From assembly GCA_020347565.1 (NCBI GenBank), contig CP070732.1:1226688-1290687 (forward strand): 64,000 nt of DNA, given 5' to 3'. Positions 1-64,000 of this stretch are shown one piece after another. A program made the position numbers and the translations under genes. The notes below the pieces were generated by a model, which did no database searches, was not told the origin of the DNA, and was given only the letters and a program-made list of their open reading frames with translations. Source of the DNA: Methanobacteriota archaeon. Lineage in GTDB: Archaea; Thermoplasmatota; Thermoplasmata; UBA10834. Every line of letters begins with the position of its first letter. Position 1 is the stretch's first letter.

Positions 1-281
1 GGGACGTCTCCCCCGCGCGCCACGTCAAGCTCGGCCGCGTAGACTTCCGCTCCCGGGTTCGGCAGCCCCATCGCGTTGATGATCCCGCCCTCGACCTCAA
101 CGATGCAGGGATTCGCGTGCCCCTCCCTTTCGTCGGCGCTCACCGACTTGGTGACAAGGGCACCTGCGCCAGCCCTGGCGACCTCCAGCATGCTCCTGCC
201 CGTTTCGTTCAGAATGCCAGAGGCCAGCATCGTCGGGTTTCTAAGTCGCAATCCAGCAATCTCGACAGCCAGCTCGGTCAT
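1..281 (-). CDS. pyrD: Dihydroorotate dehydrogenase, N-terminal part
   Basis: Flavin enzyme of pyrimidine synthesis that oxidises dihydroorotate to orotate. The first 93 codons are present and the gene runs off the left edge. Visible class 1 motifs are LRNPTMLASGI near residue 16, AGAGALVTKSV near residue 39 and NAMGLPNPG near residue 74, which line the FMN and substrate site. The ATG at 281 follows GGAGG by three bases. A TATA-like TTATTTTA lies about 35 bp upstream, between this gene and iscU, so it probably has its own promoter. pyrBI sits 40 kb away in the same window. Class 1B is likely, but the PyrK partner is not visible. Confidence 0.9.
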   Translation of the reverse strand, partial: MTELAVEIAGLRLRNPTMLASGILNETGRSMLEVARAGAGALVTKSVSADEREGHANPCIVEVEGGIINAMGLPNPGAEVYAAELDVARGGDV

Positions 282-350
282 CGGCCTCCGAACTTGATTG
301 GCCAAGCGCCTAAAATAACCTTTCTCGGGATGGCTTGCGGGGGAGGGCGG

Positions 351-734
351 TCATGCTTTGTGCTTGGCCTCGTAGTCGCTGATTGCCTCTCTGAGCGCGT
401 CAGCGGCCAGATTGGAGCAATGCATCTTGACCGGCGGGAGTCCGTCCAGGGCGTCGGCGACATCCCCTCGCGACAGCTTCTTCGCCTCCTCAAGGGTCTT
501 CCCCCTCGCCAGCTCGGTGATCATCGAGCTCGTCGCGATGGCCGCGCCGCACCCGAAGGTCTTGAACTTGATGTCGGTTATGACGTCGTTGTCGACCTTG
601 ATGTACAGCCACATCACATCACCGCACTGCGGGTTGCCTACCTTCCCGATGCCGTCGGCGTCCGCTATCTCGCCGACGTTCCTGGGGTTGGTGAAGTGGT
701 CCATCACCTTATCGCTGTACAGAGGCGTCACCAC
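351..734 (-). CDS. iscU: Fe-S cluster scaffold protein, NifU/IscU family
   Basis: Scaffold on which Fe-S clusters are assembled from sulfur supplied by the neighbouring desulfurase. The three conserved scaffold cysteines are visible in GNPQCGDVMW, TFGCGAAIATSS and KMHCSNLAADAL, and the N-terminus carries the family signature YSDKVMDHFTNPRNVG. I chose the GTG codons at 731-734 because the family begins just before that signature; an upstream GTG at 761 would add nine unconserved residues. The gene overlaps the 3' end of the desulfurase gene by 26 bases, so the two are almost certainly co-transcribed and translationally coupled. Confidence 0.93.
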   Translation of the reverse strand: MVTPLYSDKVMDHFTNPRNVGEIADADGIGKVGNPQCGDVMWLYIKVDNDVITDIKFKTFGCGAAIATSSMITELARGKTLEEAKKLSRGDVADALDGLPPVKMHCSNLAADALREAISDYEAKHKA

Positions 735-1926
735 CGTCAGATCCCAACGGCGTATGCCCACTGAAGGGTGAGATTTCCCTCAGCTTGGATACGACGCCGG
801 GCAGCACATCAATGAAATATCCTGCCTCCTCATGATTGTTTTCCCGTCCCAAGGTGACCCTTAGGCTGCCATGGGCCTGCTCGTGCCTGAGACCCATGGC
901 GAGGAGCACGTGGGACGGCTCCAGCGAGCCCGTCGAGCAGGCGGAACCGGTGGATGTGGCTATCCCGAGCATGTCGAGCCCGAGGACCAGCCCCTCCCCT
1001 TCTATGAAATCGAACCTGAAGTGCGCGTTACCGGCCAGCCTCTTCGTCGGATGGCCGTTGAGGTATGAATTGGGGATCTCGTCGAGGACTTCCTTCACCA
1101 AGTTGTCTCTCAGGCCACGCATCCGGTCGGAGACCTCTCCCATGTCCCTCCTGGCGATTTCCGCCGCCTTTCCGAATCCGGCTATTCCCGGAACGTTCTC
1201 CGTAGACGACCTCAGCCCTCCCTCGTGCCCTCCACCGTGGAGGATCGGGTCTATCCCAGTGCCTTTCCTGACGAACAGGGCTCCAATGCCCTTCGGACCG
1301 TGCATTTTGTGTGACGAAATCGAAAGAAGGTCGACGTCCAGCCTGTCAAGGTCTATCGGCACCTTGCTGACGGCCTGGACTGCGTCCGTGTGAAATGGGA
1401 TGCCGCTGTCCTTCGCGATCCTGCCAATCTCCTCCACCGGCTGCATCGTTCCCACTTCGCTGTTGGCCATCATGATGCTTATCAGGACGGTGTCGTCCCT
1501 GATCGCGTCTCTCACGGCCTCCGGGTCTATCAGCGCTTCACTGGAGACAGGGATCCTCGTGACCTGGAAGCCCAGTCCCTCGAGGTACGCACATGGTTCG
1601 AGTACCGCAGGGTGCTCGACCGCACTCGTGATGATGTGGCCGTCGGCTCTCCGGCCGTGCATGGCCGTCCCCTTGACGGCGAGGTTATCCGACTCGGTCC
1701 CTCCCGAGGTGAACACGATCTCCGATGGGTCTGCGTTCAGCAGCTTTGCCAGGCTCTCCCTGCCTTCGTCCACCGCCTTCCTTGCCTCACGGCCGAAGGA
1801 GTGGATGCTGGAGGCGTTGCCGCTCTTCTCTGAGAAGTAGGGCGACATCGCCTCGACCACCTCTGGCAGCATAGGCGCTGTCGCGCCGTGGTCGAAGTAT
1901 ATCCTCTTCCCATGGCCAGCCGACAT
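709..1926 (-). CDS. iscS: Cysteine desulfurase, NifS/IscS type (class V aminotransferase)
   Basis: PLP enzyme that converts cysteine to alanine and hands the sulfur, as a persulfide, to IscU. At 405 residues it has the usual family length. The PLP lysine is in SISSHKMHGPKGIGAL, the PLP-binding histidine in TDAVQ/SSHK context, and the catalytic cysteine in the mobile loop STGSACSTGSLEPSH, which is typical of group I enzymes. TTTAAA lies about 30 bp upstream of the ATG, placing transcription start within a few bases of the start codon, so the message is leaderless or nearly so. It leads the iscS-iscU pair. No IscA, ferredoxin or SufBCD gene lies beside it. Confidence 0.94.
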   Translation of the reverse strand: MSAGHGKRIYFDHGATAPMLPEVVEAMSPYFSEKSGNASSIHSFGREARKAVDEGRESLAKLLNADPSEIVFTSGGTESDNLAVKGTAMHGRRADGHIITSAVEHPAVLEPCAYLEGLGFQVTRIPVSSEALIDPEAVRDAIRDDTVLISIMMANSEVGTMQPVEEIGRIAKDSGIPFHTDAVQAVSKVPIDLDRLDVDLLSISSHKMHGPKGIGALFVRKGTGIDPILHGGGHEGGLRSSTENVPGIAGFGKAAEIARRDMGEVSDRMRGLRDNLVKEVLDEIPNSYLNGHPTKRLAGNAHFRFDFIEGEGLVLGLDMLGIATSTGSACSTGSLEPSHVLLAMGLRHEQAHGSLRVTLGRENNHEEAGYFIDVLPGVVSKLREISPFSGHTPLGSDGGDASVQR

Positions 1927-2059
1927 GATGATTCAGGGTGATGCCTGCCCGGTGGTTTAAAGGTTTGCGGCTACGTCTTGCGACGCTTCCCAGCCAGCGT
2001 CCCACGGGCGGCGTCCTCGAAAAAGGAGAAATAGGCCAGAGTGCTATGGCGGCCCTTCC

Positions 2060-3271
2060 ATGGACGTCTACAGGCTGAGGAAGGACTTCCCGCTCCTGGC
2101 TGGGTCGGAGGACTCGGAGAAGCCGATATACCTCGACAGCGCCTCCCAGACGCTCAGGCCCCGGAGCGTCATGGAGGCGATGGACGAGTACTACGAGTCC
2201 TTTCCAGCATGTGCGGGAAGGAGCGCGCACAAGCTCGCGACCGAGATCTCGATCCGATGCGACGAGGTGCGGTCGAAGGCTGCGAACTTCCTGGGTGCGG
2301 AGGACTCATCGGAGATCTCGTTCCTGAAGAACGCCACCGAGGGTCTGAACACGATCATATTCGGGTGCGGCTTGGAGAGGGGAGACGAGGTCGTGACGAC
2401 GGATTACGAGCACAACTCCGTTCACGTTCCTCTCCTGAGGGCGTCTGAGACCATTGGTATCAGGCGGAGGATCGTAGATTCGCTTCCGGACGGCACCTTC
2501 GATCTCGAGTCCTTCGAAGAGGTCATGAGCAGGAGGGTCAAGCTGGTCGCAGCGTGCCTCACCTCGAACGTCACGGGATACACACTGCCTGCGAAGGAGG
2601 TCGTCGACATTGCTCATTCGCACGGTGCTGCAGTGGTGTTCGACGCCGCCCAGACAGCTCCGTCGAGGCGGGTCGACGCGAGGGAGCTGGACGCCGATTT
2701 TGTCGTCGCGTGCGCTCACAAGATGCTGGGCCCCTCCGGAGTCGGCATCATGTACGCCCGCAGGGAGCTGTCCGAGAGGCTCGACCCGCGCATGCTTGGC
2801 GGGCACGGCGTCGCATACGTCGACAGGGATTCGTACGAGCTCCTCCCGCCGCCCGAGCGCTTCGAGGCTGGGCTGCAGAACTACGCGGGAATCGTAGGAA
2901 CAGGCGCGGCAATCGACTACCTGAACGCCGTGGGCCTCGAAGAGGTCTTCGGACACGAGTTATCGCTGAACAGGCGGCTGACCAGGGCGCTGAGGTCCAT
3001 ACCAGGGGTCGACATCCTCGAACCCGCTGACCCCAACCTGAGAGGCGGCATGCTCGGCTTCAACCTGGCCGGATTCATCCCCCACGACGTCGCTGTCATC
3101 CTCGATCACTCGCGAGGCATCATGCTCCGGGCCGGCAGGCTCTGCTGCCACTCGATTTTCGAGGCGAGAGGGATCGAAGGCTGTGCAAGAGCGTCCTTCT
3201 ATCTATACAACACCACCGAAGAGGTCGAAGCACTTGCCGAGGCAGTGGAGGACATGACGGCCGGGCTCTGA
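2060..3271 (+). CDS. SufS-like cysteine desulfurase (class V aminotransferase)
   Basis: A second PLP-dependent class V enzyme of 403 residues, divergent from iscS. The internal aldimine lysine is in VACAHKMLGPSGVGIMY, and the C-terminal arginine and cysteine lie in LRAGRLCCHSIF, matching the RxGxxC element of group II (SufS/CsdA) desulfurases rather than the longer group I loop. The C-terminus ARASFYLYNTTEEVEAL is also of that type. Cysteine desulfurase is therefore likely, although isopenicillin-epimerase or selenocysteine lyase-like activity cannot be excluded from sequence. No SufBCD genes are nearby. Its 3' end overlaps the convergent gene ending at 3199 by 73 bases. Confidence 0.82.
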   Translation: MDVYRLRKDFPLLAGSEDSEKPIYLDSASQTLRPRSVMEAMDEYYESFPACAGRSAHKLATEISIRCDEVRSKAANFLGAEDSSEISFLKNATEGLNTIIFGCGLERGDEVVTTDYEHNSVHVPLLRASETIGIRRRIVDSLPDGTFDLESFEEVMSRRVKLVAACLTSNVTGYTLPAKEVVDIAHSHGAAVVFDAAQTAPSRRVDARELDADFVVACAHKMLGPSGVGIMYARRELSERLDPRMLGGHGVAYVDRDSYELLPPPERFEAGLQNYAGIVGTGAAIDYLNAVGLEEVFGHELSLNRRLTRALRSIPGVDILEPADPNLRGGMLGFNLAGFIPHDVAVILDHSRGIMLRAGRLCCHSIFEARGIEGCARASFYLYNTTEEVEALAEAVEDMTAGL

Positions 3272-3747
3272 GCCGGGCCGTACCTCGTCGTCCAGGCGAA
3301 TGCGAACAGGGTCGGCACCGAATCCAGCGGGACCCACCTTGTGCTCACCATGACCGTGTCTCCCGAGACCGCCACGCATGTGCCGTGTGCGAGGTCCAGT
3401 CGCTCCACCTCGGCCGATTCCAGGACGGATCCGTTCCATGGCCAAAGGTGCAGTTCAGAGCAGGTCTCGCACACCACAGTCGCCGCCCCTGAGCTCATCA
3501 TCACGCTCTCCGGGCGCATCTCGAGGCGGATCAGGGCTCCCGACGCTGTGGTATGGAGCGACAGCTCGATGTCCGTTTCCAGGCCCTTGACCATGGCATT
3601 GGCCAAGGACTCACACAGGCCCCAGACGAGGTCTTCCAGCTCAACCCTGTCGGTCGCGTCATGACCGTAGAGGAGAGCTGGCCACAGGGCCGACGCGACG
3701 ACGAGGGCGCAGACGGCCATAGATACCTTCGATATCACGAAGTCCAA
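3199..3747 (-). CDS. Exported pilin-operon protein, function unknown
   Basis: I do not recognise the family. The 182-residue product has an N-terminal hydrophobic segment (about residues 8-28, VSMAVCALVVASALWPALLYG) followed by an extracellular-looking domain rich in serine, threonine and valine with a CETC motif near residue 93. It is the last of three small exported proteins in one transcription unit; its start overlaps the end of the preceding gene by 13 bases. The 3' 73 bases overlap the convergent desulfurase gene. The low-complexity tail (alternating Ser and Ala) lies in that overlap, so the true C-terminus is the least certain part. Confidence 0.55.
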   Translation of the reverse strand: MDFVISKVSMAVCALVVASALWPALLYGHDATDRVELEDLVWGLCESLANAMVKGLETDIELSLHTTASGALIRLEMRPESVMMSSGAATVVCETCSELHLWPWNGSVLESAEVERLDLAHGTCVAVSGDTVMVSTRWVPLDSVPTLFAFAWTTRYGPAQSPAVMSSTASASASTSSVVLYR

Positions 3748-4220
3748 GGCGCCACCTCGCAGACGACCACATGGCGCCCATCACGGACGTCGCAGGCCAT
3801 AAGCATCCAGAACCTGTCTGAGCTGACGAGTAGCTGGTCCAGATCGCCCGAGGCGAGCCAGACGAACGGTTCGCTGGCGGAGTGTATCACGCGCCTTCCC
3901 GAGGACATGTCCAGAACAACACTGGTCATGTACGGGTCGCCCCATGCGTCGCCGATCGCGACGCGGTCCACGTGCAGGCGCCCCTCCGTCGCCAGGTCGA
4001 TTCCAAGAGTCCTGTTGGAGCCGACACCTTCCATCGCAACGGCCTGCGAGGCGCTTATCAGACGCAGGAGTTCGACATCGCACCTGTGGAGGAAGCTGCG
4101 GTCCTCGAGCGCCTCCAGGGCGTCCGCGGCCGGCGCGATAGACAGGCCGGCCACCACTGCGACGATCATGAGCCTCAGAGGGAGGGATTCCAGCCCAGCA
4201 TCATCCGGACGCAGACTCAT
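3735..4220 (-). CDS. Type IV pilin-like exported protein
   Basis: A 161-residue protein whose N-terminus, AGLESLPLRLMIVAVVAGLS at about residues 8-27, is a short charged leader followed by one hydrophobic helix. The same G-x-E-x-LPL-x-L-x-I pattern begins the upstream gene product, which suggests both carry an archaeal class III (pilin-like) signal processed by a prepilin peptidase. The rest is a soluble extracellular domain with two or three cysteines (HRCDVELL, MACDV, VVCEV). Six bases separate it from the upstream gene and it overlaps the downstream one, so this is the middle of a three-gene unit. Assembly into a filament is inferred, not shown. Confidence 0.6.
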   Translation of the reverse strand: MSLRPDDAGLESLPLRLMIVAVVAGLSIAPAADALEALEDRSFLHRCDVELLRLISASQAVAMEGVGSNRTLGIDLATEGRLHVDRVAIGDAWGDPYMTSVVLDMSSGRRVIHSASEPFVWLASGDLDQLLVSSDRFWMLMACDVRDGRHVVVCEVAPWTS

Positions 4221-4226
4221 CTTCGA

Positions 4227-4685
4227 TCAGCTCGGTATGACCGGTATCTCGAAGCTGGAGTCCATGCCGTAGTCCCCCTTCGCCACCGTGACGGTGATGG
4301 TCGCCAGTGCCGGCCCGAAGTGCTCCACGACGAGGCCCGTGAACACGACGCACCCCCTCCCGTCCGTGACGCCTCTGACGGGCTCTCCTTCGCTCGTCCT
4401 GATGTTACCTCCTTCGAGCAGCACCGTCGCTCCCTCGAGTCTGTCGCCGCTCTGGTCCGTCACTATGACCGTAATGGCAAGCCCGTCCCTCACGTAGAGC
4501 CCGTCACCGTCGCTGTCGAAGACCAATATCTCGCCAGGCGTGACGTAGACCTCCCCTATCGACCTGGGGCCGGATATCGAACTCATCCAACCCATGAGGA
4601 TCGTCAGCCCGAGACCGGCTATGACCACCATTATCAGCAGCTGAAGCGGGAGCCCTTCGACGCCCGCGTGGCCGTCTCCCGCCAT
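4227..4685 (-). CDS. Type IV pilin-like protein with Ig-like/prealbumin-type domain
   Basis: First gene of the pilin-like unit, 152 residues from the ATG at 4685; a longer reading frame upstream is unconserved in appearance. The N-terminus GHAGVEGLPLQLLIMVVIAG near residues 6-25 matches the hydrophobic signature of the next gene. Residues about 60-145 form a beta-rich domain (ITVIVTDQSGDRLEGATVLL, then VTDGRGCVVFTGL) resembling a bacterial Ig-like or carboxypeptidase-regulatory fold, common in archaeal surface proteins. A TATA-like GATAATTTACC lies near 4835 on this strand, giving a leader of over 100 bases. Function in adhesion or pilus assembly is inferred from the signal type and the layout. 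Confidence 0.62.
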   Translation of the reverse strand: MAGDGHAGVEGLPLQLLIMVVIAGLGLTILMGWMSSISGPRSIGEVYVTPGEILVFDSDGDGLYVRDGLAITVIVTDQSGDRLEGATVLLEGGNIRTSEGEPVRGVTDGRGCVVFTGLVVEHFGPALATITVTVAKGDYGMDSSFEIPVIPS

Positions 4686-4952
4686 CCTCTTCTTGCAGCC
4701 CACCGGAAACCCCCTGACGCGTCTTTGCCCATAGAGTCGACCAAGACGGACGTCCGCCAGCCTTGAGCCCTGCCGCTGCACGTACGCTACGGGTGTGCTT
4801 GCTTCCGTCGAGCACGACGCGCCAGGTAAATTATCAACCTTGATTCCCAGGATGACATGTTCATATACGCTCGGAGCGCGTAGTTCACCACACAAGAGCA
4901 GGAGGGTCTGGAAGCGTCCGCCCTTGGGCTAACGCCTGTTCGAGGATCGGAG

Positions 4953-5750
4953 ATGATGAGGATGGAAGCGTCTAAGTGTCCGAAGTGCGGCGAAGAGCCG
5001 AACTTCCTGGAACACATGGAGAAGTGGTACTGCTACGAGTGCAACTCGTATGTGGATGAATCCGAACTCGAGGTCGTTGATGAGGCCGAGGAAGAGGCCG
5101 AGACACCGGTGGAGGCCGAGGCCGAAGCGGTGGAGCCAACGGCGGAGACGGATGCGACAGAAGAGGAGGAAGAGGTCGCGCCATCCCCTGTCGAGGAGGC
5201 CAAGGCGGCCGTTGAGGTCCGCATGTGCCCCAGCTGCGGCCAGCCCCTGAAGTGGATCGAGAAGTACAAGCGAGATTACTGTTACAGTTGCAAGAAGTAC
5301 GCCCCTCTTAGGAAGAAGGTCGCTCAGAAGCCGGAGCCCAAGCCGGAGGTGAAGCCCGCGCCGGAGCCGAAGCCCGTCGAGGAAGCTGGCAAGTCCTGCC
5401 CCGAGTGTTCGGGCGAGATGAAGTACATAGAGAAGTACAAGGAATGGTACTGCCACTCCTGCAGGAAGTACCCGTTGCACAAGCCGAAGCCGAAGGCGCC
5501 CGCAGAGAGGGCGACGGGCAAGCCCAAGTGCCCGAAGTGCGACGGTGCCTTGAGATACATAGAGAAGTACCAGAGGCACTACTGCAACGCCTGCAAGGAG
5601 TATGCGCCGAAGGGCGTGACTGCGGCGCAGGTGAAGACCTGTCCGGCGTGCAAATCGGAGCTCAAGTACATCAAGCAGTACAATGAGTGGTACTGCTACA
5701 AGTGCAAGAAGTACCCGCTCCGTCCGAGCAAGCCGGTCCTACTGATCTGA
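4953..5750 (+). CDS. Protein with five tandem zinc ribbons
   Basis: The 265-residue protein contains five copies of a CPxC...YCxxC zinc ribbon at about residues 9-30, 91-117, 148-175, 191-217 and 229-255. Copies 2-5 share the core K-(Y/W)-I-E/K-K/Q-Y between cysteine pairs and end in K/E-KY-A/P-P-L. An acidic linker (residues 38-75, mostly Glu, Ala and Val) follows copy 1 and a Lys/Pro/Glu linker separates copies 2 and 3. All twenty cysteines are intact. No membrane segment or catalytic domain is visible. Such arrays usually bind nucleic acid or protein partners; that role is inference. Three in-frame ATGs (4953, 4956, 4962) make the exact start uncertain. It diverges from the pilin-like unit. 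Confidence 0.8.
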   Translation: MMRMEASKCPKCGEEPNFLEHMEKWYCYECNSYVDESELEVVDEAEEEAETPVEAEAEAVEPTAETDATEEEEEVAPSPVEEAKAAVEVRMCPSCGQPLKWIEKYKRDYCYSCKKYAPLRKKVAQKPEPKPEVKPAPEPKPVEEAGKSCPECSGEMKYIEKYKEWYCHSCRKYPLHKPKPKAPAERATGKPKCPKCDGALRYIEKYQRHYCNACKEYAPKGVTAAQVKTCPACKSELKYIKQYNEWYCYKCKKYPLRPSKPVLLI

Positions 5751-5767
5751 AGCAGCGTTCGGACGGT

Positions 5768-6343
5768 TCAGCTGTTATCTGGCGGCTTCTGCTGCTGGCC
5801 TTGGAAGAAGGTCACATCCGTAGGGGCAGGGCTGGCCGGTTCGTCCGCGGCCTCTCGTGCCTTCATACGCCCGCCAAGCACCGCGACGACGACTCCTACC
5901 ACTATAAGGACGACGCCCAGGACCATGCCTGTCATGGCAATTCCGTTTATCTTGGCGGTCACTGTCACGTCCTGATTGAGCGATTCGCTCAGCGATCCGT
6001 GCTCGAAGACGAAGTAGTACCTTCCTGAGTCCGGAAGCGCGAAGCTGAAGCTTCCCGAGTCGCCAGAAGTCGTGAACAGATCGTCCTTGTGCCCGGTCGA
6101 GACGTACGAGTCGTATCCCTGCTGGTCGAATACATAGACTCTGATATCGCCCTCGGCCGCGACGTAATCCATGTCGATCGACCCTCCAATCAGGCCGCTG
6201 TAGTATATCCCGTAGTAGTACCCGCCAGACGGGATTGTGAAGTCCGTGGTGTCTTCGGCCGGCAGGATGGCGAAGACGAGTATCAGAAGCCCGATTGAGG
6301 CGATTACCGTTCCTACCGCGGTCACTATCCTGCCCTTCCTCAT
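5768..6343 (-). CDS. Membrane protein with extracytoplasmic beta domain, unknown
   Basis: Not recognised as a named family. An N-terminal hydrophobic helix (about residues 6-28) is followed by about 100 residues of likely extracellular beta domain rich in Gly, Tyr and Asp, ending in FSFALPDSGRYYFVFEHG, a pattern seen in GOLD or pre-peptidase C-terminal-like domains. A second helix (MTGMVLGVVLIVVGVVVAVL) precedes a short cytoplasmic tail with Gln and Pro. The ATG at 6343 overlaps the stop codon of the upstream gene as ATGA, so I prefer it over the ATG at 6352. The two genes form a coupled pair. Confidence 0.6.
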   Translation of the reverse strand: MRKGRIVTAVGTVIASIGLLILVFAILPAEDTTDFTIPSGGYYYGIYYSGLIGGSIDMDYVAAEGDIRVYVFDQQGYDSYVSTGHKDDLFTTSGDSGSFSFALPDSGRYYFVFEHGSLSESLNQDVTVTAKINGIAMTGMVLGVVLIVVGVVVAVLGGRMKAREAADEPASPAPTDVTFFQGQQQKPPDNS

Positions 6344-6849
6344 ATCTTCCACTCCGCGTTTTGAGCCACCGTCGGCGGCAAGGCCAGCTCGAACGCCTGC
6401 TGCGTCATCTTCGCGTAGTCTTCCATAGCCACCTTCGCCTTCACGCCCTCCGCCTTCCTCTTCGCCCTCAGTTCGTCGGGCAGCATCAGCTGACCAGCGA
6501 GCTTCTTCTTGCCGCCATCGTCAGCATAATCCATTCTGATAGTATAGCCGGACATCCTCTTCTTCAGCTCCACCCCGGTCACGGACGAATGCGGCACGCA
6601 AATGTTCTTATCGTTCGCTGCCAGCGCGGCCGGGTCGCAGTTGCCGTAGTCATGGTCCTTCTTCTTGCTGACGGCATCTGCTATGGCCGCACCTATGGCC
6701 CCGCCAACGACTGCGCCGATTCCAGCCTTCGACGAGCTCTTGAGCACGAATATCGTTCTCTCGCTTGTGAGCAGAATGCCGTATTCCTTGGGTCCCAATG
6801 CTCCTGCGAGTAACACCTTGGGAATGACTGCTATCTTGCGTTCCTCCAC
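6340..6849 (-). CDS. Conserved hypothetical protein, possible PH-like domain
   Basis: A 169-residue protein of unknown function. It begins with alternating hydrophobic strands (PKVLLAGALGPKEYGILLTS, then RTIFVLKSS) as in PH-like domains that use a short strand repeat, followed by a glycine-rich hydrophobic segment (AGIGAVVGGAIGAAIADAVS) that may insert in a membrane or form a glycine-zipper. A VTGVELKKR strand and a basic helix follow. The downstream membrane protein starts within its stop codon, so the pair is likely to act together. No catalytic motif is visible. The PH-like assignment is tentative. Confidence 0.58.
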   Translation of the reverse strand: MEERKIAVIPKVLLAGALGPKEYGILLTSERTIFVLKSSSKAGIGAVVGGAIGAAIADAVSKKKDHDYGNCDPAALAANDKNICVPHSSVTGVELKKRMSGYTIRMDYADDGGKKKLAGQLMLPDELRAKRKAEGVKAKVAMEDYAKMTQQAFELALPPTVAQNAEWKI

Positions 6850-6940
6850 ATAACCACCCAGACGTCGTCACGGGATTACCCAGTGAGTATTAGAACACTT
6901 CGGCCTATCCCAGACGCCTCGTCCAGCGACGGTGTCGATG

Positions 6941-7013
6941 AGCCACCGGGGAGACTTGAACTCCCGACCTGCTGATTACAAGTCAGCTGCTCTACCGACT
7001 GAGCTACGGTGGC
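6941..7013 (-). tRNA. tRNA-Thr (anticodon TGT)
   Basis: 73-base cloverleaf on the minus strand. The acceptor arm GCCACCG pairs with CGGTGGC, discriminator T. The A box reads TAGCTCAGTCGG, the anticodon arm GCTGA-CTTGTAA-TCAGC exposes TGT, and the T arm GGGAG-TTCAAGT-CTCCC is perfectly paired. No intron and no encoded CCA. The gene stands alone between a membrane-protein pair and the FKBP gene. Confidence 0.96.
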
Positions 7014-7186
7014 GTGGATGACCGGCCGAGTAATGAGGGAGCCGGCTTATAGGTTTTGACTCAGCCTCCAGAGCGGCAAGTTCGCGGGAGCCGTCAGCGA
7101 CGATGTCTGGCACGGCCAGGTTCGCATCGGAAGCTTTAAATTGTGGCTCTGTATCCGCACAAAACGCGCACCAGCGGTGTATTCAC

Positions 7187-8065
7187 ATGACCGATGAGGA
7201 GGGTGCTAAGAAGCACCATGAGAAGAAGGAGGAGGCGCATGGCGGAGAGAGATCGAACGTGAAGGCAGGCGACCTGGTCCTCGCCGAGTTCAATGGCTGG
7301 ATTCAGGAGACCGATGAGTTGTTCGACACGACGGACGAGGCTCTTGCGAAGGACAAGGAGATATTCGACGAGAAGATGGTATACGGGCCGCAGCCGATGA
7401 TCCTGGGCAAGGAGCGGCTCTTCCCCGGACTCGACGAGCACATGCTGAAGGCGGAGGTAGGCAAGGAGTACGAGGTGGTTCTGCCGCCCGAGAAGGCCGC
7501 AGGGCCCAGGGATCCAAAGCTCGTCGAGCTACACCCGATGAGGGAGTTCCTGAGGCAAGACATCGAGCCGAAGGTCGGCATGGAGGTCACAGTGAGAAAC
7601 CGGCGCGCGACGATAATCGCCATGACCGCCGGACGGGTCAGGATAGACTTCAACAACAGACTCGCAGGTCGCACTCTGAAATACAAGTACAAGATCGTGA
7701 GCAAACCCACGAAGCCGAAGGAGATAGTCGAGATGCTGCTGAAGATGTCCTACGGCTCCTACGAGGGTTTCGACATCCATCACCACGGAAACGATTACCG
7801 AATGACGCTCCCGGACGCGTGCAAGTACGACCAGAAATGGCTCCTCGCGAAGTACCGCGTCGTGACGGACATCAGAGAGGTCCTCGACGCCGACAAGATA
7901 TCGTTCGTGGAGGAGTACACGAAGCCGAAGGTCAACGAGGAGGGGCCTCAGGATGCCCAGGCCGAGGAGAAGGCAGAGCCGGAGGCCGAGGAGAAGGAAG
8001 CCGAAGTCGAGGAGGAACCGAAGAAGGAGAGAGCTCCCGAGGAACTCCCCGATGACGAGAGGTAG
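7187..8065 (+). CDS. FKBP-type peptidyl-prolyl isomerase (SlyD-like, long archaeal form)
   Basis: Predicted cytoplasmic prolyl isomerase and folding chaperone of 292 residues. After a charged N-terminus, VKAGDLVLAEFNGWI begins the FKBP core, MILGKERLFPGLDEHM (about residues 85-100) is the active-site strand, and an IF-domain insertion with VRNRRATIIAMTAGRVRIDF, NNRLAGRTLKYKYKI gives the SlyD arrangement. A long C-terminal extension ends in a Glu/Lys/Ala-rich tail (about residues 255-292), probably disordered. The ATG at 7187 is chosen because TTTAAA at about 7134 predicts transcription start near 7162; the earlier in-frame ATG at 7103 would lie upstream of it. Confidence 0.88.
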   Translation: MTDEEGAKKHHEKKEEAHGGERSNVKAGDLVLAEFNGWIQETDELFDTTDEALAKDKEIFDEKMVYGPQPMILGKERLFPGLDEHMLKAEVGKEYEVVLPPEKAAGPRDPKLVELHPMREFLRQDIEPKVGMEVTVRNRRATIIAMTAGRVRIDFNNRLAGRTLKYKYKIVSKPTKPKEIVEMLLKMSYGSYEGFDIHHHGNDYRMTLPDACKYDQKWLLAKYRVVTDIREVLDADKISFVEEYTKPKVNEEGPQDAQAEEKAEPEAEEKEAEVEEEPKKERAPEELPDDER

Positions 8066-8179
8066 GGCGGAGTCCCACAACTCCGAGCGTCCCGCGTGCT
8101 TCGCGCAAACATCTTTACCAGCCTTCTGTATTCATCGTTCACGACTTCCTGCTGCTCGTTGGGCGATGGCGGAACACGA

Positions 8180-8253
8180 GGGCGCGTGGCCTAGCTGGAT
8201 ATGGCACTTGCCTCCTAAGCAAGCAGTCAAGGGTTCGAATCCCTTCGCGCCCG
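8180..8253 (+). tRNA. tRNA-Arg (anticodon CCT)
   Basis: 74-base cloverleaf. Acceptor GGGCGCG pairs with CGCGCCC, discriminator G. The D arm region reads TGGCCTAGCTGGATATGGCA, the anticodon arm CTTGC-CTCCTAA-GCAAG exposes CCT, and the T arm AAGGG-TTCGAAT-CCCTT is perfect. No intron, no encoded CCA. Confidence 0.96.
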
Positions 8254-8549
8254 CTCTCACGCGTAGCCATCGACCAACAGTCAGAAGGCCGGTCCGGTGA
8301 TGCCCTTCATGGGGTCTTGGAGCTTCTCTGGCGCCAGGCTCTCGCTGATGCGAGGTTCCACGCCGAGGTGTCGGAGCGAGTCGCTTGATGTGCGGGCATC
8401 TCAGCACACAGTCAGTGTCGGTTAGATGACGCCGGGCACGACCTTATTTGATTGTGCAAAAAAGATATAAACCTTGGAATCAATTTGGAATGGCCGGATT
8501 CCAGGGATGTGGACACGCGTGCACGGGGGTGCGGTTGGGAGGCCATTTG
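8254..8549. other. Intergenic region with a promoter
   Basis: No convincing gene. An A-rich TATA element, AAAAAAGATATAAACC at 8458-8473, predicts a transcription start near 8492 for the membrane protein starting at 8550. I saw nothing else in this stretch that I could name. Confidence 0.55.
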
Positions 8550-9029
8550 ATGGCATCATCTGAAGGTGGAAGCAGAATATGTGTGTCGTGCGGCCGGTCC
8601 ATAGCCTTGGACGCGAATGTCTGCGAGCATTGTGGGCATGATTTCAGAGCCCCGGCGAAAGAGGAGAAGCCGAAGACTGTGGTACCAGTGATCGGCGGAG
8701 TGCTCATCATACTCGCAGGTTTGATGGGCCTCGCAATGGGCGGAATACTGGTCGCCATCGACGTCGATGATCTCGACACCTACGGCGTGGATGTGACCGG
8801 CGTGACAGACGTTGTAGAGGACATACTGACTGCGTGCGGCGTAATTGCGATAATCGTGAGCCTTATCGTGCTCCTCGGAGGGTTCTTCGGTGTGACGCGG
8901 AAGCACTGGGGAATCGTCATCGTCGGCGGAGTGCTGGGATTGTTTGTCATAGGACCGTTCTTCCTCGGAAGCGTCCTCTCGCTGATTGGGCTCATACTGG
9001 TCGCCGTCTCGAGGAAGGAGTTCGAATAG
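8550..9029 (+). CDS. Zinc-ribbon membrane protein
   Basis: A 159-residue protein with an N-terminal zinc ribbon (CVSCGRSIALDANVCEHCGH, about residues 11-30) followed by three or four hydrophobic helices (VVPVIGGVLIILAGLMGLAM; ILTACGVIAIIVSLIVLLGG; the VIVGGVLGLFVIGPFFLGSV region). This is the common archaeal layout of a zinc-ribbon head on a small membrane bundle. The ATG at 8550 follows GGGAGG with a seven-base spacer, which decides the start over earlier in-frame ATGs. Function unknown; a stress or membrane-integrity role is only a guess. Monocistronic. Confidence 0.72.
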   Translation: MASSEGGSRICVSCGRSIALDANVCEHCGHDFRAPAKEEKPKTVVPVIGGVLIILAGLMGLAMGGILVAIDVDDLDTYGVDVTGVTDVVEDILTACGVIAIIVSLIVLLGGFFGVTRKHWGIVIVGGVLGLFVIGPFFLGSVLSLIGLILVAVSRKEFE

Positions 9030-9065
9030 ACAAGCTGTCATAGACCCTCAGGCCAAACCCCTTAT

Positions 9066-9605
9066 TCAGTTTTCATTCTCTGCTTCGGAGGTCAGCCGCT
9101 CGAACTCCCTCTCCCACCAGACGATGTAGTTCCTCTCGCCGGCCCCGCGCCTTCGTATGGCGCGCCTGGCCAGGTTGTGCGCCAACGACGCGTGCTCCGT
9201 ATCCCACGCCTCCCTGGTCTTCTTCGACATCACGAGGTAGCTCGGAGAATCGTCGATGTACTTCGGCGGGAGCCTGGATAGGGCGTACAGGTCGCAGGCC
9301 CTCTCACCTCCCGGGACATCCTTGCTGTTGAACTGCGCCAGATGCATCAGCTCGTGGGCGATCGTCCAGTAGGTCGGCGACTTGTAGTCCCCGTTCCTGG
9401 CCTTTCGGACGTCGAGCATGAGCTTGACAGTCCCCTCGTTCGACTGGAACGCGAGGCCGTCGTATGCTCTGGTGAGCCCGATCGTCAGCTCGCGCTTCAT
9501 CTCGGGAAAGTACGGGTGGAGGCGCCTGATCCTCCTTTCGACCTCATCTCTCAGCCGCGGTCCGAGGGTGAGGGCCTTTCTCGTCCACTTGATGTCGAGC
9601 AACAT
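9066..9605 (-). CDS. Putative zinc metallopeptidase-like protein (HExxH)
   Basis: A 179-residue soluble protein with the zincin motif YWTIAHELMHLAQ at about residues 79-91, followed by GGERACDLYAL about eleven residues later, where the glutamate or aspartate could be the third zinc ligand. The compact size and lack of a signal peptide or membrane segment suggest a cytoplasmic enzyme resembling the SprT/minigluzincin group. The N-terminus VERRIRRLHPYFPEMKREL is helical. A TATA-like CATATCATATTG lies about 35 bp upstream. I could not assign a family beyond the motif. A peptidase could act on damaged proteins or DNA-bound proteins, but nothing in the context shows a substrate. Confidence 0.65.
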   Translation of the reverse strand: MLLDIKWTRKALTLGPRLRDEVERRIRRLHPYFPEMKRELTIGLTRAYDGLAFQSNEGTVKLMLDVRKARNGDYKSPTYWTIAHELMHLAQFNSKDVPGGERACDLYALSRLPPKYIDDSPSYLVMSKKTREAWDTEHASLAHNLARRAIRRRGAGERNYIVWWEREFERLTSEAENEN

Positions 9606-9678
9606 TCAGCGCCACACGATAGCTGCTGAGGACAATATGATATGTGCGTTCCGAGGTAGTCCATCCGGTGCGGGTCTG

Positions 9679-10413
9679 TCACTTGACCCGGCCGTCTATG
9701 CCTATCACGACCGAGTCGATGTCCGTCGGGACCCCGGCCCTCTTCGCGGCCTCCTTGGCGAGGGCGAGCAGCCCCCCGCAGCACGGGACCTCCATCATGA
9801 CGACGCTGACCGATCGCGGCCTCGCCTCGCGGAAGATGATCTCGAGCTTGTCCAGGAAAGCCATCTGCTCCTCCAACTTGGGACAGCCGATGACCACTGG
9901 CTTCCCCCGCATGAAAGAGCGGTGGAAGTCAGGGTATGCGAACGGGGCGCAGTCTGCTGCGAGGAGTATGTCGGCGCCCTTGAGGAACGGCGCCTGAGGC
10001 GATATGAGCCTCCACTGCACCGGCCAGCTGACCAGCTCCGACGCCTCATCGCGAGCGGCTTCGTCGGATGCCGTAGACGCCGTGGGCGGGCCGCTCCTCA
10101 GCAACACGGGAACCGCCGACGGGCAGCCGCAGGCGGCGTTGGCGTGCGCCTCCGCCCCAGACTCCGCTCCCTTCCTATCGAGATGTTTCTTGACGGCCTC
10201 TTCATCGAACTCAGGTGCCTCGCGCTCGATTATCTTCAATGCGTCTTCGGGACACTCTCCGATGCAGGCGCCGAGCCCATCGCAGAACACCTCGTTGACG
10301 ACCTTCGCCTTCCCGTCGATTATCTCTAACGCCCCCTCGGCGCATGCTATCACGCACTGGCCGCAACCATTGCATCTGTCCTCGTCGATCTCTATTATCT
10401 TTCGCATGGCCAT
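9679..10413 (-). CDS. Iron-sulfur protein with two N-terminal 4Fe-4S clusters
   Basis: A 244-residue protein beginning with a bacterial-type ferredoxin domain: CNGCGQCVIACAEGAL (about residues 14-29) and CDGLGACIGECPEDAL (44-59). After a charged linker there is an ACGCPSA motif, then a domain with CAPFAYPDF, VVIGCPKLEEQ and EVPCCGGLLALA, whose cysteines may bind another cofactor. This layout occurs in anaerobes next to redox enzymes, but no partner enzyme is adjacent here. GGAGG eight bases before the ATG at 10413 supports that start over the second ATG. Likely a cytoplasmic electron carrier or oxidoreductase subunit. Confidence 0.75.
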   Translation of the reverse strand: MAMRKIIEIDEDRCNGCGQCVIACAEGALEIIDGKAKVVNEVFCDGLGACIGECPEDALKIIEREAPEFDEEAVKKHLDRKGAESGAEAHANAACGCPSAVPVLLRSGPPTASTASDEAARDEASELVSWPVQWRLISPQAPFLKGADILLAADCAPFAYPDFHRSFMRGKPVVIGCPKLEEQMAFLDKLEIIFREARPRSVSVVMMEVPCCGGLLALAKEAAKRAGVPTDIDSVVIGIDGRVK

Positions 10414-10507
10414 TCTATCGGCCTCCGAGCATACCCTGCGTCTACGGTACGGCGCACGACATGCCTATGCGTCATCCCTTACCTGTATGGTATGGGCGCC
10501 GGGCCTG

Positions 10508-11410
10508 CTAGGATCGCGCGCCACCGAACGGCTCCGCGAGCTCCTTCCACCTCACCTTCGACCTCGACTTGTGCAGCCTGTCACCTATGACGCTCGCGGT
10601 GAACGCGACTGGCGGGGCGAGGAACACGATAGTCCCGAGCAGCCCCAACACCCTGCTTATCCTCCTCGCAGCGAAGATTTCCTTCGTGCACATCGTATCG
10701 TCAGGCACGCCGGAGCCGACGAGCGACGCCACGAGCGTGCGCTGAAGGCTGGCCGTTATCAGGGTCGTGAGCCACACGAAGTCCCTGAAAGTCGTGCTCT
10801 CGCCGCCGTAGCTCGTCTCCCTGTTCAGGAGCGCCTTCCTGAGCTCCTCCCCAGTGGCGCCGTCGAAGGTCGTGTAGCCGTCGCCGACCATCATGGGGGC
10901 GTGCGCGTCGCTACCTCCCGTCCTTGCGACGGGGAGGTGCCTGCATATCCTCTGGGCGAGGTCGTTGGCATAGCCGTCCCTGTGGAAGGCGTTGAACATC
11001 TCCACGGCATCCAGCTTCAGCTCGAACAGCCTCTCCTCGACCGAGCTGCAGTGGGAGCTGAAAGGATGAGGGGCCACGGCCACTCCGCCCATCTCGTGTA
11101 TGCGGTCTATGGTTTCTTCGGGGCTCAGCCCCCTCGGTATTGCCTCCGTGACGAAGAGGCCTAGGATTTCCCCTCCTGCAGAAGAGACCTCCTCGCCCAC
11201 GACGACCTCAACATCGGCCCTCACTCGCGCGGCCTTCAGTGCTCCTTCTGTGGTGTCGTGGTCGGTCACGCAGACGACGTCGAGCCCCCGCCTCTCGGCC
11301 GCGCGTACGACATCGGCCGGCTCGCTGACGGCGTCGGGGAACCGCATGAACCTTATCTTGGACATGCCAGAATATTTCGTGTGCGTGTGCAGGTCCGCCT
11401 TGCCAACCAT
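10508..11410 (-). CDS. PHP-domain phosphoesterase with membrane tail
   Basis: The N-terminal 190 residues form a PHP domain: ADLHTHTKYSG holds the first metal-binding histidines, VTDHDTTEGAL the second block, VAVAPHPFSSH the third and RTGGSDAHAP the last, so a trinuclear metal site is intact. The C-terminal third is unusual: TLITASLQRTLVASL and ISRVLGLLGTIVFLAPPVAF look like membrane-associated helices before a basic end. The start at 11410 sits about 27 bp from a TATA-like TTTCTAT, so the transcript may be leaderless; a start at 11455 would precede it. Substrate unknown; related PHP proteins hydrolyse nucleoside or sugar phosphates. A second PHP gene lies at 32.8 kb. Confidence 0.8.
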   Translation of the reverse strand: MVGKADLHTHTKYSGMSKIRFMRFPDAVSEPADVVRAAERRGLDVVCVTDHDTTEGALKAARVRADVEVVVGEEVSSAGGEILGLFVTEAIPRGLSPEETIDRIHEMGGVAVAPHPFSSHCSSVEERLFELKLDAVEMFNAFHRDGYANDLAQRICRHLPVARTGGSDAHAPMMVGDGYTTFDGATGEELRKALLNRETSYGGESTTFRDFVWLTTLITASLQRTLVASLVGSGVPDDTMCTKEIFAARRISRVLGLLGTIVFLAPPVAFTASVIGDRLHKSRSKVRWKELAEPFGGARS

Positions 11411-11465
11411 CCGGAGGCGTAATCTGGCTGAACATAGAAATCCCTTTGCGTCCAACGGGCTCTGG

Positions 11466-11612
11466 TCAGCTTGTCACGGGCGCGACGGCCGCCGGCCGAA
11501 TCGTTGACTCGAGCATGTGCCACGCGAACATCGACGCCACCAAGACGGGCATGGACACGCCTACAAGAGAGATGATCCGGGCGGCCTGGTCGAACGCCGT
11601 ATGAGCCCTCAC
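11466..11612 (-). CDS. Small membrane protein, translationally coupled
   Basis: A 48-residue reading frame starting at a GTG that overlaps the stop codon of the upstream small gene (GTGA). It has one hydrophobic segment, RIISLVGVSMPVLVASMFAW, near the middle. The overlap and order favour a real coupled pair, but the size makes chance possible. The segment faintly resembles a transmembrane part of peptide-transport permeases, so a degenerate remnant is an alternative reading. Confidence 0.35.
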   Translation of the reverse strand: MRAHTAFDQAARIISLVGVSMPVLVASMFAWHMLESTIRPAAVAPVTS

Positions 11613-11824
11613 TGCCGACTTCGTACCGCCAGCGCCGTCACGACGGCTATCACGACTATTACAGCCGCCAACGACCCGGCCTTCGCGGGTGCCTTCTTCA
11701 TTGGCTTCCATAAGCCCATCCTTCCTTCCGATTTGTGTCGGCCCGCAAGCGCATGGTACCTGCGAACCAGTACGGCTTCACACATTTCTTCATGATGCGT
11801 GTTGTCTATATCATCTTCAGCCAT
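11609..11824 (-). CDS. Small tail-anchored membrane protein, unknown
   Basis: A 71-residue frame with a charged, histidine-rich N-terminal half and one C-terminal hydrophobic helix (SLAAVIVVIAVVTALAV) followed by RSRQ. A TATA-like TGTAAATAG near 11885 on this strand would give a leader of about 35 bases. It lies in the divergent region before the C45 hydrolase gene. No family recognised. Confidence 0.4.
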   Translation of the reverse strand: MAEDDIDNTHHEEMCEAVLVRRYHALAGRHKSEGRMGLWKPMKKAPAKAGSLAAVIVVIAVVTALAVRSRQ

Positions 11825-12022
11825 GATTCCGGCGCTTCTGAAGAGCGCTCGACCATGTCGTCCTTCGCCTCTTCTGGCCTATTTACATATGTGTATGAAC
11901 ATAAATCATCGTTTCCGCACGAATCGAGGTGTCAGGCACTTCTCGCCGATGAGGCCCGATTTCTAGAGAACCTATTTCTCGGAAGTCGCTCTTCACCTTG
12001 GATGGCGGGAGGTGAGCCCGGT

Positions 12023-13087
12023 TTGACGAAGGGGAAGCCCAGGGCGTCCTTGAGGACCGTGAGGGCAGAAGGCACCCACAGGGAGATTGGTATCAAGATC
12101 GGCAGGGAGTGTAAGGACATCGCCCGCAGGATAGACCGTCGCATGAAGGCGTACGCCCGCGACTGCTACGGGCGGTCCCCTGCGGAGGAGTTGGCCCGCG
12201 CCAGGAAGGTCCTGCCCGCCTCGCGCAGGTTCGCTCCTGGCTTCGTGGAGGAGCTTGAGGGATACGCTGAGGGCTCGGGCCTCGACTTCGATTCCGTGTT
12301 CGCATCGGTATGCGACCCCGAATGGGAGATGAAGGGGTGTACTGACATTGCCGTGAACGAGCGGTGGACGAGGGACGACTGCGTCTTCGCGGCGCACAAC
12401 GAGGACGTCGAGCCCCACAACTACACCGACATCGTGCTCGCCCGCGTCTTCCCGGACGACGAGCCAGGTTATATAGGTATGAACTACGGCGGCATCATGC
12501 CGACCGTCGCGATGAACGCAGCCGGCATCAGCATGACGGGCAACGCCCTCGAGCCCAACGATGTCCGGCTTGGCATACCGAAGATGGTCGTCGTCAGGGA
12601 GATTCTCAGAGCTGAGGGACTGCACGACGCTCTGAAGCTATCCATGCCCCCTGGCAGGGGCCACAGCTTCAACAACATCGTCTGCGATTCCAATGGGGAG
12701 ATCTACAGCATGGAGGGTTCGGCCACCACCTTCGACGCCCTCTACGCCGAGGACGGTCACCTGGTACACACCAACCACTATGTCTCGCCCCGCATGTGGA
12801 GGTTCGAGTCGGACATGCACACGCGGTTCTCGTCCATCATGCGCTACAACCGAGCCAAGAAGCTACTCAAGAGGGAGTTGGGCGAGGTGACGGTGGCGAC
12901 GTTCAAGAGAATCCTCTCGGATCACGTAGGCCATCCGGAGTCCATATGCCGGCACCCCGACCCGAGGCTCGCGGAGCCGGAGCGGACGCGCACGATATTC
13001 TCGTCCGTCTTCGATCTGACCAACAAGGTCGCATGGGTATGCTACGGCAACCCGTGCGAGGGGATGTACGAGAAGCACGAGCTCTGA
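12023..13087 (+). CDS. C45-family peptidase/acyl-CoA:6-APA acyltransferase-like Ntn hydrolase
   Basis: A 354-residue Ntn hydrolase. The predicted self-cleaving nucleophile is the cysteine in MKGCTDIAV at about residue 106, followed by the oxyanion-region patterns AAHNEDVEPHNY, GMNYGGIMPTVAMNAAGIS and VCDSNGEIYSMEGSA and LVHTNHYVSP, all typical of the acyltransferase/C45 group. Members cleave or form amide bonds of N-acyl amino acids or beta-lactam-like substrates. The start is a TTG with a perfect GGAGGTGA seven bases upstream; the in-frame ATG at 12002 overlaps that site and is less likely. The next gene is a convergent D-aminoacylase, so both may act on N-acyl amino acids. That link is inference. 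Confidence 0.83.
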   Translation: MTKGKPRASLRTVRAEGTHREIGIKIGRECKDIARRIDRRMKAYARDCYGRSPAEELARARKVLPASRRFAPGFVEELEGYAEGSGLDFDSVFASVCDPEWEMKGCTDIAVNERWTRDDCVFAAHNEDVEPHNYTDIVLARVFPDDEPGYIGMNYGGIMPTVAMNAAGISMTGNALEPNDVRLGIPKMVVVREILRAEGLHDALKLSMPPGRGHSFNNIVCDSNGEIYSMEGSATTFDALYAEDGHLVHTNHYVSPRMWRFESDMHTRFSSIMRYNRAKKLLKRELGEVTVATFKRILSDHVGHPESICRHPDPRLAEPERTRTIFSSVFDLTNKVAWVCYGNPCEGMYEKHEL

Positions 13088-13091
13088 CGAC

Positions 13092-14738
13092 TCAACTGTA
13101 GCTGTGTCGCAGGACCTCGCCGGCCCGCACGCTCGTCTGTTCCCCGTCATCGACCGCCACCGACCCGTTGACGATCACGTACGGTATGCCCTCGGGGTAG
13201 TCGTGCGGGTAGTTCTCGTAGGGATGTTCGTGAGGCCATCGGTTGGTCGCCTTGTCCCTAACGCGCGGGAGGTCGATCACGGCTATGTCCGCGACCATCC
13301 CAGGCCTGAGCAGGCCTCGGTCGAACAGCCCTATCTTCTGCGCGGGGAAGCTGGTCATCCTCCTGATGGCATCCTGTAAGGGGAGGATGGGCTCGTCCCT
13401 CACATACCTCTCCAGTATCCCGGGATACTCTCCGAACGCGCAGGGGAAGTACTCCGTCGGGTCGCTCATCGGGCCGGACAGGGACAGGGTCGCGCCATCG
13501 GACGAGAACATCATGTTCTCGTTCTTCATCAGCGCCCTGATGTCCTCCTCCTCTATGTAGTCGAAGATGGCCACGAGCTTGTCCTCGTCTTCCACGATGA
13601 GGTCGAAGTAGGTGTCGAACGGGTCCTGCCTCCTATCGTTCGCTATCTGCTGCACGGTCTTGCCGATCAGGTCCGTCCTGTTCGGCGAGTGCAGTATGAA
13701 TATCCTGTCGAATCTCCCGTGCTTGAGCAGGCCCGACGGCCCGAACGCCGGGAGCCTGTCCTCGATTATCTCGTCCTTGATCCTCTTCCGGTTCTCCGCT
13801 GACCTCAGATGCTCCACGATCTTGTTCGTCGGCAGCTCGCCGAGGTGCTGCGGCAGCGCCCCGCTGAGCTGCGGCGCGAGGTCCGTGTGTACGTCGTTGT
13901 CGATGGTCACGTCGAGCCCGAGCCCCCTCGCCTCCTTGACCAGGCCGAGCGTCTCAGAGGTCCTGCCCGAGGACCCGATCTTGGGACAGTTGTGGGATAT
14001 CTGCACCCTGACGCCCGACTTCTCGCCTATGAGGATCGCCTCCTTGATCGCCTCGATTATCGTCTCGCGCTCGCCCCGTATGTGCGAGGCGTACATGCCC
14101 CCGTACCTCGCGACGACCTTGCACAGCTCGATTATCTCCTTCGTCTCCCCGAAGCAGCTCGGCGGGTAGACGAGCCCGGTGGACATGCCGAAGGCGCCCG
14201 CCCCCATGGCTTCGTCGACAAGGTCCTTCATCACGTCCAGCTCATCGTCGGAGGGCGCCTCTCTCTTCGGCCCCATGGCGGCGGTGCGGACCGCCCCGTG
14301 CGCCACCAGCAGGCCGACGTTGTGCCCGAGCCCTCCCTTCCCGAGGGCTTCGAGGTACTCGCCGAAGGTCCTCCAGGTCGTGTCTATCGCCTTGCCGGCC
14401 CACTCGCCCCAGTAGGTCTTCATGAGCTCCACATGCGGTTCCCGCAAGGGGGCTATGCCCTGACCGCAGTTCCCAGCCAGGTGCGTGGTCACGCCCTGCC
14501 TGAGGGTGCTGTCGCAGCCCCTGAAGGTCATGGCCGATATGTCCGAGTGCGTGTGGATGTCGACGAAGCCGGGACAGACGTACATTCCCTTCGCTTCTAT
14601 CGCCCTCACGCAATCATTGCGGTCTACCCTGCCAACCTTCGCTATTCTCCGGCCGACGATCCCCAGATCCCCTATGTGCCATGGGTTGCCGGCGCCGTCG
14701 ATGATGCGTCCACGCAGTATGCCCAGATCGAACTCCAT
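13092..14738 (-). CDS. N-acyl-D-amino-acid deacylase (amidohydrolase superfamily)
   Basis: Predicted metal-dependent hydrolase of 548 residues that removes the acyl group from N-acyl-D-amino acids. GFVDIHTHSD near residue 60 carries the HxH metal pair, LAGNCGQGIAPL the metal-bridging cysteine typical of D-aminoacylases, MYASHIRGERETI and VQISHNCPK the further histidines, and MMFSSDGATLS the catalytic aspartate region. FPAQKIGLFDRGLLRPGMVA near the C-terminus is the closing beta-sandwich signature. It converges on the Ntn hydrolase gene with only four bases between them. Dihydropyrimidinase-like activity is the main alternative. Confidence 0.88.
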   Translation of the reverse strand: MEFDLGILRGRIIDGAGNPWHIGDLGIVGRRIAKVGRVDRNDCVRAIEAKGMYVCPGFVDIHTHSDISAMTFRGCDSTLRQGVTTHLAGNCGQGIAPLREPHVELMKTYWGEWAGKAIDTTWRTFGEYLEALGKGGLGHNVGLLVAHGAVRTAAMGPKREAPSDDELDVMKDLVDEAMGAGAFGMSTGLVYPPSCFGETKEIIELCKVVARYGGMYASHIRGERETIIEAIKEAILIGEKSGVRVQISHNCPKIGSSGRTSETLGLVKEARGLGLDVTIDNDVHTDLAPQLSGALPQHLGELPTNKIVEHLRSAENRKRIKDEIIEDRLPAFGPSGLLKHGRFDRIFILHSPNRTDLIGKTVQQIANDRRQDPFDTYFDLIVEDEDKLVAIFDYIEEEDIRALMKNENMMFSSDGATLSLSGPMSDPTEYFPCAFGEYPGILERYVRDEPILPLQDAIRRMTSFPAQKIGLFDRGLLRPGMVADIAVIDLPRVRDKATNRWPHEHPYENYPHDYPEGIPYVIVNGSVAVDDGEQTSVRAGEVLRHSYS

Positions 14739-14772
14739 GAGATGACCAAGAACCGGATGTGCGTCCCGATAT

Positions 14773-16047
14773 TTACTGTTCGCTCGGCCGTTGCTCGTCG
14801 AAGAGGTACAGGACCGTCCCCGACCATATCTTGGGGTAGAAGTGGGTCGACTTGTGTGGCATCTTCAGGCCGGCTTTGGCGACGGCCATGACCTGCGCGA
14901 CCGTAGGGGGCTTCACGAACAGGCACATCGCCTGTTCGCCGGATTCGACCGTCCTCCATGCGGAGGGGAAATCGACGACATAGTCTATGTTGACCTTCTT
15001 GTCCAGTTGCTCTGTCGTGAAGCCGAGCATGCCCTTGAGGACCCGCTCCTGGAGGACATAGACCGATAGCGCGTCCAGTGGGCCGTCGCCCGTGATTTCC
15101 TTCGGCTCGGCGAGTGCGATGAGTTCCAGGGACGGGCACCATATCCCGAAGGCCGTCTCTGGCGCGTCCCTGAGGGCGGCCTCCAGCTCCCCGGCCGACC
15201 CGAAGTCTGCGATTCGGAACTCCAGCGGCAGACGGTCTCGAAGCGCCGACAGCTCTCCGGGGCCGACCTCCCTGACCAGTCGGTGGGCCGGGTTGATGAC
15301 GAGCCCCGGGTTCACGAAGCTAACGAGGGTTGCTAGGATGTAGTCATGCGGCCGCCCGTCCTCGTCCGCGTGCCCCTTCGCGCTGCGGTTGCGGTACTCT
15401 ATGGCCGTCTCGTACCTGTGATGCCCGTCGGCTATCAGCGCGGTCTGCTTCTCCAGAAAACCCTGTATCCTCGATATGGTGTCCGATTCGCCTATCCTGA
15501 CGATCCGGTGATGCACCCCACTGCTGTCTATGAACCTGAGGACCTCCTCGGTCTTCCGGCACTCGTCTATGGTCCTCTCGACCTCACCGGTCTGGTCGTC
15601 GTAGAGCATGAATATCTGCTCCGAATCGCCCCTCAGGGCGGACATCAGCGCCAGCCGATCCTCCTTGTGGCTCGGGATGATGTTCTCGTGGGGAAGTATC
15701 TTGCCGTTCGCGGCGTCCTCGAGCCTGACGGCCGCGACGATGCCTGTCCTGACCCTGACGACGCCGTCGTCGCCCTGGAACGTCTGCTCGTACAGGTACA
15801 TGGACTTCTCCGGGTCGCGAACGAGCACGCCATCGTTGAGCCATCGACGGAGGCGCTTCGCCACGGTCCCGTATCCGTCGTCCTCGTCGCCGAGCGTGAG
15901 GTGCGTTATGTTGAGTCTGTCCTCCTTGAGCTTCTTCTCGAGCCGGTTCTCGACGACGTCGTACGGTGGAGCGACGAACCTTCCGACGTCATTTCCGAAC
16001 CGGAGGTTGTTGTAGTACACTGCGTTGAACGGAATGACCCTGACCAA
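14773..16047 (-). CDS. DUF1015 family protein
   Basis: A 424-residue member of the DUF1015 family, recognised by the N-terminal VIPFNAVYYN and FVAPPYDVV, LNITHLTLGD, and the central IADGHHRYETAIEYRN motif. Archaeal relatives of this fold include a free-serine kinase, and some neighbours link the family to serine or phosphoserine metabolism; function here is not established. ATTTATAA at 16086-16093 on the minus strand puts transcription start near 16063, downstream of the ATGs at 16074 and 16071, so the TTG at 16047 is the best start. It lies between the D-aminoacylase and the rubrerythrin-like gene on the same strand but has its own promoter. Confidence 0.82.
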   Translation of the reverse strand: MVRVIPFNAVYYNNLRFGNDVGRFVAPPYDVVENRLEKKLKEDRLNITHLTLGDEDDGYGTVAKRLRRWLNDGVLVRDPEKSMYLYEQTFQGDDGVVRVRTGIVAAVRLEDAANGKILPHENIIPSHKEDRLALMSALRGDSEQIFMLYDDQTGEVERTIDECRKTEEVLRFIDSSGVHHRIVRIGESDTISRIQGFLEKQTALIADGHHRYETAIEYRNRSAKGHADEDGRPHDYILATLVSFVNPGLVINPAHRLVREVGPGELSALRDRLPLEFRIADFGSAGELEAALRDAPETAFGIWCPSLELIALAEPKEITGDGPLDALSVYVLQERVLKGMLGFTTEQLDKKVNIDYVVDFPSAWRTVESGEQAMCLFVKPPTVAQVMAVAKAGLKMPHKSTHFYPKIWSGTVLYLFDEQRPSEQ

Positions 16048-16131
16048 AGGACAACCCCTGCCATGACGCATCATCCGGTACTCGCTTATAAATGATTAGG
16101 TCTGGCGCATGCGCATCTCCGGATGCAGGCC

Positions 16132-16620
16132 TCATCCTTCCAGTATGGGCACGTACCCGTACCACACGCCGTCTTCCTGGAGGTGCTCGAGGTTCTCCTG
16201 GAGAAGCTCCAGGTGCTCCCTCTCCATCTTGGCCAGCATGGCGAAGGTCTCTTTCAGCCCGCCCTCAGCCACCTCGGCCTGTTCGGAGTAGAAATCGATC
16301 GAGCGCTGTTCCGTCTCGATACCGAGCTTGATGGCCGAGATGGCGTCTTTGGTCTCGATCGAGTTCCTGAGGATGCTGTGAGGGAATATCTTCGCTAACC
16401 CCTCTTCGAGCATCTCCCGCGGCGGGAGCTCGGCCGATGCGCCTTGCGCCTCCAGCTCCTTCGTCAGTATCGCCGCGTGCTCCTCCTCGTCGTGGGCAAG
16501 CCCCTTCATGAGGGCCTTCGCCTTCGTGTCAGCCACAAGCTCATGGAATCTCAAGTAGTACTCTCTTCCGAAGCGTTCGAACTCTATTGCGGCCGCGAGC
16601 ACGAGATTTATCCCTTCCAT
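16132..16620 (-). CDS. Rubrerythrin-like di-iron ferritin-superfamily protein
   Basis: A 162-residue four-helix protein with di-iron ligands: AIEFERFGREYY (helix 1), GLAHDEEEHAAIL (helix 2 ExxEH), KLGIETEQRSIDFY (helix 3) and MEREHLELLQENL (helix 4 ExxH). There is no C-terminal rubredoxin domain, so it is the short sulerythrin or erythrin type. Members reduce peroxide in anaerobes. Its promoter is covered by a perfect inverted repeat, described separately, which suggests control by a repressor, perhaps redox or metal responsive. Monocistronic; the divergent neighbour is a sensor kinase. Confidence 0.87.
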   Translation of the reverse strand: MEGINLVLAAAIEFERFGREYYLRFHELVADTKAKALMKGLAHDEEEHAAILTKELEAQGASAELPPREMLEEGLAKIFPHSILRNSIETKDAISAIKLGIETEQRSIDFYSEQAEVAEGGLKETFAMLAKMEREHLELLQENLEHLQEDGVWYGYVPILEG

Positions 16621-16662
16621 GCAATCACACCCGCGTTGGGCAGTGAGATGGTAACATACAAC

Positions 16663-16678
16663 ACAGTTAATAAACTGT
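16663..16678 (-). promoter_or_regulatory. Palindromic operator-like site over the rubrerythrin TATA element
   Basis: ACAGTT-AATA-AACTGT, six-base perfect arms with a four-base spacer. On the minus strand the centre (TTTATTAA) is the only good TATA element for the rubrerythrin-like gene whose ATG is at 16620. A repressor bound here would block TBP. Which protein binds is unknown. Confidence 0.6.
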
Positions 16679-16733
16679 TATGCCGGCCCTCGGGGGTGGC
16701 CGGACGTACTTCACGCCCCGTCCCCGACGCTGA

Positions 16734-16744
16734 ATTTATTATAG
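16734..16744 (+). promoter_or_regulatory. TATA element of the sensor-kinase gene
   Basis: TTTATTATA on the plus strand about 110 bases before the GTG start at 16851. Predicted transcription start is near 16765, giving a leader of about 85 bases. Confidence 0.4.
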
Positions 16745-16850
16745 ACGTCGACCCAATTACACCATCAATACGCCACCGCGGCTATCCCTGAAGTCTGATG
16801 CGTCGATCAGGCATGCCGACGATTCCTCCCTGGTTTCGAGGGTAGATCAC

Positions 16851-19316
16851 GTGAACACCTCCCCCCACGAAGAGCAAGCGATTCCACGACGCGAGCCGGC
16901 CGCAGATGAAGATTTCGCCCCGAGACTTTCGGCCATAATGCGCAGCATCTCCCGCGGAAGCCAGCTCCATGAGGTCGTGAGGGATGTCCTGTCGGCCGTG
17001 AAGAGCACGACCAGGGCGGGCATGGTAAGATTCGTCGTCTACTCCGAGGACATGGCTCGCGAGATGGGCAGAGCCGACGCCGGTTCCGGGCGCGACGCCG
17101 ATGTGGTCCTTCTTCCGGACCATCGCGTCATGGGCGAGGACAGCCTGGTGACGGGCAGGAGCCACTTCTCCCGCCCCGAGGTTTGGCCGAGCTCTGCGGA
17201 TGCTGGAAGCGCCGATACGGAGTGGCGGGAGGGCGATTGGCTCAGGATACCGCTCGAGGAGGGTCGAGGCGACTCCGTCGCGTGTATTGAGGTGCTGGCC
17301 ACATCGGATGGGGCGCTGCTTTCGGCCTCCGATGTGGAGCGCCTGGAGCTGCTGGCCGACCTCGCGGCTGTCGCCGTCTCAGGGAGGAAGGAGCTGATGC
17401 AACAGGAGCAGCTCTCCGACAGCATGCGTGAGCGGACCGACCTCCTCGAAGACCTGCTGATGATATCTTCATCGATAGTCTCCGAGCGCAGCCCAGGGGC
17501 TCTCTCCAACATGGTCCTCTCTTCCCTGTCTACGCTGTTCGGATTCCAGCGCGTCAGCCTGATTGTCTTCGACGATACCGTCGGCGAGTTCCGATGGCAA
17601 GGTGTCTTCGGATACCCGGAGGAGGTCGTGAGGTCCGCGATATCGAGGACGATACCTGCGGACCTCGTCCTGGAGGAACTGACGCCTGCGAACAGGCTCT
17701 CGCGATCGGCCTACTTCATCCGGTTCGAGGATGTGTCGGAGCGGTCTAGGAGGTACTTCGTGATCGAGGAAACGTCGCTCCAGGCGGCCGCGCTCGCTCC
17801 GCGCTCAGGCGACGAGATGAGGGAAGGCGACTCCATCGCGTTCGCTCTGCGCGACTCCGCCGGACGCATTGCCGGAGCGATATACGCGTCGATGCCGAGG
17901 GACGGCAGGAAGCCAGATGGCGAGACGATAGAGACGATAGAGATATTCACGTCGCTCGCCGAGGTGGCGATAGAGGACGCCCGCTTGTCGCTCGACAGGG
18001 AGAGCGCTCTGCGCGCTAGCGGCCAGCGTACGGAACAGCTGTCGCGCATATTCGACCTCACGAGCGAACTCATGTACGTCAGGGACCTCGACCATCTACT
18101 GGGCGACGTGCTGAAGACGCTCGCACAGCTGCTCGGCATCAGGAGGGCCGTGATAGGTGTCAAGGACGAGGACCGCGGCACGTTCGTCGTGAAAGCGGTT
18201 CACGGATATCCTGATGAGAACGTGGAGGGCATCAAGAAGGTCGAGTACGCCATAGAGCGCATCCACCATATGCTCAGCCCGGATGCTTCCAGATATTCTG
18301 AATCGCCGGTTCACTGGCGCAGGAAAGTCGGACGCAACACGTACTACGCGCCGGCGGAGAGCATCAAGCGACAGCCCGAAGATGACGTCTACTATCCCGA
18401 GGAGGAGCTCATCAGCCACCCGAGGAAGAGCAGGGCACATTGGCACGCCCTCGACTACTTGGACACGTTCATATTCGACCGGGAAGGCGAGGTGATAGCC
18501 TACATAGAGATCCTGCAGCCCAGGGACGACAGGGTACCGGATGCCGAGACGATAGAGGTTATAGAGATCTTCGCGAGCCTCGTCGGCATCGCGATTGAGA
18601 ACTCGAGGCACTACGAGAGCCAGGTGGAGAACCGAAGATCGGCGGAGTTCTACACGGATCTCCTGTCCCACGACATCAAGAATTTCAACCAGGCGATGAT
18701 CGGCTACTTGGACATGGTGAAGGAACACCTGTCAGGGCCCGAAGAGATGGCGCTGGTCGAGAAGATACTGGACCAGGTCCTCAACGTCAGCCGACTCGCG
18801 AACGACGTGCGCACCATGTCCAAGCTGACATGGGGCGGCGTGAGCCTCTCCAGGGTGGACCTCGGATCCGTCCTCACCGAATGCGTCAACAGCGTGAAGA
18901 TGTACTACATGAACCGTACGATAGAGGTGAAGCATTCAATCGAGCCGGGACGGCACTATGTGAAGGCGGATGAGCTTCTGAGGGAGGTGTTCACGAACCT
19001 GCTGACGAACGCGGTCAGGTACGACCCCAGCGCGTCCGTCGTCATAGATGTCGGCGTAGAGCACGAAGCGGACGGTGACCACAAATGGGTGACAGTCTCC
19101 ATCACCGACCGCGGATGCGGCGTGCCTGACGAGCTCAAGGAGAGCATCTTCCGCAGGTTCTCGCAGGCTACGGAAAGGCGCGGCTCCACGGGCCTAGGCT
19201 TGCACATCGTGACCATGCTAGCGAAGAGATACGGGGGCAGCACATGGGTGGAGAACCGCGTGGAGGGCGACTACACGCAGGGCTCCGTCTTCATCGTCAG
19301 GCTCCCTGAATATTGA
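16851..19316 (+). CDS. Soluble sensor histidine kinase with three GAF-like domains
   Basis: Cytoplasmic 821-residue kinase with no membrane segment. Three GAF-like domains occupy roughly residues 24-175, 195-375 and 395-590; the second and third share the pattern GxPDGETIETIEIFTSLAEVAIEDARLS-type ending, seen also as ETIEVIEIFASLVGIAIENS. The phosphoacceptor is His607 in LLSHDIKNFNQAM, typical of archaeal kinases. The ATPase follows with LREVFTNLLTNAVRYDP (N box), DRGCGVPDELKESIFRRFSQ (G1/F boxes) and STGLGLHI (G2). The start is GTG with AGGGT upstream. No response regulator is adjacent; the nearest is the receiver protein at 35 kb. Ligands of the GAF domains are unknown. Confidence 0.88.
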   Translation: MNTSPHEEQAIPRREPAADEDFAPRLSAIMRSISRGSQLHEVVRDVLSAVKSTTRAGMVRFVVYSEDMAREMGRADAGSGRDADVVLLPDHRVMGEDSLVTGRSHFSRPEVWPSSADAGSADTEWREGDWLRIPLEEGRGDSVACIEVLATSDGALLSASDVERLELLADLAAVAVSGRKELMQQEQLSDSMRERTDLLEDLLMISSSIVSERSPGALSNMVLSSLSTLFGFQRVSLIVFDDTVGEFRWQGVFGYPEEVVRSAISRTIPADLVLEELTPANRLSRSAYFIRFEDVSERSRRYFVIEETSLQAAALAPRSGDEMREGDSIAFALRDSAGRIAGAIYASMPRDGRKPDGETIETIEIFTSLAEVAIEDARLSLDRESALRASGQRTEQLSRIFDLTSELMYVRDLDHLLGDVLKTLAQLLGIRRAVIGVKDEDRGTFVVKAVHGYPDENVEGIKKVEYAIERIHHMLSPDASRYSESPVHWRRKVGRNTYYAPAESIKRQPEDDVYYPEEELISHPRKSRAHWHALDYLDTFIFDREGEVIAYIEILQPRDDRVPDAETIEVIEIFASLVGIAIENSRHYESQVENRRSAEFYTDLLSHDIKNFNQAMIGYLDMVKEHLSGPEEMALVEKILDQVLNVSRLANDVRTMSKLTWGGVSLSRVDLGSVLTECVNSVKMYYMNRTIEVKHSIEPGRHYVKADELLREVFTNLLTNAVRYDPSASVVIDVGVEHEADGDHKWVTVSITDRGCGVPDELKESIFRRFSQATERRGSTGLGLHIVTMLAKRYGGSTWVENRVEGDYTQGSVFIVRLPEY

Positions 19317-19329
19317 ACGCCCTGTGAGG

Positions 19330-20262
19330 TCAGAACTCCGCTCTGCCCCTCATGACTTCCACCGCGCGCCCGCCGACCCTGACGGATTCGATGCTCCCCC
19401 CAGGCGCGGTCCGGACCTCCACCTCAATCCTGCTGGGCCTGTCGAGCGCGTAGCCCTGCTCGTTCACGACCCTCGTGGAGCTCTTGACGTCAACCAAGCG
19501 GTTCTTCACGAGGTATGCTCCGAGGCAGCCGCTCGCACTGCCCGTCGCCGGGTCCTCGACGATGTTGCCGGACACGAGCGAGAAGGCGCGAGAGTGTGTC
19601 GTCGATCCGTTCTCCAGAGGTTCGAGGCAGGTGGCGTAGATGTCGACCACACCCCTCGGCAGCTTCCCGACGGCCTTTGCGAAGGCCGTCGAGTTAATGG
19701 AGATCCTCTCGACGGAGGACCGCTTCTTCACCGGGACGATCAGCCACGGCAGCCCCGTCGAGACGAGCAGCGGCGGCGCCCGTTTCGCGTCGAGTTCCGA
19801 GGCCTTCAACGAGAGGGCATCCGCCAGCAGGGCGATGTCAGCATACCTGCGGCCGAAGGTCGGCTTCTTCTGCACCGTCACTACCTTGCGCACGCGCCCT
19901 CGGGAGCGGTAGATCTCCACGGGGAGTATTCCCGCCATCGCCTCCATGCGGACGACGGACAGCCCATCGTCCGCGGCCACCTTTCCATCCTCTGCGAGCA
20001 CGAAGAAAGTGCCTATCGTCGGATGGCCGGCGTAGGGCAGCTCCGTATCTGGTGTGAATATCCTGACTCTGAATTCCGCTCCGGAGCGTCTGCTGGCCGG
20101 TAGCACGAAGGTCGTCTCCGAGAGGTTCATCTCCTTGGCCAGAAGCTGCATGTCCCTCGAACTCAGCCCCCTCGCGTCAGGGAAGACGGCCAGCGGGTTG
20201 CCGCCGAAGGGCTTCGTCGAGAAGACGTCCACGCGGACATAGTCGCACCGTTTCGTCGCCAT
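19330..20262 (-). CDS. PhzF family isomerase-like protein
   Basis: A 310-residue PhzF/diaminopimelate-epimerase-fold protein. VDVFSTKPFGGNPLAVFPDA at the N-terminus and the catalytic glutamate in MNLSETTFVLPA are the family hallmarks; PYAGHPTIGTFFVL and VEDPATGSASGCLGAYLV give the paired glycine-rich loops of the two half-domains. PhzF enzymes isomerise substrates by proton shift, but most archaeal members have no assigned substrate. The gene converges on the sensor kinase with 13 bases between them. Confidence 0.9.
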   Translation of the reverse strand: MATKRCDYVRVDVFSTKPFGGNPLAVFPDARGLSSRDMQLLAKEMNLSETTFVLPASRRSGAEFRVRIFTPDTELPYAGHPTIGTFFVLAEDGKVAADDGLSVVRMEAMAGILPVEIYRSRGRVRKVVTVQKKPTFGRRYADIALLADALSLKASELDAKRAPPLLVSTGLPWLIVPVKKRSSVERISINSTAFAKAVGKLPRGVVDIYATCLEPLENGSTTHSRAFSLVSGNIVEDPATGSASGCLGAYLVKNRLVDVKSSTRVVNEQGYALDRPSRIEVEVRTAPGGSIESVRVGGRAVEVMRGRAEF

Positions 20263-20497
20263 CGAACCGTGATTTCACTCTTCGCATTTAACAGCATTGC
20301 ACAGCTCGTCGGGGCGTCCGCTCTCTCCGAGTCGCCGGGAAAACGATTGGGGGGCGACGTTCGGCCGTTCATGCGATGCCCTTCACGCCGGGGCTCGGAG
20401 GCGCCATCGCGGGCACTGGCGCGCGCGCGGTGGACGCCCTGTACGGAATCTGAGGCAAATCTTATTTATATCAGCCAGGTAGCTACTGACTCCGGTG

Positions 20498-20532
20498 ACA
20501 GCAAGCCCAACCCCCCCGTGGGCTCTCGCTGT
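20498..20532 (+). promoter_or_regulatory. Leader hairpin upstream of the PKD surface protein gene
   Basis: ACAGC, then AGCCCA, a nine-base C-rich loop, TGGGCT, and GCTGT: eleven base pairs with a small internal loop. The TATA element TTATTTATA at 20462-20470 predicts transcription start near 20492, so the hairpin would open the mRNA leader and end 12 bases before the ATG at 20545. A role in stability or translation is inferred. Confidence 0.5.
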
Positions 20533-20544
20533 TGAGAGTATGAT

Positions 20545-23500
20545 ATGAGGCGATTTTGCATGGATGAGAGTAAGCACTGCGTTAGAACGTACATGTCGCT
20601 CTTCGTGGCTCTGCTCTTTGTCGCTGGGCTCATGACAGCTCTGCCGACGAAGGCAATCGAATTGCCGAGCGACGCCTGGATCAAGGGAAACGTCTCTGAC
20701 ATAGATGGACCCGTTACCGGCTCCTATGTCAAGATAATGATGTTCGCGGCAGGCGGCGTGGACATAAACTGGACCCTGACGGATGAGTCGGGGGACTACG
20801 AGGTAGGCGTCCCCGGAGGCTTCGAGTACATGGTAGTCGTCGCCAACGAGTCCCACTACATGGGTATGGAGCAGACTTATGTGCTGGCCGGAGAGACGGC
20901 CTGGATGAACTTCACGCTTGAACCGATCGATCCTCTGGTGACCGATGTTACGATCAAGGGGTTCGTGAAGGACAGCGTGGGAACCCCGATGTTCGACGGA
21001 CATGTGCTCGGCATAGTCTACGACGACATGTTCGGTGACATGCCCATATATGCGAACCTGACCGTGCCCGATGGCACTGGCTACTTCGAGGTGAACGTGA
21101 TAGAGAACACGGCCGGAGGCGGCGCCATCGCCATGGACTTCGAAGGGTACCCGATGATCGAGAACGGGACGGACTCCCCACTTGTGGCAGGGGAGACCTA
21201 CTGGTTCAACATCACCCTCGAGCTCCCTTCGGTCTCGGACGATGCCATGCTCCACGGCCGGGTGACCGTCAGCGACAGCGGATTGCCCCTGGAGAACGTG
21301 CTTGTGTCCGTAGAGGTGTGGAATGAGTCGATGGGCGAAGGATACTCCAACTACACGTTCACCGACGAGGACGGATACTACCAGATGAACGTTTCGAGCG
21401 GCGACGGCCGAATGATAGTGATGAAGGGCGGCTACACGAATGCGATGTTCGAGATCGAAATCGGCGAGGGAGCCGTGGTCCAACAGGATGCCGAGCTCAC
21501 GCCCACCAACTGCATCGTCAAAGGCAACGTCACCGACGGGACGACATCCGACCCGTTGCCGTCTGTCACGGTCTTCATCTGGTACGGCTTCGACCAGTTC
21601 TCGTTGGGTTCCACGAACCAGGATGGCTACTACGAGCTCAGGTGCGTGGACGGGGAAGGGCTGTTCATGACTCTCGAGACGGACGGATATTCGAGAGGCT
21701 TCGCGCAGATAGACCTACTTCCGGGCGAGCAGAAGTGGCAGGATTTCGAGCTTTGGCCTGTCACGGCTTGGATCGAGGGAAACGTGACGGACTTCTTCGA
21801 TGGCACGCCGATCGTGGATGCGGTTGTCAGCATCGACTCTGAGTACTACCGCACGGATGATTACACCAACGCGAGCGGCTACTACAGGCTGGAAGTTCCG
21901 CCTGGTGTCCACGAGGTGGAGGTGTGGCATTGGGACTACCGGGAGAACGTGACGTCCGTCGAGGCGTTCGACGGCGCGGGAACGACGCACGATGTGGCGC
22001 TTCTGCCCTGGGACCTTCCGCTGGACCGCAAGTTCCACGGGTGGGTGAACGACTCCGTGTCTGGGTTTGGGATATTCAACGCCGCCGTCAAGGTCCAGTT
22101 GCAGGACGGTACCTACAGCAACGAAACGCGGAGCGACCTCGATGGATATTACGAGATGTACGTCCCCGCGGTGAAGCTCGACTACCTGGTCACTGCCTAT
22201 CAGCATTACCCAGCCCAAGGGGTTCTGGACCCCACGGCCTCCCTGCAGCCGAGAATGGACTTCCTCCTTGACAGAGACCAGTACCCTCCGAACATTACAT
22301 ACGACCAAAGCCCAGTCGAGAACGTAAGCTGGCTCAACCCGACCGTGATCAGCGCCGAGGTGGAGGAGCCGAACCTGGAACGGCTCATGCTGATGCAGTG
22401 CATGTTCATGGAGATGGATGGCGACTGGGAGGTCTTCCTGGTCGTCGACATGAAGTCGACCTCCTTCAACCCACTCGAGCCCGACGACCAGCTGCACTAC
22501 GTGATGAATGGCGACAACTACACCGTACATGAGGAATGGAATGCCACCGTCCCTTCGGGAGGCTGGCTGGATGACGGCATCGATAGCCACTACATCACGG
22601 CGTACGAGCAGTGGTGGGGTCCTGAGAGCTTCTATGTGACCTGGGGCTACTACTCCAACAGCACCCTGACCAACGTGTCCGGCTCTGCGTACTTCGACGT
22701 GGACACTGGCGAGCTGATGTGGTTCTGGCTCGATTGGGAAGGCCAGGTGTATCCCGGAGACCCGACCGCCTCTTTCTCTCCGCAGGTCCTGACGATGTCG
22801 TTCGACACCGTAATGTGGACCGGATGGCCGATGATGAACTGGACGATTCTGGACCCGTTCGTCGCCGACGACATGGTCTTCACGCTGAATGAGGAAGTCC
22901 CGAGCGGCCTCTACAGGACGCTCTTCATCGCCAGCGACTTCGGCGGGCAGGCCGATATAGCCCTCACCAATGTGACGGTCGACAACGAGCCTCCGGTAGC
23001 CAACGCGGGACCCGACAGGACGGAAGTAGTGAACACGTCGATTGAGCTGAACGGTTCGCTCTCATCGGACAACGGATGGATCGAGAGCTACGTGTGGGAG
23101 TTCGACGACAACGGCACGCCTGTGACGCTTACCGGCGAGGTCGTGACATACATGTTCACCGTCCTCGGAAGCTATGCCGTGAACCTGACGGTCACGGACG
23201 GCGCTGGCCACCAGGACATGCACATGATCTGGGTCGACGTTGTCGACGACATGCCCCCAGTCGCGGACGCGGGCGAGGATTTCGAGGTCGATGAAGACGT
23301 CGAGGCTATATTCGACGGCTCCGGCTCCACAGACGATGTCGAGATAGTCAACTACACCTGGACGGTGGTCGACTACTCCGAGGAGCTGTATGGCGTCGGT
23401 CCGACCTACACATTCGACGTGCCAGGCGAGTACGAGGTGACGCTGGTCGTGGAGGATTACCTCGGACAGGTCTCCTCTCCCGACTCCGTCATCGTCGCCG

Positions 23501-24492
23501 TGAACGACACGACGGCGCCCGTGGCCGATGCCGGTCCGGATGTCGAGGCGTCTCTGGGCTTGGCCATGTCCTTCGACGGCTCTGGCTCAACGGACAACGT
23601 CGCGATCGCCAGCTACACCTGGAGCTTCACGGACGATGGAGAGGATGTGGAGCTGTACGGCGAGAGCCCATCGTACACCTTCGGTTCGTTGGGCGAGTAC
23701 GTCGTTACACTGACGGTTGAGGATGCGGCCGGCCACTCGGACACCGACGAGGTCATCGTGACCGTCGTGGACAACACCGCACCCGTGGCCGATGCTGGCC
23801 CCGACCAGGCCGTTGCCGTGGACGAGGAGGTCGAATTCAACGGCACCGGCTCGACGGACAACGTCGAGATAACCAGCTACACATGGACCTTCAACGATGG
23901 AACGAACGACGTGACGCTCAGCGGCCCGACGCCCGTGTTCACCTTCGACGAGTATGGGGCCTACGTCGTGACACTGACCGTCGAGGACGCCGCTGGCAAC
24001 GATGACACCGACACCGTGACGATACGCGTGAGCGCCCCGCCCGTTGCGGATGCGGGACCAGATATGACCGCGACCGTCGGCAAACCCGTGACCTTTGACG
24101 GCTCCGGCTCAACGGGCGACATCGAGAGCTATGTGTGGATTTTCGTCTATGACGGCGAGGAGCAGGAGCTCACCGGCGAGAGCCCGACGTTCACCTTCGA
24201 GATCGTCGACGAGTACGTGGTCACCCTCGAGGTGACGGACACCGACGGCCTGACGGACACCGACACGGTCGTCGTGACGGTCGAGGAGGACGGTGGGGCT
24301 GCAGAGGACAAGAGCTTCCTCGAGGAATACTGGTGGGTCCTCGCGATCGTGGCGATAATCGTGGTGGTCGCCGCAGCGTCGATGGCCATGATGAAGTCCG
24401 GGAAGGGCAAGGGCGGCGTCCCCGAAGGCGAGTCGAGGGATGAGGCGTCGGATGATGGCATTCCCCCGCCGCCCGACGACGGGCCGCTCTGA
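20545..24492 (+). CDS. Giant cell-surface protein with carboxypeptidase-regulatory-like and five PKD domains
   Basis: A 1315-residue surface protein. An N-terminal signal helix (about residues 16-35, MSLFVALLFVAGLMTALPT) is followed by six or so repeats of a beta-sandwich of the carboxypeptidase-regulatory type (WIKGNVSDIDGPVTGSYVKI; IVKGNVTDGTTSDPLPSVTV; WIEGNVTDFFDGTPIVDAVV), a middle region of unknown fold (about 600-810), and five PKD domains from residue 813, each starting PVADAGPD or a variant. A membrane helix (about 1260-1282) and a short Pro/Asp-rich cytoplasmic tail close it. Many NxT/NxS sites suggest N-glycosylation. Likely part of the envelope or an adhesion protein. Start at 20545 or the second in-frame ATG at 20560. 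Confidence 0.88.
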   Translation: MRRFCMDESKHCVRTYMSLFVALLFVAGLMTALPTKAIELPSDAWIKGNVSDIDGPVTGSYVKIMMFAAGGVDINWTLTDESGDYEVGVPGGFEYMVVVANESHYMGMEQTYVLAGETAWMNFTLEPIDPLVTDVTIKGFVKDSVGTPMFDGHVLGIVYDDMFGDMPIYANLTVPDGTGYFEVNVIENTAGGGAIAMDFEGYPMIENGTDSPLVAGETYWFNITLELPSVSDDAMLHGRVTVSDSGLPLENVLVSVEVWNESMGEGYSNYTFTDEDGYYQMNVSSGDGRMIVMKGGYTNAMFEIEIGEGAVVQQDAELTPTNCIVKGNVTDGTTSDPLPSVTVFIWYGFDQFSLGSTNQDGYYELRCVDGEGLFMTLETDGYSRGFAQIDLLPGEQKWQDFELWPVTAWIEGNVTDFFDGTPIVDAVVSIDSEYYRTDDYTNASGYYRLEVPPGVHEVEVWHWDYRENVTSVEAFDGAGTTHDVALLPWDLPLDRKFHGWVNDSVSGFGIFNAAVKVQLQDGTYSNETRSDLDGYYEMYVPAVKLDYLVTAYQHYPAQGVLDPTASLQPRMDFLLDRDQYPPNITYDQSPVENVSWLNPTVISAEVEEPNLERLMLMQCMFMEMDGDWEVFLVVDMKSTSFNPLEPDDQLHYVMNGDNYTVHEEWNATVPSGGWLDDGIDSHYITAYEQWWGPESFYVTWGYYSNSTLTNVSGSAYFDVDTGELMWFWLDWEGQVYPGDPTASFSPQVLTMSFDTVMWTGWPMMNWTILDPFVADDMVFTLNEEVPSGLYRTLFIASDFGGQADIALTNVTVDNEPPVANAGPDRTEVVNTSIELNGSLSSDNGWIESYVWEFDDNGTPVTLTGEVVTYMFTVLGSYAVNLTVTDGAGHQDMHMIWVDVVDDMPPVADAGEDFEVDEDVEAIFDGSGSTDDVEIVNYTWTVVDYSEELYGVGPTYTFDVPGEYEVTLVVEDYLGQVSSPDSVIVAVNDTTAPVADAGPDVEASLGLAMSFDGSGSTDNVAIASYTWSFTDDGEDVELYGESPSYTFGSLGEYVVTLTVEDAAGHSDTDEVIVTVVDNTAPVADAGPDQAVAVDEEVEFNGTGSTDNVEITSYTWTFNDGTNDVTLSGPTPVFTFDEYGAYVVTLTVEDAAGNDDTDTVTIRVSAPPVADAGPDMTATVGKPVTFDGSGSTGDIESYVWIFVYDGEEQELTGESPTFTFEIVDEYVVTLEVTDTDGLTDTDTVVVTVEEDGGAAEDKSFLEEYWWVLAIVAIIVVVAAASMAMMKSGKGKGGVPEGESRDEASDDGIPPPPDDGPL

Positions 24493-24596
24493 TCCCTCGT
24501 GGCATAGGAGCGCCCGGAAAACCCGATCAAACCCCTTCTTCCCGCTTTTGATTTGATGGCCTTCGGACCGTTCGCCGGCTCTCGCCTTTCCCTTGG

Positions 24597-25457
24597 CTAT
24601 TTCCTGAGGAACCGCATGAGCTGATCCAGGGACAGGGGTCTCTCGTCCGGGGGCGCTTCCAGGTCGAGGTCCTTGAAGATCCTCGCGACCGGCGGGACGT
24701 CGAGGCCCGCAGTGCTTAGCAGAGCCTCGTTGTACAGCACGTCCTGAGGGGCGCCCTCGGCGATGATGCCTCCCTTTTTGACCACGCATATCCTGTCGGC
24801 GAGGCGCGCGGCCACGGCCATGTCGTGCAGGGCGATGACGACGCTCATCCCCAGCTCCTCCTTGAGCGACCTCAGGAGCAACTCGATCTTCCTCGAATTC
24901 GAGGGGTCGAGGTCGCCAGTCGGCTCGTCCACCGCGAGTATGCGCGGCTTCATGGCGAGCACCCCCGCGATCGCGACCAATCGCTTCTGACCCCCGCTCA
25001 GGTTGTGCGGTATCCTCGTGATCTCCTCCATGCCGACGACGTCTAGCGCCCACATCGCCCTCTCTCTCGCCTCCTCTGTCGATAGCCCGAGGTTGAGCGG
25101 GCCGAACATAACGTCGTCGAGGACAGTCGGCGAGAAGAGCTGCGAGTCAGCGTCCTGGAAGACGACGCCGACCAATCTGCGGATGGCTGAGAGGTTCTGC
25201 TTGTCGACGTCCTTCCCGAACACGCGGATGCGGCCCACTTTCGGCATCATGAGTCCGTTCAGATGCTCTATCAGTGTCGACTTGCCCGCCCCGTTCGGCC
25301 CGCAGAGCGCGACTATTTCCTCCTGGTATACGCTGAAGCACATGTTGTGTATGCCCTGCGTGCCGTCAGGGTATGTGTGGCTTATGCAGTCCACATGGAT
25401 GATGGCGTCGGCGTCACTCCGACAGACCTTTGAGCAGTCATCTTTCGTCATCGCCAT
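24597..25457 (-). CDS. cbiO: ECF transporter ATPase, CbiO/NikO type
   Basis: ATP-binding subunit, 286 residues, of an energy-coupling-factor importer for cobalt or nickel. Walker A is GPNGAGKSTLIEHL, the signature LSGGQKRLVAIAGVLAMKP, Walker B RILAVDEPTGDLDP, with the switch histidine in VVIALHDMAVAARLAD. A C-terminal extension of about 50 residues follows. Four bases separate it from cbiQ, and cbiM lies just beyond, so the three form one operon in the order M-Q-O. Only one ATPase is encoded, giving a homodimeric module. Confidence 0.93.
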   Translation of the reverse strand: MAMTKDDCSKVCRSDADAIIHVDCISHTYPDGTQGIHNMCFSVYQEEIVALCGPNGAGKSTLIEHLNGLMMPKVGRIRVFGKDVDKQNLSAIRRLVGVVFQDADSQLFSPTVLDDVMFGPLNLGLSTEEARERAMWALDVVGMEEITRIPHNLSGGQKRLVAIAGVLAMKPRILAVDEPTGDLDPSNSRKIELLLRSLKEELGMSVVIALHDMAVAARLADRICVVKKGGIIAEGAPQDVLYNEALLSTAGLDVPPVARIFKDLDLEAPPDERPLSLDQLMRFLRK

Positions 25458-25461
25458 TTGA

Positions 25462-26280
25462 TCACCATATCTGACCGTAATACCTGGATATCACCATGGC
25501 CCCGAGGAGGGCTGCGAATACGCCCGTCATCACGCACTCCACAGGGCGAGGCTTGGGTATGCCCTCGGACACGGGGAACGCGCCGAGGAAGCCGCGCGCC
25601 TCCATGGCCTTGGAGATCCTCTCGCCCCTCTCGAACGCGTGGACGAACGCGTGTGTGAATATCCCAGCGAACATCCTCGTCTGCCTGAAAACCCCTCTCG
25701 CCAGGTGGCCGTTGCGCGAGTGCACGGTATCCAGTATGTTCGTCAGCTCGTCGCTCGTGACGAACAGGAACCTGTAGGTGAGCAGGAACATGCTGGCTAT
25801 GGTGGAGGGAAGCGTTCGATGGGCGATGTAGACCACGTGTCCGTAGCGCGTCGTCATGAATGTGGCGAGGGAGAATGTCACGACAGCCAGCGCTCTCAGC
25901 AACAGCTTCGCCATCAGAATCAGCCCGTTGTCGGTGACGCCTATCGTCGTCGACCCCAGCTCGAGACGAGCGATGTCCTCCCCCGGCTCGGTGAAGACGA
26001 ACATGATTGCGATGGTGAGTACGAAGAACACCGGCATTGTGTACCACCCGATTAGGAGCCGAATCGGGAGCCTCGCCAAGGCGTAGAAGCACAGTGTGAA
26101 CGCGAATATCATCATCAGGACGTACAGGTCTGTCGCGACCGTCACCATCGCAACGATCAGCAGAAGGATGGCGGCCTTCGCCCACGCAGTCATGGAGTGG
26201 ATCGTGCTGTGCCCTGTCTCCGCGTAGTGCGTTATCATTCGGACGTCGGGCACATGTCTCGTGTACGATCTTCGCGACAT
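25462..26280 (-). CDS. cbiQ: ECF transporter transmembrane coupling subunit, CbiQ/NikQ type
   Basis: A 272-residue membrane protein that couples ATP hydrolysis to the substrate-binding subunit. Hydrophobic helices begin at AKAAILLLIVAMVTVATDLY and continue through the first two thirds. The coupling motif HAFERGERISKAMEARGF near residues 225-242 contains the conserved ERxxxxxxAMxARG pattern that contacts the ATPase. The ATG at 26280 has GGGGAAGG immediately upstream; a longer frame to 26436 overlaps cbiM and reads as low-complexity Arg/Ser. Ten bases after cbiM, four before cbiO. Confidence 0.9.
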   Translation of the reverse strand: MSRRSYTRHVPDVRMITHYAETGHSTIHSMTAWAKAAILLLIVAMVTVATDLYVLMMIFAFTLCFYALARLPIRLLIGWYTMPVFFVLTIAIMFVFTEPGEDIARLELGSTTIGVTDNGLILMAKLLLRALAVVTFSLATFMTTRYGHVVYIAHRTLPSTIASMFLLTYRFLFVTSDELTNILDTVHSRNGHLARGVFRQTRMFAGIFTHAFVHAFERGERISKAMEARGFLGAFPVSEGIPKPRPVECVMTGVFAALLGAMVISRYYGQIW

Positions 26281-26290
26281 CCTTCCCCTC

Positions 26291-26977
26291 TCACGAAGCC
26301 GATGGCCGTGCCGTCTGCGCGGTTGTCGGTCTCTCGACATGTTCCAGCAGGTCGGGTCTGATGCGCCCGATGAACGTGACCACGTATCCCGTGACCAGCC
26401 CCTCCACGACGCCGATGACGATGTTCGCCGCCGCAATGACGAGGAGGTTGTGTGCCGTCTCCTCTTCTTCCAGGTGTGAATCCTGTACTCCAGCGATGGA
26501 TATGATGATGACGACGGCTATCGCGGTCGCGATCAATGCCAGAGTCGCGGCGGAGAGCCCCGACCAGAACCTGTCCGCCTGGAGCCTCATTCGCAGGGTT
26601 CTGTATGCGTAGTAGCCGAGGAACACCTCGGTTATGTTCATCACTGTGTTGACGCCGATCATGCCCCATCCGCCATGGCCCACCGCCGCGCTGAAGAGGT
26701 TGATCACGAGCGCCGCCACGCCGCCGACCGCTGGCCCTGCCAGTATACCTATGAGCGGAGTCAGGTTGAGGTGGACTCCGCCGAACACCGGTATCGTCAC
26801 GAGGAACACGGCGATACCAACCGCCGCGCACATCGCCCCGAGCGTGAGCTTCCTGACTGAGACGGTCTCACGCTTCATCGACATGATTGCCAATGCGATG
26901 AGGGCGGCCGCAACGGCCCACCAGAACAGCACCCAGGCGGGCGACAGGGCTCCGTCCTCCAGGTGTATGTGCGCCAT
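26291..26977 (-). CDS. cbiM: ECF transporter metal-binding subunit, CbiM/NikM type
   Basis: The 228-residue integral subunit that binds Co(II) or Ni(II). The mature N-terminus MAHIHLEDGALSP contains the histidines that coordinate the metal, although the usual MHIPDG has an extra alanine and HIHLEDG here. FGGVHLNLTPLIGILAGP and LFSAAVGHGGWGMIGVN are the diagnostic internal motifs. No CbiN/NikN gene is present. I chose the ATG at 26977: CTTATTAAA near 27008 predicts transcription start close to it, and the family starts with the metal-binding segment. A 10-base palindrome TTGTTAACAA at 27028-27037 lies just upstream of the TATA element. Nickel versus cobalt cannot be decided. Confidence 0.9.
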   Translation of the reverse strand: MAHIHLEDGALSPAWVLFWWAVAAALIALAIMSMKRETVSVRKLTLGAMCAAVGIAVFLVTIPVFGGVHLNLTPLIGILAGPAVGGVAALVINLFSAAVGHGGWGMIGVNTVMNITEVFLGYYAYRTLRMRLQADRFWSGLSAATLALIATAIAVVIIISIAGVQDSHLEEEETAHNLLVIAAANIVIGVVEGLVTGYVVTFIGRIRPDLLEHVERPTTAQTARPSAS

Positions 26978-27098
26978 ATCTCCGTCCCGTCCCAGCGCCG
27001 CCTTGTTTAATAAGAATTTCGTCAGAGTTGTTAACAATGCACAGCCAGTCCGTGGGGGTTATTAAGGGGACGACGGCGAAGCGCCGCGTTCTGGCGGA

Positions 27099-27989
27099 TC
27101 AGCTTCGGACCGTAGGGTAGTACCTCGACAGTGCGATTATCCAAAGCACTTCGAACATGATGCAGATCGTGGCCGGGATGGCGACGACGGGTTCGAACAG
27201 GGCGATCGCGAGGGTCGCCGTGAGCCCAAGGTTCTTGTAACTGCAGAAGAGGACAATGTGGACCCTGTCTTCCTTGGCCACTCCGAACCTCCTGAGGGTC
27301 AGCTCGGACAGGAAGCCCGTTCCGAAGGTCCTTATGAGACAGGCCGCGGAGACGGCGACGACCATCGGGAGGTCGTTCAGGAAAGCATCACGGTTCGACC
27401 CAGCGACTGCGAATATCAGAACGAAGAAAGACAGGTTCGTGACGGCCGTCCTCGAAGTCTTCTTGATCTCCCACCTCATCAGAGCCCTCGAGGCTGCCAT
27501 CGGCAGGACTATCAGCAGCAAGAGGGACGTGACCAGGCTGGCGACGGACACGGCGGAACCTATCAGCGCGAGCGATATCACGGGCATCAGGACCAGCGCT
27601 GCGAGGTAGTTGACGGACGTGGAGAAGAGGGCCTTGTGCGTCGAGCCTCCCAGGATCGACGTGAATGGCACCACTGATATCGCCGAAGGCGCCGCCGCCA
27701 TGAGCACCCAGCCCCACCACAGGTCCTCCCCGAAGAAGCTTCCGATGAGGAGGATTGCAGCAGACAGACAGCCGTAGTTGAGGACGAGCATGAGAACGGC
27801 GTCTCGGGACAGCCCGGTGACCTTCGCGTCCGTCAAGCGGATGTTCGTGAGGGATATGGTCATCAGCAGAGCGAGCGCCCCCATCGAGATCTCCTTCGTC
27901 ATAGCCGGGAACCCGCCGACGGCTATGCCGGCCGCGAGGGCGAGGGTCATCATTATGCTGTGGCTCTGAAGGACTTCGCGAGCCCTCAT
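27099..27989 (-). CDS. Bile acid:sodium symporter (SBF) family transporter
   Basis: A 296-residue protein with about ten hydrophobic helices and the SBF fold. The paired-repeat signatures are visible as LMAAAPSAISVVPFTSILGG (first cross-over region) and FCSYKNLGLTATLAIALF (second), which in related transporters surround the substrate and sodium sites. Substrate is unknown; archaeal members may move organic anions. The ATG at 27989 lies about 27 bp from TATTACTAT, so the transcript is probably leaderless and the longer frame beginning at 28046 would start outside it. Divergent from the DedA gene. Confidence 0.83.
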   Translation of the reverse strand: MRAREVLQSHSIMMTLALAAGIAVGGFPAMTKEISMGALALLMTISLTNIRLTDAKVTGLSRDAVLMLVLNYGCLSAAILLIGSFFGEDLWWGWVLMAAAPSAISVVPFTSILGGSTHKALFSTSVNYLAALVLMPVISLALIGSAVSVASLVTSLLLLIVLPMAASRALMRWEIKKTSRTAVTNLSFFVLIFAVAGSNRDAFLNDLPMVVAVSAACLIRTFGTGFLSELTLRRFGVAKEDRVHIVLFCSYKNLGLTATLAIALFEPVVAIPATICIMFEVLWIIALSRYYPTVRS

Positions 27990-28080
27990 CACGCGGCGAA
28001 GGATGATGATGATAGTAATACCTTGCGAGCTGTCGGTCCATGCCAACGCTTTTTAGACGGGCAATCACTACCGACACCCG

Positions 28081-28761
28081 ATGGGGCTCGTCGAGTGGGG
28101 CACCGAACTCATTCTGGACTGGATCTCGACCTTCGGATATCCCGGCATCGTGTTCCTGATGGCGCTGGAGAGCGCATGCATGCCTGTACCGAGCGAGATA
28201 GTCATGCCGTTCTCCGGGTACCTCGTGTACCAGGCCGAGCAGGGGGGCTACGACGGCCAGGTGATGACGCTTCTCGGCATCGGCCTCGCAGGCGCCATCG
28301 GGTGCACGCTGGGCTCGATAGTCGCATACGGGGTGGGCAAGCATGCCGGTCGTCCGCTCATCCTGAGGTACGGCAAGTACGTGCTCATCAGTGAGAGGCA
28401 TCTGGAGCTCGCCGAGCGTTGGTTCGAGAAGTACGGGGAGACGGCCACGTTCGTCAGCAGGCTCCTTCCCGTGATCCGAACGTTCATATCCCTGCCCGCG
28501 GGCATAGCGAAGATGGACTTCCGCAAGTTCGTGTTCTACAGCTTCGTCGGGTCGCTGCCGTGGACCTTCATGCTCGGCTATGTGGGATACGCCCTCGGAC
28601 CGAGCTGGGAGGACATCATGGAGGTGTTCCACAAGCTTGACCTCCTCGTCGTCGCAGGCCTCGTGGCGATAGTCGTGTGGTACGTGTGGGGCCTGAAATG
28701 GAGAGGCCCGCGGAAGCGTGCGGGAGACGATGGCGGCGAGCCTGAGCAGGGTCAGACGTAG
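28081..28761 (+). CDS. DedA family membrane protein
   Basis: A 226-residue DedA/VTT-domain protein. The N-terminal FGYPGIVFLMALESACMPVP and SEIVMPFSGYL block is the re-entrant loop signature, and TATFVSRLLPVIRTFISLPA with GIAKMDFRKF the central one including the conserved Arg pair. Four to five membrane helices follow, with the VGSLPWTFMLGYVGYALGP segment. DedA proteins move phospholipids or isoprenoid-phosphate carriers between membrane leaflets, depending on the proton gradient in bacteria. Transcription start is predicted a few bases from the ATG at 28081. The last ten bases overlap the convergent ABCE1 gene. Confidence 0.92.
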   Translation: MGLVEWGTELILDWISTFGYPGIVFLMALESACMPVPSEIVMPFSGYLVYQAEQGGYDGQVMTLLGIGLAGAIGCTLGSIVAYGVGKHAGRPLILRYGKYVLISERHLELAERWFEKYGETATFVSRLLPVIRTFISLPAGIAKMDFRKFVFYSFVGSLPWTFMLGYVGYALGPSWEDIMEVFHKLDLLVVAGLVAIVVWYVWGLKWRGPRKRAGDDGGEPEQGQT

Positions 28762-30518
28762 TAGTACTCGCCCTTGGATTTCTGCTCTCTGTCGAGCCTC
28801 GAGCCATTCTTGTTGATCCTGGGCCTGTTGGTCTCGTGGTCCCTCCTGAAGGTGATGTCGATCTCCTTGAGGAACCTGTTCATGCCGTCGCGCATTTCCA
28901 GCGGTCCGAGCGCCGTGCCCTTCTTCGACGCCTCCCCGTGGAAGACCATCAGCGAGTCCGATATCAGGTCGACCATGTAGACGTCGTGGTCGACCACCAG
29001 GGCCGACTTCCCGGACTTCTCTACCACGCGCCTGATGGTCTTCGAGGCGGTCATCCTCTGGGAGGAGTCAAGGTAGGCGGAAGGCTCGTCTATCAGGTAT
29101 ATGTCCGCCCGCCTTCCCAGGCATTCGGCGATCGCCACCCGCTGCAGTTCCCCGCCCGACAGGCTCTTCACCTCGCTCTCCAGAAGGTATTTCAGCTGCA
29201 GCGGCTGGGCTACCTCGGCCTGGAAGAAGCCAGAGTCGAAGTCCCGGCCGACCGTCGAGTACAGCATCTCCTTAACGGTGCCGTCGAACTCTGGCTTGAT
29301 GTACTGCGGCTTGTAGCTGACGCCGACCTCCGCCTCGACGGCGCCCGAAGTCGGCTTGACCTCGCCTGCGAGCATCTTCACGAAGGTGGTCTTTCCGGTC
29401 GCGTTGGGGCCGACCGCGCCGACGACCTCGCCCTTCTTTATGACGCCGCCGGCCACGGCGAGGCTGTAACCCCTGAAGCGCTTCTTGAGCCCCGGGAACC
29501 GTATCAGAGGTTCGGAGGTCCAGTCGGCCCTCGGAGGCCTCTTCTCGAACTTGATCTCGGTGTCCCTGAAGCGTATGTTCTCCTCCCGGAGGTACCCCTC
29601 CAGGTACACGTTGATGGACGATCGCACGGTTCTGGGCTGCGATACAACGCCGTACGCTCCCTCGGACCCGTATACGATGTGCACGAGGTCGGCGAGGAAG
29701 TCCATGACTGCGAGGTCGTGCTCGATTACGACGACGCGCTTCCGCTCGCCCAGCTCCTGGATCACCTTCGCGACCTCGAGCCGCTGGTATATGTCCAGGT
29801 ATGACGAAGGCTCGTCGAAGAAGTATATGTCCGCCTCCTTCAGCAGCGTCGCTGCGATGGCCACCCTCTGCAGCTCACCGCCCGAGAGCTTGTGGATGCC
29901 ACGCGACAGCACGTCCGATATCTTCAGTCCAGCTGCGACCTCCTCCAGCTTCGAACCGTCGTCGAGCCTTCTCAGCAGCGCCCCAACCTCGCCTTTGTGC
30001 GCCGAGGGCAGCTTGTCGACGTACTGCGGCTTGATGGCTGTGGAGGCGGAGCTCGTCGACAGCGCCTCTAGGTAGTCGTATAGTTCCGTCCCGGAGTATC
30101 TCTCGAGCACCTTGTCCCAGTCGCCGCCGGCCTCGTAGTCTCCGAGGTTGGGCACGAGCTCGCCCGACAGGATCGACAACGCCGTCGTCTTGCCGATGCC
30201 GTTCGGCCCCAGCAGCCCCATCACGTGTCCCTTCTTTGGAACCGGCAACCTGTACAGCCTGAACGAGTTCTTCCCGTACTGGTGGACCATCTCCCCCTCC
30301 AGCTCCTGAGGGAGACCGATTATCTTGATCGCCTCGAAGGGGCATTTGTGCACGCATATCCCACAGCCGACGCACAGCTCCTCGGAGATCACGGGCTTGC
30401 CCCCCTCGCTCATCACGATCGCCTCCTTGCCGGTCCTTACGGGTGGACAGTACCGCATGCACTCGGTGGCGCAGCGCTTGGGCTGGCAGCGATCCCTCAG
30501 AAGCACCGCTATCCTCAT
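28752..30518 (-). CDS. Ribosome recycling/splitting ATPase ABCE1 (Rli1)
   Basis: A 588-residue twin-ATPase that splits ribosomes after termination or rescue. The N-terminal iron-sulfur domain has RCQPKRCATECMRYCP and CVGCGICVHKCPFEAIKI, giving two 4Fe-4S clusters. ATPase 1 carries GPNGIGKTTALSIL and LSGGELQRVAIAATLL, ATPase 2 GPNATGKTTFVKML and LSGGELQRVAIAECLG; both Walker B segments read FFDEPSSYLD and LIDEPSAYLD. The hinge and helix-loop-helix region between are typical. Pelota, its partner in rescue of stalled ribosomes, is 3.5 kb away in this window. Confidence 0.97.
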   Translation of the reverse strand: MRIAVLLRDRCQPKRCATECMRYCPPVRTGKEAIVMSEGGKPVISEELCVGCGICVHKCPFEAIKIIGLPQELEGEMVHQYGKNSFRLYRLPVPKKGHVMGLLGPNGIGKTTALSILSGELVPNLGDYEAGGDWDKVLERYSGTELYDYLEALSTSSASTAIKPQYVDKLPSAHKGEVGALLRRLDDGSKLEEVAAGLKISDVLSRGIHKLSGGELQRVAIAATLLKEADIYFFDEPSSYLDIYQRLEVAKVIQELGERKRVVVIEHDLAVMDFLADLVHIVYGSEGAYGVVSQPRTVRSSINVYLEGYLREENIRFRDTEIKFEKRPPRADWTSEPLIRFPGLKKRFRGYSLAVAGGVIKKGEVVGAVGPNATGKTTFVKMLAGEVKPTSGAVEAEVGVSYKPQYIKPEFDGTVKEMLYSTVGRDFDSGFFQAEVAQPLQLKYLLESEVKSLSGGELQRVAIAECLGRRADIYLIDEPSAYLDSSQRMTASKTIRRVVEKSGKSALVVDHDVYMVDLISDSLMVFHGEASKKGTALGPLEMRDGMNRFLKEIDITFRRDHETNRPRINKNGSRLDREQKSKGEYYYV

Positions 30519-30632
30519 CGGACTGGGTTAAGGATGGCGCCGCTTAAAAACATATCAATGCGCGTCGCCAGCGTGCCTGGGCCGTCGCGCTACCTTTAAG
30601 TGCGGCGCCAGCGATTGAGGGCGCCGCTCAAC

Positions 30633-32840
30633 ATGGAACGAGTACTGGTCTGCTGTGCCTGGCCATATGCGAACGGGCCGATCCACGTCGGCCACGTGAC
30701 GGGTTCGCTGCTGCCCGCGGACATATTCGCGCGCTTCAACCGTCTCGTGGGGAAGGATGTGATGATGGTCTCTGGCTCCGACATGCACGGAGCGCCGATC
30801 ACGGTCAGTGCCCACAAGGAGGGCGTCTCACCCGAGGAGATAGCGGACCGATACCACCGGATCAACTCGAAGGCCATCGAGGACCTCGGGATAAGCTTCA
30901 GCCTGTACACACACACTCACACGAGGGATCACGAGGAAGTCGCCAAGGAGATCTTCCTCAAGCTCATGGAGAACGGTCACCTGAGTCGCAAGTCCACACC
31001 GCAGTACTACTGCACGCGTTGCTCCCGGTTCCTCCCCGACAGGTATGTCGAGGGGTCCTGTCCCCATTGCGACAACGAGCACGCGAGGGGTGATCAATGC
31101 GACTCGTGCGGCATGGACCTCAACGCCGAGGAACTGAGCGACGCCAGATGCCAGCTGTGCGGTTCCACTCCCGAGCTCAGGGAGACGGAGCATTTCTTCC
31201 TCAGGCTTTCGGACTTCACCGACGAGTTGACGCGATATGTCGAGCGCTGCGACCACTGGCGGACGCACGTCAGGTCGTTCACGCTCAATGTGCTGAGGGA
31301 CGGTCTCATCGATAGGCCCATAACAAGGGACATCTCATGGGGCGTGCCAGTACCGGTCGAGGGCTTCGAGTCCAAGCGCATGTACGTGTGGTTCGAGGCC
31401 GTCATGGGATATCTCTCCGCGACGAAGGAGTGGGCCGCAGCGAGGTCCGCCCCGGACGATTGGGAGCGGTTCTGGAAGGACGGCTCTGTGAAGAGCTATT
31501 ACTTCCTTGGAAAGGACAACATAGTCTTCCACACGGTCATCTGGCCGGCGATGCTGCTCGGCGTGGGCGGCCTGAACCTCCCGCATAACGTCGTCGCGAA
31601 TCAGTTCATGAACTTCGGAGGGCAGAAGTTCTCAAAGAGCATGGGCGTTAGCATCGACATCCCGGACATCCTCACTAAGTTCAGCGCTGACGTCGTTAGA
31701 TACTACCTCACGGCGAACATGCCGGAGTTCAAGGACAGTGAGTTCACCTGGAAGGACTTCGCGCAGAGGATCAACAGTGAGCTCGTCGCGACGTTCGGCA
31801 ACTTCGTCCACAGGGCGATGTCCTTCACGTTCAAGAACTACGGAGCCATCCCTCACAAGGGAGAGCTAGACGAGCGCGACAAGGCGATGCTCGCGCGCGT
31901 TGACGAAGCGGGCAGGGATGTCCTGAGGTCGCTCGGTGCGTGCGAGTTCAGAGAGGCCATGAAGTCGCTCATGGACCTCGCGCAGTCGGGCAACCAGTAC
32001 TTCGACGCTGTCGCCCCGTGGTCGCTGGTGCGCACCGACAAGGAGAGGTGCGGGACCGTGTTGCACGTCAGCCTCGAGATATGCAAGGCTCTCGCCGTTC
32101 TCAGCTACCCATTCATGCCGTCCTCTGCGGAGCGAATGTGGCGCGGCCTCTGCATGGAAGGCTCTATCGAGGAGAACGGCACGAATGGGATGGAGATGCC
32201 CTTGAAGGAGGGAAGCACAATGGAGAAGCCAGCACCGCTGTTCGCGAAGGTGGAGACCGGGGAGTCGGAAGCGTTCTCGAAGCACTCAGCGCTGGACCTA
32301 AAGGTAGGCAAGGTGACCGACGTGCAGGCGCACCCCAACGCGGACAAGCTTTACTTGATGGATGTTGACGTCGGGAAGCCGATGAGGATCGTCAGCGGGC
32401 TGAAGGACTACTACACGGCCGACGAGCTGAGGGAGAAGGTGTTGATCATAGTGACGAACCTAGAGCCGGCCAAGCTGAGGGGCGTGATGTCGGAGGGCAT
32501 GCTTCTGGCCGCGGAGGAGGGGGGCGCGCTCGCGCTGCTCACGCCCGAGAAGCCTCTGCCGGCGGGGACGCAGATATCGAGCGGCCTCGATGTGGGCGGT
32601 GGCAGGCTGTCGTTCAACGAGTTCCAGAAACTCGAGATCCGCGCGGGCACGCTCGTACAGGCGGACCCTCCGAAGCTCGATGTGGGCGGCAGGACGGTCA
32701 GCTGCACGGTCACGAGCGGAGAGGTCGGAAGGAGATACGCTGCGTATGTCAGAGGCTCGTCGGCGCTCGTCATGTACGGCCCAGACGACACGAAGGTGGT
32801 GTTCGACAGGGACATCGCAGCAGGTGCTAGAATAAGATGA
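30633..32840 (+). CDS. metG: Methionyl-tRNA synthetase with two C-terminal OB-fold domains
   Basis: Charges tRNA-Met. The 735-residue enzyme has WPYANGPIHVGHVTG (HIGH motif, about residues 10-24), a zinc-binding insertion with four CxxC pairs (YCTRCSRF, SCPHCDN, QCDSCGM, RCQLCGS) and KFSKS at about residues 332-336. A C-terminal Trbp111-like tRNA-binding OB fold begins LDLKVGKVTDVQAHPNADKL near residue 550. A further domain from about 655, FNEFQKLEIRAGTLVQADPP, looks like a second, diverged copy. TTTAAG at 30594 predicts transcription start near 30620, so the ATG at 30633 is preferred over the GTG at 30600. Overlaps the next gene by four bases. Confidence 0.96.
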   Translation: MERVLVCCAWPYANGPIHVGHVTGSLLPADIFARFNRLVGKDVMMVSGSDMHGAPITVSAHKEGVSPEEIADRYHRINSKAIEDLGISFSLYTHTHTRDHEEVAKEIFLKLMENGHLSRKSTPQYYCTRCSRFLPDRYVEGSCPHCDNEHARGDQCDSCGMDLNAEELSDARCQLCGSTPELRETEHFFLRLSDFTDELTRYVERCDHWRTHVRSFTLNVLRDGLIDRPITRDISWGVPVPVEGFESKRMYVWFEAVMGYLSATKEWAAARSAPDDWERFWKDGSVKSYYFLGKDNIVFHTVIWPAMLLGVGGLNLPHNVVANQFMNFGGQKFSKSMGVSIDIPDILTKFSADVVRYYLTANMPEFKDSEFTWKDFAQRINSELVATFGNFVHRAMSFTFKNYGAIPHKGELDERDKAMLARVDEAGRDVLRSLGACEFREAMKSLMDLAQSGNQYFDAVAPWSLVRTDKERCGTVLHVSLEICKALAVLSYPFMPSSAERMWRGLCMEGSIEENGTNGMEMPLKEGSTMEKPAPLFAKVETGESEAFSKHSALDLKVGKVTDVQAHPNADKLYLMDVDVGKPMRIVSGLKDYYTADELREKVLIIVTNLEPAKLRGVMSEGMLLAAEEGGALALLTPEKPLPAGTQISSGLDVGGGRLSFNEFQKLEIRAGTLVQADPPKLDVGGRTVSCTVTSGEVGRRYAAYVRGSSALVMYGPDDTKVVFDRDIAAGARIR

Positions 32841-33499
32841 AGATAGATCTGCACACACACTCGACGCACTCCAACGACGGGACGGCCAGTCCTGCCGAGA
32901 TTGTAAGGGCCTGCAGAAAGGCCGGACTCGACGGCCTCGCCATAACCGACCACAACGTCCTGACCGCCTCGGCCGAGGCAGTCGAGCTGGGCGGCCAGGA
33001 GGGCCTCGTAGTCGTGAGGGGCGTGGAGATATCAGCTGCGGAAGGTCATGTCCTGGCGTACGGGCTGTCCTCCCCCGTCAGGGCCGGCATGGCGGTCGAG
33101 GAGACGATAGATGCCGTGCACTCGGCCGGCGGGATCGCCGTCGCGGCCCATCCGAAGAGGTTCCCGTCGGGGATGGGCCTTGCGACGGCCATGAGGGCCC
33201 CGTTCGATGCGGTCGAAGTGATGAACGGCGGCAGCTCCCCACGCGCCAACGCCTCCGCGCTGCGCGCGGCCGCGAGCGCGGGCAAGTCGAAGACGGGCGG
33301 AAGCGACGCTCACAGGCTCATCGATGTGGGCAAGGCCTGGACGGTCGTAGAGGGAGCCTCCTCAGAGGACGATGTCATCCAGGCCATCGTCAGGGGTTCG
33401 ACGTCCGTGGGCGGGAGAGGTCGGGACGTGAAGGAGACCGTCACCTACTGCGTGGAAACGACCTGTGGATGGGTGAGGCGCGGCTTCAGAAGACTGTGA
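32837..33499 (+). CDS. PHP-domain metal-dependent phosphoesterase
   Basis: A 220-residue PHP protein whose ATG overlaps the metG stop codon (ATGA), so it is translationally coupled to it. MKIDLHTHSTHSNDG, LAITDHNVLTAS, GIAVAAHPKRFPSG and KTGGSDAHRLIDVG give the complete set of metal ligands. This short form resembles RNase AM/YciV and related 5'-3' exonuclease or nucleotidase proteins, but the substrate cannot be read from sequence. The basic C-terminus WVRRGFRRL may bind nucleic acid. The association with an aminoacyl-tRNA synthetase could be incidental. Confidence 0.84.
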   Translation: MKIDLHTHSTHSNDGTASPAEIVRACRKAGLDGLAITDHNVLTASAEAVELGGQEGLVVVRGVEISAAEGHVLAYGLSSPVRAGMAVEETIDAVHSAGGIAVAAHPKRFPSGMGLATAMRAPFDAVEVMNGGSSPRANASALRAAASAGKSKTGGSDAHRLIDVGKAWTVVEGASSEDDVIQAIVRGSTSVGGRGRDVKETVTYCVETTCGWVRRGFRRL

Positions 33500-33501
33500 A
33501 C

Positions 33502-33864
33502 TCAGATCTGGCCGGCTATGATGTCGGCGTACTTAGACATGCTCGCTGCGAGCTCGTCCGTCGACACATCGTCCGAGGAGGTTATCACGAGCAGGGCCCT
33601 GTTGCCCGCGCTTGACAACAGCATCTTGCTCCTCGATAGCTCGACGGAAACGTACTTCAGCTTGTCCTTCAGCTCCCCAGTGGCGGTCTCGGCTGCACCG
33701 AGCAGGATGGCCGACATGGCGACGAAGGTCTCGAGGTGAACGCCCTTCGGCGCGTCGCCGGCGATGTGCATGCCGCTCCTGGAGACGACGGTGGCCTCGT
33801 AGACGGAGGGCATGTTCTTATGGAGATCGTCCAGCGTCTTCTCGACAGCCATATATTGTGCCAT
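33502..33864 (-). CDS. Roadblock/LC7 domain protein
   Basis: A 120-residue single-domain roadblock protein. The pattern VEKTLDDLHKNMPSVYEATV followed by VSRSGMHIAGDAP, LETFVAMSAILLGAAETA and ALLVITSSDDVSTDELA is characteristic. Relatives (MglB-like) dimerise and regulate small Ras-like GTPases; no such GTPase is in the window. Good expression signals support the start: TTTATATTC near 33912, then GGGAGGGA about seven bases before the ATG at 33864. Divergent from pelota and convergent with the PHP gene. Confidence 0.88.
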   Translation of the reverse strand: MAQYMAVEKTLDDLHKNMPSVYEATVVSRSGMHIAGDAPKGVHLETFVAMSAILLGAAETATGELKDKLKYVSVELSRSKMLLSSAGNRALLVITSSDDVSTDELAASMSKYADIIAGQI

Positions 33865-34023
33865 GTGTAGCTCCCTCCCTATGGACAGTCTGCAAATGAC
33901 CTGTTGAGAATATAAACTTTGGTGGCTGAAGGTCTTCCATCGCGACGCGGGCGTCTGCCATGCGGCGCTCGCCTCGATGCCTTGATATCTGGCGACCGTC
34001 ATCCATGCACGAGCGCGTCGTAC

Positions 34024-35061
34024 ATGAAAGTGCTCCATCAGGACACCAGGACCAACGAGATCAAGCTTCTGCCGGAGTCGATAGACGACCTCTGGCACAT
34101 GGAGAACCTCCTAGACGAGGACGACCTCGTCTACGCCACGACCATGCGACGTAAGGAGGACAAGGGCGACAAACTCCGACCCGAGCGGACGGAGAAGGTA
34201 CGCATGCGCCTCGGCATCAGGGTCAAGAAGGTCGAGTTCCACGAGTCCGACAACAGGCTTCGGTTGCTCGGGACGATCGAATCCGGCCCGCAGGACCTGG
34301 GCCAGCACCACACGCTCATGATCGGTGTCGGCGACGCCGTGACGATAGTCAAGCCCGAGTGGAAACAGGCGCATCTGGACCGCGTCAAGAGAGCGGTGGA
34401 GGCCAGCGACAGACCCTCCATCGTATTCGTCGCACTCGAGGACACGGAGGCGGTGGTCGCCGTGGCGCGCGAGTACGGGCTGAAGGAGTTGGCGACGATA
34501 ACCAGGAACCCCGACGGCAAGATGTACGACACGAAATCGGATGAGCAGGAGTTCCTGGACAAGATCGCAGACGCGGTCGCGGCAATCCCGACGGAGGCGC
34601 CGCTCATCGTACTCGGCCCGGGATTCACGAAGGAGTCGCTTGCGAGGCTCCTGAGGGACAAGCTGCCGGACAGGGGCTCCGACGTGGTCGTACTGTCGAC
34701 GGGTCAGGCAGGCATGGCGGGCATACAGGAGGCGATTAAGAGGGGCCTGGGCGGAAAGGCGGTGGAGGGCTCCCGCGTCGCGAAGGAGACGCGTCTGGTC
34801 GAACAGCTGTTTTCCGAGATTAGCAGGGACGGGCTCTTCGCATACGGGCTTGACTCCGTGAATACGGCGGCGGAGGCCGGAGCGATCGACACGCTACTTC
34901 TCTCGGACACGAGGGTCAGGACGCCCGAGGCCGATGCGCTCCTGAAGACCGTGGAGGGCTGCCGCGGAAGATTCGTCATCGTCAGCTCACTGCACGAGGC
35001 GGGTAGAAGGCTGGAGGCTCTCGGCGGCGTCGCGGCGATACTCCGTTACAGGATGGAGTGA
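34024..35061 (+). CDS. pelA: Pelota/Dom34, mRNA surveillance and ribosome rescue factor
   Basis: A 345-residue eRF1-like protein that enters stalled ribosomes and, with aEF1A and ABCE1, triggers splitting. Domain A starts MKVLHQDTRTNEIKLLPESI with LWHMENLLDEDDLVYATTMR, and the RMRLGIRVKKVEFHESDNRL strand is typical. The central domain runs to about residue 240 and lacks the GGQ motif of release factors, as expected for pelota. The C-terminal domain contains AIDTLLLSDTRVRTPEADAL. The ATG at 34024 marks the family start; a longer frame upstream is unconserved. Two bases separate its stop from the convergent receiver gene. Confidence 0.95.
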   Translation: MKVLHQDTRTNEIKLLPESIDDLWHMENLLDEDDLVYATTMRRKEDKGDKLRPERTEKVRMRLGIRVKKVEFHESDNRLRLLGTIESGPQDLGQHHTLMIGVGDAVTIVKPEWKQAHLDRVKRAVEASDRPSIVFVALEDTEAVVAVAREYGLKELATITRNPDGKMYDTKSDEQEFLDKIADAVAAIPTEAPLIVLGPGFTKESLARLLRDKLPDRGSDVVVLSTGQAGMAGIQEAIKRGLGGKAVEGSRVAKETRLVEQLFSEISRDGLFAYGLDSVNTAAEAGAIDTLLLSDTRVRTPEADALLKTVEGCRGRFVIVSSLHEAGRRLEALGGVAAILRYRME

Positions 35062-35062
35062 C

Positions 35063-35527
35063 TCACTGCTTCTTCGCGCTGCTGGCCTTGACGACGTCCA
35101 TGGTGGCGTCTATCAGCAGGCGGATCGGGAAGGGCTTGGCCCAGAACGAGACGGCCCCGGCCCGGATGGCGTCCTCCCTGACGTCCTGGTCCGCGCTCGA
35201 GAAAATGATCGGTATGTCCGGATGCAGCTTCAGTATCTCCTTGGTCGTCTCGATGCCGTCCTTGCCGGGCATCCTATGATCCATGATTATCGCGTCCGGC
35301 TTGGCGGCCATCGTCTTCAGGAGCGATAGCGCCTCATCCCCGCTCCGAGCGGAGTACACGGTGTGCCCCTTCGATTCGAACATGTCCTTGTAGAGGTCCC
35401 TGATGAAGTCCTGGTCGTCGACCACGAAGATTCGGGCCACCGTCTCCGGTCCTTTGGTGGCTCTCGATGTAGCGTATCCTCCCGACATGTTTGCCAGCAC
35501 CCTGAGTCCATTCCCATCCCGGCTCAT
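35063..35527 (-). CDS. Stand-alone CheY-like response regulator receiver
   Basis: A 154-residue protein that is only a receiver domain behind a short N-terminal extension. FVVDDQDFIRDLYKDMF has the acidic pair, IIMDHRMPGKDG the phospho-acceptor aspartate, IIFSSAD the conserved Ser/Thr and FWAKPF the lysine. With no output domain it probably acts by protein contact or phosphotransfer. The ATG at 35527 follows GAGGA with suitable spacing; a GTG at 35590 would add 21 residues. TTAATTAA near 35638 is the likely TATA element. The orphan kinase at 16.8 kb is a possible partner, which is inference only. Confidence 0.85.
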   Translation of the reverse strand: MSRDGNGLRVLANMSGGYATSRATKGPETVARIFVVDDQDFIRDLYKDMFESKGHTVYSARSGDEALSLLKTMAAKPDAIIMDHRMPGKDGIETTKEILKLHPDIPIIFSSADQDVREDAIRAGAVSFWAKPFPIRLLIDATMDVVKASSAKKQ

Positions 35528-35714
35528 CTGCAAGTCCTCTTGTGAGCGCCGCGAAGCAGTGGAGCAGCGAACCCGCTCGCCAACAACCACTGGTGCATCC
35601 CATCGTTCTTCGCTGTTGCCGAATCCACCCAGAGTTAATTAAGCCTTTCGCGTTGCCGCAGACGCGGGCGTTCGCCTTAGCGTCGGGAGAAATCATGGAC
35701 AGGGAAGTGGTTTG

Positions 35715-35746
35715 ATAGGCAGGAGGGAGCAAACGCTCCTGCCTAT
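35715..35746 (-). repeat. Perfect 11-bp inverted repeat (hairpin)
   Basis: ATAGGCAGGAG and CTCCTGCCTAT separated by ten bases. It lies 15 bases past the stop codon of the 28-residue ORF on the minus strand and ahead of the receiver gene's promoter. There is no T-tract after it, so it is a stable RNA hairpin rather than a classic terminator. Confidence 0.75.
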
Positions 35747-35761
35747 GCGGGATGGTATGGC

Positions 35762-35848
35762 TCAGCACTCAACAGGAGGCTCGAGCTCTGCATTGCAGCC
35801 GAGGAGGTCGTAGACCTCCTCCCAGCTGTAGTGATCCGCATCCGTCAT
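35762..35848 (-). CDS. Small protein of 28 residues with complete expression signals
   Basis: A short frame: residues 1-13 read MTDADHYSWEEVY, followed by DLLGCNAELEPPVEC at the end. It is acidic, with two cysteines (18 and 28, the last residue) and one Trp. Upstream on the same strand is GGAAGGTG five bases before the ATG and a TATA-like CTATTTAC near 35895, which predicts transcription start near 35870. A perfect hairpin follows the stop. These signals in a proper order favour a real transcription unit. No homolog is known to me; a regulatory RNA in which the frame is incidental is the alternative. Confidence 0.5.
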   Translation of the reverse strand: MTDADHYSWEEVYDLLGCNAELEPPVEC

Positions 35849-35945
35849 TCCGACACCTTCCGTGTTATGCTCCCTGCAGCGGCGACGGGGGTAAATAGCC
35901 TCACGGTGGGAGAGGTCCGAAAGTAGTCTGGCCGCTCGAAGATGC

Positions 35946-37661
35946 TCATCTCGCGAGGTGACGTATGTGTACGGCCTCTCCTCTCTGGGCGATTCGCATC
36001 TCCGCGGCGCACATGCGCGCTACACCGACGGCTCGGACATCCTTCCGGTGTCTCACGACGACGTCGTCCCCTATCCGCACGTCGTCCGTCGCGTCCTCCA
36101 CACCGACCGCGAAGAGGTTGCCCTTCGGGGCGAAGTCGTCGATCTCGACGCAGTAGCTGTCGGACCCGCTGATCGCCTCCGCGCCCTCGATCGTCAGCGA
36201 AATCATCCCCCTGGGGTACGACAACGCACCGAGCTGGACTCCGTCCTTCAGGATCCTGACTACCGGCCAACGTCCCTTCGCCTCGACGTCCGCGAAGCCG
36301 ACGGTTCCGCCCTCACCGAACTGGAAGCGCGCGATCGACATGATGTCCTGTCTCGCCCTCTCAGATCCGTCAACCGTGTCCGCATCGACCGCGAGTTCTC
36401 TGAGCGTCTCCTCCAGCTTCGAGAGGCACGGCTTGGAGCCGGGATTCCCGTCCGAGGTGTCCATGCACCCGTTGATGACGGGGTTCACGATGTCCCTCTC
36501 GCTCCCGAGATGGGACACGATGGCGTCGTAGCCTTGGCTGTCGACGAGCCATCGTACCATCTCGGCCACCATGGCACACTCGTCCCTGTCCCAGTGACCG
36601 GTCACAGGGATGTCGTAGTCCTTCGCAGGATAGAACAGCTCCAGCTCCCTCGGCACGAGGCCAAGAGGCGACGTGACGACGACCTCGTGCACGAGGCTCC
36701 TGGCTCCCGAATTGCGCACGGCCTCCCGGAACCGTCTGTGCGAGGGCGAGGCGGAGTAGGGCTTCTTGGCCGAACAGGGGATCAGGAGAAGGATCTTCGC
36801 ATGAGGCGGCCGCTCGTACCTGTCCCTCAGCCTCGAGCGCCACCTCTCGACGTCCGGCCGGTGCAGCGACTCCTTGGAGTTCGCCGAGAAGGGCGCCCCG
36901 CGGACGGGCGCGTGCATCTCCTGAGTCCGGTGATGGTCGAGGTCGAGATGCCGGAGTACTTGTACCTGCCATGATTCGGACCTTATGCGTGCCTCGACGA
37001 GCTCCCTCAGACTCCCCTGCGCTATGTGATGCCTCACGAGTTTCAGCTCCGTCGCCGCCGCGGATGCGTTGTGCTCGAAGAGCGCCTCCTTGCCCTCGAC
37101 GCCTCGGCTGCACGCGGGGCAACTGCAAGGCGGCTCGTCGATACTATCGCGGTGAAGGCCGCCAGTGCTAGTGAGGTACACCCCGCTCTCGGCAGCCATT
37201 ATCAGCGGTATGGAGTCGAAGATGTCCATGCCGCAGTAGGCTAGGAGCGCGAGCCGGTTCGGCAACCCAGCGACGGGACAGAAGGTAGGCCGAAGGAGCG
37301 CCTGTCCCGCTTTGAGGGCGTCGACCGCGTCGGCGAATGCCCTCGAATCGAGCATCAGCTCGGATATGCTGCCGAGTGACGCGATCGGGCCGTTCGGGAC
37401 GGATTCCGCATACGGTGAGCCGCGATATCCAGCCCTCAGGTGCGCGTCGTCGGTGTCGGCCCTCAGGGTGAACGCGGAGGGCGCCACGCTCAGGTCGCCC
37501 TCCTTCGCGAGGCCGGCCTGCCGCAGCTTCAGCCCGTTGTCTGGTGCCGAGTGCTTCCAGGAATCGACGAAGGCGATCGCGGGGGTCGAATGCGTCGTGC
37601 CGTCTATCTCGAGTTCACCAACTCTCGCCAGCCCGTCCCTCTTCGCGATTTCAAATCTCAC
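35946..37661 (-). CDS. arcS: Archaeosine synthase ArcS (TGT-related, with PUA domain)
   Basis: Acts on preQ0 at position 15 of archaeal tRNA on the way to archaeosine. The 571-residue protein has a degenerate TGT-like N-terminal half (GPIASLGSISELMLDSRAFA; FCPVAGLPNRLALLAYCGMD; CSCPACS), then the ArcS-specific LLIPCSAKKPYS near residues 292-303 with the catalytic lysine region, PRELELFYPAKDYDIPVTGH, and a C-terminal PUA domain ending VGVARMCAAEMRIAQRGEAV. TTTTATAG about 26 bp before the ATG at 37661 indicates a leaderless transcript. The partner arcTGT that inserts preQ0 is not in the window. Confidence 0.9.
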   Translation of the reverse strand: MRFEIAKRDGLARVGELEIDGTTHSTPAIAFVDSWKHSAPDNGLKLRQAGLAKEGDLSVAPSAFTLRADTDDAHLRAGYRGSPYAESVPNGPIASLGSISELMLDSRAFADAVDALKAGQALLRPTFCPVAGLPNRLALLAYCGMDIFDSIPLIMAAESGVYLTSTGGLHRDSIDEPPCSCPACSRGVEGKEALFEHNASAAATELKLVRHHIAQGSLRELVEARIRSESWQVQVLRHLDLDHHRTQEMHAPVRGAPFSANSKESLHRPDVERWRSRLRDRYERPPHAKILLLIPCSAKKPYSASPSHRRFREAVRNSGARSLVHEVVVTSPLGLVPRELELFYPAKDYDIPVTGHWDRDECAMVAEMVRWLVDSQGYDAIVSHLGSERDIVNPVINGCMDTSDGNPGSKPCLSKLEETLRELAVDADTVDGSERARQDIMSIARFQFGEGGTVGFADVEAKGRWPVVRILKDGVQLGALSYPRGMISLTIEGAEAISGSDSYCVEIDDFAPKGNLFAVGVEDATDDVRIGDDVVVRHRKDVRAVGVARMCAAEMRIAQRGEAVHIRHLAR

Positions 37662-37729
37662 GATGAGGGATTGCCTGAAGGACTATAAAACTGATTAAGC
37701 GGCGGCAGCGGCATGCCCCGCCCCCGGCA

Positions 37730-38086
37730 TCAGAACGTGGTGACGACATCGTGCTCCGCCGGCATAGTCCTGAGGGCGCTCCTGTCGACGACCTTAAGTC
37801 CCTCAGCCAGTGACGATTCCGAGATCCCTCTCTCAAGCAGATCCTCTCTCACCACGTACACAGGTACGTCGAAGTCGTACAGCTCCACCGTGGCCTCGAC
37901 GTTCGAAGGCATCGACAACGCCTCGGGCCTCTGCTTCGCCAGCGCGTTGAACACCCCGTCCTCCGTCATCATGACGCTCGTCTTCAGGCCGTTGACTGCC
38001 ATCGCGAGCGCGAGCCTCAGGCCTGCGAACGCGTCCTCGAGACCGTACGGGGGCTTGGTCACGATTACCAACATGGAATCAGCCAT
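37730..38086 (-). CDS. DsrE/DsrF-family sulfur relay protein (operon gene 5)
   Basis: A 118-residue small alpha/beta protein of the DsrE superfamily: MLVIVTKPPYGLEDAFAGLR starts the fold, with ALAMAVNGLKTSVMMTEDGV and the YDFDVPVYVVREDLLERGI segment typical of DsrF/TusC-like subunits. The usual active cysteine is absent, which is normal for TusC-like members. Last gene of a five-gene operon headed by tusA; six bases separate it from the gene before it. Likely a structural partner in a hetero-oligomer that passes persulfide sulfur. Confidence 0.78.
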   Translation of the reverse strand: MADSMLVIVTKPPYGLEDAFAGLRLALAMAVNGLKTSVMMTEDGVFNALAKQRPEALSMPSNVEATVELYDFDVPVYVVREDLLERGISESSLAEGLKVVDRSALRTMPAEHDVVTTF

Positions 38087-38092
38087 CGTGTC

Positions 38093-38452
38093 TCACCTCG
38101 CGATCGTCACCAGCCTGTCGGATTCGGACACGAACACGAACAGGTTGTTCGTAAGGCTGCCTATCTTCACGCCCTCGATCTCCTCGCCCCTCTGGAAGCC
38201 TCTTGCCGCGTAGCAGGTCTCGCAGAGCGATATCGTCGCTCCGGCGTCGGCGAGTTCCTGCAGCTCGTCACCCACGTTCGGGAACCGCTTTGGCGCCTGC
38301 CCCTTCTTCACGGCGGTTATCCCCTCCCCGTAGCCGAACATGTTGACCTTGTAGCCCTTTTCGAGGGCCGCCTTGGCGAGCTTAGTCGCGACGTTCGCGT
38401 CCATGGCCATCATCGAGCCCGACCTCCATAGAATAGTCATCGTCTTCGCCAT
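38093..38452 (-). CDS. DsrE-family protein with conserved cysteines (operon gene 4)
   Basis: A 119-residue DsrE-like protein with TMTILWRSGSMMAMDANVAT at the N-terminus, VNMFGYGEGITAVKKGQ, and the conserved cysteine block ISLCETCYAARGF near residues 78-90. In DsrE/TusD the second cysteine of such a motif carries sulfur as persulfide. The ATG at 38452 follows GAGGCGGTG with proper spacing; the GTG at 38458 adds only two residues. Ten bases from the preceding gene, six from the next. Confidence 0.8.
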   Translation of the reverse strand: MAKTMTILWRSGSMMAMDANVATKLAKAALEKGYKVNMFGYGEGITAVKKGQAPKRFPNVGDELQELADAGATISLCETCYAARGFQRGEEIEGVKIGSLTNNLFVFVSESDRLVTIAR

Positions 38453-38462
38453 GCACACCGCC

Positions 38463-38765
38463 TCACGCGCTGACCGTCCTCTCGGTCGCCTCCATTATCG
38501 TGTCGACTATGTCTGCGTACTCCACGGCCCTGCCCACCTTGAGGTCGCTGCTTTCGTAGCCGCGCGCCTCCAGATCGTCGCGGGCCACCTGGACGTCGCC
38601 CGCGACGCGGTCGAGGCCATCCGCCCTGTCCGCGAGGACAGCGTTGTAGACGGCATCCTCGAATAGTATGACGACGGCGTCGGCCCTGTCGGACATGCCG
38701 GCTATGATCCGGCTGGCATCCAGCTCCTGGGGAGATCTGATCACGACGAACGCGGTCTTGACCAT
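38463..38765 (-). CDS. DsrH/TusB-like protein (operon gene 3)
   Basis: A 100-residue protein with the TusB/DsrH pattern: RADAVVILFEDAVYNAVLAD in the middle and GRAVEYADIVDTIMEATERT at the C-terminus. TusB-like subunits sit beside the TusD/DsrE subunit in the sulfur-relay complex. No cysteine is present in the protein, so it would be structural. Eight bases after the dsrE2-like gene, ten before the cysteine-containing DsrE gene; the order suggests a co-assembled complex. Confidence 0.72.
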   Translation of the reverse strand: MVKTAFVVIRSPQELDASRIIAGMSDRADAVVILFEDAVYNAVLADRADGLDRVAGDVQVARDDLEARGYESSDLKVGRAVEYADIVDTIMEATERTVSA

Positions 38766-38773
38766 CCGATCCC

Positions 38774-39178
38774 TCAGCCTATGAACAGGTTGACCTTCGC
38801 GTCGGCGGCGATGTTCAGGAACGCCGACGCGCCGAGGACCTTGACGCCTTCCCGGAGGTCCCTCTCCGAGATGCCCATAAGCGTCATCGAAGTGCTGCAG
38901 GCGTGGAAGTTCACGCCCAGATCCTTGGCCTGCGCCATCATCTCTTCGAAGCCTGGAACCTTTAGCCTCTTCATCTTCCTCTCCATCATCCCGGTGAAAG
39001 GGCGCATGATCCCCTTGAGCTTCGGCCTCACCCCCTTCTTCAGGAGCTTGAGGCCAAAGAACGTGTAGAAGACATGTACCTCCATTCCCATGCTAGCCGC
39101 GGTCGTTCCCATTATGAGGGGCATCATGGCCTTGTCGAAGCTCCCCTCGCTCACGACCATCACCATCTTCTCCGTCAT
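38774..39178 (-). CDS. DsrE2-like protein (operon gene 2)
   Basis: A 134-residue protein of the DsrE2 branch: MVMVVSEGSFDKAMMPLIMG, then MGMEVHVFYTFFGLKLLKKG, a basic segment (MMERKMKRLKVPGFEEMM) and the cysteine motif VNFHACSTSMTLMGISERDL near residue 94. Members of this branch often lie next to TusA and are thought to exchange sulfur with it; some are membrane-attached through the hydrophobic loop. It follows tusA by 47 bases and ends eight bases before the TusB-like gene. Confidence 0.8.
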   Translation of the reverse strand: MTEKMVMVVSEGSFDKAMMPLIMGTTAASMGMEVHVFYTFFGLKLLKKGVRPKLKGIMRPFTGMMERKMKRLKVPGFEEMMAQAKDLGVNFHACSTSMTLMGISERDLREGVKVLGASAFLNIAADAKVNLFIG

Positions 39179-39225
39179 CCTTCATCTCCTCCTTCGAGCT
39201 GTGCACCACGAAGCAGCGTCATGGG

Positions 39226-39453
39226 CTACTTCTTCCGTATGTAGAACCTGAATACGCCCCCATCCTCGTCCATCGCCAGTAGCTCGTTCCCGGTCCGGTT
39301 CGTCCAGGCAGGGACATCGTCTTCGGAACCGACATCGTCGGCGAGAAGTTCCAGTACCTGGCCCGGGCGGAGATCCTTCATCTTCTTCGCGAGCTGCACA
39401 ATCGGCATAGGGCACATGAGGCCCTTGGCGTCGAGGGTCGCATCCTTGTCCAC
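39226..39453 (-). CDS. tusA: TusA/SirA-family sulfur carrier (operon gene 1)
   Basis: A 75-residue sulfur carrier with the TusA signature LDAKGLMCPMPIVQLAKKMK; the cysteine of CPMP carries persulfide sulfur. VLELLADDVGSEDDVPAW matches the second half of the fold. The start is GTG at 39453, three to four bases after AGGAGAGGT. It heads a five-gene operon with four DsrE-superfamily genes. The predicted transcription start near 39484 coincides with a perfect 17-base palindrome, so expression is probably controlled there. The route of sulfur (to tRNA thiolation, Fe-S synthesis or oxidation) cannot be read from the window. Confidence 0.9.
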   Translation of the reverse strand: MDKDATLDAKGLMCPMPIVQLAKKMKDLRPGQVLELLADDVGSEDDVPAWTNRTGNELLAMDEDGGVFRFYIRKK

Positions 39454-39466
39454 AGTACCTCTCCTG

Positions 39467-39522
39467 CGGTATTGTCAATACCGTGCATAGACGATTGTCA
39501 ACGCGAATAATAAACATTGTCA
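39467..39522 (-). promoter_or_regulatory. Promoter-operator region of the tusA-dsrE operon
   Basis: TTTATTATT at 39506-39514 (minus strand) is the TATA element. The perfect palindrome CGGTATTG-T-CAATACCG lies at 39467-39483, directly at and after the predicted start. ATTGTCA occurs at 39471, 39494 and 39516, spaced 23 and 22 bases, about two helical turns. The arrangement around the TATA element fits cooperative repressor binding. Confidence 0.72.
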
Positions 39523-39585
39523 CGTATGGCTGCGACGGCCGGCACTGGCGCGCACGTTCGTCAAAACGGTTAAGTAAAATAATGG

Positions 39586-39597
39586 CAATACCGTGCA
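39586..39597 (+). promoter_or_regulatory. Operator half-site at the HTH regulator promoter
   Basis: CAATACCGTGCA repeats exactly the 12 bases at 39476-39487 in the tusA operator. It sits between the regulator's TATA element (TTAAGTAAAA, 39570-39579) and its ATG at 39600, so the regulator may repress itself. Confidence 0.65.
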
Positions 39598-39599
39598 AT

Positions 39600-39959
39600 A
39601 TGGTCGAGACGCAGAAGATCATCTCGGGTCAGGCCACGTGCAGAGATATCGTGAAGTGCATGTACGGCCTCTCCGACTTCGAGCTGGCCATATACAAGAG
39701 GCTCGTCAAGCACGGGCGCCAGCGTGCGGACGACCTCGCGCCGCTCATGAAGAAGGACCGGAGCACGGTCTACAGGGCGCTCCAGAGACTCGTGGGAGCA
39801 GGCATGGCATTTCGGGAGACTAGGAGCATCGATCGCGGGGGGTATTACCACGTCTACACGGCGATCGGGCCGGAGCAGCTGAGGGATAAGCTGCGCGGGT
39901 GCGCCGATGACTGGTTCGACAACATCAAGGCCGCGATAGACGATTTCGACCTGGTCTGA
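39600..39959 (+). CDS. TrmB/MarR-like HTH transcriptional regulator, candidate regulator of the sulfur operon
   Basis: A 119-residue winged-helix protein. SDFELAIYKRLVKHGRQRAD and DLAPLMKKDRSTVYRALQRL (about residues 25-65) form the helix-turn-helix, followed by the wing GMAFRETRSIDRGGYYHVYT. Cys14 and Cys20 in QATCRDIVKCMYG just before the HTH, and a third cysteine near residue 97, could sense redox state or persulfide. There is no effector domain. The ATG lies about 26 bp from the TATA element, so the message is leaderless. It is divergent from the tusA operon and shares a 12-base sequence with that operon's operator. Confidence 0.85.
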   Translation: MVETQKIISGQATCRDIVKCMYGLSDFELAIYKRLVKHGRQRADDLAPLMKKDRSTVYRALQRLVGAGMAFRETRSIDRGGYYHVYTAIGPEQLRDKLRGCADDWFDNIKAAIDDFDLV

Positions 39960-40024
39960 CATCCCTGACATGTACCGCTCCCGCTCGTGAAAGGCTTATA
40001 TCTTGTCAATCGATTAGGTGGCCG

Positions 40025-40960
40025 ATGTCGGGGAGTTTTAGGGGCTCGGATGTAGTGTCCGTCCGCGACCTTTCCAGGGAGCAGATCGAGCGCGTTCTAA
40101 CGGTCGCGGAGCGGATGGTGCCCATAGCCAGGGGCGAGGAGAAGAGCGACGAGCTGAGCGGCAAGGTCCTGGGATCGCTCTTCTACGAGCCGTCCACAAG
40201 GACGCGCCTGTCGTTCGAGGCTGCCATGACGCGCCTCGGGGGAAGGACCCTCGGCTTCGACGAGCCGAAGGGCGCCTCCGTGGCGAAGGGCGAAACGCTG
40301 GCGGACACGATACGTATGGTCGATGCCTATTCGGATGTGATCGTCCTGCGCCATCCGCAGGAGGGCGCCGCCAGGCTTGCGGGGCACTTCGCGGTGAACC
40401 CGGTCATCAACGCCGGTGACGGCGCGGGGCAGCACCCGACGCAGACGCTCCTGGACCTCTTCACGATAAGGAAGGAGAAGGGCGGCGTCGACGGCAACCA
40501 TGTAGTGATTGTGGGAGACCTGAAGTACGGCCGGACGGTCCACTCGTTGTCAGAGGCGCTCAGCATGTTCGGGGCGAAGTTGACGTTCGTGGCGCCCCCG
40601 ACGCTGCAGATGCCCAGGGAGCAGATCGCGCACATCGAGTCCAAGGGGTTGGAACCGACGATCAGCAGCTCGCTCGAGGAGGTCCTGGCAGACGCCGATG
40701 TGCTCTACATGACAAGGATACAGAAGGAGAGGTTCCCCGATCCTGCCGAGTACCAGAAGGTGGCCGGGGCGTACGCCTTGACCAGGGCGTTGCTGAGGGA
40801 CGCGAAGGACGACATGATAGTCATGCACCCGCTGCCGCGGGTGAACGAGATACATCCCGAGGTAGATGGGACGCCGCACGCGCGGTACTTCGAGCAAGCG
40901 TTCAACGGCGTGCCCGTGAGGATGGCCCTGCTCTCGCTCGTGCTGGGAGGGAGCGAATGA
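40025..40960 (+). CDS. pyrB: Aspartate carbamoyltransferase catalytic subunit
   Basis: Joins carbamoyl phosphate and aspartate in pyrimidine synthesis. At 311 residues it has the usual length. The carbamoyl-phosphate loop EPSTRTRLSFEAAMTRLGG, VIVLRHPQEGAARLAG, NAGDGAGQHPTQTLLDLFTI, IVGDLKYGRTVHSL and MHPLPRVNEIHPEVD are all intact. TTATAT near 39997 is the TATA element and GGTGG precedes the ATG. It overlaps pyrI by four bases. Confidence 0.97.
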   Translation: MSGSFRGSDVVSVRDLSREQIERVLTVAERMVPIARGEEKSDELSGKVLGSLFYEPSTRTRLSFEAAMTRLGGRTLGFDEPKGASVAKGETLADTIRMVDAYSDVIVLRHPQEGAARLAGHFAVNPVINAGDGAGQHPTQTLLDLFTIRKEKGGVDGNHVVIVGDLKYGRTVHSLSEALSMFGAKLTFVAPPTLQMPREQIAHIESKGLEPTISSSLEEVLADADVLYMTRIQKERFPDPAEYQKVAGAYALTRALLRDAKDDMIVMHPLPRVNEIHPEVDGTPHARYFEQAFNGVPVRMALLSLVLGGSE

Positions 40961-41412
40961 AGGAGTTCAAGGTGACGCCGATACGGAACGGCACGGTGAT
41001 AGACCACATCGACGTCGGCATGGCGCTGAAGGTCCTCCGGATCATAGGCGTCAGAGGGGACGTGAGCTCCACCGTGAGCGTGCTGATACATGTGCCGAGC
41101 AAGAAGGGCACCTGGAAGGACATAGTGAAGATAGAGGACCGCGAGCTGGACCCTAAGGAGCTGGACAAGGTCGCGCTCATATCGCCGGATGCGACGATCA
41201 ACATCATACGCGACTACAATGTGGCGGAGAAGTTCGTGGTGGAAGTCCCTGAGAGGGTCAGGGCCATCATGAAGTGCTCGAACCCTGGGTGCATAACGAA
41301 CAAGAACGAGCCGGTCGAGCCCGAGTTCGTCGTCGAGGCCAAGAGACCGCCCGCGCTGAGGTGCGTCTACTGCGACAGGACGACGACGGACATAGCCGAG
41401 AACCTCGTGTGA
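40957..41412 (+). CDS. pyrI: Aspartate carbamoyltransferase regulatory subunit
   Basis: Regulatory chain (151 residues) that binds nucleotide effectors and bridges catalytic trimers. The N-terminal allosteric domain begins FKVTPIRNGTVIDHIDVGMA, and the C-terminal zinc domain has MKCSNPGCITNKNEPVEPEF and LRCVYCDR, giving the four zinc cysteines. Its ATG overlaps the pyrB stop codon region by four bases (ATGA), so the two are translated together in equal amount. Confidence 0.97.
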   Translation: MKEFKVTPIRNGTVIDHIDVGMALKVLRIIGVRGDVSSTVSVLIHVPSKKGTWKDIVKIEDRELDPKELDKVALISPDATINIIRDYNVAEKFVVEVPERVRAIMKCSNPGCITNKNEPVEPEFVVEAKRPPALRCVYCDRTTTDIAENLV

Positions 41413-41436
41413 TCTTTGACAGGGGGCTCTGACAGT

Positions 41437-41772
41437 ATGCGGCTGACCTTCCAACCGTTGGCGTGCATCGCCTGCGACCTGTGCGAGGTCGCGTGCAGCC
41501 TGAGGAGGGACGGCGTGGTCACGCCGATGTCCTCGAGCATAATCCTGCACTCGGAGGACAAGGCTAACTACTTCGGACTAGTCCTCAAGAGCCGCTCGGA
41601 AGGCGTCGTCCTGGTCCGACCGGAGGGCGTCGTGTCGGGCCAGGAATCGTCCGGCGGCTCCGGAGGGCCCGGCGCCAAGCCGATACTGCTGAGGGAGCCC
41701 TGCGACCTCTGCGACGGCGACCCGATGTGCGTGAGAGCGTGCCCCGTGAGATGCATCTCTGTGGAGGACTGA
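41437..41772 (+). CDS. 4Fe-4S ferredoxin-type protein beside an AOR-like gene
   Basis: A 111-residue protein with LACIACDLCEVACSL near the N-terminus and PCDLCDGDPMCVRACPVRCI near the C-terminus, so two 4Fe-4S clusters are likely. Between them is a Gly/Ser-rich loop. This pattern is that of electron-transfer subunits encoded next to aldehyde ferredoxin oxidoreductases. Its stop is two bases before the AOR-like gene, a tight operon. The ATG at 41437 is chosen over 41416 because the first seven residues there are unconserved. Confidence 0.8.
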   Translation: MRLTFQPLACIACDLCEVACSLRRDGVVTPMSSSIILHSEDKANYFGLVLKSRSEGVVLVRPEGVVSGQESSGGSGGPGAKPILLREPCDLCDGDPMCVRACPVRCISVED

Positions 41773-41773
41773 A

Positions 41774-42985
41774 ATGCGGTTCATGAACGGAAGGTACGGC
41801 GTGATCGACCTGGCCTCGGGCGAGTCGTCCGAGCACGAGCTGTCCGAGGACGCGTTCCGCGGGCCTTCATCGTACCTTTCGGCCGTCGGATCGGCAGCGC
41901 GGGAGCACGCTGCCGGCGGCCTCGCGGTCTCGTCCGGCCTGCTGACCTGCAGCCTCACCCCGGCCGCGTGCGCGGGGTTCGTCCTGAGCCCGCGGGAAGG
42001 GCCCGCGGAGGAGAGGATGTGCCCTCTCACAGGCTACATCGGCACCGAGCTGAAGCTGTCGGGATTCGACTTCATCGTCCTTGCGGGAGAGTCGAAGGTG
42101 CCTGGCTACATCTGGATACGGGACGGCATCCTGGAACTCGTTCCCTCACCCGCGATCGTCGGCAGCGACTCCTGGAAGCGCACCGACACGATCCGCAAGG
42201 ACCAGGGAGACAAGAGGATACAGGTCATCTCCGTCGGACCATGGGGCGACTCATGCCTCGCGTCGTCGCAGCTCGTCATGAACTATTGGGGCGGCGAGGA
42301 CGCGATCGGCTGCGCAGCGGACTTCGGTCGCAGGTCCGTGGCCGCGTTTGCCGTCCGCGGCATGGGCGAGATAGAGCTGGAGGAGCCGGAGGAGCACTTC
42401 TCGCGGTCGCTCGAGCTGCGCGAGAGCCACAGAGCCGCGTTGGGCGAGAGCACCGGCCTTTCATCCTTCACAGAGAAGGTCGCGGGCGAGGGGTTCGGGG
42501 CCCTGTTCCATAGAAAGGTTGCGTGCTACGGATGCCCATACCCTTGCAGGAGCTATTACAAGGTGTTCGAGGACGCCGATGTGATGGCTCTCAAGATCGA
42601 CGAGCCGGGCCACCTCGCCTACGATATCCCGGCTATCGATGAGCTGCTCTCCATCGGATTGACGGCCAGAGAAGTTGTCCTGTCACTCATCGCGTGCGCG
42701 AAGGCAGGAGCGGACCCCGTGTCCGTGGCGCGCGCCGTTGGAGACGGCGGACCCCAGCCCTCTGTCGAGGCGATACAGGCGGCGCTGGCCTCCGAGAAGG
42801 CGACGGACGCGCGCGGCAGCGCGGTCGAGGGTGGCTTCACCGACGCGTTCGCGAACGCGTCTGATTACGTCGTGTGCCTCGCTCTAGGGCTCTGTCCGCG
42901 ATACTGGGCTAGGGTCGGCCTGAACTTTGGAGCAATATCTCGCGTCGCTGAGCCCGCCACCGGCTCAGGGATGGAGCTTCGGTGA
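41774..42985 (+). CDS. Short, diverged aldehyde ferredoxin oxidoreductase-like protein
   Basis: A 403-residue AOR-family protein; normal members have about 600 residues. MRFMNGRYGVIDLASGES starts the N-terminal domain. VISVGPWGDSCLASSQLVMN, GGEDAIGCAADFGRRSVAAF and VRGMGEI correspond to the pterin-contact region. The 4Fe-4S motif ACYGCPYPCRSYY is present, and LALGLCPRYW matches the C-terminal cluster cysteine region. Roughly 200 residues of domains 2-3 are missing, without a frameshift in sight. It could be a functional minimal enzyme or a cofactor-less derivative. Coupled to the ferredoxin-like gene. Confidence 0.72.
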   Translation: MRFMNGRYGVIDLASGESSEHELSEDAFRGPSSYLSAVGSAAREHAAGGLAVSSGLLTCSLTPAACAGFVLSPREGPAEERMCPLTGYIGTELKLSGFDFIVLAGESKVPGYIWIRDGILELVPSPAIVGSDSWKRTDTIRKDQGDKRIQVISVGPWGDSCLASSQLVMNYWGGEDAIGCAADFGRRSVAAFAVRGMGEIELEEPEEHFSRSLELRESHRAALGESTGLSSFTEKVAGEGFGALFHRKVACYGCPYPCRSYYKVFEDADVMALKIDEPGHLAYDIPAIDELLSIGLTAREVVLSLIACAKAGADPVSVARAVGDGGPQPSVEAIQAALASEKATDARGSAVEGGFTDAFANASDYVVCLALGLCPRYWARVGLNFGAISRVAEPATGSGMELR

Positions 42986-43002
42986 CCGTCCGGCTCAACG
43001 GA

Positions 43003-43179
43003 TCAACGCCTCTTCGTGAGCCGATCAGAATTCCTATCGGACGGCCCGCTCTCTGCGGGCTTGTCCTTCTCCACGGGGCCGTTCCCTCTGGCCATGCTCG
43101 AATCAAAAAGGGGCGGACGCGCTCTCCTCCCATTGCCTCGGCCGTCATCCTCGTCATTATCCTGTTTGTCGAGCCTCAT
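43003..43179 (-). CDS. Small hydrophilic protein, 58 residues, unknown
   Basis: A short charged frame starting MRLDKQDNDEDDGRGNGR, rich in Arg, Asp, Gly and Pro and probably disordered, ending SDRNSDRLTKRR. Before its ATG is CTGGTGG with a six-base spacer, and GCTTATCTA near 43222 gives a TATA-like element with a predicted start near 43195. Codon use is not distinctive. Chance is possible; the expression signals raise it above background. It lies in an otherwise empty region of 346 bases between the AOR-like gene and the kinase gene. Confidence 0.35.
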   Translation of the reverse strand: MRLDKQDNDEDDGRGNGRRARPPLFDSSMARGNGPVEKDKPAESGPSDRNSDRLTKRR

Positions 43180-43220
43180 CGGCGTCCACCAGATTTGCGA
43201 CGGCAATCCCTTTGCCCATA

Positions 43221-43259
43221 GATAAGCCTTGCCGAGAACACGCAAGCTCTCGGCTTATC
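43221..43259. repeat. Imperfect inverted repeat
   Basis: ATAAGCC-TTGC-CGAGA faces TCTCGGCTTAT across about ten bases. Part of it overlaps the TATA-like sequence used above for the small minus-strand frame. It may be a terminator or a regulator site; no further support. Confidence 0.4.
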
Positions 43260-43331
43260 GGTTACGGGGTCCGAGCACGACGTTGGAAAGTTTATTGGTG
43301 GGTTCGGACATTCATCGGCCAGGTGTGACGC

Positions 43332-43874
43332 TTGAAGATACTTGTAACGACTGGGATGCCTGGCTCCGGCAAGGAGGAGCTGCTGAAGTGCTGTGAGGCC
43401 AGAGGTGCCAGGGTCGTGCGGATGGGAGACTTCGTGAGGGAGAAGGCGGAGAAGTTCGGCCTCAGCCCGTCCGACGCAAGCGTCGGCGGGCTCGCCGACG
43501 AGGAGAGGAAGAGATATGGTATGGATATCTGGGCCAAGCGCATCATTCCCTTCGTCGGCGGCGACCTGGTCGTCATAGATGGCACCAGGGGACCCGACGA
43601 GATAGCCGCCTTCAAGAAGGCCTTCGGCGACGCCCTGAAGGTCGTGGCCGTGCACAGCTCGCCGAGGACGAGGTTCGACCGACTGCAGAGCCGCGGCAGG
43701 TCGGACTCGCCGGCCAGCTTCGTGGAGTTCGACGCGAGGGACCGTCGGGAGCTCGACTGGGGCCTTGGCGACGCCATCGCCCTGGCTGACTACCTGATCG
43801 TCAACGAGGGAACGCTGGAGGAGCTCAGGGAGCAGGTCAGCGCCTTCCTAGACAGACTGCTTGAGAAGGGGTGA
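43332..43874 (+). CDS. UPF0200-type P-loop kinase (dephospho-CoA kinase-like)
   Basis: A 180-residue P-loop protein. The Walker A is TTGMPGSGKEELL, unusual in having glutamate after the lysine, as in the archaeal UPF0200 family. VVRMGDFVREKAEKFGL, LVVIDGTRGPDEIAAFKKAF and HSSPRTRFDRLQSRGRSD are the other family segments. Related enzymes phosphorylate nucleotides or coenzyme precursors; the substrate here is unknown. The start is TTG at 43332 with AGGTGTG upstream; TTTATTGG near 43289 is the TATA element. It overlaps or abuts the next gene. Confidence 0.82.
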   Translation: MKILVTTGMPGSGKEELLKCCEARGARVVRMGDFVREKAEKFGLSPSDASVGGLADEERKRYGMDIWAKRIIPFVGGDLVVIDGTRGPDEIAAFKKAFGDALKVVAVHSSPRTRFDRLQSRGRSDSPASFVEFDARDRRELDWGLGDAIALADYLIVNEGTLEELREQVSAFLDRLLEKG

Positions 43875-43887
43875 GCCGACGGAACTG

Positions 43888-44145
43888 ATGGCGTTGAGGC
43901 CCTGCAAGGCGGAGGCCTTCGAAGCCGTGCCGAAGGGGCGTGTCAAGCTCGACCTGTACGAGTGCGAGCGTCTGCTAGCAGGGAGCGGATATGAGATCGT
44001 GGCGAACCGCGGCGTGATGCTCGTCGTGAGGAAGGGCATCGAGATGACGCTCTACCCTCACGGGCGCATACTGATGTGCCCCGTCGACTCGAAGGAGGAC
44101 GCGTGCCGTCTCGCGGAGGAGCTGTACGCGGCGCTCCGGGCATGA
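43888..44145 (+). CDS. Small protein with TBP-like half-fold, conserved archaeal
   Basis: An 85-residue protein whose central part, VKLDLYECERLLAGSGYEIV and VMLVVRKGIEMTLYPHGRIL, alternates strand and helix like one half of a TATA-binding-protein fold, closed by VDSKEDACRLAEELYAALRA. The gene follows the UPF0200 gene by 13 bases and is probably co-transcribed with it. The ATG at 43888 is preferred over a TTG at 43861 inside the preceding gene. Possibly an RNA- or nucleotide-binding partner of the kinase; this is inference from position. Confidence 0.65.
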   Translation: MALRPCKAEAFEAVPKGRVKLDLYECERLLAGSGYEIVANRGVMLVVRKGIEMTLYPHGRILMCPVDSKEDACRLAEELYAALRA

Positions 44146-44228
44146 TGCACCTTCCGGAGTTCCAGCGGTCGATTAATATACGTCCATCGTTTAGACTCGC
44201 ATGCCCACGAAGGGCAACAGGTGATGGA

Positions 44229-45155
44229 ATGATAGAGATAGAGCGGCTCGTCAAGGAGTTCGGCGACATCAAGGCCGTCGACGACCTGACGATCGACGTT
44301 CCTGCCAAGAGGACCGTAGGCTTCCTCGGGCCGAATGGCGCGGGCAAGACAACCACTATCAAGATACTCACTAACCTGATCGCATCGACTGGCGGCAGGG
44401 CTCTGATCAACGGTGTCGATGTCATGACGGCTCCGAAGGAGGCCTTGGCCCACACGGGCGCGGTCGTGGAGACGCCCGAGTTCTACCCATATCTCACCCC
44501 TGTTGAGACACTTGCCTATCTAGGACGGTTGCGGGGCATGTCGTCGAGCGAAATAAACAGGAGAAGCAACGACGTCCTCGCGCAGGTGAAGATGGTCGAG
44601 TGGAAGAAGACCAGGATCGGCAAGTTCTCGAAGGGCATGAAGCAGAGGCTCGCGATTGCCCAGGCGCTGCTTCACGAGCCGGAGGTGCTGATACTGGATG
44701 AGCCGACGAGCGGCCTCGACCCGAGGGGGATGGTCGAGGTAAGGGAGATCATCAAGGGCCTGAAGAAGCAGGACTACACGATATTCATGAGCTCACATCT
44801 CCTCGGTGAGGTGCAGGAGATATGCGACAGCGCCGCCTTGATCAACCGCGGGAAGCTCTTGGTGTATGATAGCATCGACAACCTGAAGGCGCTCACGAAG
44901 ACGTCCAAGATAGAGGTGACCTCGGCTGGCGAGATACCCAAATCCGCATTCGATCGCATAGGTCAGCTGACGGATGTCTCCTCCGTGGACGCCGTGAACT
45001 CCCACACGATGCTGGTCACCTTCGCAGGGGCGGTGGAGGCAAGGGCCGACCTGCTCCTGGCGATACAGGGAGAGGGCTTGAAGGTCACCGGCTTCAGCCC
45101 AGTGGGACTGCCCCTAGAGATGATGTACATGGACCTCGTGAAGGAGTCGAGATGA
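44229..45155 (+). CDS. ABC-2 type exporter, ATP-binding subunit
   Basis: ATPase of 308 residues for an ABC-2 transporter. Walker A FLGPNGAGKTTTIKILTNLI, signature FSKGMKQRLAIAQALL (with lysine replacing the second glycine of SGG), Walker B VLILDEPTSGLDP and IFMSSHLLGEVQ switch. A C-terminal domain of about 85 residues follows. The gene overlaps the permease gene by four bases. TTAATATA near 44173 is the TATA element. Cargo could be a drug, lipid or sodium; nothing in the sequence decides it. Confidence 0.9.
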   Translation: MIEIERLVKEFGDIKAVDDLTIDVPAKRTVGFLGPNGAGKTTTIKILTNLIASTGGRALINGVDVMTAPKEALAHTGAVVETPEFYPYLTPVETLAYLGRLRGMSSSEINRRSNDVLAQVKMVEWKKTRIGKFSKGMKQRLAIAQALLHEPEVLILDEPTSGLDPRGMVEVREIIKGLKKQDYTIFMSSHLLGEVQEICDSAALINRGKLLVYDSIDNLKALTKTSKIEVTSAGEIPKSAFDRIGQLTDVSSVDAVNSHTMLVTFAGAVEARADLLLAIQGEGLKVTGFSPVGLPLEMMYMDLVKESR

Positions 45156-46270
45156 TGACCACGGAAGAGCTGCACGAGAGCCTCCATCACGTCCCATCCG
45201 ACCTCGAGCAGATACCCATCGTGTGGAGGTACGAGCTGCTCAAGCACCTTCGTTCGAAGCGGCTGCTGGCATCGATCGCATTGGTCTTCGTGGTGTTGGT
45301 GCCGATCAACTTCCTCCCGCCCGCATTGGACGTCCCGTACAGTGGGACAACTGAGAACGAGGCGGTCGCCTTTCTGGAACCAGAGGACATGGCTGGGATC
45401 GCGGGCGCTGGCATACCTGAGTTCGGTTCGATAGCGCTCTTGGACAAGAGCGCGATCGACCTTGACTCCTTGGAGGTCTTCTTGGGAGGCGTCCCGTTCG
45501 ACGACGAAGATGGCGCCGCCTGGTTTACGCTCAGAATGACGTACCAGGGTGCCAGCGCGTATGCCCTGATATTCACGTCCAACGTTACCGCCGCCGATGT
45601 GACGGTGAGCTACGAGTGGTTCACCGCCCCCGACGAGTTCGCCGGAATCTTCCTCGGCTTCGGCGCGATAATCGTGATCATATGCGCGACCTTCTTCGGT
45701 GCGGATGCACTGGTCAGCGAGTTCCAGAACAGGACTGGATATCTCATTTTCCCCAACCCGATAAAGAAGCCGATGATATACATCGGCAAGTTCGCCGCGA
45801 GCATGACGGCGAGCATCGCCGTCCTCCTGCTCCTGTACGGCGGCGTCGCGATACTGTCGATGTTCAATGCCAGAGGGATCGACGACGACCTCGGACTCTC
45901 GTTCCTGTTCGCGGTGGAATATCTCGTCGCCGTCATGGCGATAGCCTACCTGATAAGCGCCCTGTTGAAGGGAACCACGGGAGCAACGGTGCTGACGTTC
46001 CTCCTGTTCCTGCTGATACTGCCGATCATCGATGGCGTGGCGATGTTCACCGAGACGAAGGTCGAGGGCTCGCTCACGTTCTCGGGAGACGTCGTCTCGT
46101 ACATACTGCTCGATCCCTATCCGGTGGACTGGGCATATGAGACCGCTGGCTTCGAGTTCACGTTCTACTACCCTGATCCGGCCACGTCGGCTCTCGTGAT
46201 CGCGGCGTACGCCTTCATCGCCGTGCTGCTGGGAGCATTCCTATTCAACAGGAAGCAGCTGGTCGGATAG
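45152..46270 (+). CDS. ABC-2 type exporter, permease subunit
   Basis: A 372-residue permease with one N-terminal helix (LLASIALVFVVLVPINFLPP), a large extracytoplasmic domain (about 60-165), and five helices in the C-terminal half (GIFLGFGAIIVIICATFFGA; AVLLLLYGGVAIL; YLVAVMAIAYLISALL; FLLFLLILPIID; VIAAYAFIAVLLGAFLF). This is the ABC2_membrane/NatB-like arrangement. The ATGA overlap with the ATPase gene shows coupling. Cargo unknown. Confidence 0.86.
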   Translation: MMTTEELHESLHHVPSDLEQIPIVWRYELLKHLRSKRLLASIALVFVVLVPINFLPPALDVPYSGTTENEAVAFLEPEDMAGIAGAGIPEFGSIALLDKSAIDLDSLEVFLGGVPFDDEDGAAWFTLRMTYQGASAYALIFTSNVTAADVTVSYEWFTAPDEFAGIFLGFGAIIVIICATFFGADALVSEFQNRTGYLIFPNPIKKPMIYIGKFAASMTASIAVLLLLYGGVAILSMFNARGIDDDLGLSFLFAVEYLVAVMAIAYLISALLKGTTGATVLTFLLFLLILPIIDGVAMFTETKVEGSLTFSGDVVSYILLDPYPVDWAYETAGFEFTFYYPDPATSALVIAAYAFIAVLLGAFLFNRKQLVG

Positions 46271-46271
46271 G

Positions 46272-47471
46272 TCAGGTCTGGGGCGGTGGTGGATGCTGCC
46301 GCCTCTCGTGCTGCAGGTGCCACTCCGGCGGGCCCCATGTGGCGCCCTTCCTCCGAGCTTCCATTATCTCGACCATGCGCAGGAAGTCCTTCCTGGTGAC
46401 GATCCCCACGAGGGCTCCGCTGTCGTCCACCACGGGCAGCCTGCCCACGTTCCTCTTGCTGATCAGCTTGATGGCGTCTGAGGCGGGCAGGTTGGGGCGA
46501 ACGGTCACGACGCTTCGGGACATGATGTCGCGGACCATCGTCATTCCCGCCCGCTCCTTGGGTACCTTGTCCGTGTCGGTGAGGGTCACGATCCCCACCA
46601 GTAGGCCCTGGTCGACGACCGGGAACCCCATCATCCTTGTCGCCATCATAGTGTCCATCATCTGCTGAACGGATATGTTCGGATGGACGGTCTGGACGTT
46701 TTCGTTCATGAGTTGCCTGACGGTGAAGCCCTCCAGACTCTCTGTTATCACCGTCGCCTGCTCCTCCTCCTTGGCGCCCATGTACACGAAGAACGCGATG
46801 AATATCAGGAATATGTTGCCGAAGACTATACCGAAGACGCCCATCGCCGCTGCGAGGACCTTGGCGACCGACGCTGCCCTCCTCGTCGCATCGATGTTGG
46901 ACATGCGCGTTGCGAGGAACGACCTCAGCATCCTGCCACCGTCCATCGGGAAGGCTGGGATCAGGTTGAACCCCGCGAGAAGAACGTTGTAGAAGGCGAT
47001 GATCCCCAGGAGGATCTCGAGCCCTTCCGCGGCGACCGTCCCGATGGCGAGCTCACGCACGAAGATCATCGCCACATACGACACTAAGCCGATGGCGAGG
47101 CTCGTCATCGGGCCTGCCAGCGCCATCTTGAGCTCCTGACCGGGCTTCCGCGGCATCTCCTCCATGGATGCCACGCCGCCGAACAGCATCAGCGTGATGC
47201 TGCGGATCGTGACGCCGTATCTTATCGCGACGTACGAGTGCGCCAGCTCATGGGCGAGTATGGTTGCGAAGAATATCACCGCTGCCGCTGTGCCGAAGGC
47301 GTACTCCACGGCCATTGTCGTGTCGAGTCCCTCGAAGCCGAGCGTGATGCCGAAGATCCTCAGGCTCTCGCTCGAGAAGACCCAGACGAAGAGAGGCAGT
47401 ATTATGAGGAAGGTCAGGTGGAGGTAGATGGGTATGCCGAAGATGCGCCCGATCTTCACAGAACTGCTCAT
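46272..47471 (-). CDS. Site-2 protease-like M50 metalloprotease with two CBS domains
   Basis: Intramembrane zinc protease of 399 residues. FFATILAHELAHSYVAIRYG near residues 67-86 carries HExxH in a membrane helix, and NLIPAFPMDGGRMLRSFLAT the aspartate metal ligand of the NPDG-type motif. The C-terminal third has two CBS domains (QLMNENVQTVHPNISVQQMM; MSRSVVTVRPNLPASDAIKL) that often bind adenine nucleotides and regulate activity. The ATG at 47471 is preferred; the shared TATA element near 47558 predicts transcription start near 47531. Substrate unknown; relatives cleave membrane-bound transcription or sigma factors. Confidence 0.93.
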   Translation of the reverse strand: MSSSVKIGRIFGIPIYLHLTFLIILPLFVWVFSSESLRIFGITLGFEGLDTTMAVEYAFGTAAAVIFFATILAHELAHSYVAIRYGVTIRSITLMLFGGVASMEEMPRKPGQELKMALAGPMTSLAIGLVSYVAMIFVRELAIGTVAAEGLEILLGIIAFYNVLLAGFNLIPAFPMDGGRMLRSFLATRMSNIDATRRAASVAKVLAAAMGVFGIVFGNIFLIFIAFFVYMGAKEEEQATVITESLEGFTVRQLMNENVQTVHPNISVQQMMDTMMATRMMGFPVVDQGLLVGIVTLTDTDKVPKERAGMTMVRDIMSRSVVTVRPNLPASDAIKLISKRNVGRLPVVDDSGALVGIVTRKDFLRMVEIMEARRKGATWGPPEWHLQHERRQHPPPPQT

Positions 47472-47550
47472 CGTACTGATGTAGGTGTCCGCGGTATTCA
47501 ATGTTTGGCCGTTCTGCGCCCAGCCACTGGCGCTCATTTTTTCCGAAAGT

Positions 47551-47565
47551 ATCATATAAAAGTAA
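47551..47565. promoter_or_regulatory. Shared bidirectional TATA element
   Basis: ATCATATAAAAGTAA contains a TATA element on both strands (ATATAAAA plus, TTTTATAT minus). The plus-strand start is predicted near 47585, two bases before the ATG of the giant protein, so its message is leaderless; the minus-strand start is near 47531 for the M50 protease. Confidence 0.6.
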
Positions 47566-47586
47566 GTCTACTGTCTTTACCCTGGG

Positions 47587-50500
47587 ATGGGAACGCACTT
47601 GTACCGATCCTCGACCGCGATGATAGCCGTTGTCATCGTCGCATCTCTGCTAGTGCCTTCATGCTTGTCTTGTGCGTCCGATGAGCATGCGTTCTCTCTC
47701 GCTGATCGCACTACGAGCTTGTCCGAGACCGAGACGCCACCGCTCATGGCCGTCCCGTTCGACGCATCCTTGAACACCTCTCAGTCGGTTGCCGAGTATC
47801 CGCTGATGGCGAGAGCGTTGATGCTCGCCGGCGGGTCGACTGATGTAGCGCTGGACGACGTCAACCTGGACGGGCTGCGCGATCTTATCGTGAGCGTATC
47901 CGGCCCACAGAAGTCTGTGGCGATCTTCGCTGGCAAGGCGTCCGGCGAGTTCGACACCTATGCGACTTACAACATATCTCTGACGAGGAATCCGATTGCT
48001 GTCTCCACCCTTCGGATGGATGTCGGAGGCAACGTTTCGGTAGCCGTTCTGGAGCGTAGAGCCAGTATCCTTGAGTCAGATTGTGTTGAGTTTTTCCCAT
48101 ACAATTCAACTACAGATTCCTTCGACGCGCCAGTCCGACGTGACGTTTACAGTGACAGGGCTGTGGACATGGTCGTAGGCAACTTCTCGGGAGATGCATC
48201 TGACGACGTTGCGATTGTCTGTGGGTGGTCTGATTCCGGCCCAGGGCTTGGATATGTGGAAATCAAGTACGGCAACACTTTCGATTCGAGGGATGCGTTC
48301 CCGTCAGGAAACGGCACGAACTCGATAGCATCCGGAGACTTCAACGACGACGGTCTGGCGGACATCGCGGTTACTAATCTCCAGGACTCCACCATCGCGG
48401 TCTTCTATCAGCCGTTTTCCTTTGGGATGGATGAGGACTTGCTACTCGATGTCGTTGGCGCGCCGACCGGGATAGCTGCTGGCAGACTGAACGACGACAG
48501 CTTGGACGATGTTGCAGTCTGCACAGACGTGCCGTCCGTCAGGTTCTTCTATCAATCGATCGAACTCGTCGGTATATCCACCGTCTGCTCGTTGGACTAC
48601 GAGCCGTCCGGGCTTCATACAGGCGACCTGAGCGGCGACGGCTTCGACGACATCGTAGTCCTTAGCCTGGAATCCAGCGTCGCGATGGGCCTGATTCAAC
48701 AGACGGCAGGCACCAGATGGCCCAGCGCACCAGATTTCGCTTTCCCAACAGGGTCCTCTCCTAGAAACGCGCTGATAGACACCCTCGATTCCGATATAGG
48801 GAACGACATAGCAGTCGCATCCGCACGTATAGACTGGAACGGCTCCAGCATCGCCATATATCCGTTCAGAGGCTCGCAGATTTCGAACAGCAATATGACG
48901 GTGTGGACAAACCCATACTGCGAAGCTTCGGCGATTGGCTCGGGTGATCTCGACGGGGACGGATGGGAAGATCTCGTGCTGCTTTGTCCTGACTACGGGC
49001 CCGGCGCCTTCGGGTACTACCTCTCCTACACTGGGCCCGGATATTACCCGAGCCTTGGGTTCGCGCCCGACCTCCTCTTGGTGGAGGATTTGGACAACGA
49101 TGCCCACGCCGATGTCGTTTTGGCGAGTGCTGCGAACAGCAACTTCACGGTGTACAAGGGCAGCTCAGATCTGCCGGGAAGCTTTGTCATTCACGAGTAC
49201 GAGGTCTCAGGGAACGTCACCGCACTCGCGTCAGGAGACTTGGACAACGACGGTCTTCGCGATATACTCGTCGGGACGGATGCCTTCGAGATGGAGCTCT
49301 TCTTCAACGACGGTTCAGCTGTCATGTTCAGCGAGGCGACCGTGCTGCCCTCAACCTCCAGCACAGCGATCGTAGCCATCGCTGTCGGCGATTTCAACTC
49401 GGACGGGCTGGTCGACATCGCCTATCCAAATGAGGTGGACTCGATAGGCGTGATACTCCAGAAGGCGTCTTACCCTCCGATATCCCCTGATACCGATTAC
49501 AACCTGTCAGCGAGCGTCGGGGGCCATTTCTGGAATGTGATGGCCGGCGATGTGACGGGCGATGGAAAGGACGATGTGATAGCTATTGGACCGAGCGACG
49601 TCCTTCAGATGTTCCACCAGGACGACGGGGGCTTTGTATCGCAGATTCCCAACGCTACGATCGAATTCCCGGAGACACCTTCGTTCGTCGATGTGGTGGA
49701 TGTCACGGATGACGGAGCTGCCGATGTCGTGTCGCTGTTCGAATCAGCCGACTTGCTCTTCCTCTATCGGCAGGACTCTGGCGTTATGCCCACCTCCCCC
49801 TCGATGGTATTCGTCACCGGGGGTGTCCCGACTTGCGCAGTCCTGGCGGACGGAAGCCAGGATCACCGCGGCGACCTGGTCGTGTGCAATTCCGGATCGC
49901 ATTCGGTGTCGGTGTGGGAGCAGGTCAACTTCGCCCCGACCGCGCATATCGGAGGGCCCTACGTCGCCCAGCAGGGCACGCCGCACACGTTCAACGGCTC
50001 GTCCACCACGGGCGCGTCAGAGGTTCCGTTCATGGAATACAGGTGGGACTTCCTTGGAGATGGGAATTTCACCAATTGGACGCTGGATTTCCATCCAACC
50101 TATACGTACTACGGCCTGGAGGAGTACAACGTGACGATGGAGGTCAAGGACCCCCTCGGGCTGAACGATACGGACTACACCACCGTATCGGTCATCGACA
50201 GCTCGCCCCAGGTCAGCTTTTCGATGACGCCCTCGGAGCCTAGCGAGGGCGAGGAGGTCGTGTTCGAGGACGAGACGACCTCCTACGACGCTGTCGTGCT
50301 CATGAACTGGAGCATCGACGGTGAGGTCGTCAGCAGCGGGCTCGAGCATTCGATGAATTGGACGTTCGATAACGGTACTCACTCGGTCTCGCTCGAGGTG
50401 ACCGATTCCGACGGGTCGGTGTCCACATACTCCGTGGGCTTCCCCGTCGCGGCTCTGCCTCCGACGGTGAGGATGGTGGCGCCATCCACTGCGGACGAAG

Positions 50501-52647
50501 GCACCAGCGTGCAGTTCTTCGCCGCGGTCGACGAGTGGAACGACGGCCCTTGGGACGCCATAGCGAGCTACGAATGGAACTTCTCGTACGAAGGCGGCGC
50601 GTTCGTGCCCAGCGAGGTCACGACGACGAACGTCACCAGCGCCGTCTTCTCCGCCGATGGCGTGTCGGAGGTCTACACGGTGGCCGTGCGCGTGACGGAC
50701 GAGGACGGAAACTGGACGATTACGAGCACGAACATCACCATACTCGACATCGGTCCTCAGGATACGCTGTCGCTATCTGTCGATCCCCCTGGAGAGGGCA
50801 TGCCGTTCACGTTCGTCGTAACCGACTCCTTCGACGGCATCGTCAACTGGACTTGGACGCTCACGGGCCCTGGCGGACTGTATGCGGTGTACAACTACAC
50901 TGCCGAGCTGATGGCGATGGCCGAGTTCGCGTTGGCTGACGGAGCCTACGAGATGAGGCTGCAGGTCGACGAGGCCGATGGCGATATCGGCGACTTCCTG
51001 CTGCAGTTCGACGTTCAGGAACTACCTCCTGAGGTGTCCCTTCGGACGTCAGAGAATGCGCCGTCTTATCAGGAGTTCGACGCCGTCTCGTTCCTCGCGA
51101 CGGTCGTGAGCTTCGACAGAGTGGTCGGCTACGAGTGGGACTTCATAGCATACGGCGGGGACTTCGTGGCGGACGATTACACAACGGCGAACACCTCGTC
51201 CTACACGTACCTCTGGACAGGGAGCTACACCGCCAAGGTACGCGTGACAGATTCCGACGGATCGTCCGCCATCTCCACGGTGAACGTCGACATCGGAGAC
51301 ACCGATCTCGTCGGCTCCTTTGACGACATCATCGTGACGCGCGAGAGCCCCGACGACACATCCGTCGTGACGTTCAACGCCAGCCACTTCGCCCAGGCCT
51401 TCCCGGACATATCGAGCGTGGTGTGGGAGTTCGGCGACGGCGCCCAGGAGATGTTCACCGGCGCACCGAGCCAGCCCGTGAGCCACGACTACGCGCCTGT
51501 TTCGGATTACCAGGCGAACCTAACGCTGGCGGACGACGACGGTAACATCCTGGTCCTGAGCAGGCTTCTGCATCTCGTCCAGCCGGTGATCGAACTCATA
51601 TCGCCGCTCGAAGGGGCGGTGGTCAACCCCGGGGTTCCCCTCAGATTCTCGATAAGCGACGACTCGATCCCTCTGACGTCCGTCACGTATTCCGTAGACG
51701 GAGGTCCGGCGGAGGAGTTCTCGGTCCTCTACGAGATCAGCACTGTCGACTGGCCAGACAGCAGTTACTTCATCGAGATACGCGCGGAGGACAGGGACGG
51801 CAACATAGCGATCAAGCGGGACGTGAGCGTGATGATCGACAGCCGGGCCCCCGGCCTCACGCTACTGTGGCTATCGAACTACACATACGCCGGTGATAGG
51901 ATGAACATCACCGTGCAGATTGACGACCCCAACGTCGACGAAGAGGGCGTGACGCTCTTCATACGGTTCCCCGGCGGGGATACGCCGATGGAGCTGCCCA
52001 TGAGGCCGAGCGGCGGGGACAGGTTCTACGCCATCGTGGAGGTGCCGATGCGCGCAGGTACCGCTGAGTTCTGGTTCGTGGCCGAGGACCTCGCGGGCAA
52101 CTCGTTGACGAGCGCGACCCACTCGGTGATTGTGAAGATGCGCTTCATCGACCTGGCGCTGCCGTACTTGCTTGCCCTGGCGGTACTGGCGGCCCTGGGC
52201 ACGGCGGGGTATTTCATCCGCGAGTCGAGGATAGCCGTCGACGAGACGTTCGTCATATATAGCGACGGCAGGATGATGGCCCACAGCACGCGCAGGCTCA
52301 AGCCGGGCATGGACGACCAGGTCCTGAGCAGCATGTTCGTCGCCCTACAGGACTTCGTGAAGGATTCGTTCAGGGGCGAGACGTCTTTTACGCTGAGGAA
52401 GCTGGACTTCGGCGACAAGGTGGTCCTGATTGAGAAGGGAAGTAACATCTACCTCGCCGCGGTGCTGCACGGCAAGCCGTCGAGGAAGGTCACCACGAGG
52501 ATGAAGAAGGTCGTCGACGAGATCGAGGAGCAATACGACATGTACCTGATAGACTGGGACGGCGACCTGGACAAGGTCAGGGGAGTGAACGATATCATGA
52601 AAAAGCTTTATTCAAGGGCTCCCGCATTCCCTGGCGGCCTGAAATGA
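47587..52647 (+). CDS. Giant receptor-like surface protein: FG-GAP/VCBS repeats, PKD-like domains, membrane helix, cytoplasmic domain
   Basis: A 1686-residue protein. A signal helix (about residues 12-30) leads into repeats of the FG-GAP/VCBS type, each with a calcium-loop pattern (DVNLDGLRDLIV; GDLSGDGFDDIVVL; GDLDGDGWEDLVLL; GDLDNDGLRDILVG; GDFNSDGLVDIAY; GDVTGDGKDDVIAIG), likely forming one or two beta-propellers over residues 60-770. PKD or Ig-like domains fill about 780-1500. One membrane helix (LPYLLALAVLAALGTAGYFI, near 1522-1541) precedes a 140-residue cytoplasmic domain, VDETFVIYSDGRMMAHSTRR to the end, whose pattern resembles longin/roadblock-type folds. Adhesion or sensing is plausible. 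Confidence 0.85.
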   Translation: MGTHLYRSSTAMIAVVIVASLLVPSCLSCASDEHAFSLADRTTSLSETETPPLMAVPFDASLNTSQSVAEYPLMARALMLAGGSTDVALDDVNLDGLRDLIVSVSGPQKSVAIFAGKASGEFDTYATYNISLTRNPIAVSTLRMDVGGNVSVAVLERRASILESDCVEFFPYNSTTDSFDAPVRRDVYSDRAVDMVVGNFSGDASDDVAIVCGWSDSGPGLGYVEIKYGNTFDSRDAFPSGNGTNSIASGDFNDDGLADIAVTNLQDSTIAVFYQPFSFGMDEDLLLDVVGAPTGIAAGRLNDDSLDDVAVCTDVPSVRFFYQSIELVGISTVCSLDYEPSGLHTGDLSGDGFDDIVVLSLESSVAMGLIQQTAGTRWPSAPDFAFPTGSSPRNALIDTLDSDIGNDIAVASARIDWNGSSIAIYPFRGSQISNSNMTVWTNPYCEASAIGSGDLDGDGWEDLVLLCPDYGPGAFGYYLSYTGPGYYPSLGFAPDLLLVEDLDNDAHADVVLASAANSNFTVYKGSSDLPGSFVIHEYEVSGNVTALASGDLDNDGLRDILVGTDAFEMELFFNDGSAVMFSEATVLPSTSSTAIVAIAVGDFNSDGLVDIAYPNEVDSIGVILQKASYPPISPDTDYNLSASVGGHFWNVMAGDVTGDGKDDVIAIGPSDVLQMFHQDDGGFVSQIPNATIEFPETPSFVDVVDVTDDGAADVVSLFESADLLFLYRQDSGVMPTSPSMVFVTGGVPTCAVLADGSQDHRGDLVVCNSGSHSVSVWEQVNFAPTAHIGGPYVAQQGTPHTFNGSSTTGASEVPFMEYRWDFLGDGNFTNWTLDFHPTYTYYGLEEYNVTMEVKDPLGLNDTDYTTVSVIDSSPQVSFSMTPSEPSEGEEVVFEDETTSYDAVVLMNWSIDGEVVSSGLEHSMNWTFDNGTHSVSLEVTDSDGSVSTYSVGFPVAALPPTVRMVAPSTADEGTSVQFFAAVDEWNDGPWDAIASYEWNFSYEGGAFVPSEVTTTNVTSAVFSADGVSEVYTVAVRVTDEDGNWTITSTNITILDIGPQDTLSLSVDPPGEGMPFTFVVTDSFDGIVNWTWTLTGPGGLYAVYNYTAELMAMAEFALADGAYEMRLQVDEADGDIGDFLLQFDVQELPPEVSLRTSENAPSYQEFDAVSFLATVVSFDRVVGYEWDFIAYGGDFVADDYTTANTSSYTYLWTGSYTAKVRVTDSDGSSAISTVNVDIGDTDLVGSFDDIIVTRESPDDTSVVTFNASHFAQAFPDISSVVWEFGDGAQEMFTGAPSQPVSHDYAPVSDYQANLTLADDDGNILVLSRLLHLVQPVIELISPLEGAVVNPGVPLRFSISDDSIPLTSVTYSVDGGPAEEFSVLYEISTVDWPDSSYFIEIRAEDRDGNIAIKRDVSVMIDSRAPGLTLLWLSNYTYAGDRMNITVQIDDPNVDEEGVTLFIRFPGGDTPMELPMRPSGGDRFYAIVEVPMRAGTAEFWFVAEDLAGNSLTSATHSVIVKMRFIDLALPYLLALAVLAALGTAGYFIRESRIAVDETFVIYSDGRMMAHSTRRLKPGMDDQVLSSMFVALQDFVKDSFRGETSFTLRKLDFGDKVVLIEKGSNIYLAAVLHGKPSRKVTTRMKKVVDEIEEQYDMYLIDWDGDLDKVRGVNDIMKKLYSRAPAFPGGLK

Positions 52648-52662
52648 GCGTCAGGTGAGCAG

Positions 52663-53451
52663 TTGGCTTTGCCCATACCGGACGCCGTCACGATCGCGGG
52701 GGTGACGTGCTTCTGCGTCGCGATGGCCGGGATATGCTATCGCAGGAGGATATTCGACCTGTCAGGGTCCCTTTCGGCCCTCGTGGTAGGCATGGCCATA
52801 GGCATATGCGGCAGCGTTCTCTGGCTCGTGCTGCTGCTGATATTCCTCGTGTCCAGCTTCGCCGCGACCAGGTACAGGTTCGAGTGGAAGAAGGCCAAGG
52901 GCTTCCAGGAAGGCCGCAGGGGAGAGCGGTCTTGGAGGAACATCGCAGCGAACGGCGCAATACCGACGGTGATAGCAGTCGCGAGCTTCGTGACCGACGC
53001 CGCGGCGAACGGCGATCCGGACGCCAACATGTTTCCTAAGGACGTTGCCAGCTTCCTCTTCATCTCCGCTATAGCTGTGGCGGCCGCGGATACCGCCGCG
53101 AGCGAGATCGGCATCATCGATCCGCGGGTATACATCATAACGACACTGAGGCGCGTGAAGCAGGGCGTCGACGGAGGCGTATCGCTGACGGGCACGCTCG
53201 TGGCGTTCGTCGCTGCGGCGTACACATCGACGGTGGCGTACGTCGTCTTCGCCGGCTTCGACACCGACCTCCTCGCCGGCCCGAGGACGCTCCTCATACC
53301 GATGCTGTGCGGGTTCCTAGGCTGTCAGGTCGACAGCGTCATCGGCGCAACCTGGGAGCAGAGAGGAAGGGTCGGCAAACTCGGCAACAACTTCTTGTCG
53401 ATAGGCTTCGGGACGCTTCTGGCGCTCCTCTTCGCCCTGGGGTCTCTGTGA
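52663..53451 (+). CDS. DUF92 family membrane protein
   Basis: A 262-residue protein with about six hydrophobic helices of the DUF92 family. Typical segments are FDLSGSLSALVVGMAIGICG, LVLLLIFLVSSFAATRYRFE and KAKGFQEGRRGERSWRNIAA NGAIP region, then VYIITTLRRVKQGVDGGVSL and LIPMLCGFLGCQVDSVIGAT. The plant relative VTE6 phosphorylates phytyl phosphate, so a role in polyprenyl-phosphate metabolism is possible here, given the isoprenoid genes downstream; that is inference. The start is TTG at 52663 with AGGTGAG close before it; it begins 15 bases after the giant-protein stop. Confidence 0.85.
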   Translation: MALPIPDAVTIAGVTCFCVAMAGICYRRRIFDLSGSLSALVVGMAIGICGSVLWLVLLLIFLVSSFAATRYRFEWKKAKGFQEGRRGERSWRNIAANGAIPTVIAVASFVTDAAANGDPDANMFPKDVASFLFISAIAVAAADTAASEIGIIDPRVYIITTLRRVKQGVDGGVSLTGTLVAFVAAAYTSTVAYVVFAGFDTDLLAGPRTLLIPMLCGFLGCQVDSVIGATWEQRGRVGKLGNNFLSIGFGTLLALLFALGSL

Positions 53452-53460
53452 CCCTGGCCG

Positions 53461-54207
53461 TCATCGTGCGGAGAGGGATCTGAGCGCTCCGGCCACATCT
53501 GCCAGCGACTCCGCACGAGCGTCAGCCTGCTGGTCGCCCGCCGAGGCTCTCCTGCCGACCTGGATGGCCCGCATGCCCACGCCCTTGGCGCCTCCGACGT
53601 CGGCCAGAGGGTCGTCCCCTATGTGCACCGCTCTCGCGGACGGCACGCCGAGCGCTGACAGAGTCCGGACGAATATCTCAGGCGCTGGCTTCCTGGCCAG
53701 CGTCTCGTCGGAGAACGTTGTCGCGTCGAAGTACCGCAGTATGTCGAATCGTTCCATGAGGGTCCGCAGCACCCTACCGGGCGTCTTGCCGGTGTTGGAT
53801 ATCAGCCCCTGCCTCGGAACCATCCCGCGGACCTCAGATAGGGCCTCCCTCGCGCCGGGGAGCAGCTTTGGCGGGTGCTCGAGCATGCTCTCGGAATACA
53901 CTTCGAGAACCCTGTCCAGCACATCCCGGGCGAGCGCTTCGGGGAGTTCGTCGTCCAGCCGGCGCAACAGGGATTCGACCTGACATGAGACGGTCACGTC
54001 CTTCCACTCCGACCAGAGCCTCTCGAGGTCGCGGCCTGTGTCCGAGTATGCGGCCTCCACATCTTTCGTCGAGAAGGCCAAGCCGGCGGAGCCGAGTATC
54101 TCGGCGATCTCATCGATCCTGAGCCTCGCCACCCTCGCTGAGCCTCCCGGCACCTCCTGTATGAGCGTGTCCCAGAGGTCGAAGGTGACAGCCTCGATGC
54201 CGTCCAT
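53461..54207 (-). CDS. HAD-superfamily hydrolase
   Basis: A 248-residue haloacid dehalogenase-fold phosphatase. Motif I is AVTFDLWDTLIQE (Asp nucleophile and second Asp replaced by tryptophan: DLWDT is common in this subgroup), motif II LISNTGKTP, motif III the lysine in TLARKPAPEIF, and motif IV HIGDDPLADVGGAKGVGM. An alpha-helical cap lies between motifs I and II. Substrate unknown. GGTGAG about seven bases before the ATG at 54207 and TATTTAAAG near 54293 on this strand decide the start. It shares a divergent promoter region with the 5S rRNA. Confidence 0.87.
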   Translation of the reverse strand: MDGIEAVTFDLWDTLIQEVPGGSARVARLRIDEIAEILGSAGLAFSTKDVEAAYSDTGRDLERLWSEWKDVTVSCQVESLLRRLDDELPEALARDVLDRVLEVYSESMLEHPPKLLPGAREALSEVRGMVPRQGLISNTGKTPGRVLRTLMERFDILRYFDATTFSDETLARKPAPEIFVRTLSALGVPSARAVHIGDDPLADVGGAKGVGMRAIQVGRRASAGDQQADARAESLADVAGALRSLSAR

Positions 54208-54322
54208 GGAAGTCTCACCGTGAACTGCCGACCGGGTATTCAACGTGACTGTCGCCGCAATGCGCCGTCCGCGCCCGTCAGAAGCCTTTAAATACGGAAT
54301 CGATAATAGACGGCCCGAAGAG

Positions 54323-54450
54323 CGGTTTGACGGCCAAAGTGGCGGGGCCACACCTGGTCTCATTCCGAACCCAGAAGTTAAGCCCGCCCACGTTCTTTGC
54401 GGTACTGAGGTGCGCGAGCCCTCGGGAAGCTCAGGGTCCTTGCGGCCCCG
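54323..54450 (+). rRNA. 5S ribosomal RNA (unlinked)
   Basis: The archaeal 5S core is clear: GTGGCGGGGCCACACC pairs as helix II/III, TCATTCCGAACCCAGAAGTT is loop C and B, AAGCCCGCC the return strand, and GGTACTGAGGTGCGCGAGCC the helix IV hairpin with GGGAAGC after it. TTTAAATA at 54286-54294 is the promoter. The ends are approximate, by up to about ten bases, because the terminal helix is weakly conserved. It stands alone, without 16S or 23S. Confidence 0.85.
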
Positions 54451-54460
54451 TGGTCACGGC

Positions 54461-54494
54461 GGCTAGATGTCCTAGCCATGTACCTTCGGGTACA
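54461..54494 (+). other. Two tandem hairpins after the 5S rRNA
   Basis: GGCTAG-ATGTC-CTAGCC (54461-54477) and TGTACC-TTCG-GGTACA (54479-54494), each six perfect base pairs, separated by one base. The second has a UUCG tetraloop. They follow the 5S end by about ten bases. Likely RNA structures of the 3' trailer for processing or termination; no T-tract follows. Confidence 0.65.
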
Positions 54495-54577
54495 GGGTGA
54501 ACCACATCGCTTGAACCCGTTGTGAGCGTGGAACGCTGTCAGCCACTCTTTCGTTCTTCCCACTGTCAGCACGGGCG

Positions 54578-54608
54578 GTACGTGGTACGTACACGAAAGG
54601 GTTTATAA
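54578..54608 (+). promoter_or_regulatory. Palindrome and TATA element upstream of the zinc-ribbon gene
   Basis: GTACG-TGGTA-CGTAC at 54578-54592 is a perfect five-base inverted repeat, ten bases upstream of TTTATAAG (54602-54608). The predicted start is near 54632, 14 bases before the ATG at 54646. An activator or repressor could bind the palindrome at the position of the BRE. Confidence 0.5.
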
Positions 54609-54645
54609 GACTCCGAGGTCGTTGGTCGATGCGAAGCTGGCTGCC

Positions 54646-55515
54646 ATGGCTCTGACGACAGAAGAGAAGATGATTCTGATAGCCGTACTCGTGGCAGTGA
54701 TGGCCTTGGTCCTCTACTTCGAGATGCGGGTCATGCGTGGCAGGGCGAAGGAGGTCAGGAGGGCGAGCTTCCGCAGGGACGAGGCCTTCAACGCAGTGCT
54801 GACCACCAGGTCCATCATGGACATCGTGAAGCGGGAGGGCGGCGACGTCGGTCCCGCGCGTGTCATCGTAGACAGGGCCAGGGACGCAATGTCCCGTGGA
54901 GAGCACAGGCGCGCCATCGAGCTGTGCGACAGCGCTAGAGCCGAGCTGATGAAGTGTCGCAGGGAGACGCCTGCGGCGCCTGCCGCGGAGACCGACAGCG
55001 TGCCCTTCGACATCGACGACCTCGCAAGGGACATCCTGCCGCCGAGGCCTGAGCCCCGGGAGCGCGCTGGCGACCAGTACCAGGGCACGAAGCTCCCGTT
55101 CGAGGAGGGCTCCGGGTACATGAGCGCCAAGTTCGAGATCAGCACCGCTAAGGACGAGCTGGCTGACGCGAAGGCTTCCGGGAGCGAAGTCTCCGAGGCC
55201 GAGCGTATGCTCTCGGATGCGGATGGCGAGTTCGAGGCTGGAAGGTACTCGAAGGCGCTGTCTGCGGCGGTGAGGGCCAGGCGGCACCTTAACGACGCCG
55301 TGGCTGCGGAGGCGATCCCGCTCACCCCATCACCCGTGAGGGAGGAGTCCCCATCGGGGTCGGACCGGGAGTGTCCATCGTGCAGGAGCATGGTGCTTCC
55401 CGACGACGAATTCTGCTCGCAATGCGGCGCCCCCACCCGCAGGAAGTGCCCGCATTGCGGTCGCGAGCCCGGAGAGGGCGACAGGTTCTGCAGGAAGTGC
55501 GGCAACGCCCTCTGA
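54646..55515 (+). CDS. Membrane-anchored protein with helical region and double zinc ribbon
   Basis: A 289-residue protein: one N-terminal membrane helix (KMILIAVLVAVMALVLYFEM, about residues 8-27), a charged helical region with two repeats of a coiled segment (IVDRARDAMSRGEHRRAIEL; MLSDADGEFEAGRYSKALSA), and a C-terminal DZANK-type double zinc ribbon (ECPSCRSMVLPDDEFCSQCG, then KCPHCGREPGEGDRFCRKCG). Helical repeats of this type resemble TPR-like elements. The ATG at 54646 is preferred to the upstream TTG because it lies after the predicted transcription start. Function unknown; likely a cytoplasmic-facing scaffold. Confidence 0.75.
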   Translation: MALTTEEKMILIAVLVAVMALVLYFEMRVMRGRAKEVRRASFRRDEAFNAVLTTRSIMDIVKREGGDVGPARVIVDRARDAMSRGEHRRAIELCDSARAELMKCRRETPAAPAAETDSVPFDIDDLARDILPPRPEPRERAGDQYQGTKLPFEEGSGYMSAKFEISTAKDELADAKASGSEVSEAERMLSDADGEFEAGRYSKALSAAVRARRHLNDAVAAEAIPLTPSPVREESPSGSDRECPSCRSMVLPDDEFCSQCGAPTRRKCPHCGREPGEGDRFCRKCGNAL

Positions 55516-55667
55516 CGCGTCATGGTGTCAACAGCGTTAACACGGACACGGTGGCAATTCGTCGCCTGATGGAGGCTCATCTGCGAATTCAGGCGTTCAG
55601 AGTGGGGATAATTTATATATTCGGAAGTCTCCTTTGAATGGTTGGGGTGGGCCCTTAGGGGGAGTAG

Positions 55668-55940
55668 ATGGCCGACGAAAACACGATATTCATCGGAAAG
55701 AAGGCAACCATGAACTACGTCCTCGCCGTCGTTTCTCAGTTCAACGGCGGCTGCAACGATGTCTGCATAAAGGCAAGAGGACGCGCTATAAGCAGGGCCG
55801 TGGATGTTTCGGAGATAGTGAAGAACCGCTTCATCCGCGATGCGGCCTACAAGGATGTGAAGATACAGACTGAGGTCCTGCCTGGACAGGACGGCGGAGA
55901 CGCGAACGTATCGTCGATAGAGATATACCTCGCCCGATAG
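55668..55940 (+). CDS. albA: Alba DNA/RNA-binding protein
   Basis: A 90-residue archaeal chromatin protein. [20 protein letters not shown] and [20 protein letters not shown] are the two signatures, with the basic loop KARGRAI that contacts nucleic acid. The lysine often acetylated near residue 11-12 (IGKK) is present. TTTATATA at about 55612 predicts transcription start near 55640, giving a leader of about 28 bases, in line with strong expression. Monocistronic. Confidence 0.96.
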
Positions 55941-56050
55941 GCGCTCCGAAGCACTCCGACGAGGGCCGCAGCTCAGGCGCGAAGAGGCCCAGCTTGCGAA
56001 TCAGCTCGACGCATTTATGACCGACAAAGCGTATCGTCCACCCGATCGTT

Positions 56051-56860
56051 GTGAACGATGCCCGATTATCGCCTCCCCGCCGCGCACGCCTCGTCAAGCT
56101 CGGCGGCAGCGTCATCACCGACAAAGGCAGCCTGAGAACGTTCCGCGAGGAAGCCTGCCGGCGACTGGCATCCGAGTTGCGAGCGTCGACAGGCGTTCTC
56201 GTCGTCGTCCATGGGGCGGGCTCCTTCGGGCATATAGTGGCCAAGGAGCACCGGCTTCACGAAGGGTATAGGGACGACGGCCAGCTGGAGCACGTCGCCC
56301 GTGTCCAGCGCGACGTGAGGGAGCTCAGCGTGCGCGTCATAGGGGCGCTGATAGACAGCGGCATACGTGCCGTGTCAGTGCCTCCCGCCTCGGCAGCCAC
56401 GTTCAAGGGCGGCGCGGTGAAGGAGTTCGACCCTTCCCCGTTCGATGACGTCATGGGCATGCAGCTCACGCCCGTGACGTTCGGCGACGTCGTGCCCGAC
56501 GAATCGATGCGGTTCTCCATTTGCTCAGGCGACCTGCTCATGCTCGAACTGGCACGTCACCTGAAGCCCGAGCTGGTCGTCTTCTGCGCCGACGTGGACG
56601 GCGTGTTCACTGGTGACCCGAAGACCGATGAAGGGGCAACCCTCGTGCCTCGGCTCGGCAGGGAGGCGTTGACGGAGCTGCGGAAGGGCGATTCGCTGAA
56701 CGCCGATGTGACGGGGGGAATGCTCGGCAAGCTTGGCAGGATGCTGGACATCGCGTCACACTGCGAAAAGTGTATGATTCTGAACGGTGATGTTCCGGGA
56801 AGGTTGGAAGGGGCGTTGAGGGGCGACGATGTGCCCTCGACGACGGTCGTGCCAGGGTAG
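56051..56860 (+). CDS. Isopentenyl phosphate kinase
   Basis: Amino-acid-kinase-fold enzyme, 269 residues, that phosphorylates isopentenyl phosphate to isopentenyl diphosphate in the archaeal mevalonate pathway. RLVKLGGSVITDKGSLRTFR and VVVHGAGSFGHIVAKEH contain the ATP loop and the conserved histidine that marks the family; ELVVFCADVDGVFTGDP and NADVTGGMLGKLGRMLDIA the second nucleotide-binding part. The start is GTG at 56051. GCATTTATG near 56013 is the TATA element. It begins the three-gene isoprenoid operon, 11 bases before the isomerase gene. Confidence 0.94.
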   Translation: MNDARLSPPRRARLVKLGGSVITDKGSLRTFREEACRRLASELRASTGVLVVVHGAGSFGHIVAKEHRLHEGYRDDGQLEHVARVQRDVRELSVRVIGALIDSGIRAVSVPPASAATFKGGAVKEFDPSPFDDVMGMQLTPVTFGDVVPDESMRFSICSGDLLMLELARHLKPELVVFCADVDGVFTGDPKTDEGATLVPRLGREALTELRKGDSLNADVTGGMLGKLGRMLDIASHCEKCMILNGDVPGRLEGALRGDDVPSTTVVPG

Positions 56861-56871
56861 GTGTTCGGACG

Positions 56872-57954
56872 ATGGAAGGTGAGGATCGTCAGGGAAGCCT
56901 GATCGAGAGGAGGAAGAACGACCACATAGACATATGCGCCAAGGAGGACCTCTCGCCCGGGTACCAGTACTGGGACGACATCAGGCTGTTGCACAGGTCG
57001 CTGCCGGAGATAGACCTCGACGAAGTCGACACTTCGTCCTCCGTGTTCGGGCGGAGGCTGTCCGCGCCGATAGTCATATCCGCGATGACTGGGGGGTTCG
57101 GAAAGGCGAAGGAGATCAACGCCGTGCTCGCCTCGGTGGCGGAGAAGTACGGGCTCGGGCTCGGCGTGGGAAGCCAGAGGGCGGCCCTGGAGAACTCGGA
57201 GCTCGCAGAGACGTACGCCGTCGTGAGGGACTACGACGTGCCTCTGAGGATAGCCAACCTGGGGTTGCCACAGCTGGTCCGGCAGGGCGTGAGGGCGTCG
57301 CTCGATCCTGAGGACGGCGCCGCCGCGATGGAGATGATCGAAGCGCATGTGCTGGCGATACACCTCAACTACCTGCAGGAGGTCGTGCAGCCGGAGGGCG
57401 ACACCTGCGCCAGGGGGGGCTTGGACGCGATGGAGCGGTTCGCCTCCAGCCTTCCGCTTGTCGCGAAGGAGACCGGGGCCGGCATGTCCCGCGATACCGC
57501 CCTCAGGCTGAAGGGGGCTGGGGTCGTCGGCCTCGACGTGGGCGGCTTGGGCGGCACGAGCTTCTCCGCTGTGGAGTATTACCGCGCCCGACAGGCGAAG
57601 GACGTGTCGCGGGAGAACCTGGGCAAGGCCTTCTGGGACTGGGGCATACCCGCACCCGTGTCGGTCGTCACCGCCAATGTGGGCCTGCCGATGATCGCGA
57701 CCGGCGGGCTCAGGTCCGGCCTGGACGTCGCGCGTGCGGTATGCATAGGCGCCTCGTGCGGCGGCATGGCCGGGAGGCTGCTGCCCGCTGCCCTGGAAGG
57801 CAGGGCCGAACTCGAGCAGGAGGTCAAGATGATCGTCGACGAGCTGAGGGCAGCGATGTTCCTCGTGGGCGCGAGGAACGTCGACGAGCTCGCCGAAGCC
57901 CATGCCCTCGTGGTAGGACGGTCCAGGGACTGGCTGGACCACATGATGGAGTGA
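56872..57954 (+). CDS. fni: Type 2 isopentenyl-diphosphate delta-isomerase (FMN dependent)
   Basis: Interconverts isopentenyl and dimethylallyl diphosphate. A 360-residue TIM barrel with IERRKNDHIDICAKED at the N-terminus, IVISAMTGGFGKAKEINAVL (FMN and substrate), GVGSQRAALENSELAET, HLNYLQEVVQPEGD, LPLVAKETGAGMSRDTALRL, VGLDVGGLGGTSFSAVEYYR and MIATGGLRSGLDVARAV. All are type 2 motifs. It sits between isopentenyl phosphate kinase and the prenyl synthase, so the operon covers three steps in order. Confidence 0.96.
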   Translation: MEGEDRQGSLIERRKNDHIDICAKEDLSPGYQYWDDIRLLHRSLPEIDLDEVDTSSSVFGRRLSAPIVISAMTGGFGKAKEINAVLASVAEKYGLGLGVGSQRAALENSELAETYAVVRDYDVPLRIANLGLPQLVRQGVRASLDPEDGAAAMEMIEAHVLAIHLNYLQEVVQPEGDTCARGGLDAMERFASSLPLVAKETGAGMSRDTALRLKGAGVVGLDVGGLGGTSFSAVEYYRARQAKDVSRENLGKAFWDWGIPAPVSVVTANVGLPMIATGGLRSGLDVARAVCIGASCGGMAGRLLPAALEGRAELEQEVKMIVDELRAAMFLVGARNVDELAEAHALVVGRSRDWLDHMME

Positions 57955-57959
57955 TCTGC

Positions 57960-58943
57960 TTGGGATTTCCGGAGGATTACGCGGACCGAGTGAAGACGAT
58001 AAACGACGAGTTGATGCGCTCCTTCGAGGTGATAGAGAACGTCAACCTGCGGGCCGCGATGGCCCACTACCCGGACGCGGGCGGGAAGCGCCTCAGGCCG
58101 CTGCTGGCGACGATCGTCTGCGAGGCGTTCGGAGGCGACCCCGACAAGGCGATACCCTTCGGCGTCGCGCTCGAGATGGTCCACAACTTCACCCTGGTGC
58201 ACGACGACGTAATGGACGAGGACGACACGAGACGCGGTATGAAGACAGTTCACGTGGAGTACGGCGTTCCCGAGGCGATACTCGCTGGCGATGCGATGTT
58301 CGCGAGGGCGTTCGAGATAGTCCTCGAGAGCGACATCGACGACTCTAGCGCGGTCAGGCTCGTGGAGATTCTCGCGCGTTCGGTCAGGCTCCTCGCCGAC
58401 GGCCAGCAGATGGACCTCGACTTCGAGGACAGGGACATCGTCAGCCCGGACGAGTACCTCGAGATGATAGAGAGGAAGACCGCGGTGCTCTACTCCGCCG
58501 CCGCCCAAGGCGGCGCCATCGTGGGAGGGGCCCCCGAGCTGCCTCAGGAGGCGATGTTCGAGTACGGCCGACTGATAGGCCTGGGCTTTCAGATATGGGA
58601 CGACGTCCTCGATCTCAGGTCCGACCAGGAGACGTTCGGCAAGCCGGTCCTGAACGACATCAGGAACGGCAAGAAGACGCTCATAGTCGTGCACGCGCTC
58701 GACACCATGAAGGCCCCGGAGAAGGACCGGCTGATGGCCGTCCTGGGTAAGAAGGATGCCACCGATGCGGAGCTCCGGGATGCGAAGGACTTGCTCGAGT
58801 CGATTGGCTCGATCGAGTACGCTAGCAGGGTGGCGAGCGAGTTCGTCTCGAAGGCCAAGGACAAGCTGAAGGCGCTCAAGGAGTCACCGCACAAGGCGGC
58901 GCTCGTGGCGTTCGCCGACTTCATGCTGACCAGGAGTTCCTAG
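57960..58943 (+). CDS. Short-chain polyprenyl diphosphate synthase (GGPP/FPP type)
   Basis: Condenses C5 units into geranylgeranyl or farnesyl diphosphate for archaeal lipids. The 327-residue protein has GGKRLRPLLATIVCEAFGGD, the first aspartate motif LVHDDVMDEDDTRRG, and the second QIWDDVLDLRSDQ, with NGKKTLIVVHAL before the C-terminal helices. The product length cannot be read with certainty; the two residues before the first motif (FTLVHDD) suggest C15-C20. The start is TTG at 57960 with GGAGTGA six bases before it; GTG at 57951, which overlaps the fni stop, is the alternative. Its 3' end overlaps radB by four bases. Confidence 0.93.
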   Translation: MGFPEDYADRVKTINDELMRSFEVIENVNLRAAMAHYPDAGGKRLRPLLATIVCEAFGGDPDKAIPFGVALEMVHNFTLVHDDVMDEDDTRRGMKTVHVEYGVPEAILAGDAMFARAFEIVLESDIDDSSAVRLVEILARSVRLLADGQQMDLDFEDRDIVSPDEYLEMIERKTAVLYSAAAQGGAIVGGAPELPQEAMFEYGRLIGLGFQIWDDVLDLRSDQETFGKPVLNDIRNGKKTLIVVHALDTMKAPEKDRLMAVLGKKDATDAELRDAKDLLESIGSIEYASRVASEFVSKAKDKLKALKESPHKAALVAFADFMLTRSS

Positions 58944-59605
58944 GCGACGCCCGCCCTGGTGAGCCGGAAGTCTGCCCTCCTCCCCTCTTCCATGTGCCGG
59001 TGCTTGATTATTACGCCGCGTCTGGTGCTCGCGGCGACCTTGTCGAGGCGGAGTATCGCCTTGGCGTTGTGCAGCAGCACGTGCCCGCCGAGGGGCTCGA
59101 AAGTGCCCTTGTCGATGTCGGTGTAGACCTGCGACGTGAGGAGTACAGGCATGCCCTGGTGCCTCGCGACAGAGAGCAGCCTCGCGAGCTGCGGGCTCAG
59201 GGACTTCCTGACGCCCTTCTCGTCGTCCTTGCGGGTCAGCCTGTAGTGTATCGTCGCGGAGTCGAGGATGATGATGCCGACCTGCACGCTGCTCTCGGCC
59301 AGTCTGGAGGCCTTCTCGACCAGCGTCTCCTGCTCCTCGAACGAGTGGGGTTCGAAGAAGAGCATGTTCCCCATGACCTCATCGAATCGGTCGCCCGAAA
59401 TCTGCTTGAGCCGCTCCAGCGAGACGCCCTCCGTGTCTATGTAGATGACCTTCTTGCCGTCGAGGGCCACGTTTCTGGCGACCTGGAGGCATATGTTCGT
59501 CTTGCCCGTGCCAGCCTCCCCGAAGAGCAGAGTGATCGCCCCGCCCTCCAGCCCTCCGCTGAGTAGGCCGTCGAGGGCGGCTGAGCCTATCGGCACACGG
59601 GTCAT
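58940..59605 (-). CDS. radB: DNA repair and recombination protein RadB
   Basis: RecA-like ATPase of 221 residues, the archaeal paralog of RadA without the N-terminal helix-hairpin-helix domain. LLFGEAGTGKTNICLQVARN is Walker A, VGIIILDSATIHYRL Walker B, and PVLLTSQVYTDIDKGTFEPL the L2 region. RadB helps load or regulate RadA. The ATG at 59605 lies about 27 bp from a TATA-like TGCTTATCA, so the message is leaderless. Divergent from bud32 across 97 bases. Confidence 0.94.
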   Translation of the reverse strand: MTRVPIGSAALDGLLSGGLEGGAITLLFGEAGTGKTNICLQVARNVALDGKKVIYIDTEGVSLERLKQISGDRFDEVMGNMLFFEPHSFEEQETLVEKASRLAESSVQVGIIILDSATIHYRLTRKDDEKGVRKSLSPQLARLLSVARHQGMPVLLTSQVYTDIDKGTFEPLGGHVLLHNAKAILRLDKVAASTRRGVIIKHRHMEEGRRADFRLTRAGVA

Positions 59606-59702
59606 GCGTCGCCATCGGGGTTGTTCATGATAAGCATTGCGAATGCATGCGCCGTCTCGTCCAGGGACAGCCTTATTACGCCGAAGGCCTTTTGTCGACA
59701 CC

Positions 59703-60323
59703 GTGACAGTCCACAGGGTAGGTGCCGAGGCCAGACTGGACTCGGCGAGGTGGATGGGCCGCGACGTGGTCGTCAAGCGGCGCGTGGTCAAGGGTTACCG
59801 GCACCCCTCGCTCGACCGGTCGCTGCAGACATCCAGGATAAGGAACGAGGTTCGCCTCATGTTGGAGGCGAGGAGGGCGGGCATACCCGTGCCCATATTG
59901 TACTCTGTGGATCTCGAGAACAACAGGATCGTCATGGCCGAAGTGTGCGGCATGAGGGTCAAGGACGCCCTGCAGGGAGGCGCCGCCGATTCGGAGGCCG
60001 TCTGCGAGAGGATAGGCGAGGTCGCCGGCAGGCTCCACGCCAACGACATCGTGCACGGTGACCTCACGACGAGCAACATGCTCCTCGAGGGCGACAGCGT
60101 TGTACTCATAGACTTCTCCCTGGGCCAGAAGACCTCGGAGATGGAGGACAAGGGCGTGGACATGCATCTCCTGGAGGAGGCGTTTCTGTCCGCGCATCAT
60201 GACAGGAGCGAGCTGTATTCCATCGTCAAGGACTCGTACGTCCGCACTTATGCTGGCGGCGCTGAGGTGCTGAAGAAGGTGAAGGAGATAGAGAAGAGGG
60301 GGAGGTACACACGCAAAGAGTAG
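59703..60323 (+). CDS. bud32: Bud32-type atypical protein kinase of the KEOPS complex
   Basis: A 206-residue small kinase that serves KEOPS in making the t6A modification of tRNA. VHRVGAEARLDSARWMGRDV is the glycine-poor loop, KRRVVKGYRHPSLDRSL the Bud32 signature, GEVAGRLHANDIVHGDLTTS NM segment the catalytic loop, and VVLIDFSLGQKTSEMEDKGV the metal-binding Asp. Here it is a separate protein, not fused to Kae1. The start is GTG at 59703; TTATTAC near 59674 predicts transcription start within a few bases of it. The last 13 bases overlap the next gene. Confidence 0.95.
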   Translation: MTVHRVGAEARLDSARWMGRDVVVKRRVVKGYRHPSLDRSLQTSRIRNEVRLMLEARRAGIPVPILYSVDLENNRIVMAEVCGMRVKDALQGGAADSEAVCERIGEVAGRLHANDIVHGDLTTSNMLLEGDSVVLIDFSLGQKTSEMEDKGVDMHLLEEAFLSAHHDRSELYSIVKDSYVRTYAGGAEVLKKVKEIEKRGRYTRKE

Positions 60324-60886
60324 CCTTCGTGACCACGAACGACGGCAAGTTCAGGGAGGTGTCCCAGCAGATGGCGCTCCACGGCCTTCAGCTCGAGCAC
60401 CTGAAGATGCCCTACCCCGAGCTGCAGACCGAGTCGCTCGAATCGACCATCATACCGGGCCTGCTATGGCTGGTGTCGAAGTTCGAGCGCCCGGTGATGA
60501 TCGACGATTCCGGGCTCTTCGTCGACGCGCTCAAAGGGTTTCCGGGGGTGTTCTCATCCCATGCCTTCAAGACACTTGGCTGTGAGGGCATGTTGTGCCT
60601 CCTCGAAGGCGCGGAGATGCGCGATGCGCGCTTCGAGTGCTGCATCGGCTACCTGGCCCCTGGCGAAGATCCATTCATCGCGAAGGGAATAGCCAAAGGG
60701 TCGATATCAGCCGAAATGAGGGGCCGCGGAGGGTTCGGGTACGATCCCATATTCGTGCCCGAAGGGCGGTCTAAGACCTATGCGGAGATGGAGGTCGATG
60801 AGAAGAACGAGGTGTCGCACCGCGGCATAGCCATCAGGAAGTTCGTTGAGGAGATGCCAAGACTCTCCGAACCTGGAGGCCAATAG
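60311..60886 (+). CDS. HAM1/RdgB-type XTP/dITP pyrophosphatase, possible ACG start
   Basis: Cleans non-canonical purine triphosphates from the nucleotide pool. FVTTNDGKFREVSQQM, PVMIDDSGLFVDALKGFPGV, GRGGFGYDPIFVPEG and EKNEVSHRGIAIRKF are the family motifs, in a 185-191-residue protein. The first conventional start codon, GTG at 60329, would cut off the first beta strand. In-frame ACG at 60311 would give QRVAFVTTNDGKF, the family's expected N-terminus, and lies four bases after GGAGGT. No ATG, GTG or TTG exists between the ribosome-binding site and 60329. A true ACG start or a local base error is possible. Confidence 0.9.
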   Translation, partial: TQRVAFVTTNDGKFREVSQQMALHGLQLEHLKMPYPELQTESLESTIIPGLLWLVSKFERPVMIDDSGLFVDALKGFPGVFSSHAFKTLGCEGMLCLLEGAEMRDARFECCIGYLAPGEDPFIAKGIAKGSISAEMRGRGGFGYDPIFVPEGRSKTYAEMEVDEKNEVSHRGIAIRKFVEEMPRLSEPGGQ

Positions 60887-60932
60887 ATTTATCTCAGCCT
60901 CGCCAATCCCCTCTCCCAGCACTCAACAGGAT

Positions 60933-61006
60933 GGGGTAGTGGTCTAGCTTGGTATGATACGTGCTTTGGGAGCACGAGGCCATCGGTTCAAATCCGATCT
61001 ACCCCA
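60933..61006 (+). tRNA. tRNA-Pro (anticodon TGG)
   Basis: 74-base cloverleaf. Acceptor GGGGTAG pairs with CTACCCC, discriminator A. The anticodon arm CGTGC-TTTGGGA-GCACG exposes TGG and the T arm ATCGG-TTCAAAT-CCGAT is perfect. No intron and no encoded CCA. A TATA-like GATTTATCTC near 60886 overlaps the end of the HAM1-type gene. Confidence 0.96.
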
Positions 61007-61882
61007 CCTGTCAAATCCCTTGATGAGCCGACCTTGCGGGTTGGACGCGCATCTTCCGAATCGATGCCAAGCGGCTACTCCGGCTTCAAGTCATCAGGTT
61101 TTCTCCTCTTCCAGAAGATCGTGAGCGCCACGCAGCAGGTAGGGGCCGCGTACTAGCTCCGCAACCCACCGCAAGATCTATCTAACCTGAAGTCGGCATT
61201 CGTCCCGGCGGGCATGTCCGGAGACGGTTGGGGGGCAGGATGCCAGCCGCAGGGCGCCGATGGATGCTGAAGGCAAGCGACTTGCGGCAGAGGCGGGCAC
61301 GCGCAAGGCCGACGACGAGACGACCCTTCTTGAGAGGATGTCAGGAGAGCGGCCGTCCTTCGGGTAGCTCTGCATATTCGTCCCTGCAGTGCATGGAGCC
61401 ACAGTAACGGTGTTTGCTCTGTGCCTGCCCTGGATGTGCGCGTAGTCCGCTCTAACATACGCTTGCCACGCGGGCGTCGGCGATTGCGAGCCAATGGTCT
61501 TCTGAGGTTCGCGCCTGGCGAGCACGAGCCATCGCGGGTGGCCAGTCCAGGGAGATTGGACGAGGCCGAGCTGCGCCCAAGAGCGAGCGGGTTCAGCCGC
61601 GCGAGCCGCGTGCAGCTCCGTTATTGGACTCAGAAGAACGCCTGCTTCCGGGCCACCATCATCTGCGCCTTGGCCTTTTCTAGCTCATATCCGTTGCGGG
61701 CCCTTGTCCGGACCTCTCTGCTGCGCCTCAACTTGGCACCTCCGACCATTACTACGTCTGGGCATCGGGCTTGTATCAGGCGGTCATTTGTGTCCGACAG
61801 GCGGCCACTCGGGGCTAGCAATAAGAGGCACAGAAGCGTTGTCCTCCCGGCGATTCGAACCGCTTACCCGGTCGGTGAAAGC
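61007..61882. other. Gene-poor stretch of 876 bases
   Basis: No protein or RNA gene I can support. Open frames on both strands lack start signals and have no recognisable motifs. One 36-residue minus-strand stretch ending near 61324 contains KHRYCGSMHCRDEY, similar in spacing to small zinc-binding modules, but a stop lies just before it. At about 61852-61870 a tRNA T-arm-like sequence (GCGGTTCGAATCGC on the minus strand) is present without a matching acceptor. It may be decayed sequence, a long leader of the ABC gene, or a lost element. Confidence 0.45.
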
Positions 61883-62821
61883 GTGGCGGACAGTGTAATC
61901 AATGTGGAAGACCTACTGAAACGATACCCTCCCGACGTGAACGCAGTCGACGGCATTACGTTCTCCGTCAGTGGCGGCACGGTGTTCTCGATGCTCGGGC
62001 CCAATGGTGCCGGCAAGACAACCACCGTTGAGATACTCGAGGGATTGCGCGTCCCCACGAACGGCAAGTCAAACGTGTTCGGCGTTGACACCACGAAGGA
62101 TTATGCGAAGATCAGGGGACGCGTAGGCATTCTCCCGCAGAACTTCGAGCCATTCGACAACCTGAAGCCGATCGAGGCTTTGGACTACTGGGCGAAGCTG
62201 TTCGACATGCGCACTGCCCGGAAGGAGATGAACGAACTCCTGGACGTGGTGGGCCTCTCGGAGCGTAAGAGCCTGCTCTCGAAGAAGCTTTCAGGCGGCG
62301 AGAAGAGGAAGCTGGGCATAGCGCTGTCGCTGATAAACGAGCCTGAACTGCTCTTCCTGGACGAGCCGACCACAGGACTCGACCCGAAGGCCAGGCGCGA
62401 TCTCTGGAGGCTCATAGAGGAGATCAAGCGCGAGGGAACGACGGTCTTTCTCACGACCCACTACCTAGACGAGGCCGAGAAGCTCTCCGACGACGTCGCC
62501 GTAATGCACAGGGGCAAGATAATCGCCCGTGGAAGCCCGTCCGAACTCGTCTCCCGGTACGGCAAGACGACGGTCGTGGTCCTGGAGGGAGTCGGGAAGG
62601 ACGGTCTCAGGGAGATCACGAGGAGGGGCATTGAAGCCAGCGAGAGCGACGGCGACGTCACGGTGCCGGTCAGCAGCCCATCTGAGATGCGTACGATATT
62701 CGCCAAGCTGTCGTCGATAGAGCTCCCGGTCAAGGACATGTACACCAGGAGGCAGACGCTCGAGGACGTCTTCCTGAGCCTCGTGGGCACCAAGATGGAC
62801 GAGGGGGTGCTCCAGGAATGA
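61883..62821 (+). CDS. ABC-2 type exporter, ATP-binding subunit (DrrA-like)
   Basis: ATPase of 312 residues. Walker A SMLGPNGAGKTTTVEILEGL, signature LSGGEKRKLGIALSLI, Walker B LLFLDEPTTGLDPKA and TVFLTTHYLDEAEKL as switch, followed by a C-terminal domain with VKDMYTRRQTLEDVFLSLVG, which marks the DrrA/daunorubicin-resistance type. The start is GTG at 61883 with GGTGA upstream. It overlaps the permease gene by four bases. The cargo is not indicated. Confidence 0.92.
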   Translation: MADSVINVEDLLKRYPPDVNAVDGITFSVSGGTVFSMLGPNGAGKTTTVEILEGLRVPTNGKSNVFGVDTTKDYAKIRGRVGILPQNFEPFDNLKPIEALDYWAKLFDMRTARKEMNELLDVVGLSERKSLLSKKLSGGEKRKLGIALSLINEPELLFLDEPTTGLDPKARRDLWRLIEEIKREGTTVFLTTHYLDEAEKLSDDVAVMHRGKIIARGSPSELVSRYGKTTVVVLEGVGKDGLREITRRGIEASESDGDVTVPVSSPSEMRTIFAKLSSIELPVKDMYTRRQTLEDVFLSLVGTKMDEGVLQE

Positions 62822-63921
62822 GCAGGATAATCGCCGACTTCATCGGGTTCGGCAAGACGTACATGAGGAACGTCTCTGGCCCGTTCTTCGCCTTCGTGTT
62901 CCCCATACTGCTCATACTCGTGTTTGGGGCGATATTCTCCGGAGACAACTTGTCGAGCGTCGGTCTGCCCGTCCAGAACCTCGACGATGGGCCGTATTCG
63001 GAGGTATACATAGAGGTGCTCAACATGACGGGAATCGTGGAGATAGAGACGATTCCAGAGGACGCCTCGATACACGAGTACATAGACGACAACTCACTCC
63101 CGCTCGCGTTGGTGATTCCGGAGGACTTCAGCGAGTCCATAATCGCGTCGCTGTCGGACAACGACACGGGCCTGGCGACGGTGACGGTGTATGGGGACCC
63201 AACGCGGAGCACGTACAACATGGCTGTCGGAGCCGTCGACGCGGCAGTGCAGTACCTCAACAACAACCTCACCGGCCTCGATCCCATCGTGTCGTTCGAG
63301 GTCAGTCAGGGAGGGGCGGAGGAGTTCAACTACATGGACTTCTTCCTGCCCGGCGTGGTAGGCATAACGGTCATGACGAACTCGCTCTTCGCCATGACCT
63401 CGATATGCGCGGAGTACAGGAGCCGGGGCTACTTCAGGCTGCTCGCGACGACCAAGATAAGCAAGGCCGAGTGGCTCGTATCGAAGTTCCTGTTCTTCAC
63501 CATACTCCTCATCGCCTCGCTGATGATCACGTACGCCATCGGTCAGGCGATGTTCGAGATGGAGACTTCCCTGACCCTCGTCTCCTTTGTGCTTATCGCC
63601 ATGGGGGTATTCCTGTTCGTGTCGATGGGCATGCTCCTGGGAGTGATCATCAAGGATCCCGAGTCCGGCGCGGCCGTCGCCAACGCCATCGGCTTCCCGA
63701 TGATGTTCCTATCCGGAGCGTTCTTCCCGCTCGACTCGATGCCCGAGTACCTACAACTCATTGCCAAAGCGATCCCGCTGAGCTACCTCAACGAGGGCCT
63801 GAGGGACAGCATGGTCTATTCCAACAACGAGAGCGCCCTGCTCAACCTCGCGGTGTTGGCCGTCATCGCGGTCGTGATATTCGTCGCAGCGTCCAGGTTC
63901 ATGTCTTGGAGGGAGAGATGA
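62818..63921 (+). CDS. ABC-2 type exporter, permease subunit
   Basis: A 367-residue permease: one N-terminal helix (FFAFVFPILLILVFGAIFSG), an extracytoplasmic domain of about 140 residues, then five helices with the conserved FFLPGVVGITVMTNSLFAMT and YRSRGYFRLLATTKISKAEW coupling region, and FPMMFLSGAFFPLDSMPEYL before the last helices. This is the ABC2_membrane_3/YhgE-like layout that pairs with DrrA-type ATPases. ATGA overlap with the ATPase gene. Confidence 0.9.
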   Translation: MSRIIADFIGFGKTYMRNVSGPFFAFVFPILLILVFGAIFSGDNLSSVGLPVQNLDDGPYSEVYIEVLNMTGIVEIETIPEDASIHEYIDDNSLPLALVIPEDFSESIIASLSDNDTGLATVTVYGDPTRSTYNMAVGAVDAAVQYLNNNLTGLDPIVSFEVSQGGAEEFNYMDFFLPGVVGITVMTNSLFAMTSICAEYRSRGYFRLLATTKISKAEWLVSKFLFFTILLIASLMITYAIGQAMFEMETSLTLVSFVLIAMGVFLFVSMGMLLGVIIKDPESGAAVANAIGFPMMFLSGAFFPLDSMPEYLQLIAKAIPLSYLNEGLRDSMVYSNNESALLNLAVLAVIAVVIFVAASRFMSWRER

Positions 63922-64000
63922 GGTCGCGCAGGCTGCGGCTCGAGGCCCTGGCATAGGCAGATCAGACCGTGCGACGCCGGCCGAGGTTGCGTCTACTCTA

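Follow-up and report, generated by a model that had tools for sequence, protein, structure and literature searches.

A conserved pair of operator-like sites between a TusA-DsrE sulfur-relay operon and a divergent gene for an OxsR-type TrmB regulator in Thermoplasmata

Introduction

How is a TusA/DsrE sulfur relay controlled in archaea? The question is raised by a locus in a 64,000-nucleotide stretch of contig CP070732.1 (hereafter the window) from a Methanobacteriota archaeon of the class Thermoplasmata, where a relay operon and the gene of a small winged-helix regulator diverge from an intergenic region of 146 bases, with tusA on the minus and the regulator on the plus strand. No such regulator was found among the papers listed for TusA/DsrE in archaea, for TusA/DsrE of Methanomassiliicoccales or for arCOG02242. 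A preliminary description had listed a palindrome, three copies of ATTGTCA, a repeated 12-mer and the regulator residues Cys14 and Cys20, all of them correct in letters and coordinates, and had interpreted them as belonging to an autoregulated, possibly persulfide- or redox-sensing repressor of the relay. In what follows, that observation is partly confirmed and the interpretation partly supported.

The sulfur-relay locus

The features considered are as follows.

37730..38086, minus strand: TusC/DsrF-like protein (PF02635; TIGR03010 54.2 bits, cut-off 94.15)
38093..38458, minus strand: TusD/DsrE-like protein (PF02635; TIGR03012 only 19 bits, cut-off 89.25)
38463..38765, minus strand: TusB/DsrH-like protein (PF04077; TIGR03011 43.1 bits, below the cut-off of 49.2)
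38774..39178, minus strand: DsrE2-like sulfur carrier (PF13686; NCBIfam DsrE2 83.8 bits, below the cut-off of 210)
39226..39453, minus strand: TusA sulfurtransferase with CPxP motif (PF01206, E 4.8e-25)
39466..39487, no strand: candidate operator 1, ACGGT-N9-ACCGT type (GCGGT here) plus GCA, from the alignment of 16 genomes
39507..39525, minus strand: predicted tusA promoter, TATA-like TTTATTAT (39514-39507) with the conserved ATTnTCACGT (39516-39525) upstream, from the alignment of 16 genomes, by eye
39566..39597, no strand: candidate operator 2, ACGGT-N19-ACCGT plus GCA, from the alignment of 16 genomes
39570..39579, plus strand: predicted TATA region of the regulator gene, TTAAGTAAAA (TTAAGTATAA in most relatives), by eye
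39600..39959, plus strand: regulator of 119 amino acids, single winged-helix TrmB protein (PF01978), OxsR/arCOG02242-like, with Cys14, Cys20 and Cys101

All five relay genes of the window (5/5) reach their Pfam cut-offs and comprise TusA, a TusB-, TusC- and TusD-like set and a DsrE2-like protein; the NCBIfam models of TusA, TusB, TusC, TusD and DsrE2 are the best or near-best matches for them, each below its own cut-off. The TusE/DsrC acceptor (PF04358) had no match in the window's own genome, which is 90% complete. The minus-strand relay genes are followed by the gene of archaeosine synthase ArcS, which scores above its NCBIfam cut-off, and pyrB and pyrI are found downstream of the regulator gene.

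The gene order of ArcS, Dsr/Tus genes and TusA on one side and regulator, PyrB and PyrI on the other (35946-41412) is common to the same-family genomes and the Methanomassiliicoccales loci. It places sulfur-relay and pyrimidine genes next to the gene of a tRNA enzyme for archaeosine. Two proteins are encoded downstream of pyrI, at 41416-42985: one is ferredoxin-like, and the other has the N-terminal domain of aldehyde ferredoxin oxidoreductase (AFOR_N).

The regulator protein

The regulator matched PF01978 with 54.7 bits and no other Pfam family at E up to 0.001, so that no ArsR-family domain, as in the sulfane-sulfur repressors SoxR, sHdrR and SqrR, was present at this threshold, and its scores against the NCBIfam models Sta1 (61.1 bits, cut-off 80) and Lrs14 (45.2 bits, cut-off 90) were below both cut-offs. 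It has a single winged-helix domain and no C-terminal ligand domain, the organisation of the OxsR type. In the structure model of the monomer, helices flank the wing domain, and the closest folds are 3R0A, AbfR2 and ST1889. The protein AOA80_00340, the Thermoplasmata example in the figure of OxsR homologues (PMC9426492), is the same as the regulator of locus L097 at 116/116 aligned residues, and the latter faces a TusA/DsrE cluster. As judged from sequence, the regulator is an OxsR-group single-domain TrmB protein, and PF01978 has nine other matches above the cut-off in its genome.

All aligned proteins of closer relatives (35/35) have both Cys14 and Cys20, which together with Cys101 are encoded within 39641-39900. 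Among 62 relatives, Cys14 is the most constant cysteine (61/62) and Cys20 is kept in 56/62; since the latter is missing in 6/62, it is not the sensor in all of them. A third cysteine, Cys101, lies in the C-terminal helix and is shared by 38/62. Cys20 aligns with the cysteine of 3R0A that has been aligned with Cys24 of OxsR (PMC9426492), where 3R0A chain position 20 is taken as C17 on the assumption of a three-residue tag, and is the N-terminal cysteine equivalent to OxsR Cys24. That residue is needed for OxsR function and forms an intersubunit disulfide (PMC9426492). The OxsR motif CGGnCGnGCG has eight exact matches in the window and none in 39454-39599; not every OxsR site carries it, so the motif is not strictly defining (PMC9426492).

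Two conserved sites in the intergenic region

The 17-base palindrome CGGTATTGTCAATACCG (39467-39483) lies inside candidate operator 1, and the 12-mer CAATACCGTGCA is found at 39476-39487 and again on the regulator side at 39586-39597. When the intergenic regions of 16 same-family genomes with a full-length regulator gene were aligned, the palindrome and the regulator-side copy proved to be conserved in 16/16, all of which keep both genes; their mean pairwise identity was 0.89 each. An even more constant block at 39564-39574 (0.95), absent from the preliminary description, was recognised on the regulator side, and the spacer at 39526-39559 was found to be drifting (0.31). The ATTGTCA copies, located at 39471, 39494 and 39516, had been described as a series with spacings of 22 and 23 bases. 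This series did not hold, as the second copy is exact in 1/16 genomes (identity 0.55) and the third in 4/16 (0.79), and the repeats were rejected as operators. The third copy sits inside ATTnTCACGT beside the tusA TATA box.

In most of the 16 genomes, block one reads RCGGTATTGnCAnTACCGyGCA and block two ACGGTTAAGTATAAAA...CAnTAsCGTGCA. Half-sites of the ACGGT and ACCGT types, single-letter variants allowed, are separated by N9 in block one and by N19 in block two in 16/16 genomes. Ten additional bases correspond to approximately one helical turn, and a regulator acting at both blocks would have to tolerate half-sites placed one turn further apart.

Perfect palindromes with arms of eight and loops of 0-4 bases have 16 entries in the window (several nested), two of them with a loop of 1, and an arm-8 palindrome arose in 27/3000 shuffled copies of the intergenic region; taken alone, the palindrome is weak evidence against chance. 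For ATTGTCA, 3.97 copies are expected in the window and three are present, all of them in this intergenic region. The pair of sites is not due to chance: the 1.97-Mb genome has just two exact copies of CAATACCGTGCA, both at this locus, against approximately 0.24 expected by arithmetic; the duplicated 12-mer is strong evidence. The relaxed palindrome CGGTNNTGNCANNACCG has its sole exact match in the own genome at this locus, and with up to one mismatch it gave 11 matches per strand versus 10 for the reversed control. The 12-mer with up to two mismatches gave 87 versus 61, a weak excess.

Position of the sites relative to the promoters

From the predicted tusA TATA box (39507-39514), read by eye like the other TATA boxes and the transcription starts, transcription would begin near 39484, and block one covers or follows this start. 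Block two runs from the BRE/TATA region of the regulator gene to two bases short of its ATG; the regulator transcript would be leaderless. The effect of OxsR in Haloferax depends on where it binds, with activation from sites upstream of BRE/TATA and repression from those downstream (PMC9426492). Block one would accordingly be a repressing site, and block two, which overlaps the core promoter, would repress by blocking it.

The palindrome also follows the predicted transcription start and precedes the tusA ribosome-binding site, as an RNA leader hairpin might, and the overlap of block two with BRE/TATA could reflect plain core-promoter sequence, but such an origin of the conserved blocks is highly improbable. 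In 10/16 genomes the arms pair incompletely, with 6 or 7 of the 8 pairs left and no restoring changes, and a transcript that starts at the palindrome, as predicted from the TATA box, would lack one arm. A comparison of 39100-39800 with Rfam gave no match at E up to 1, and an RNA element was rejected. Two further observations speak against either origin: in the genome family f2 the regulator keeps its place without the sites, and the promoter of pyrB, which has a TATA box, is free of such a block in the same genomes.

The pyrB gene has its own TATA-like block, GAAAGGCTTATATC at 39989-40002, approximately 27 bases before its ATG, from which a leaderless transcript is expected; the block is recognisable, with variation, in the 16 same-family genomes. 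Control of pyrB by the same operator was rejected, as this promoter is without the site.

Sites follow the regulator across genomes

The strict core of site 1, TATTGNCANTANCGTGCA, was searched in 400 genomes of the class, own genome included, together with a reversed control. It gave 11 matches in 11/400 genomes, all within approximately 130 bases of the regulator, and none in the control; nine are in same-family genomes with TusA and two (G048 and G064) in genomes with thioredoxin instead. Diverged sites, e.g. those of the same-family genomes G008 and G010, escape this pattern. The strict form of site 2, ACGGTTAAGTA-N9-CANTA, gave 16 matches in 16/100 genomes (13 same-family genomes, G034, G044 and G077), all just upstream of the regulator, and again none in the control. 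At the strict patterns searched, the sites occur beside the regulator and nowhere else. In G077, where the regulator is 30% identical, thioredoxin is downstream and tail to tail, which leaves the regulator's own promoter as the one served by the site and favours autoregulation. The presence of sites upstream of regulator homologues even where thioredoxin, not TusA/DsrE, adjoins points to binding by the regulator and, in agreement with the preliminary description, to autoregulation.

Profiles built from the 16 genomes were used to score 54 other regulator promoters, with 717 tiles from the same loci as controls. Ten promoters exceeded every control with block one, 16 with block two and 23 with either, many of the genomes and rows counted here and above being close relatives and the counts not independent events. 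Nine of these 23 are linked to thioredoxin, including 7/7 fetched loci of family f9. The other 31/54 promoters were not above the controls; the haloarchaeal loci L111, L112 and L114 are among them, and they were dismissed as examples of the arrangement, having no TusA match beside the regulator. A search for enriched 7-mers in 29 distant promoters had a best count of 11, versus a largest shuffled value of 10, and is a lead only.

In the f9 loci, thioredoxin is divergent from the regulator across the site GGTATTGCCAATATCGTGCA, which is set between two TATA-like stretches. In one of them (L144:1928-3291), a DUF302 gene lies between the regulator and thioredoxin.

That the sites belong to another transcription factor, with the adjacent TrmB-type protein acting elsewhere, has a low probability. 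About half of the homologous promoters (the 31/54 above) are without a recognisable site, and binding by the regulator is deduced from sequence in a genome with nine further PF01978 matches; yet the strict patterns follow the regulator rather than TusA (11/11 and 16/16 beside it, with different neighbours), and no site accompanies the second TusA (L138) or the two thioredoxins (L162 and L163) of the own genome. Counting against operators of the regulator, no such site was recognised at L024, L157, L158 and L161, where TusA adjoins it.

Neighbouring genes among relatives

Among 100 genomes searched, own genome included, a regulator at E up to 1e-8 was found in 52, with 53 matches. Within fetched pieces of approximately 2 to 4 kb, 24 of these are with TusA, 21 with thioredoxin and eight with neither, two of the last being at or near a contig edge; TusA or thioredoxin thus adjoins 45/53. 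TusA is divergent from the regulator in 20 of the 24, convergent in L024 and co-directional in L157 and L158. In all 16 same-family genomes with a full-length gene (16/16), the regulator is divergent from TusA-DsrE, and three more genomes of the family (G006, G013 and G018) had no match or a fragment at a contig edge. Close relatives with names are metagenome-assembled genomes of Thermoplasmata, Thermoplasmatota or Euryarchaeota.

The divergent TusA/regulator pair with PyrB downstream is found in 12 loci of named records (L094, L096-L105 and L109), 8/12 of which are titled Methanomassiliicoccales or a group within it, and these 12 loci carry a rearranged relative of the site, e.g. CGGTTTTGCACGGTTGTGCAAC. 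TusA is divergent in L107 as well. The stretch between ArcS and the regulator is without TusA-DsrE in family f2, where no candidate site scores above the controls. Of two incomplete genomes, G020 has no TusA match and G019 has distant ones only, elsewhere. In a tree of 62 regulators, the neighbour type is clustered (10 changes, compared with a mean of 27.2 after shuffling); this tree, with few columns and many open forks, was used for neighbour clustering only and gives no order of the partners (thioredoxin or TusA first).

A second, different arrangement is seen in L157, L158 and L161, where distant homologues stand beside a TusA/DsrE cluster; in L157 and L158 the homologue is co-directional with the cluster and downstream of it.

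Proposed mechanism

Given the family and predicted fold of the regulator, the sites with their fixed half-site spacing, their conservation and linkage, and the invariant cysteines, the locus probably encodes an autoregulating OxsR-type TrmB repressor. The regulator would bind both sites as a dimer and repress the TusA-DsrE operon and its own gene, as is suggested by the location of block one at the predicted start and of block two from BRE/TATA to the ATG. Upon oxidation of Cys14 and Cys20, or their uptake of reactive sulfur, the repressor is predicted to release the DNA; reactive sulfur or oxidants would then raise TusA-DsrE, and sulfane sulfur would be carried to acceptors. The proposal of an autoregulated redox regulator is thereby supported in part, since operator-like sites flank the divergent pair and the family has a demonstrated cysteine redox switch (OxsR, PMC9426492).

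Least certain are the direction of the switch, i.e. whether thiol modification releases or tightens the repressor, and the signal, which may be persulfide/polysulfide or general oxidation. Thiol modification is reported to release SurR, MsvR and SoxR and to tighten OxsR. Were the direction that of OxsR, an oxidised, disulfide-linked dimer would bind tighter and shut the relay and its own gene (or switch the relay on). OxsR needs Cys24 for DNA binding, which DTT weakens, and a Methanomassiliicoccales relative of the regulator is listed among the OxsR homologues (PMC9426492), while Cys20 aligns with that very residue; nevertheless, this direction is rather unlikely, as Cys14 is more constant than Cys20 (61 versus 56 of 62), a two-cysteine pair is present here versus one cysteine in OxsR, and the sites are not upstream of TATA, where OxsR activates.

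On the preferred and best reading, an autoregulating thiol-switch repressor, the operator would be older than its partner gene. It is conceivable, though still doubtful, that a dedicated two-cysteine TrmB-type repressor senses persulfide/polysulfide and gates an archaeal TusA-DsrE relay, as the first regulator of such a relay in archaea, with N9 and N19 half-sites serving two promoters, an operator older than its target, and a single regulator-operator module that persisted while thioredoxin and the sulfur relay replaced one another under its control.

One regulator family would tie together thioredoxin and sulfur relay, with implications for the signals to which the cysteines of small TrmB proteins respond beyond the oxygen-rich haloarchaea. 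As a conserved operator adjoins a regulator whose family has a known thiol switch, the matter becomes an ordinary gel-shift question, and the ACGGT/ACCGT sites offer a DNA signature for finding partner genes.

Comparison with known systems

The preliminary description knew of no described regulator of this operon type in this group, which is correct only in part. The regulator family was described in 2022, with AOA80_00340 as its Thermoplasmata example; however, TusA and DsrE each have 0 occurrences in the main text of that paper (PMC9426492), so that the pairing and the operator are seemingly undescribed there. Among the papers listed for OxsR and for thiol-based winged-helix regulators, no further archaeal member of such a kind was found.

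As regards the relay, DsrE3A-DsrE2B-TusA of Metallosphaera cuprina are likewise archaeal DsrE/TusA sulfur carriers; that set is flanked by Hdr-like and dihydrolipoamide dehydrogenase genes, whereas ArcS and, across the regulator, PyrB flank the present one, which includes TusB/C/D-like members, and the abstract on the M. cuprina set names no regulator (PMC4175335). In bacteria, SoxR and sHdrR of Hyphomicrobium denitrificans are sulfane-sulfur-responsive ArsR repressors of sulfur-oxidation genes with tusA/dsrE in the controlled region (PMC10451225; PMC12423496). Their two cysteines are bridged by sulfur; however, they are ArsR proteins with cysteines 50 and 116, in contrast to a TrmB protein with cysteines six apart (PMC10451225).

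The closest counterpart is OxsR of Haloferax volcanii (HVO_2970, TrmB, arCOG02242), which is also a single winged-helix PF01978 protein of approximately 120 residues with an N-terminal cysteine aligned with Cys20 (PMC9426492). Its targets include thioredoxin, which stands beside 21/53 of the relatives here, and in both cases the partners are those of thiol relays (PMC9426492). OxsR differs in being a global regulator with one cysteine and the CG-rich motif CGGnCGnGCG, as opposed to two constant cysteines and a local ACGGT-N9/N19-ACCGT pair, and oxidation improves its DNA binding (PMC9426492), contrary to the release proposed for the present regulator. MM_1094 of Methanosarcina mazei (3R0A) has valine at the position of Cys14 and is reported to form C6-C17 disulfides, and in HVO_1360, a paralogue of OxsR, C15 and C21 are spaced exactly as Cys14 and Cys20 in the present regulator (PMC9426492).
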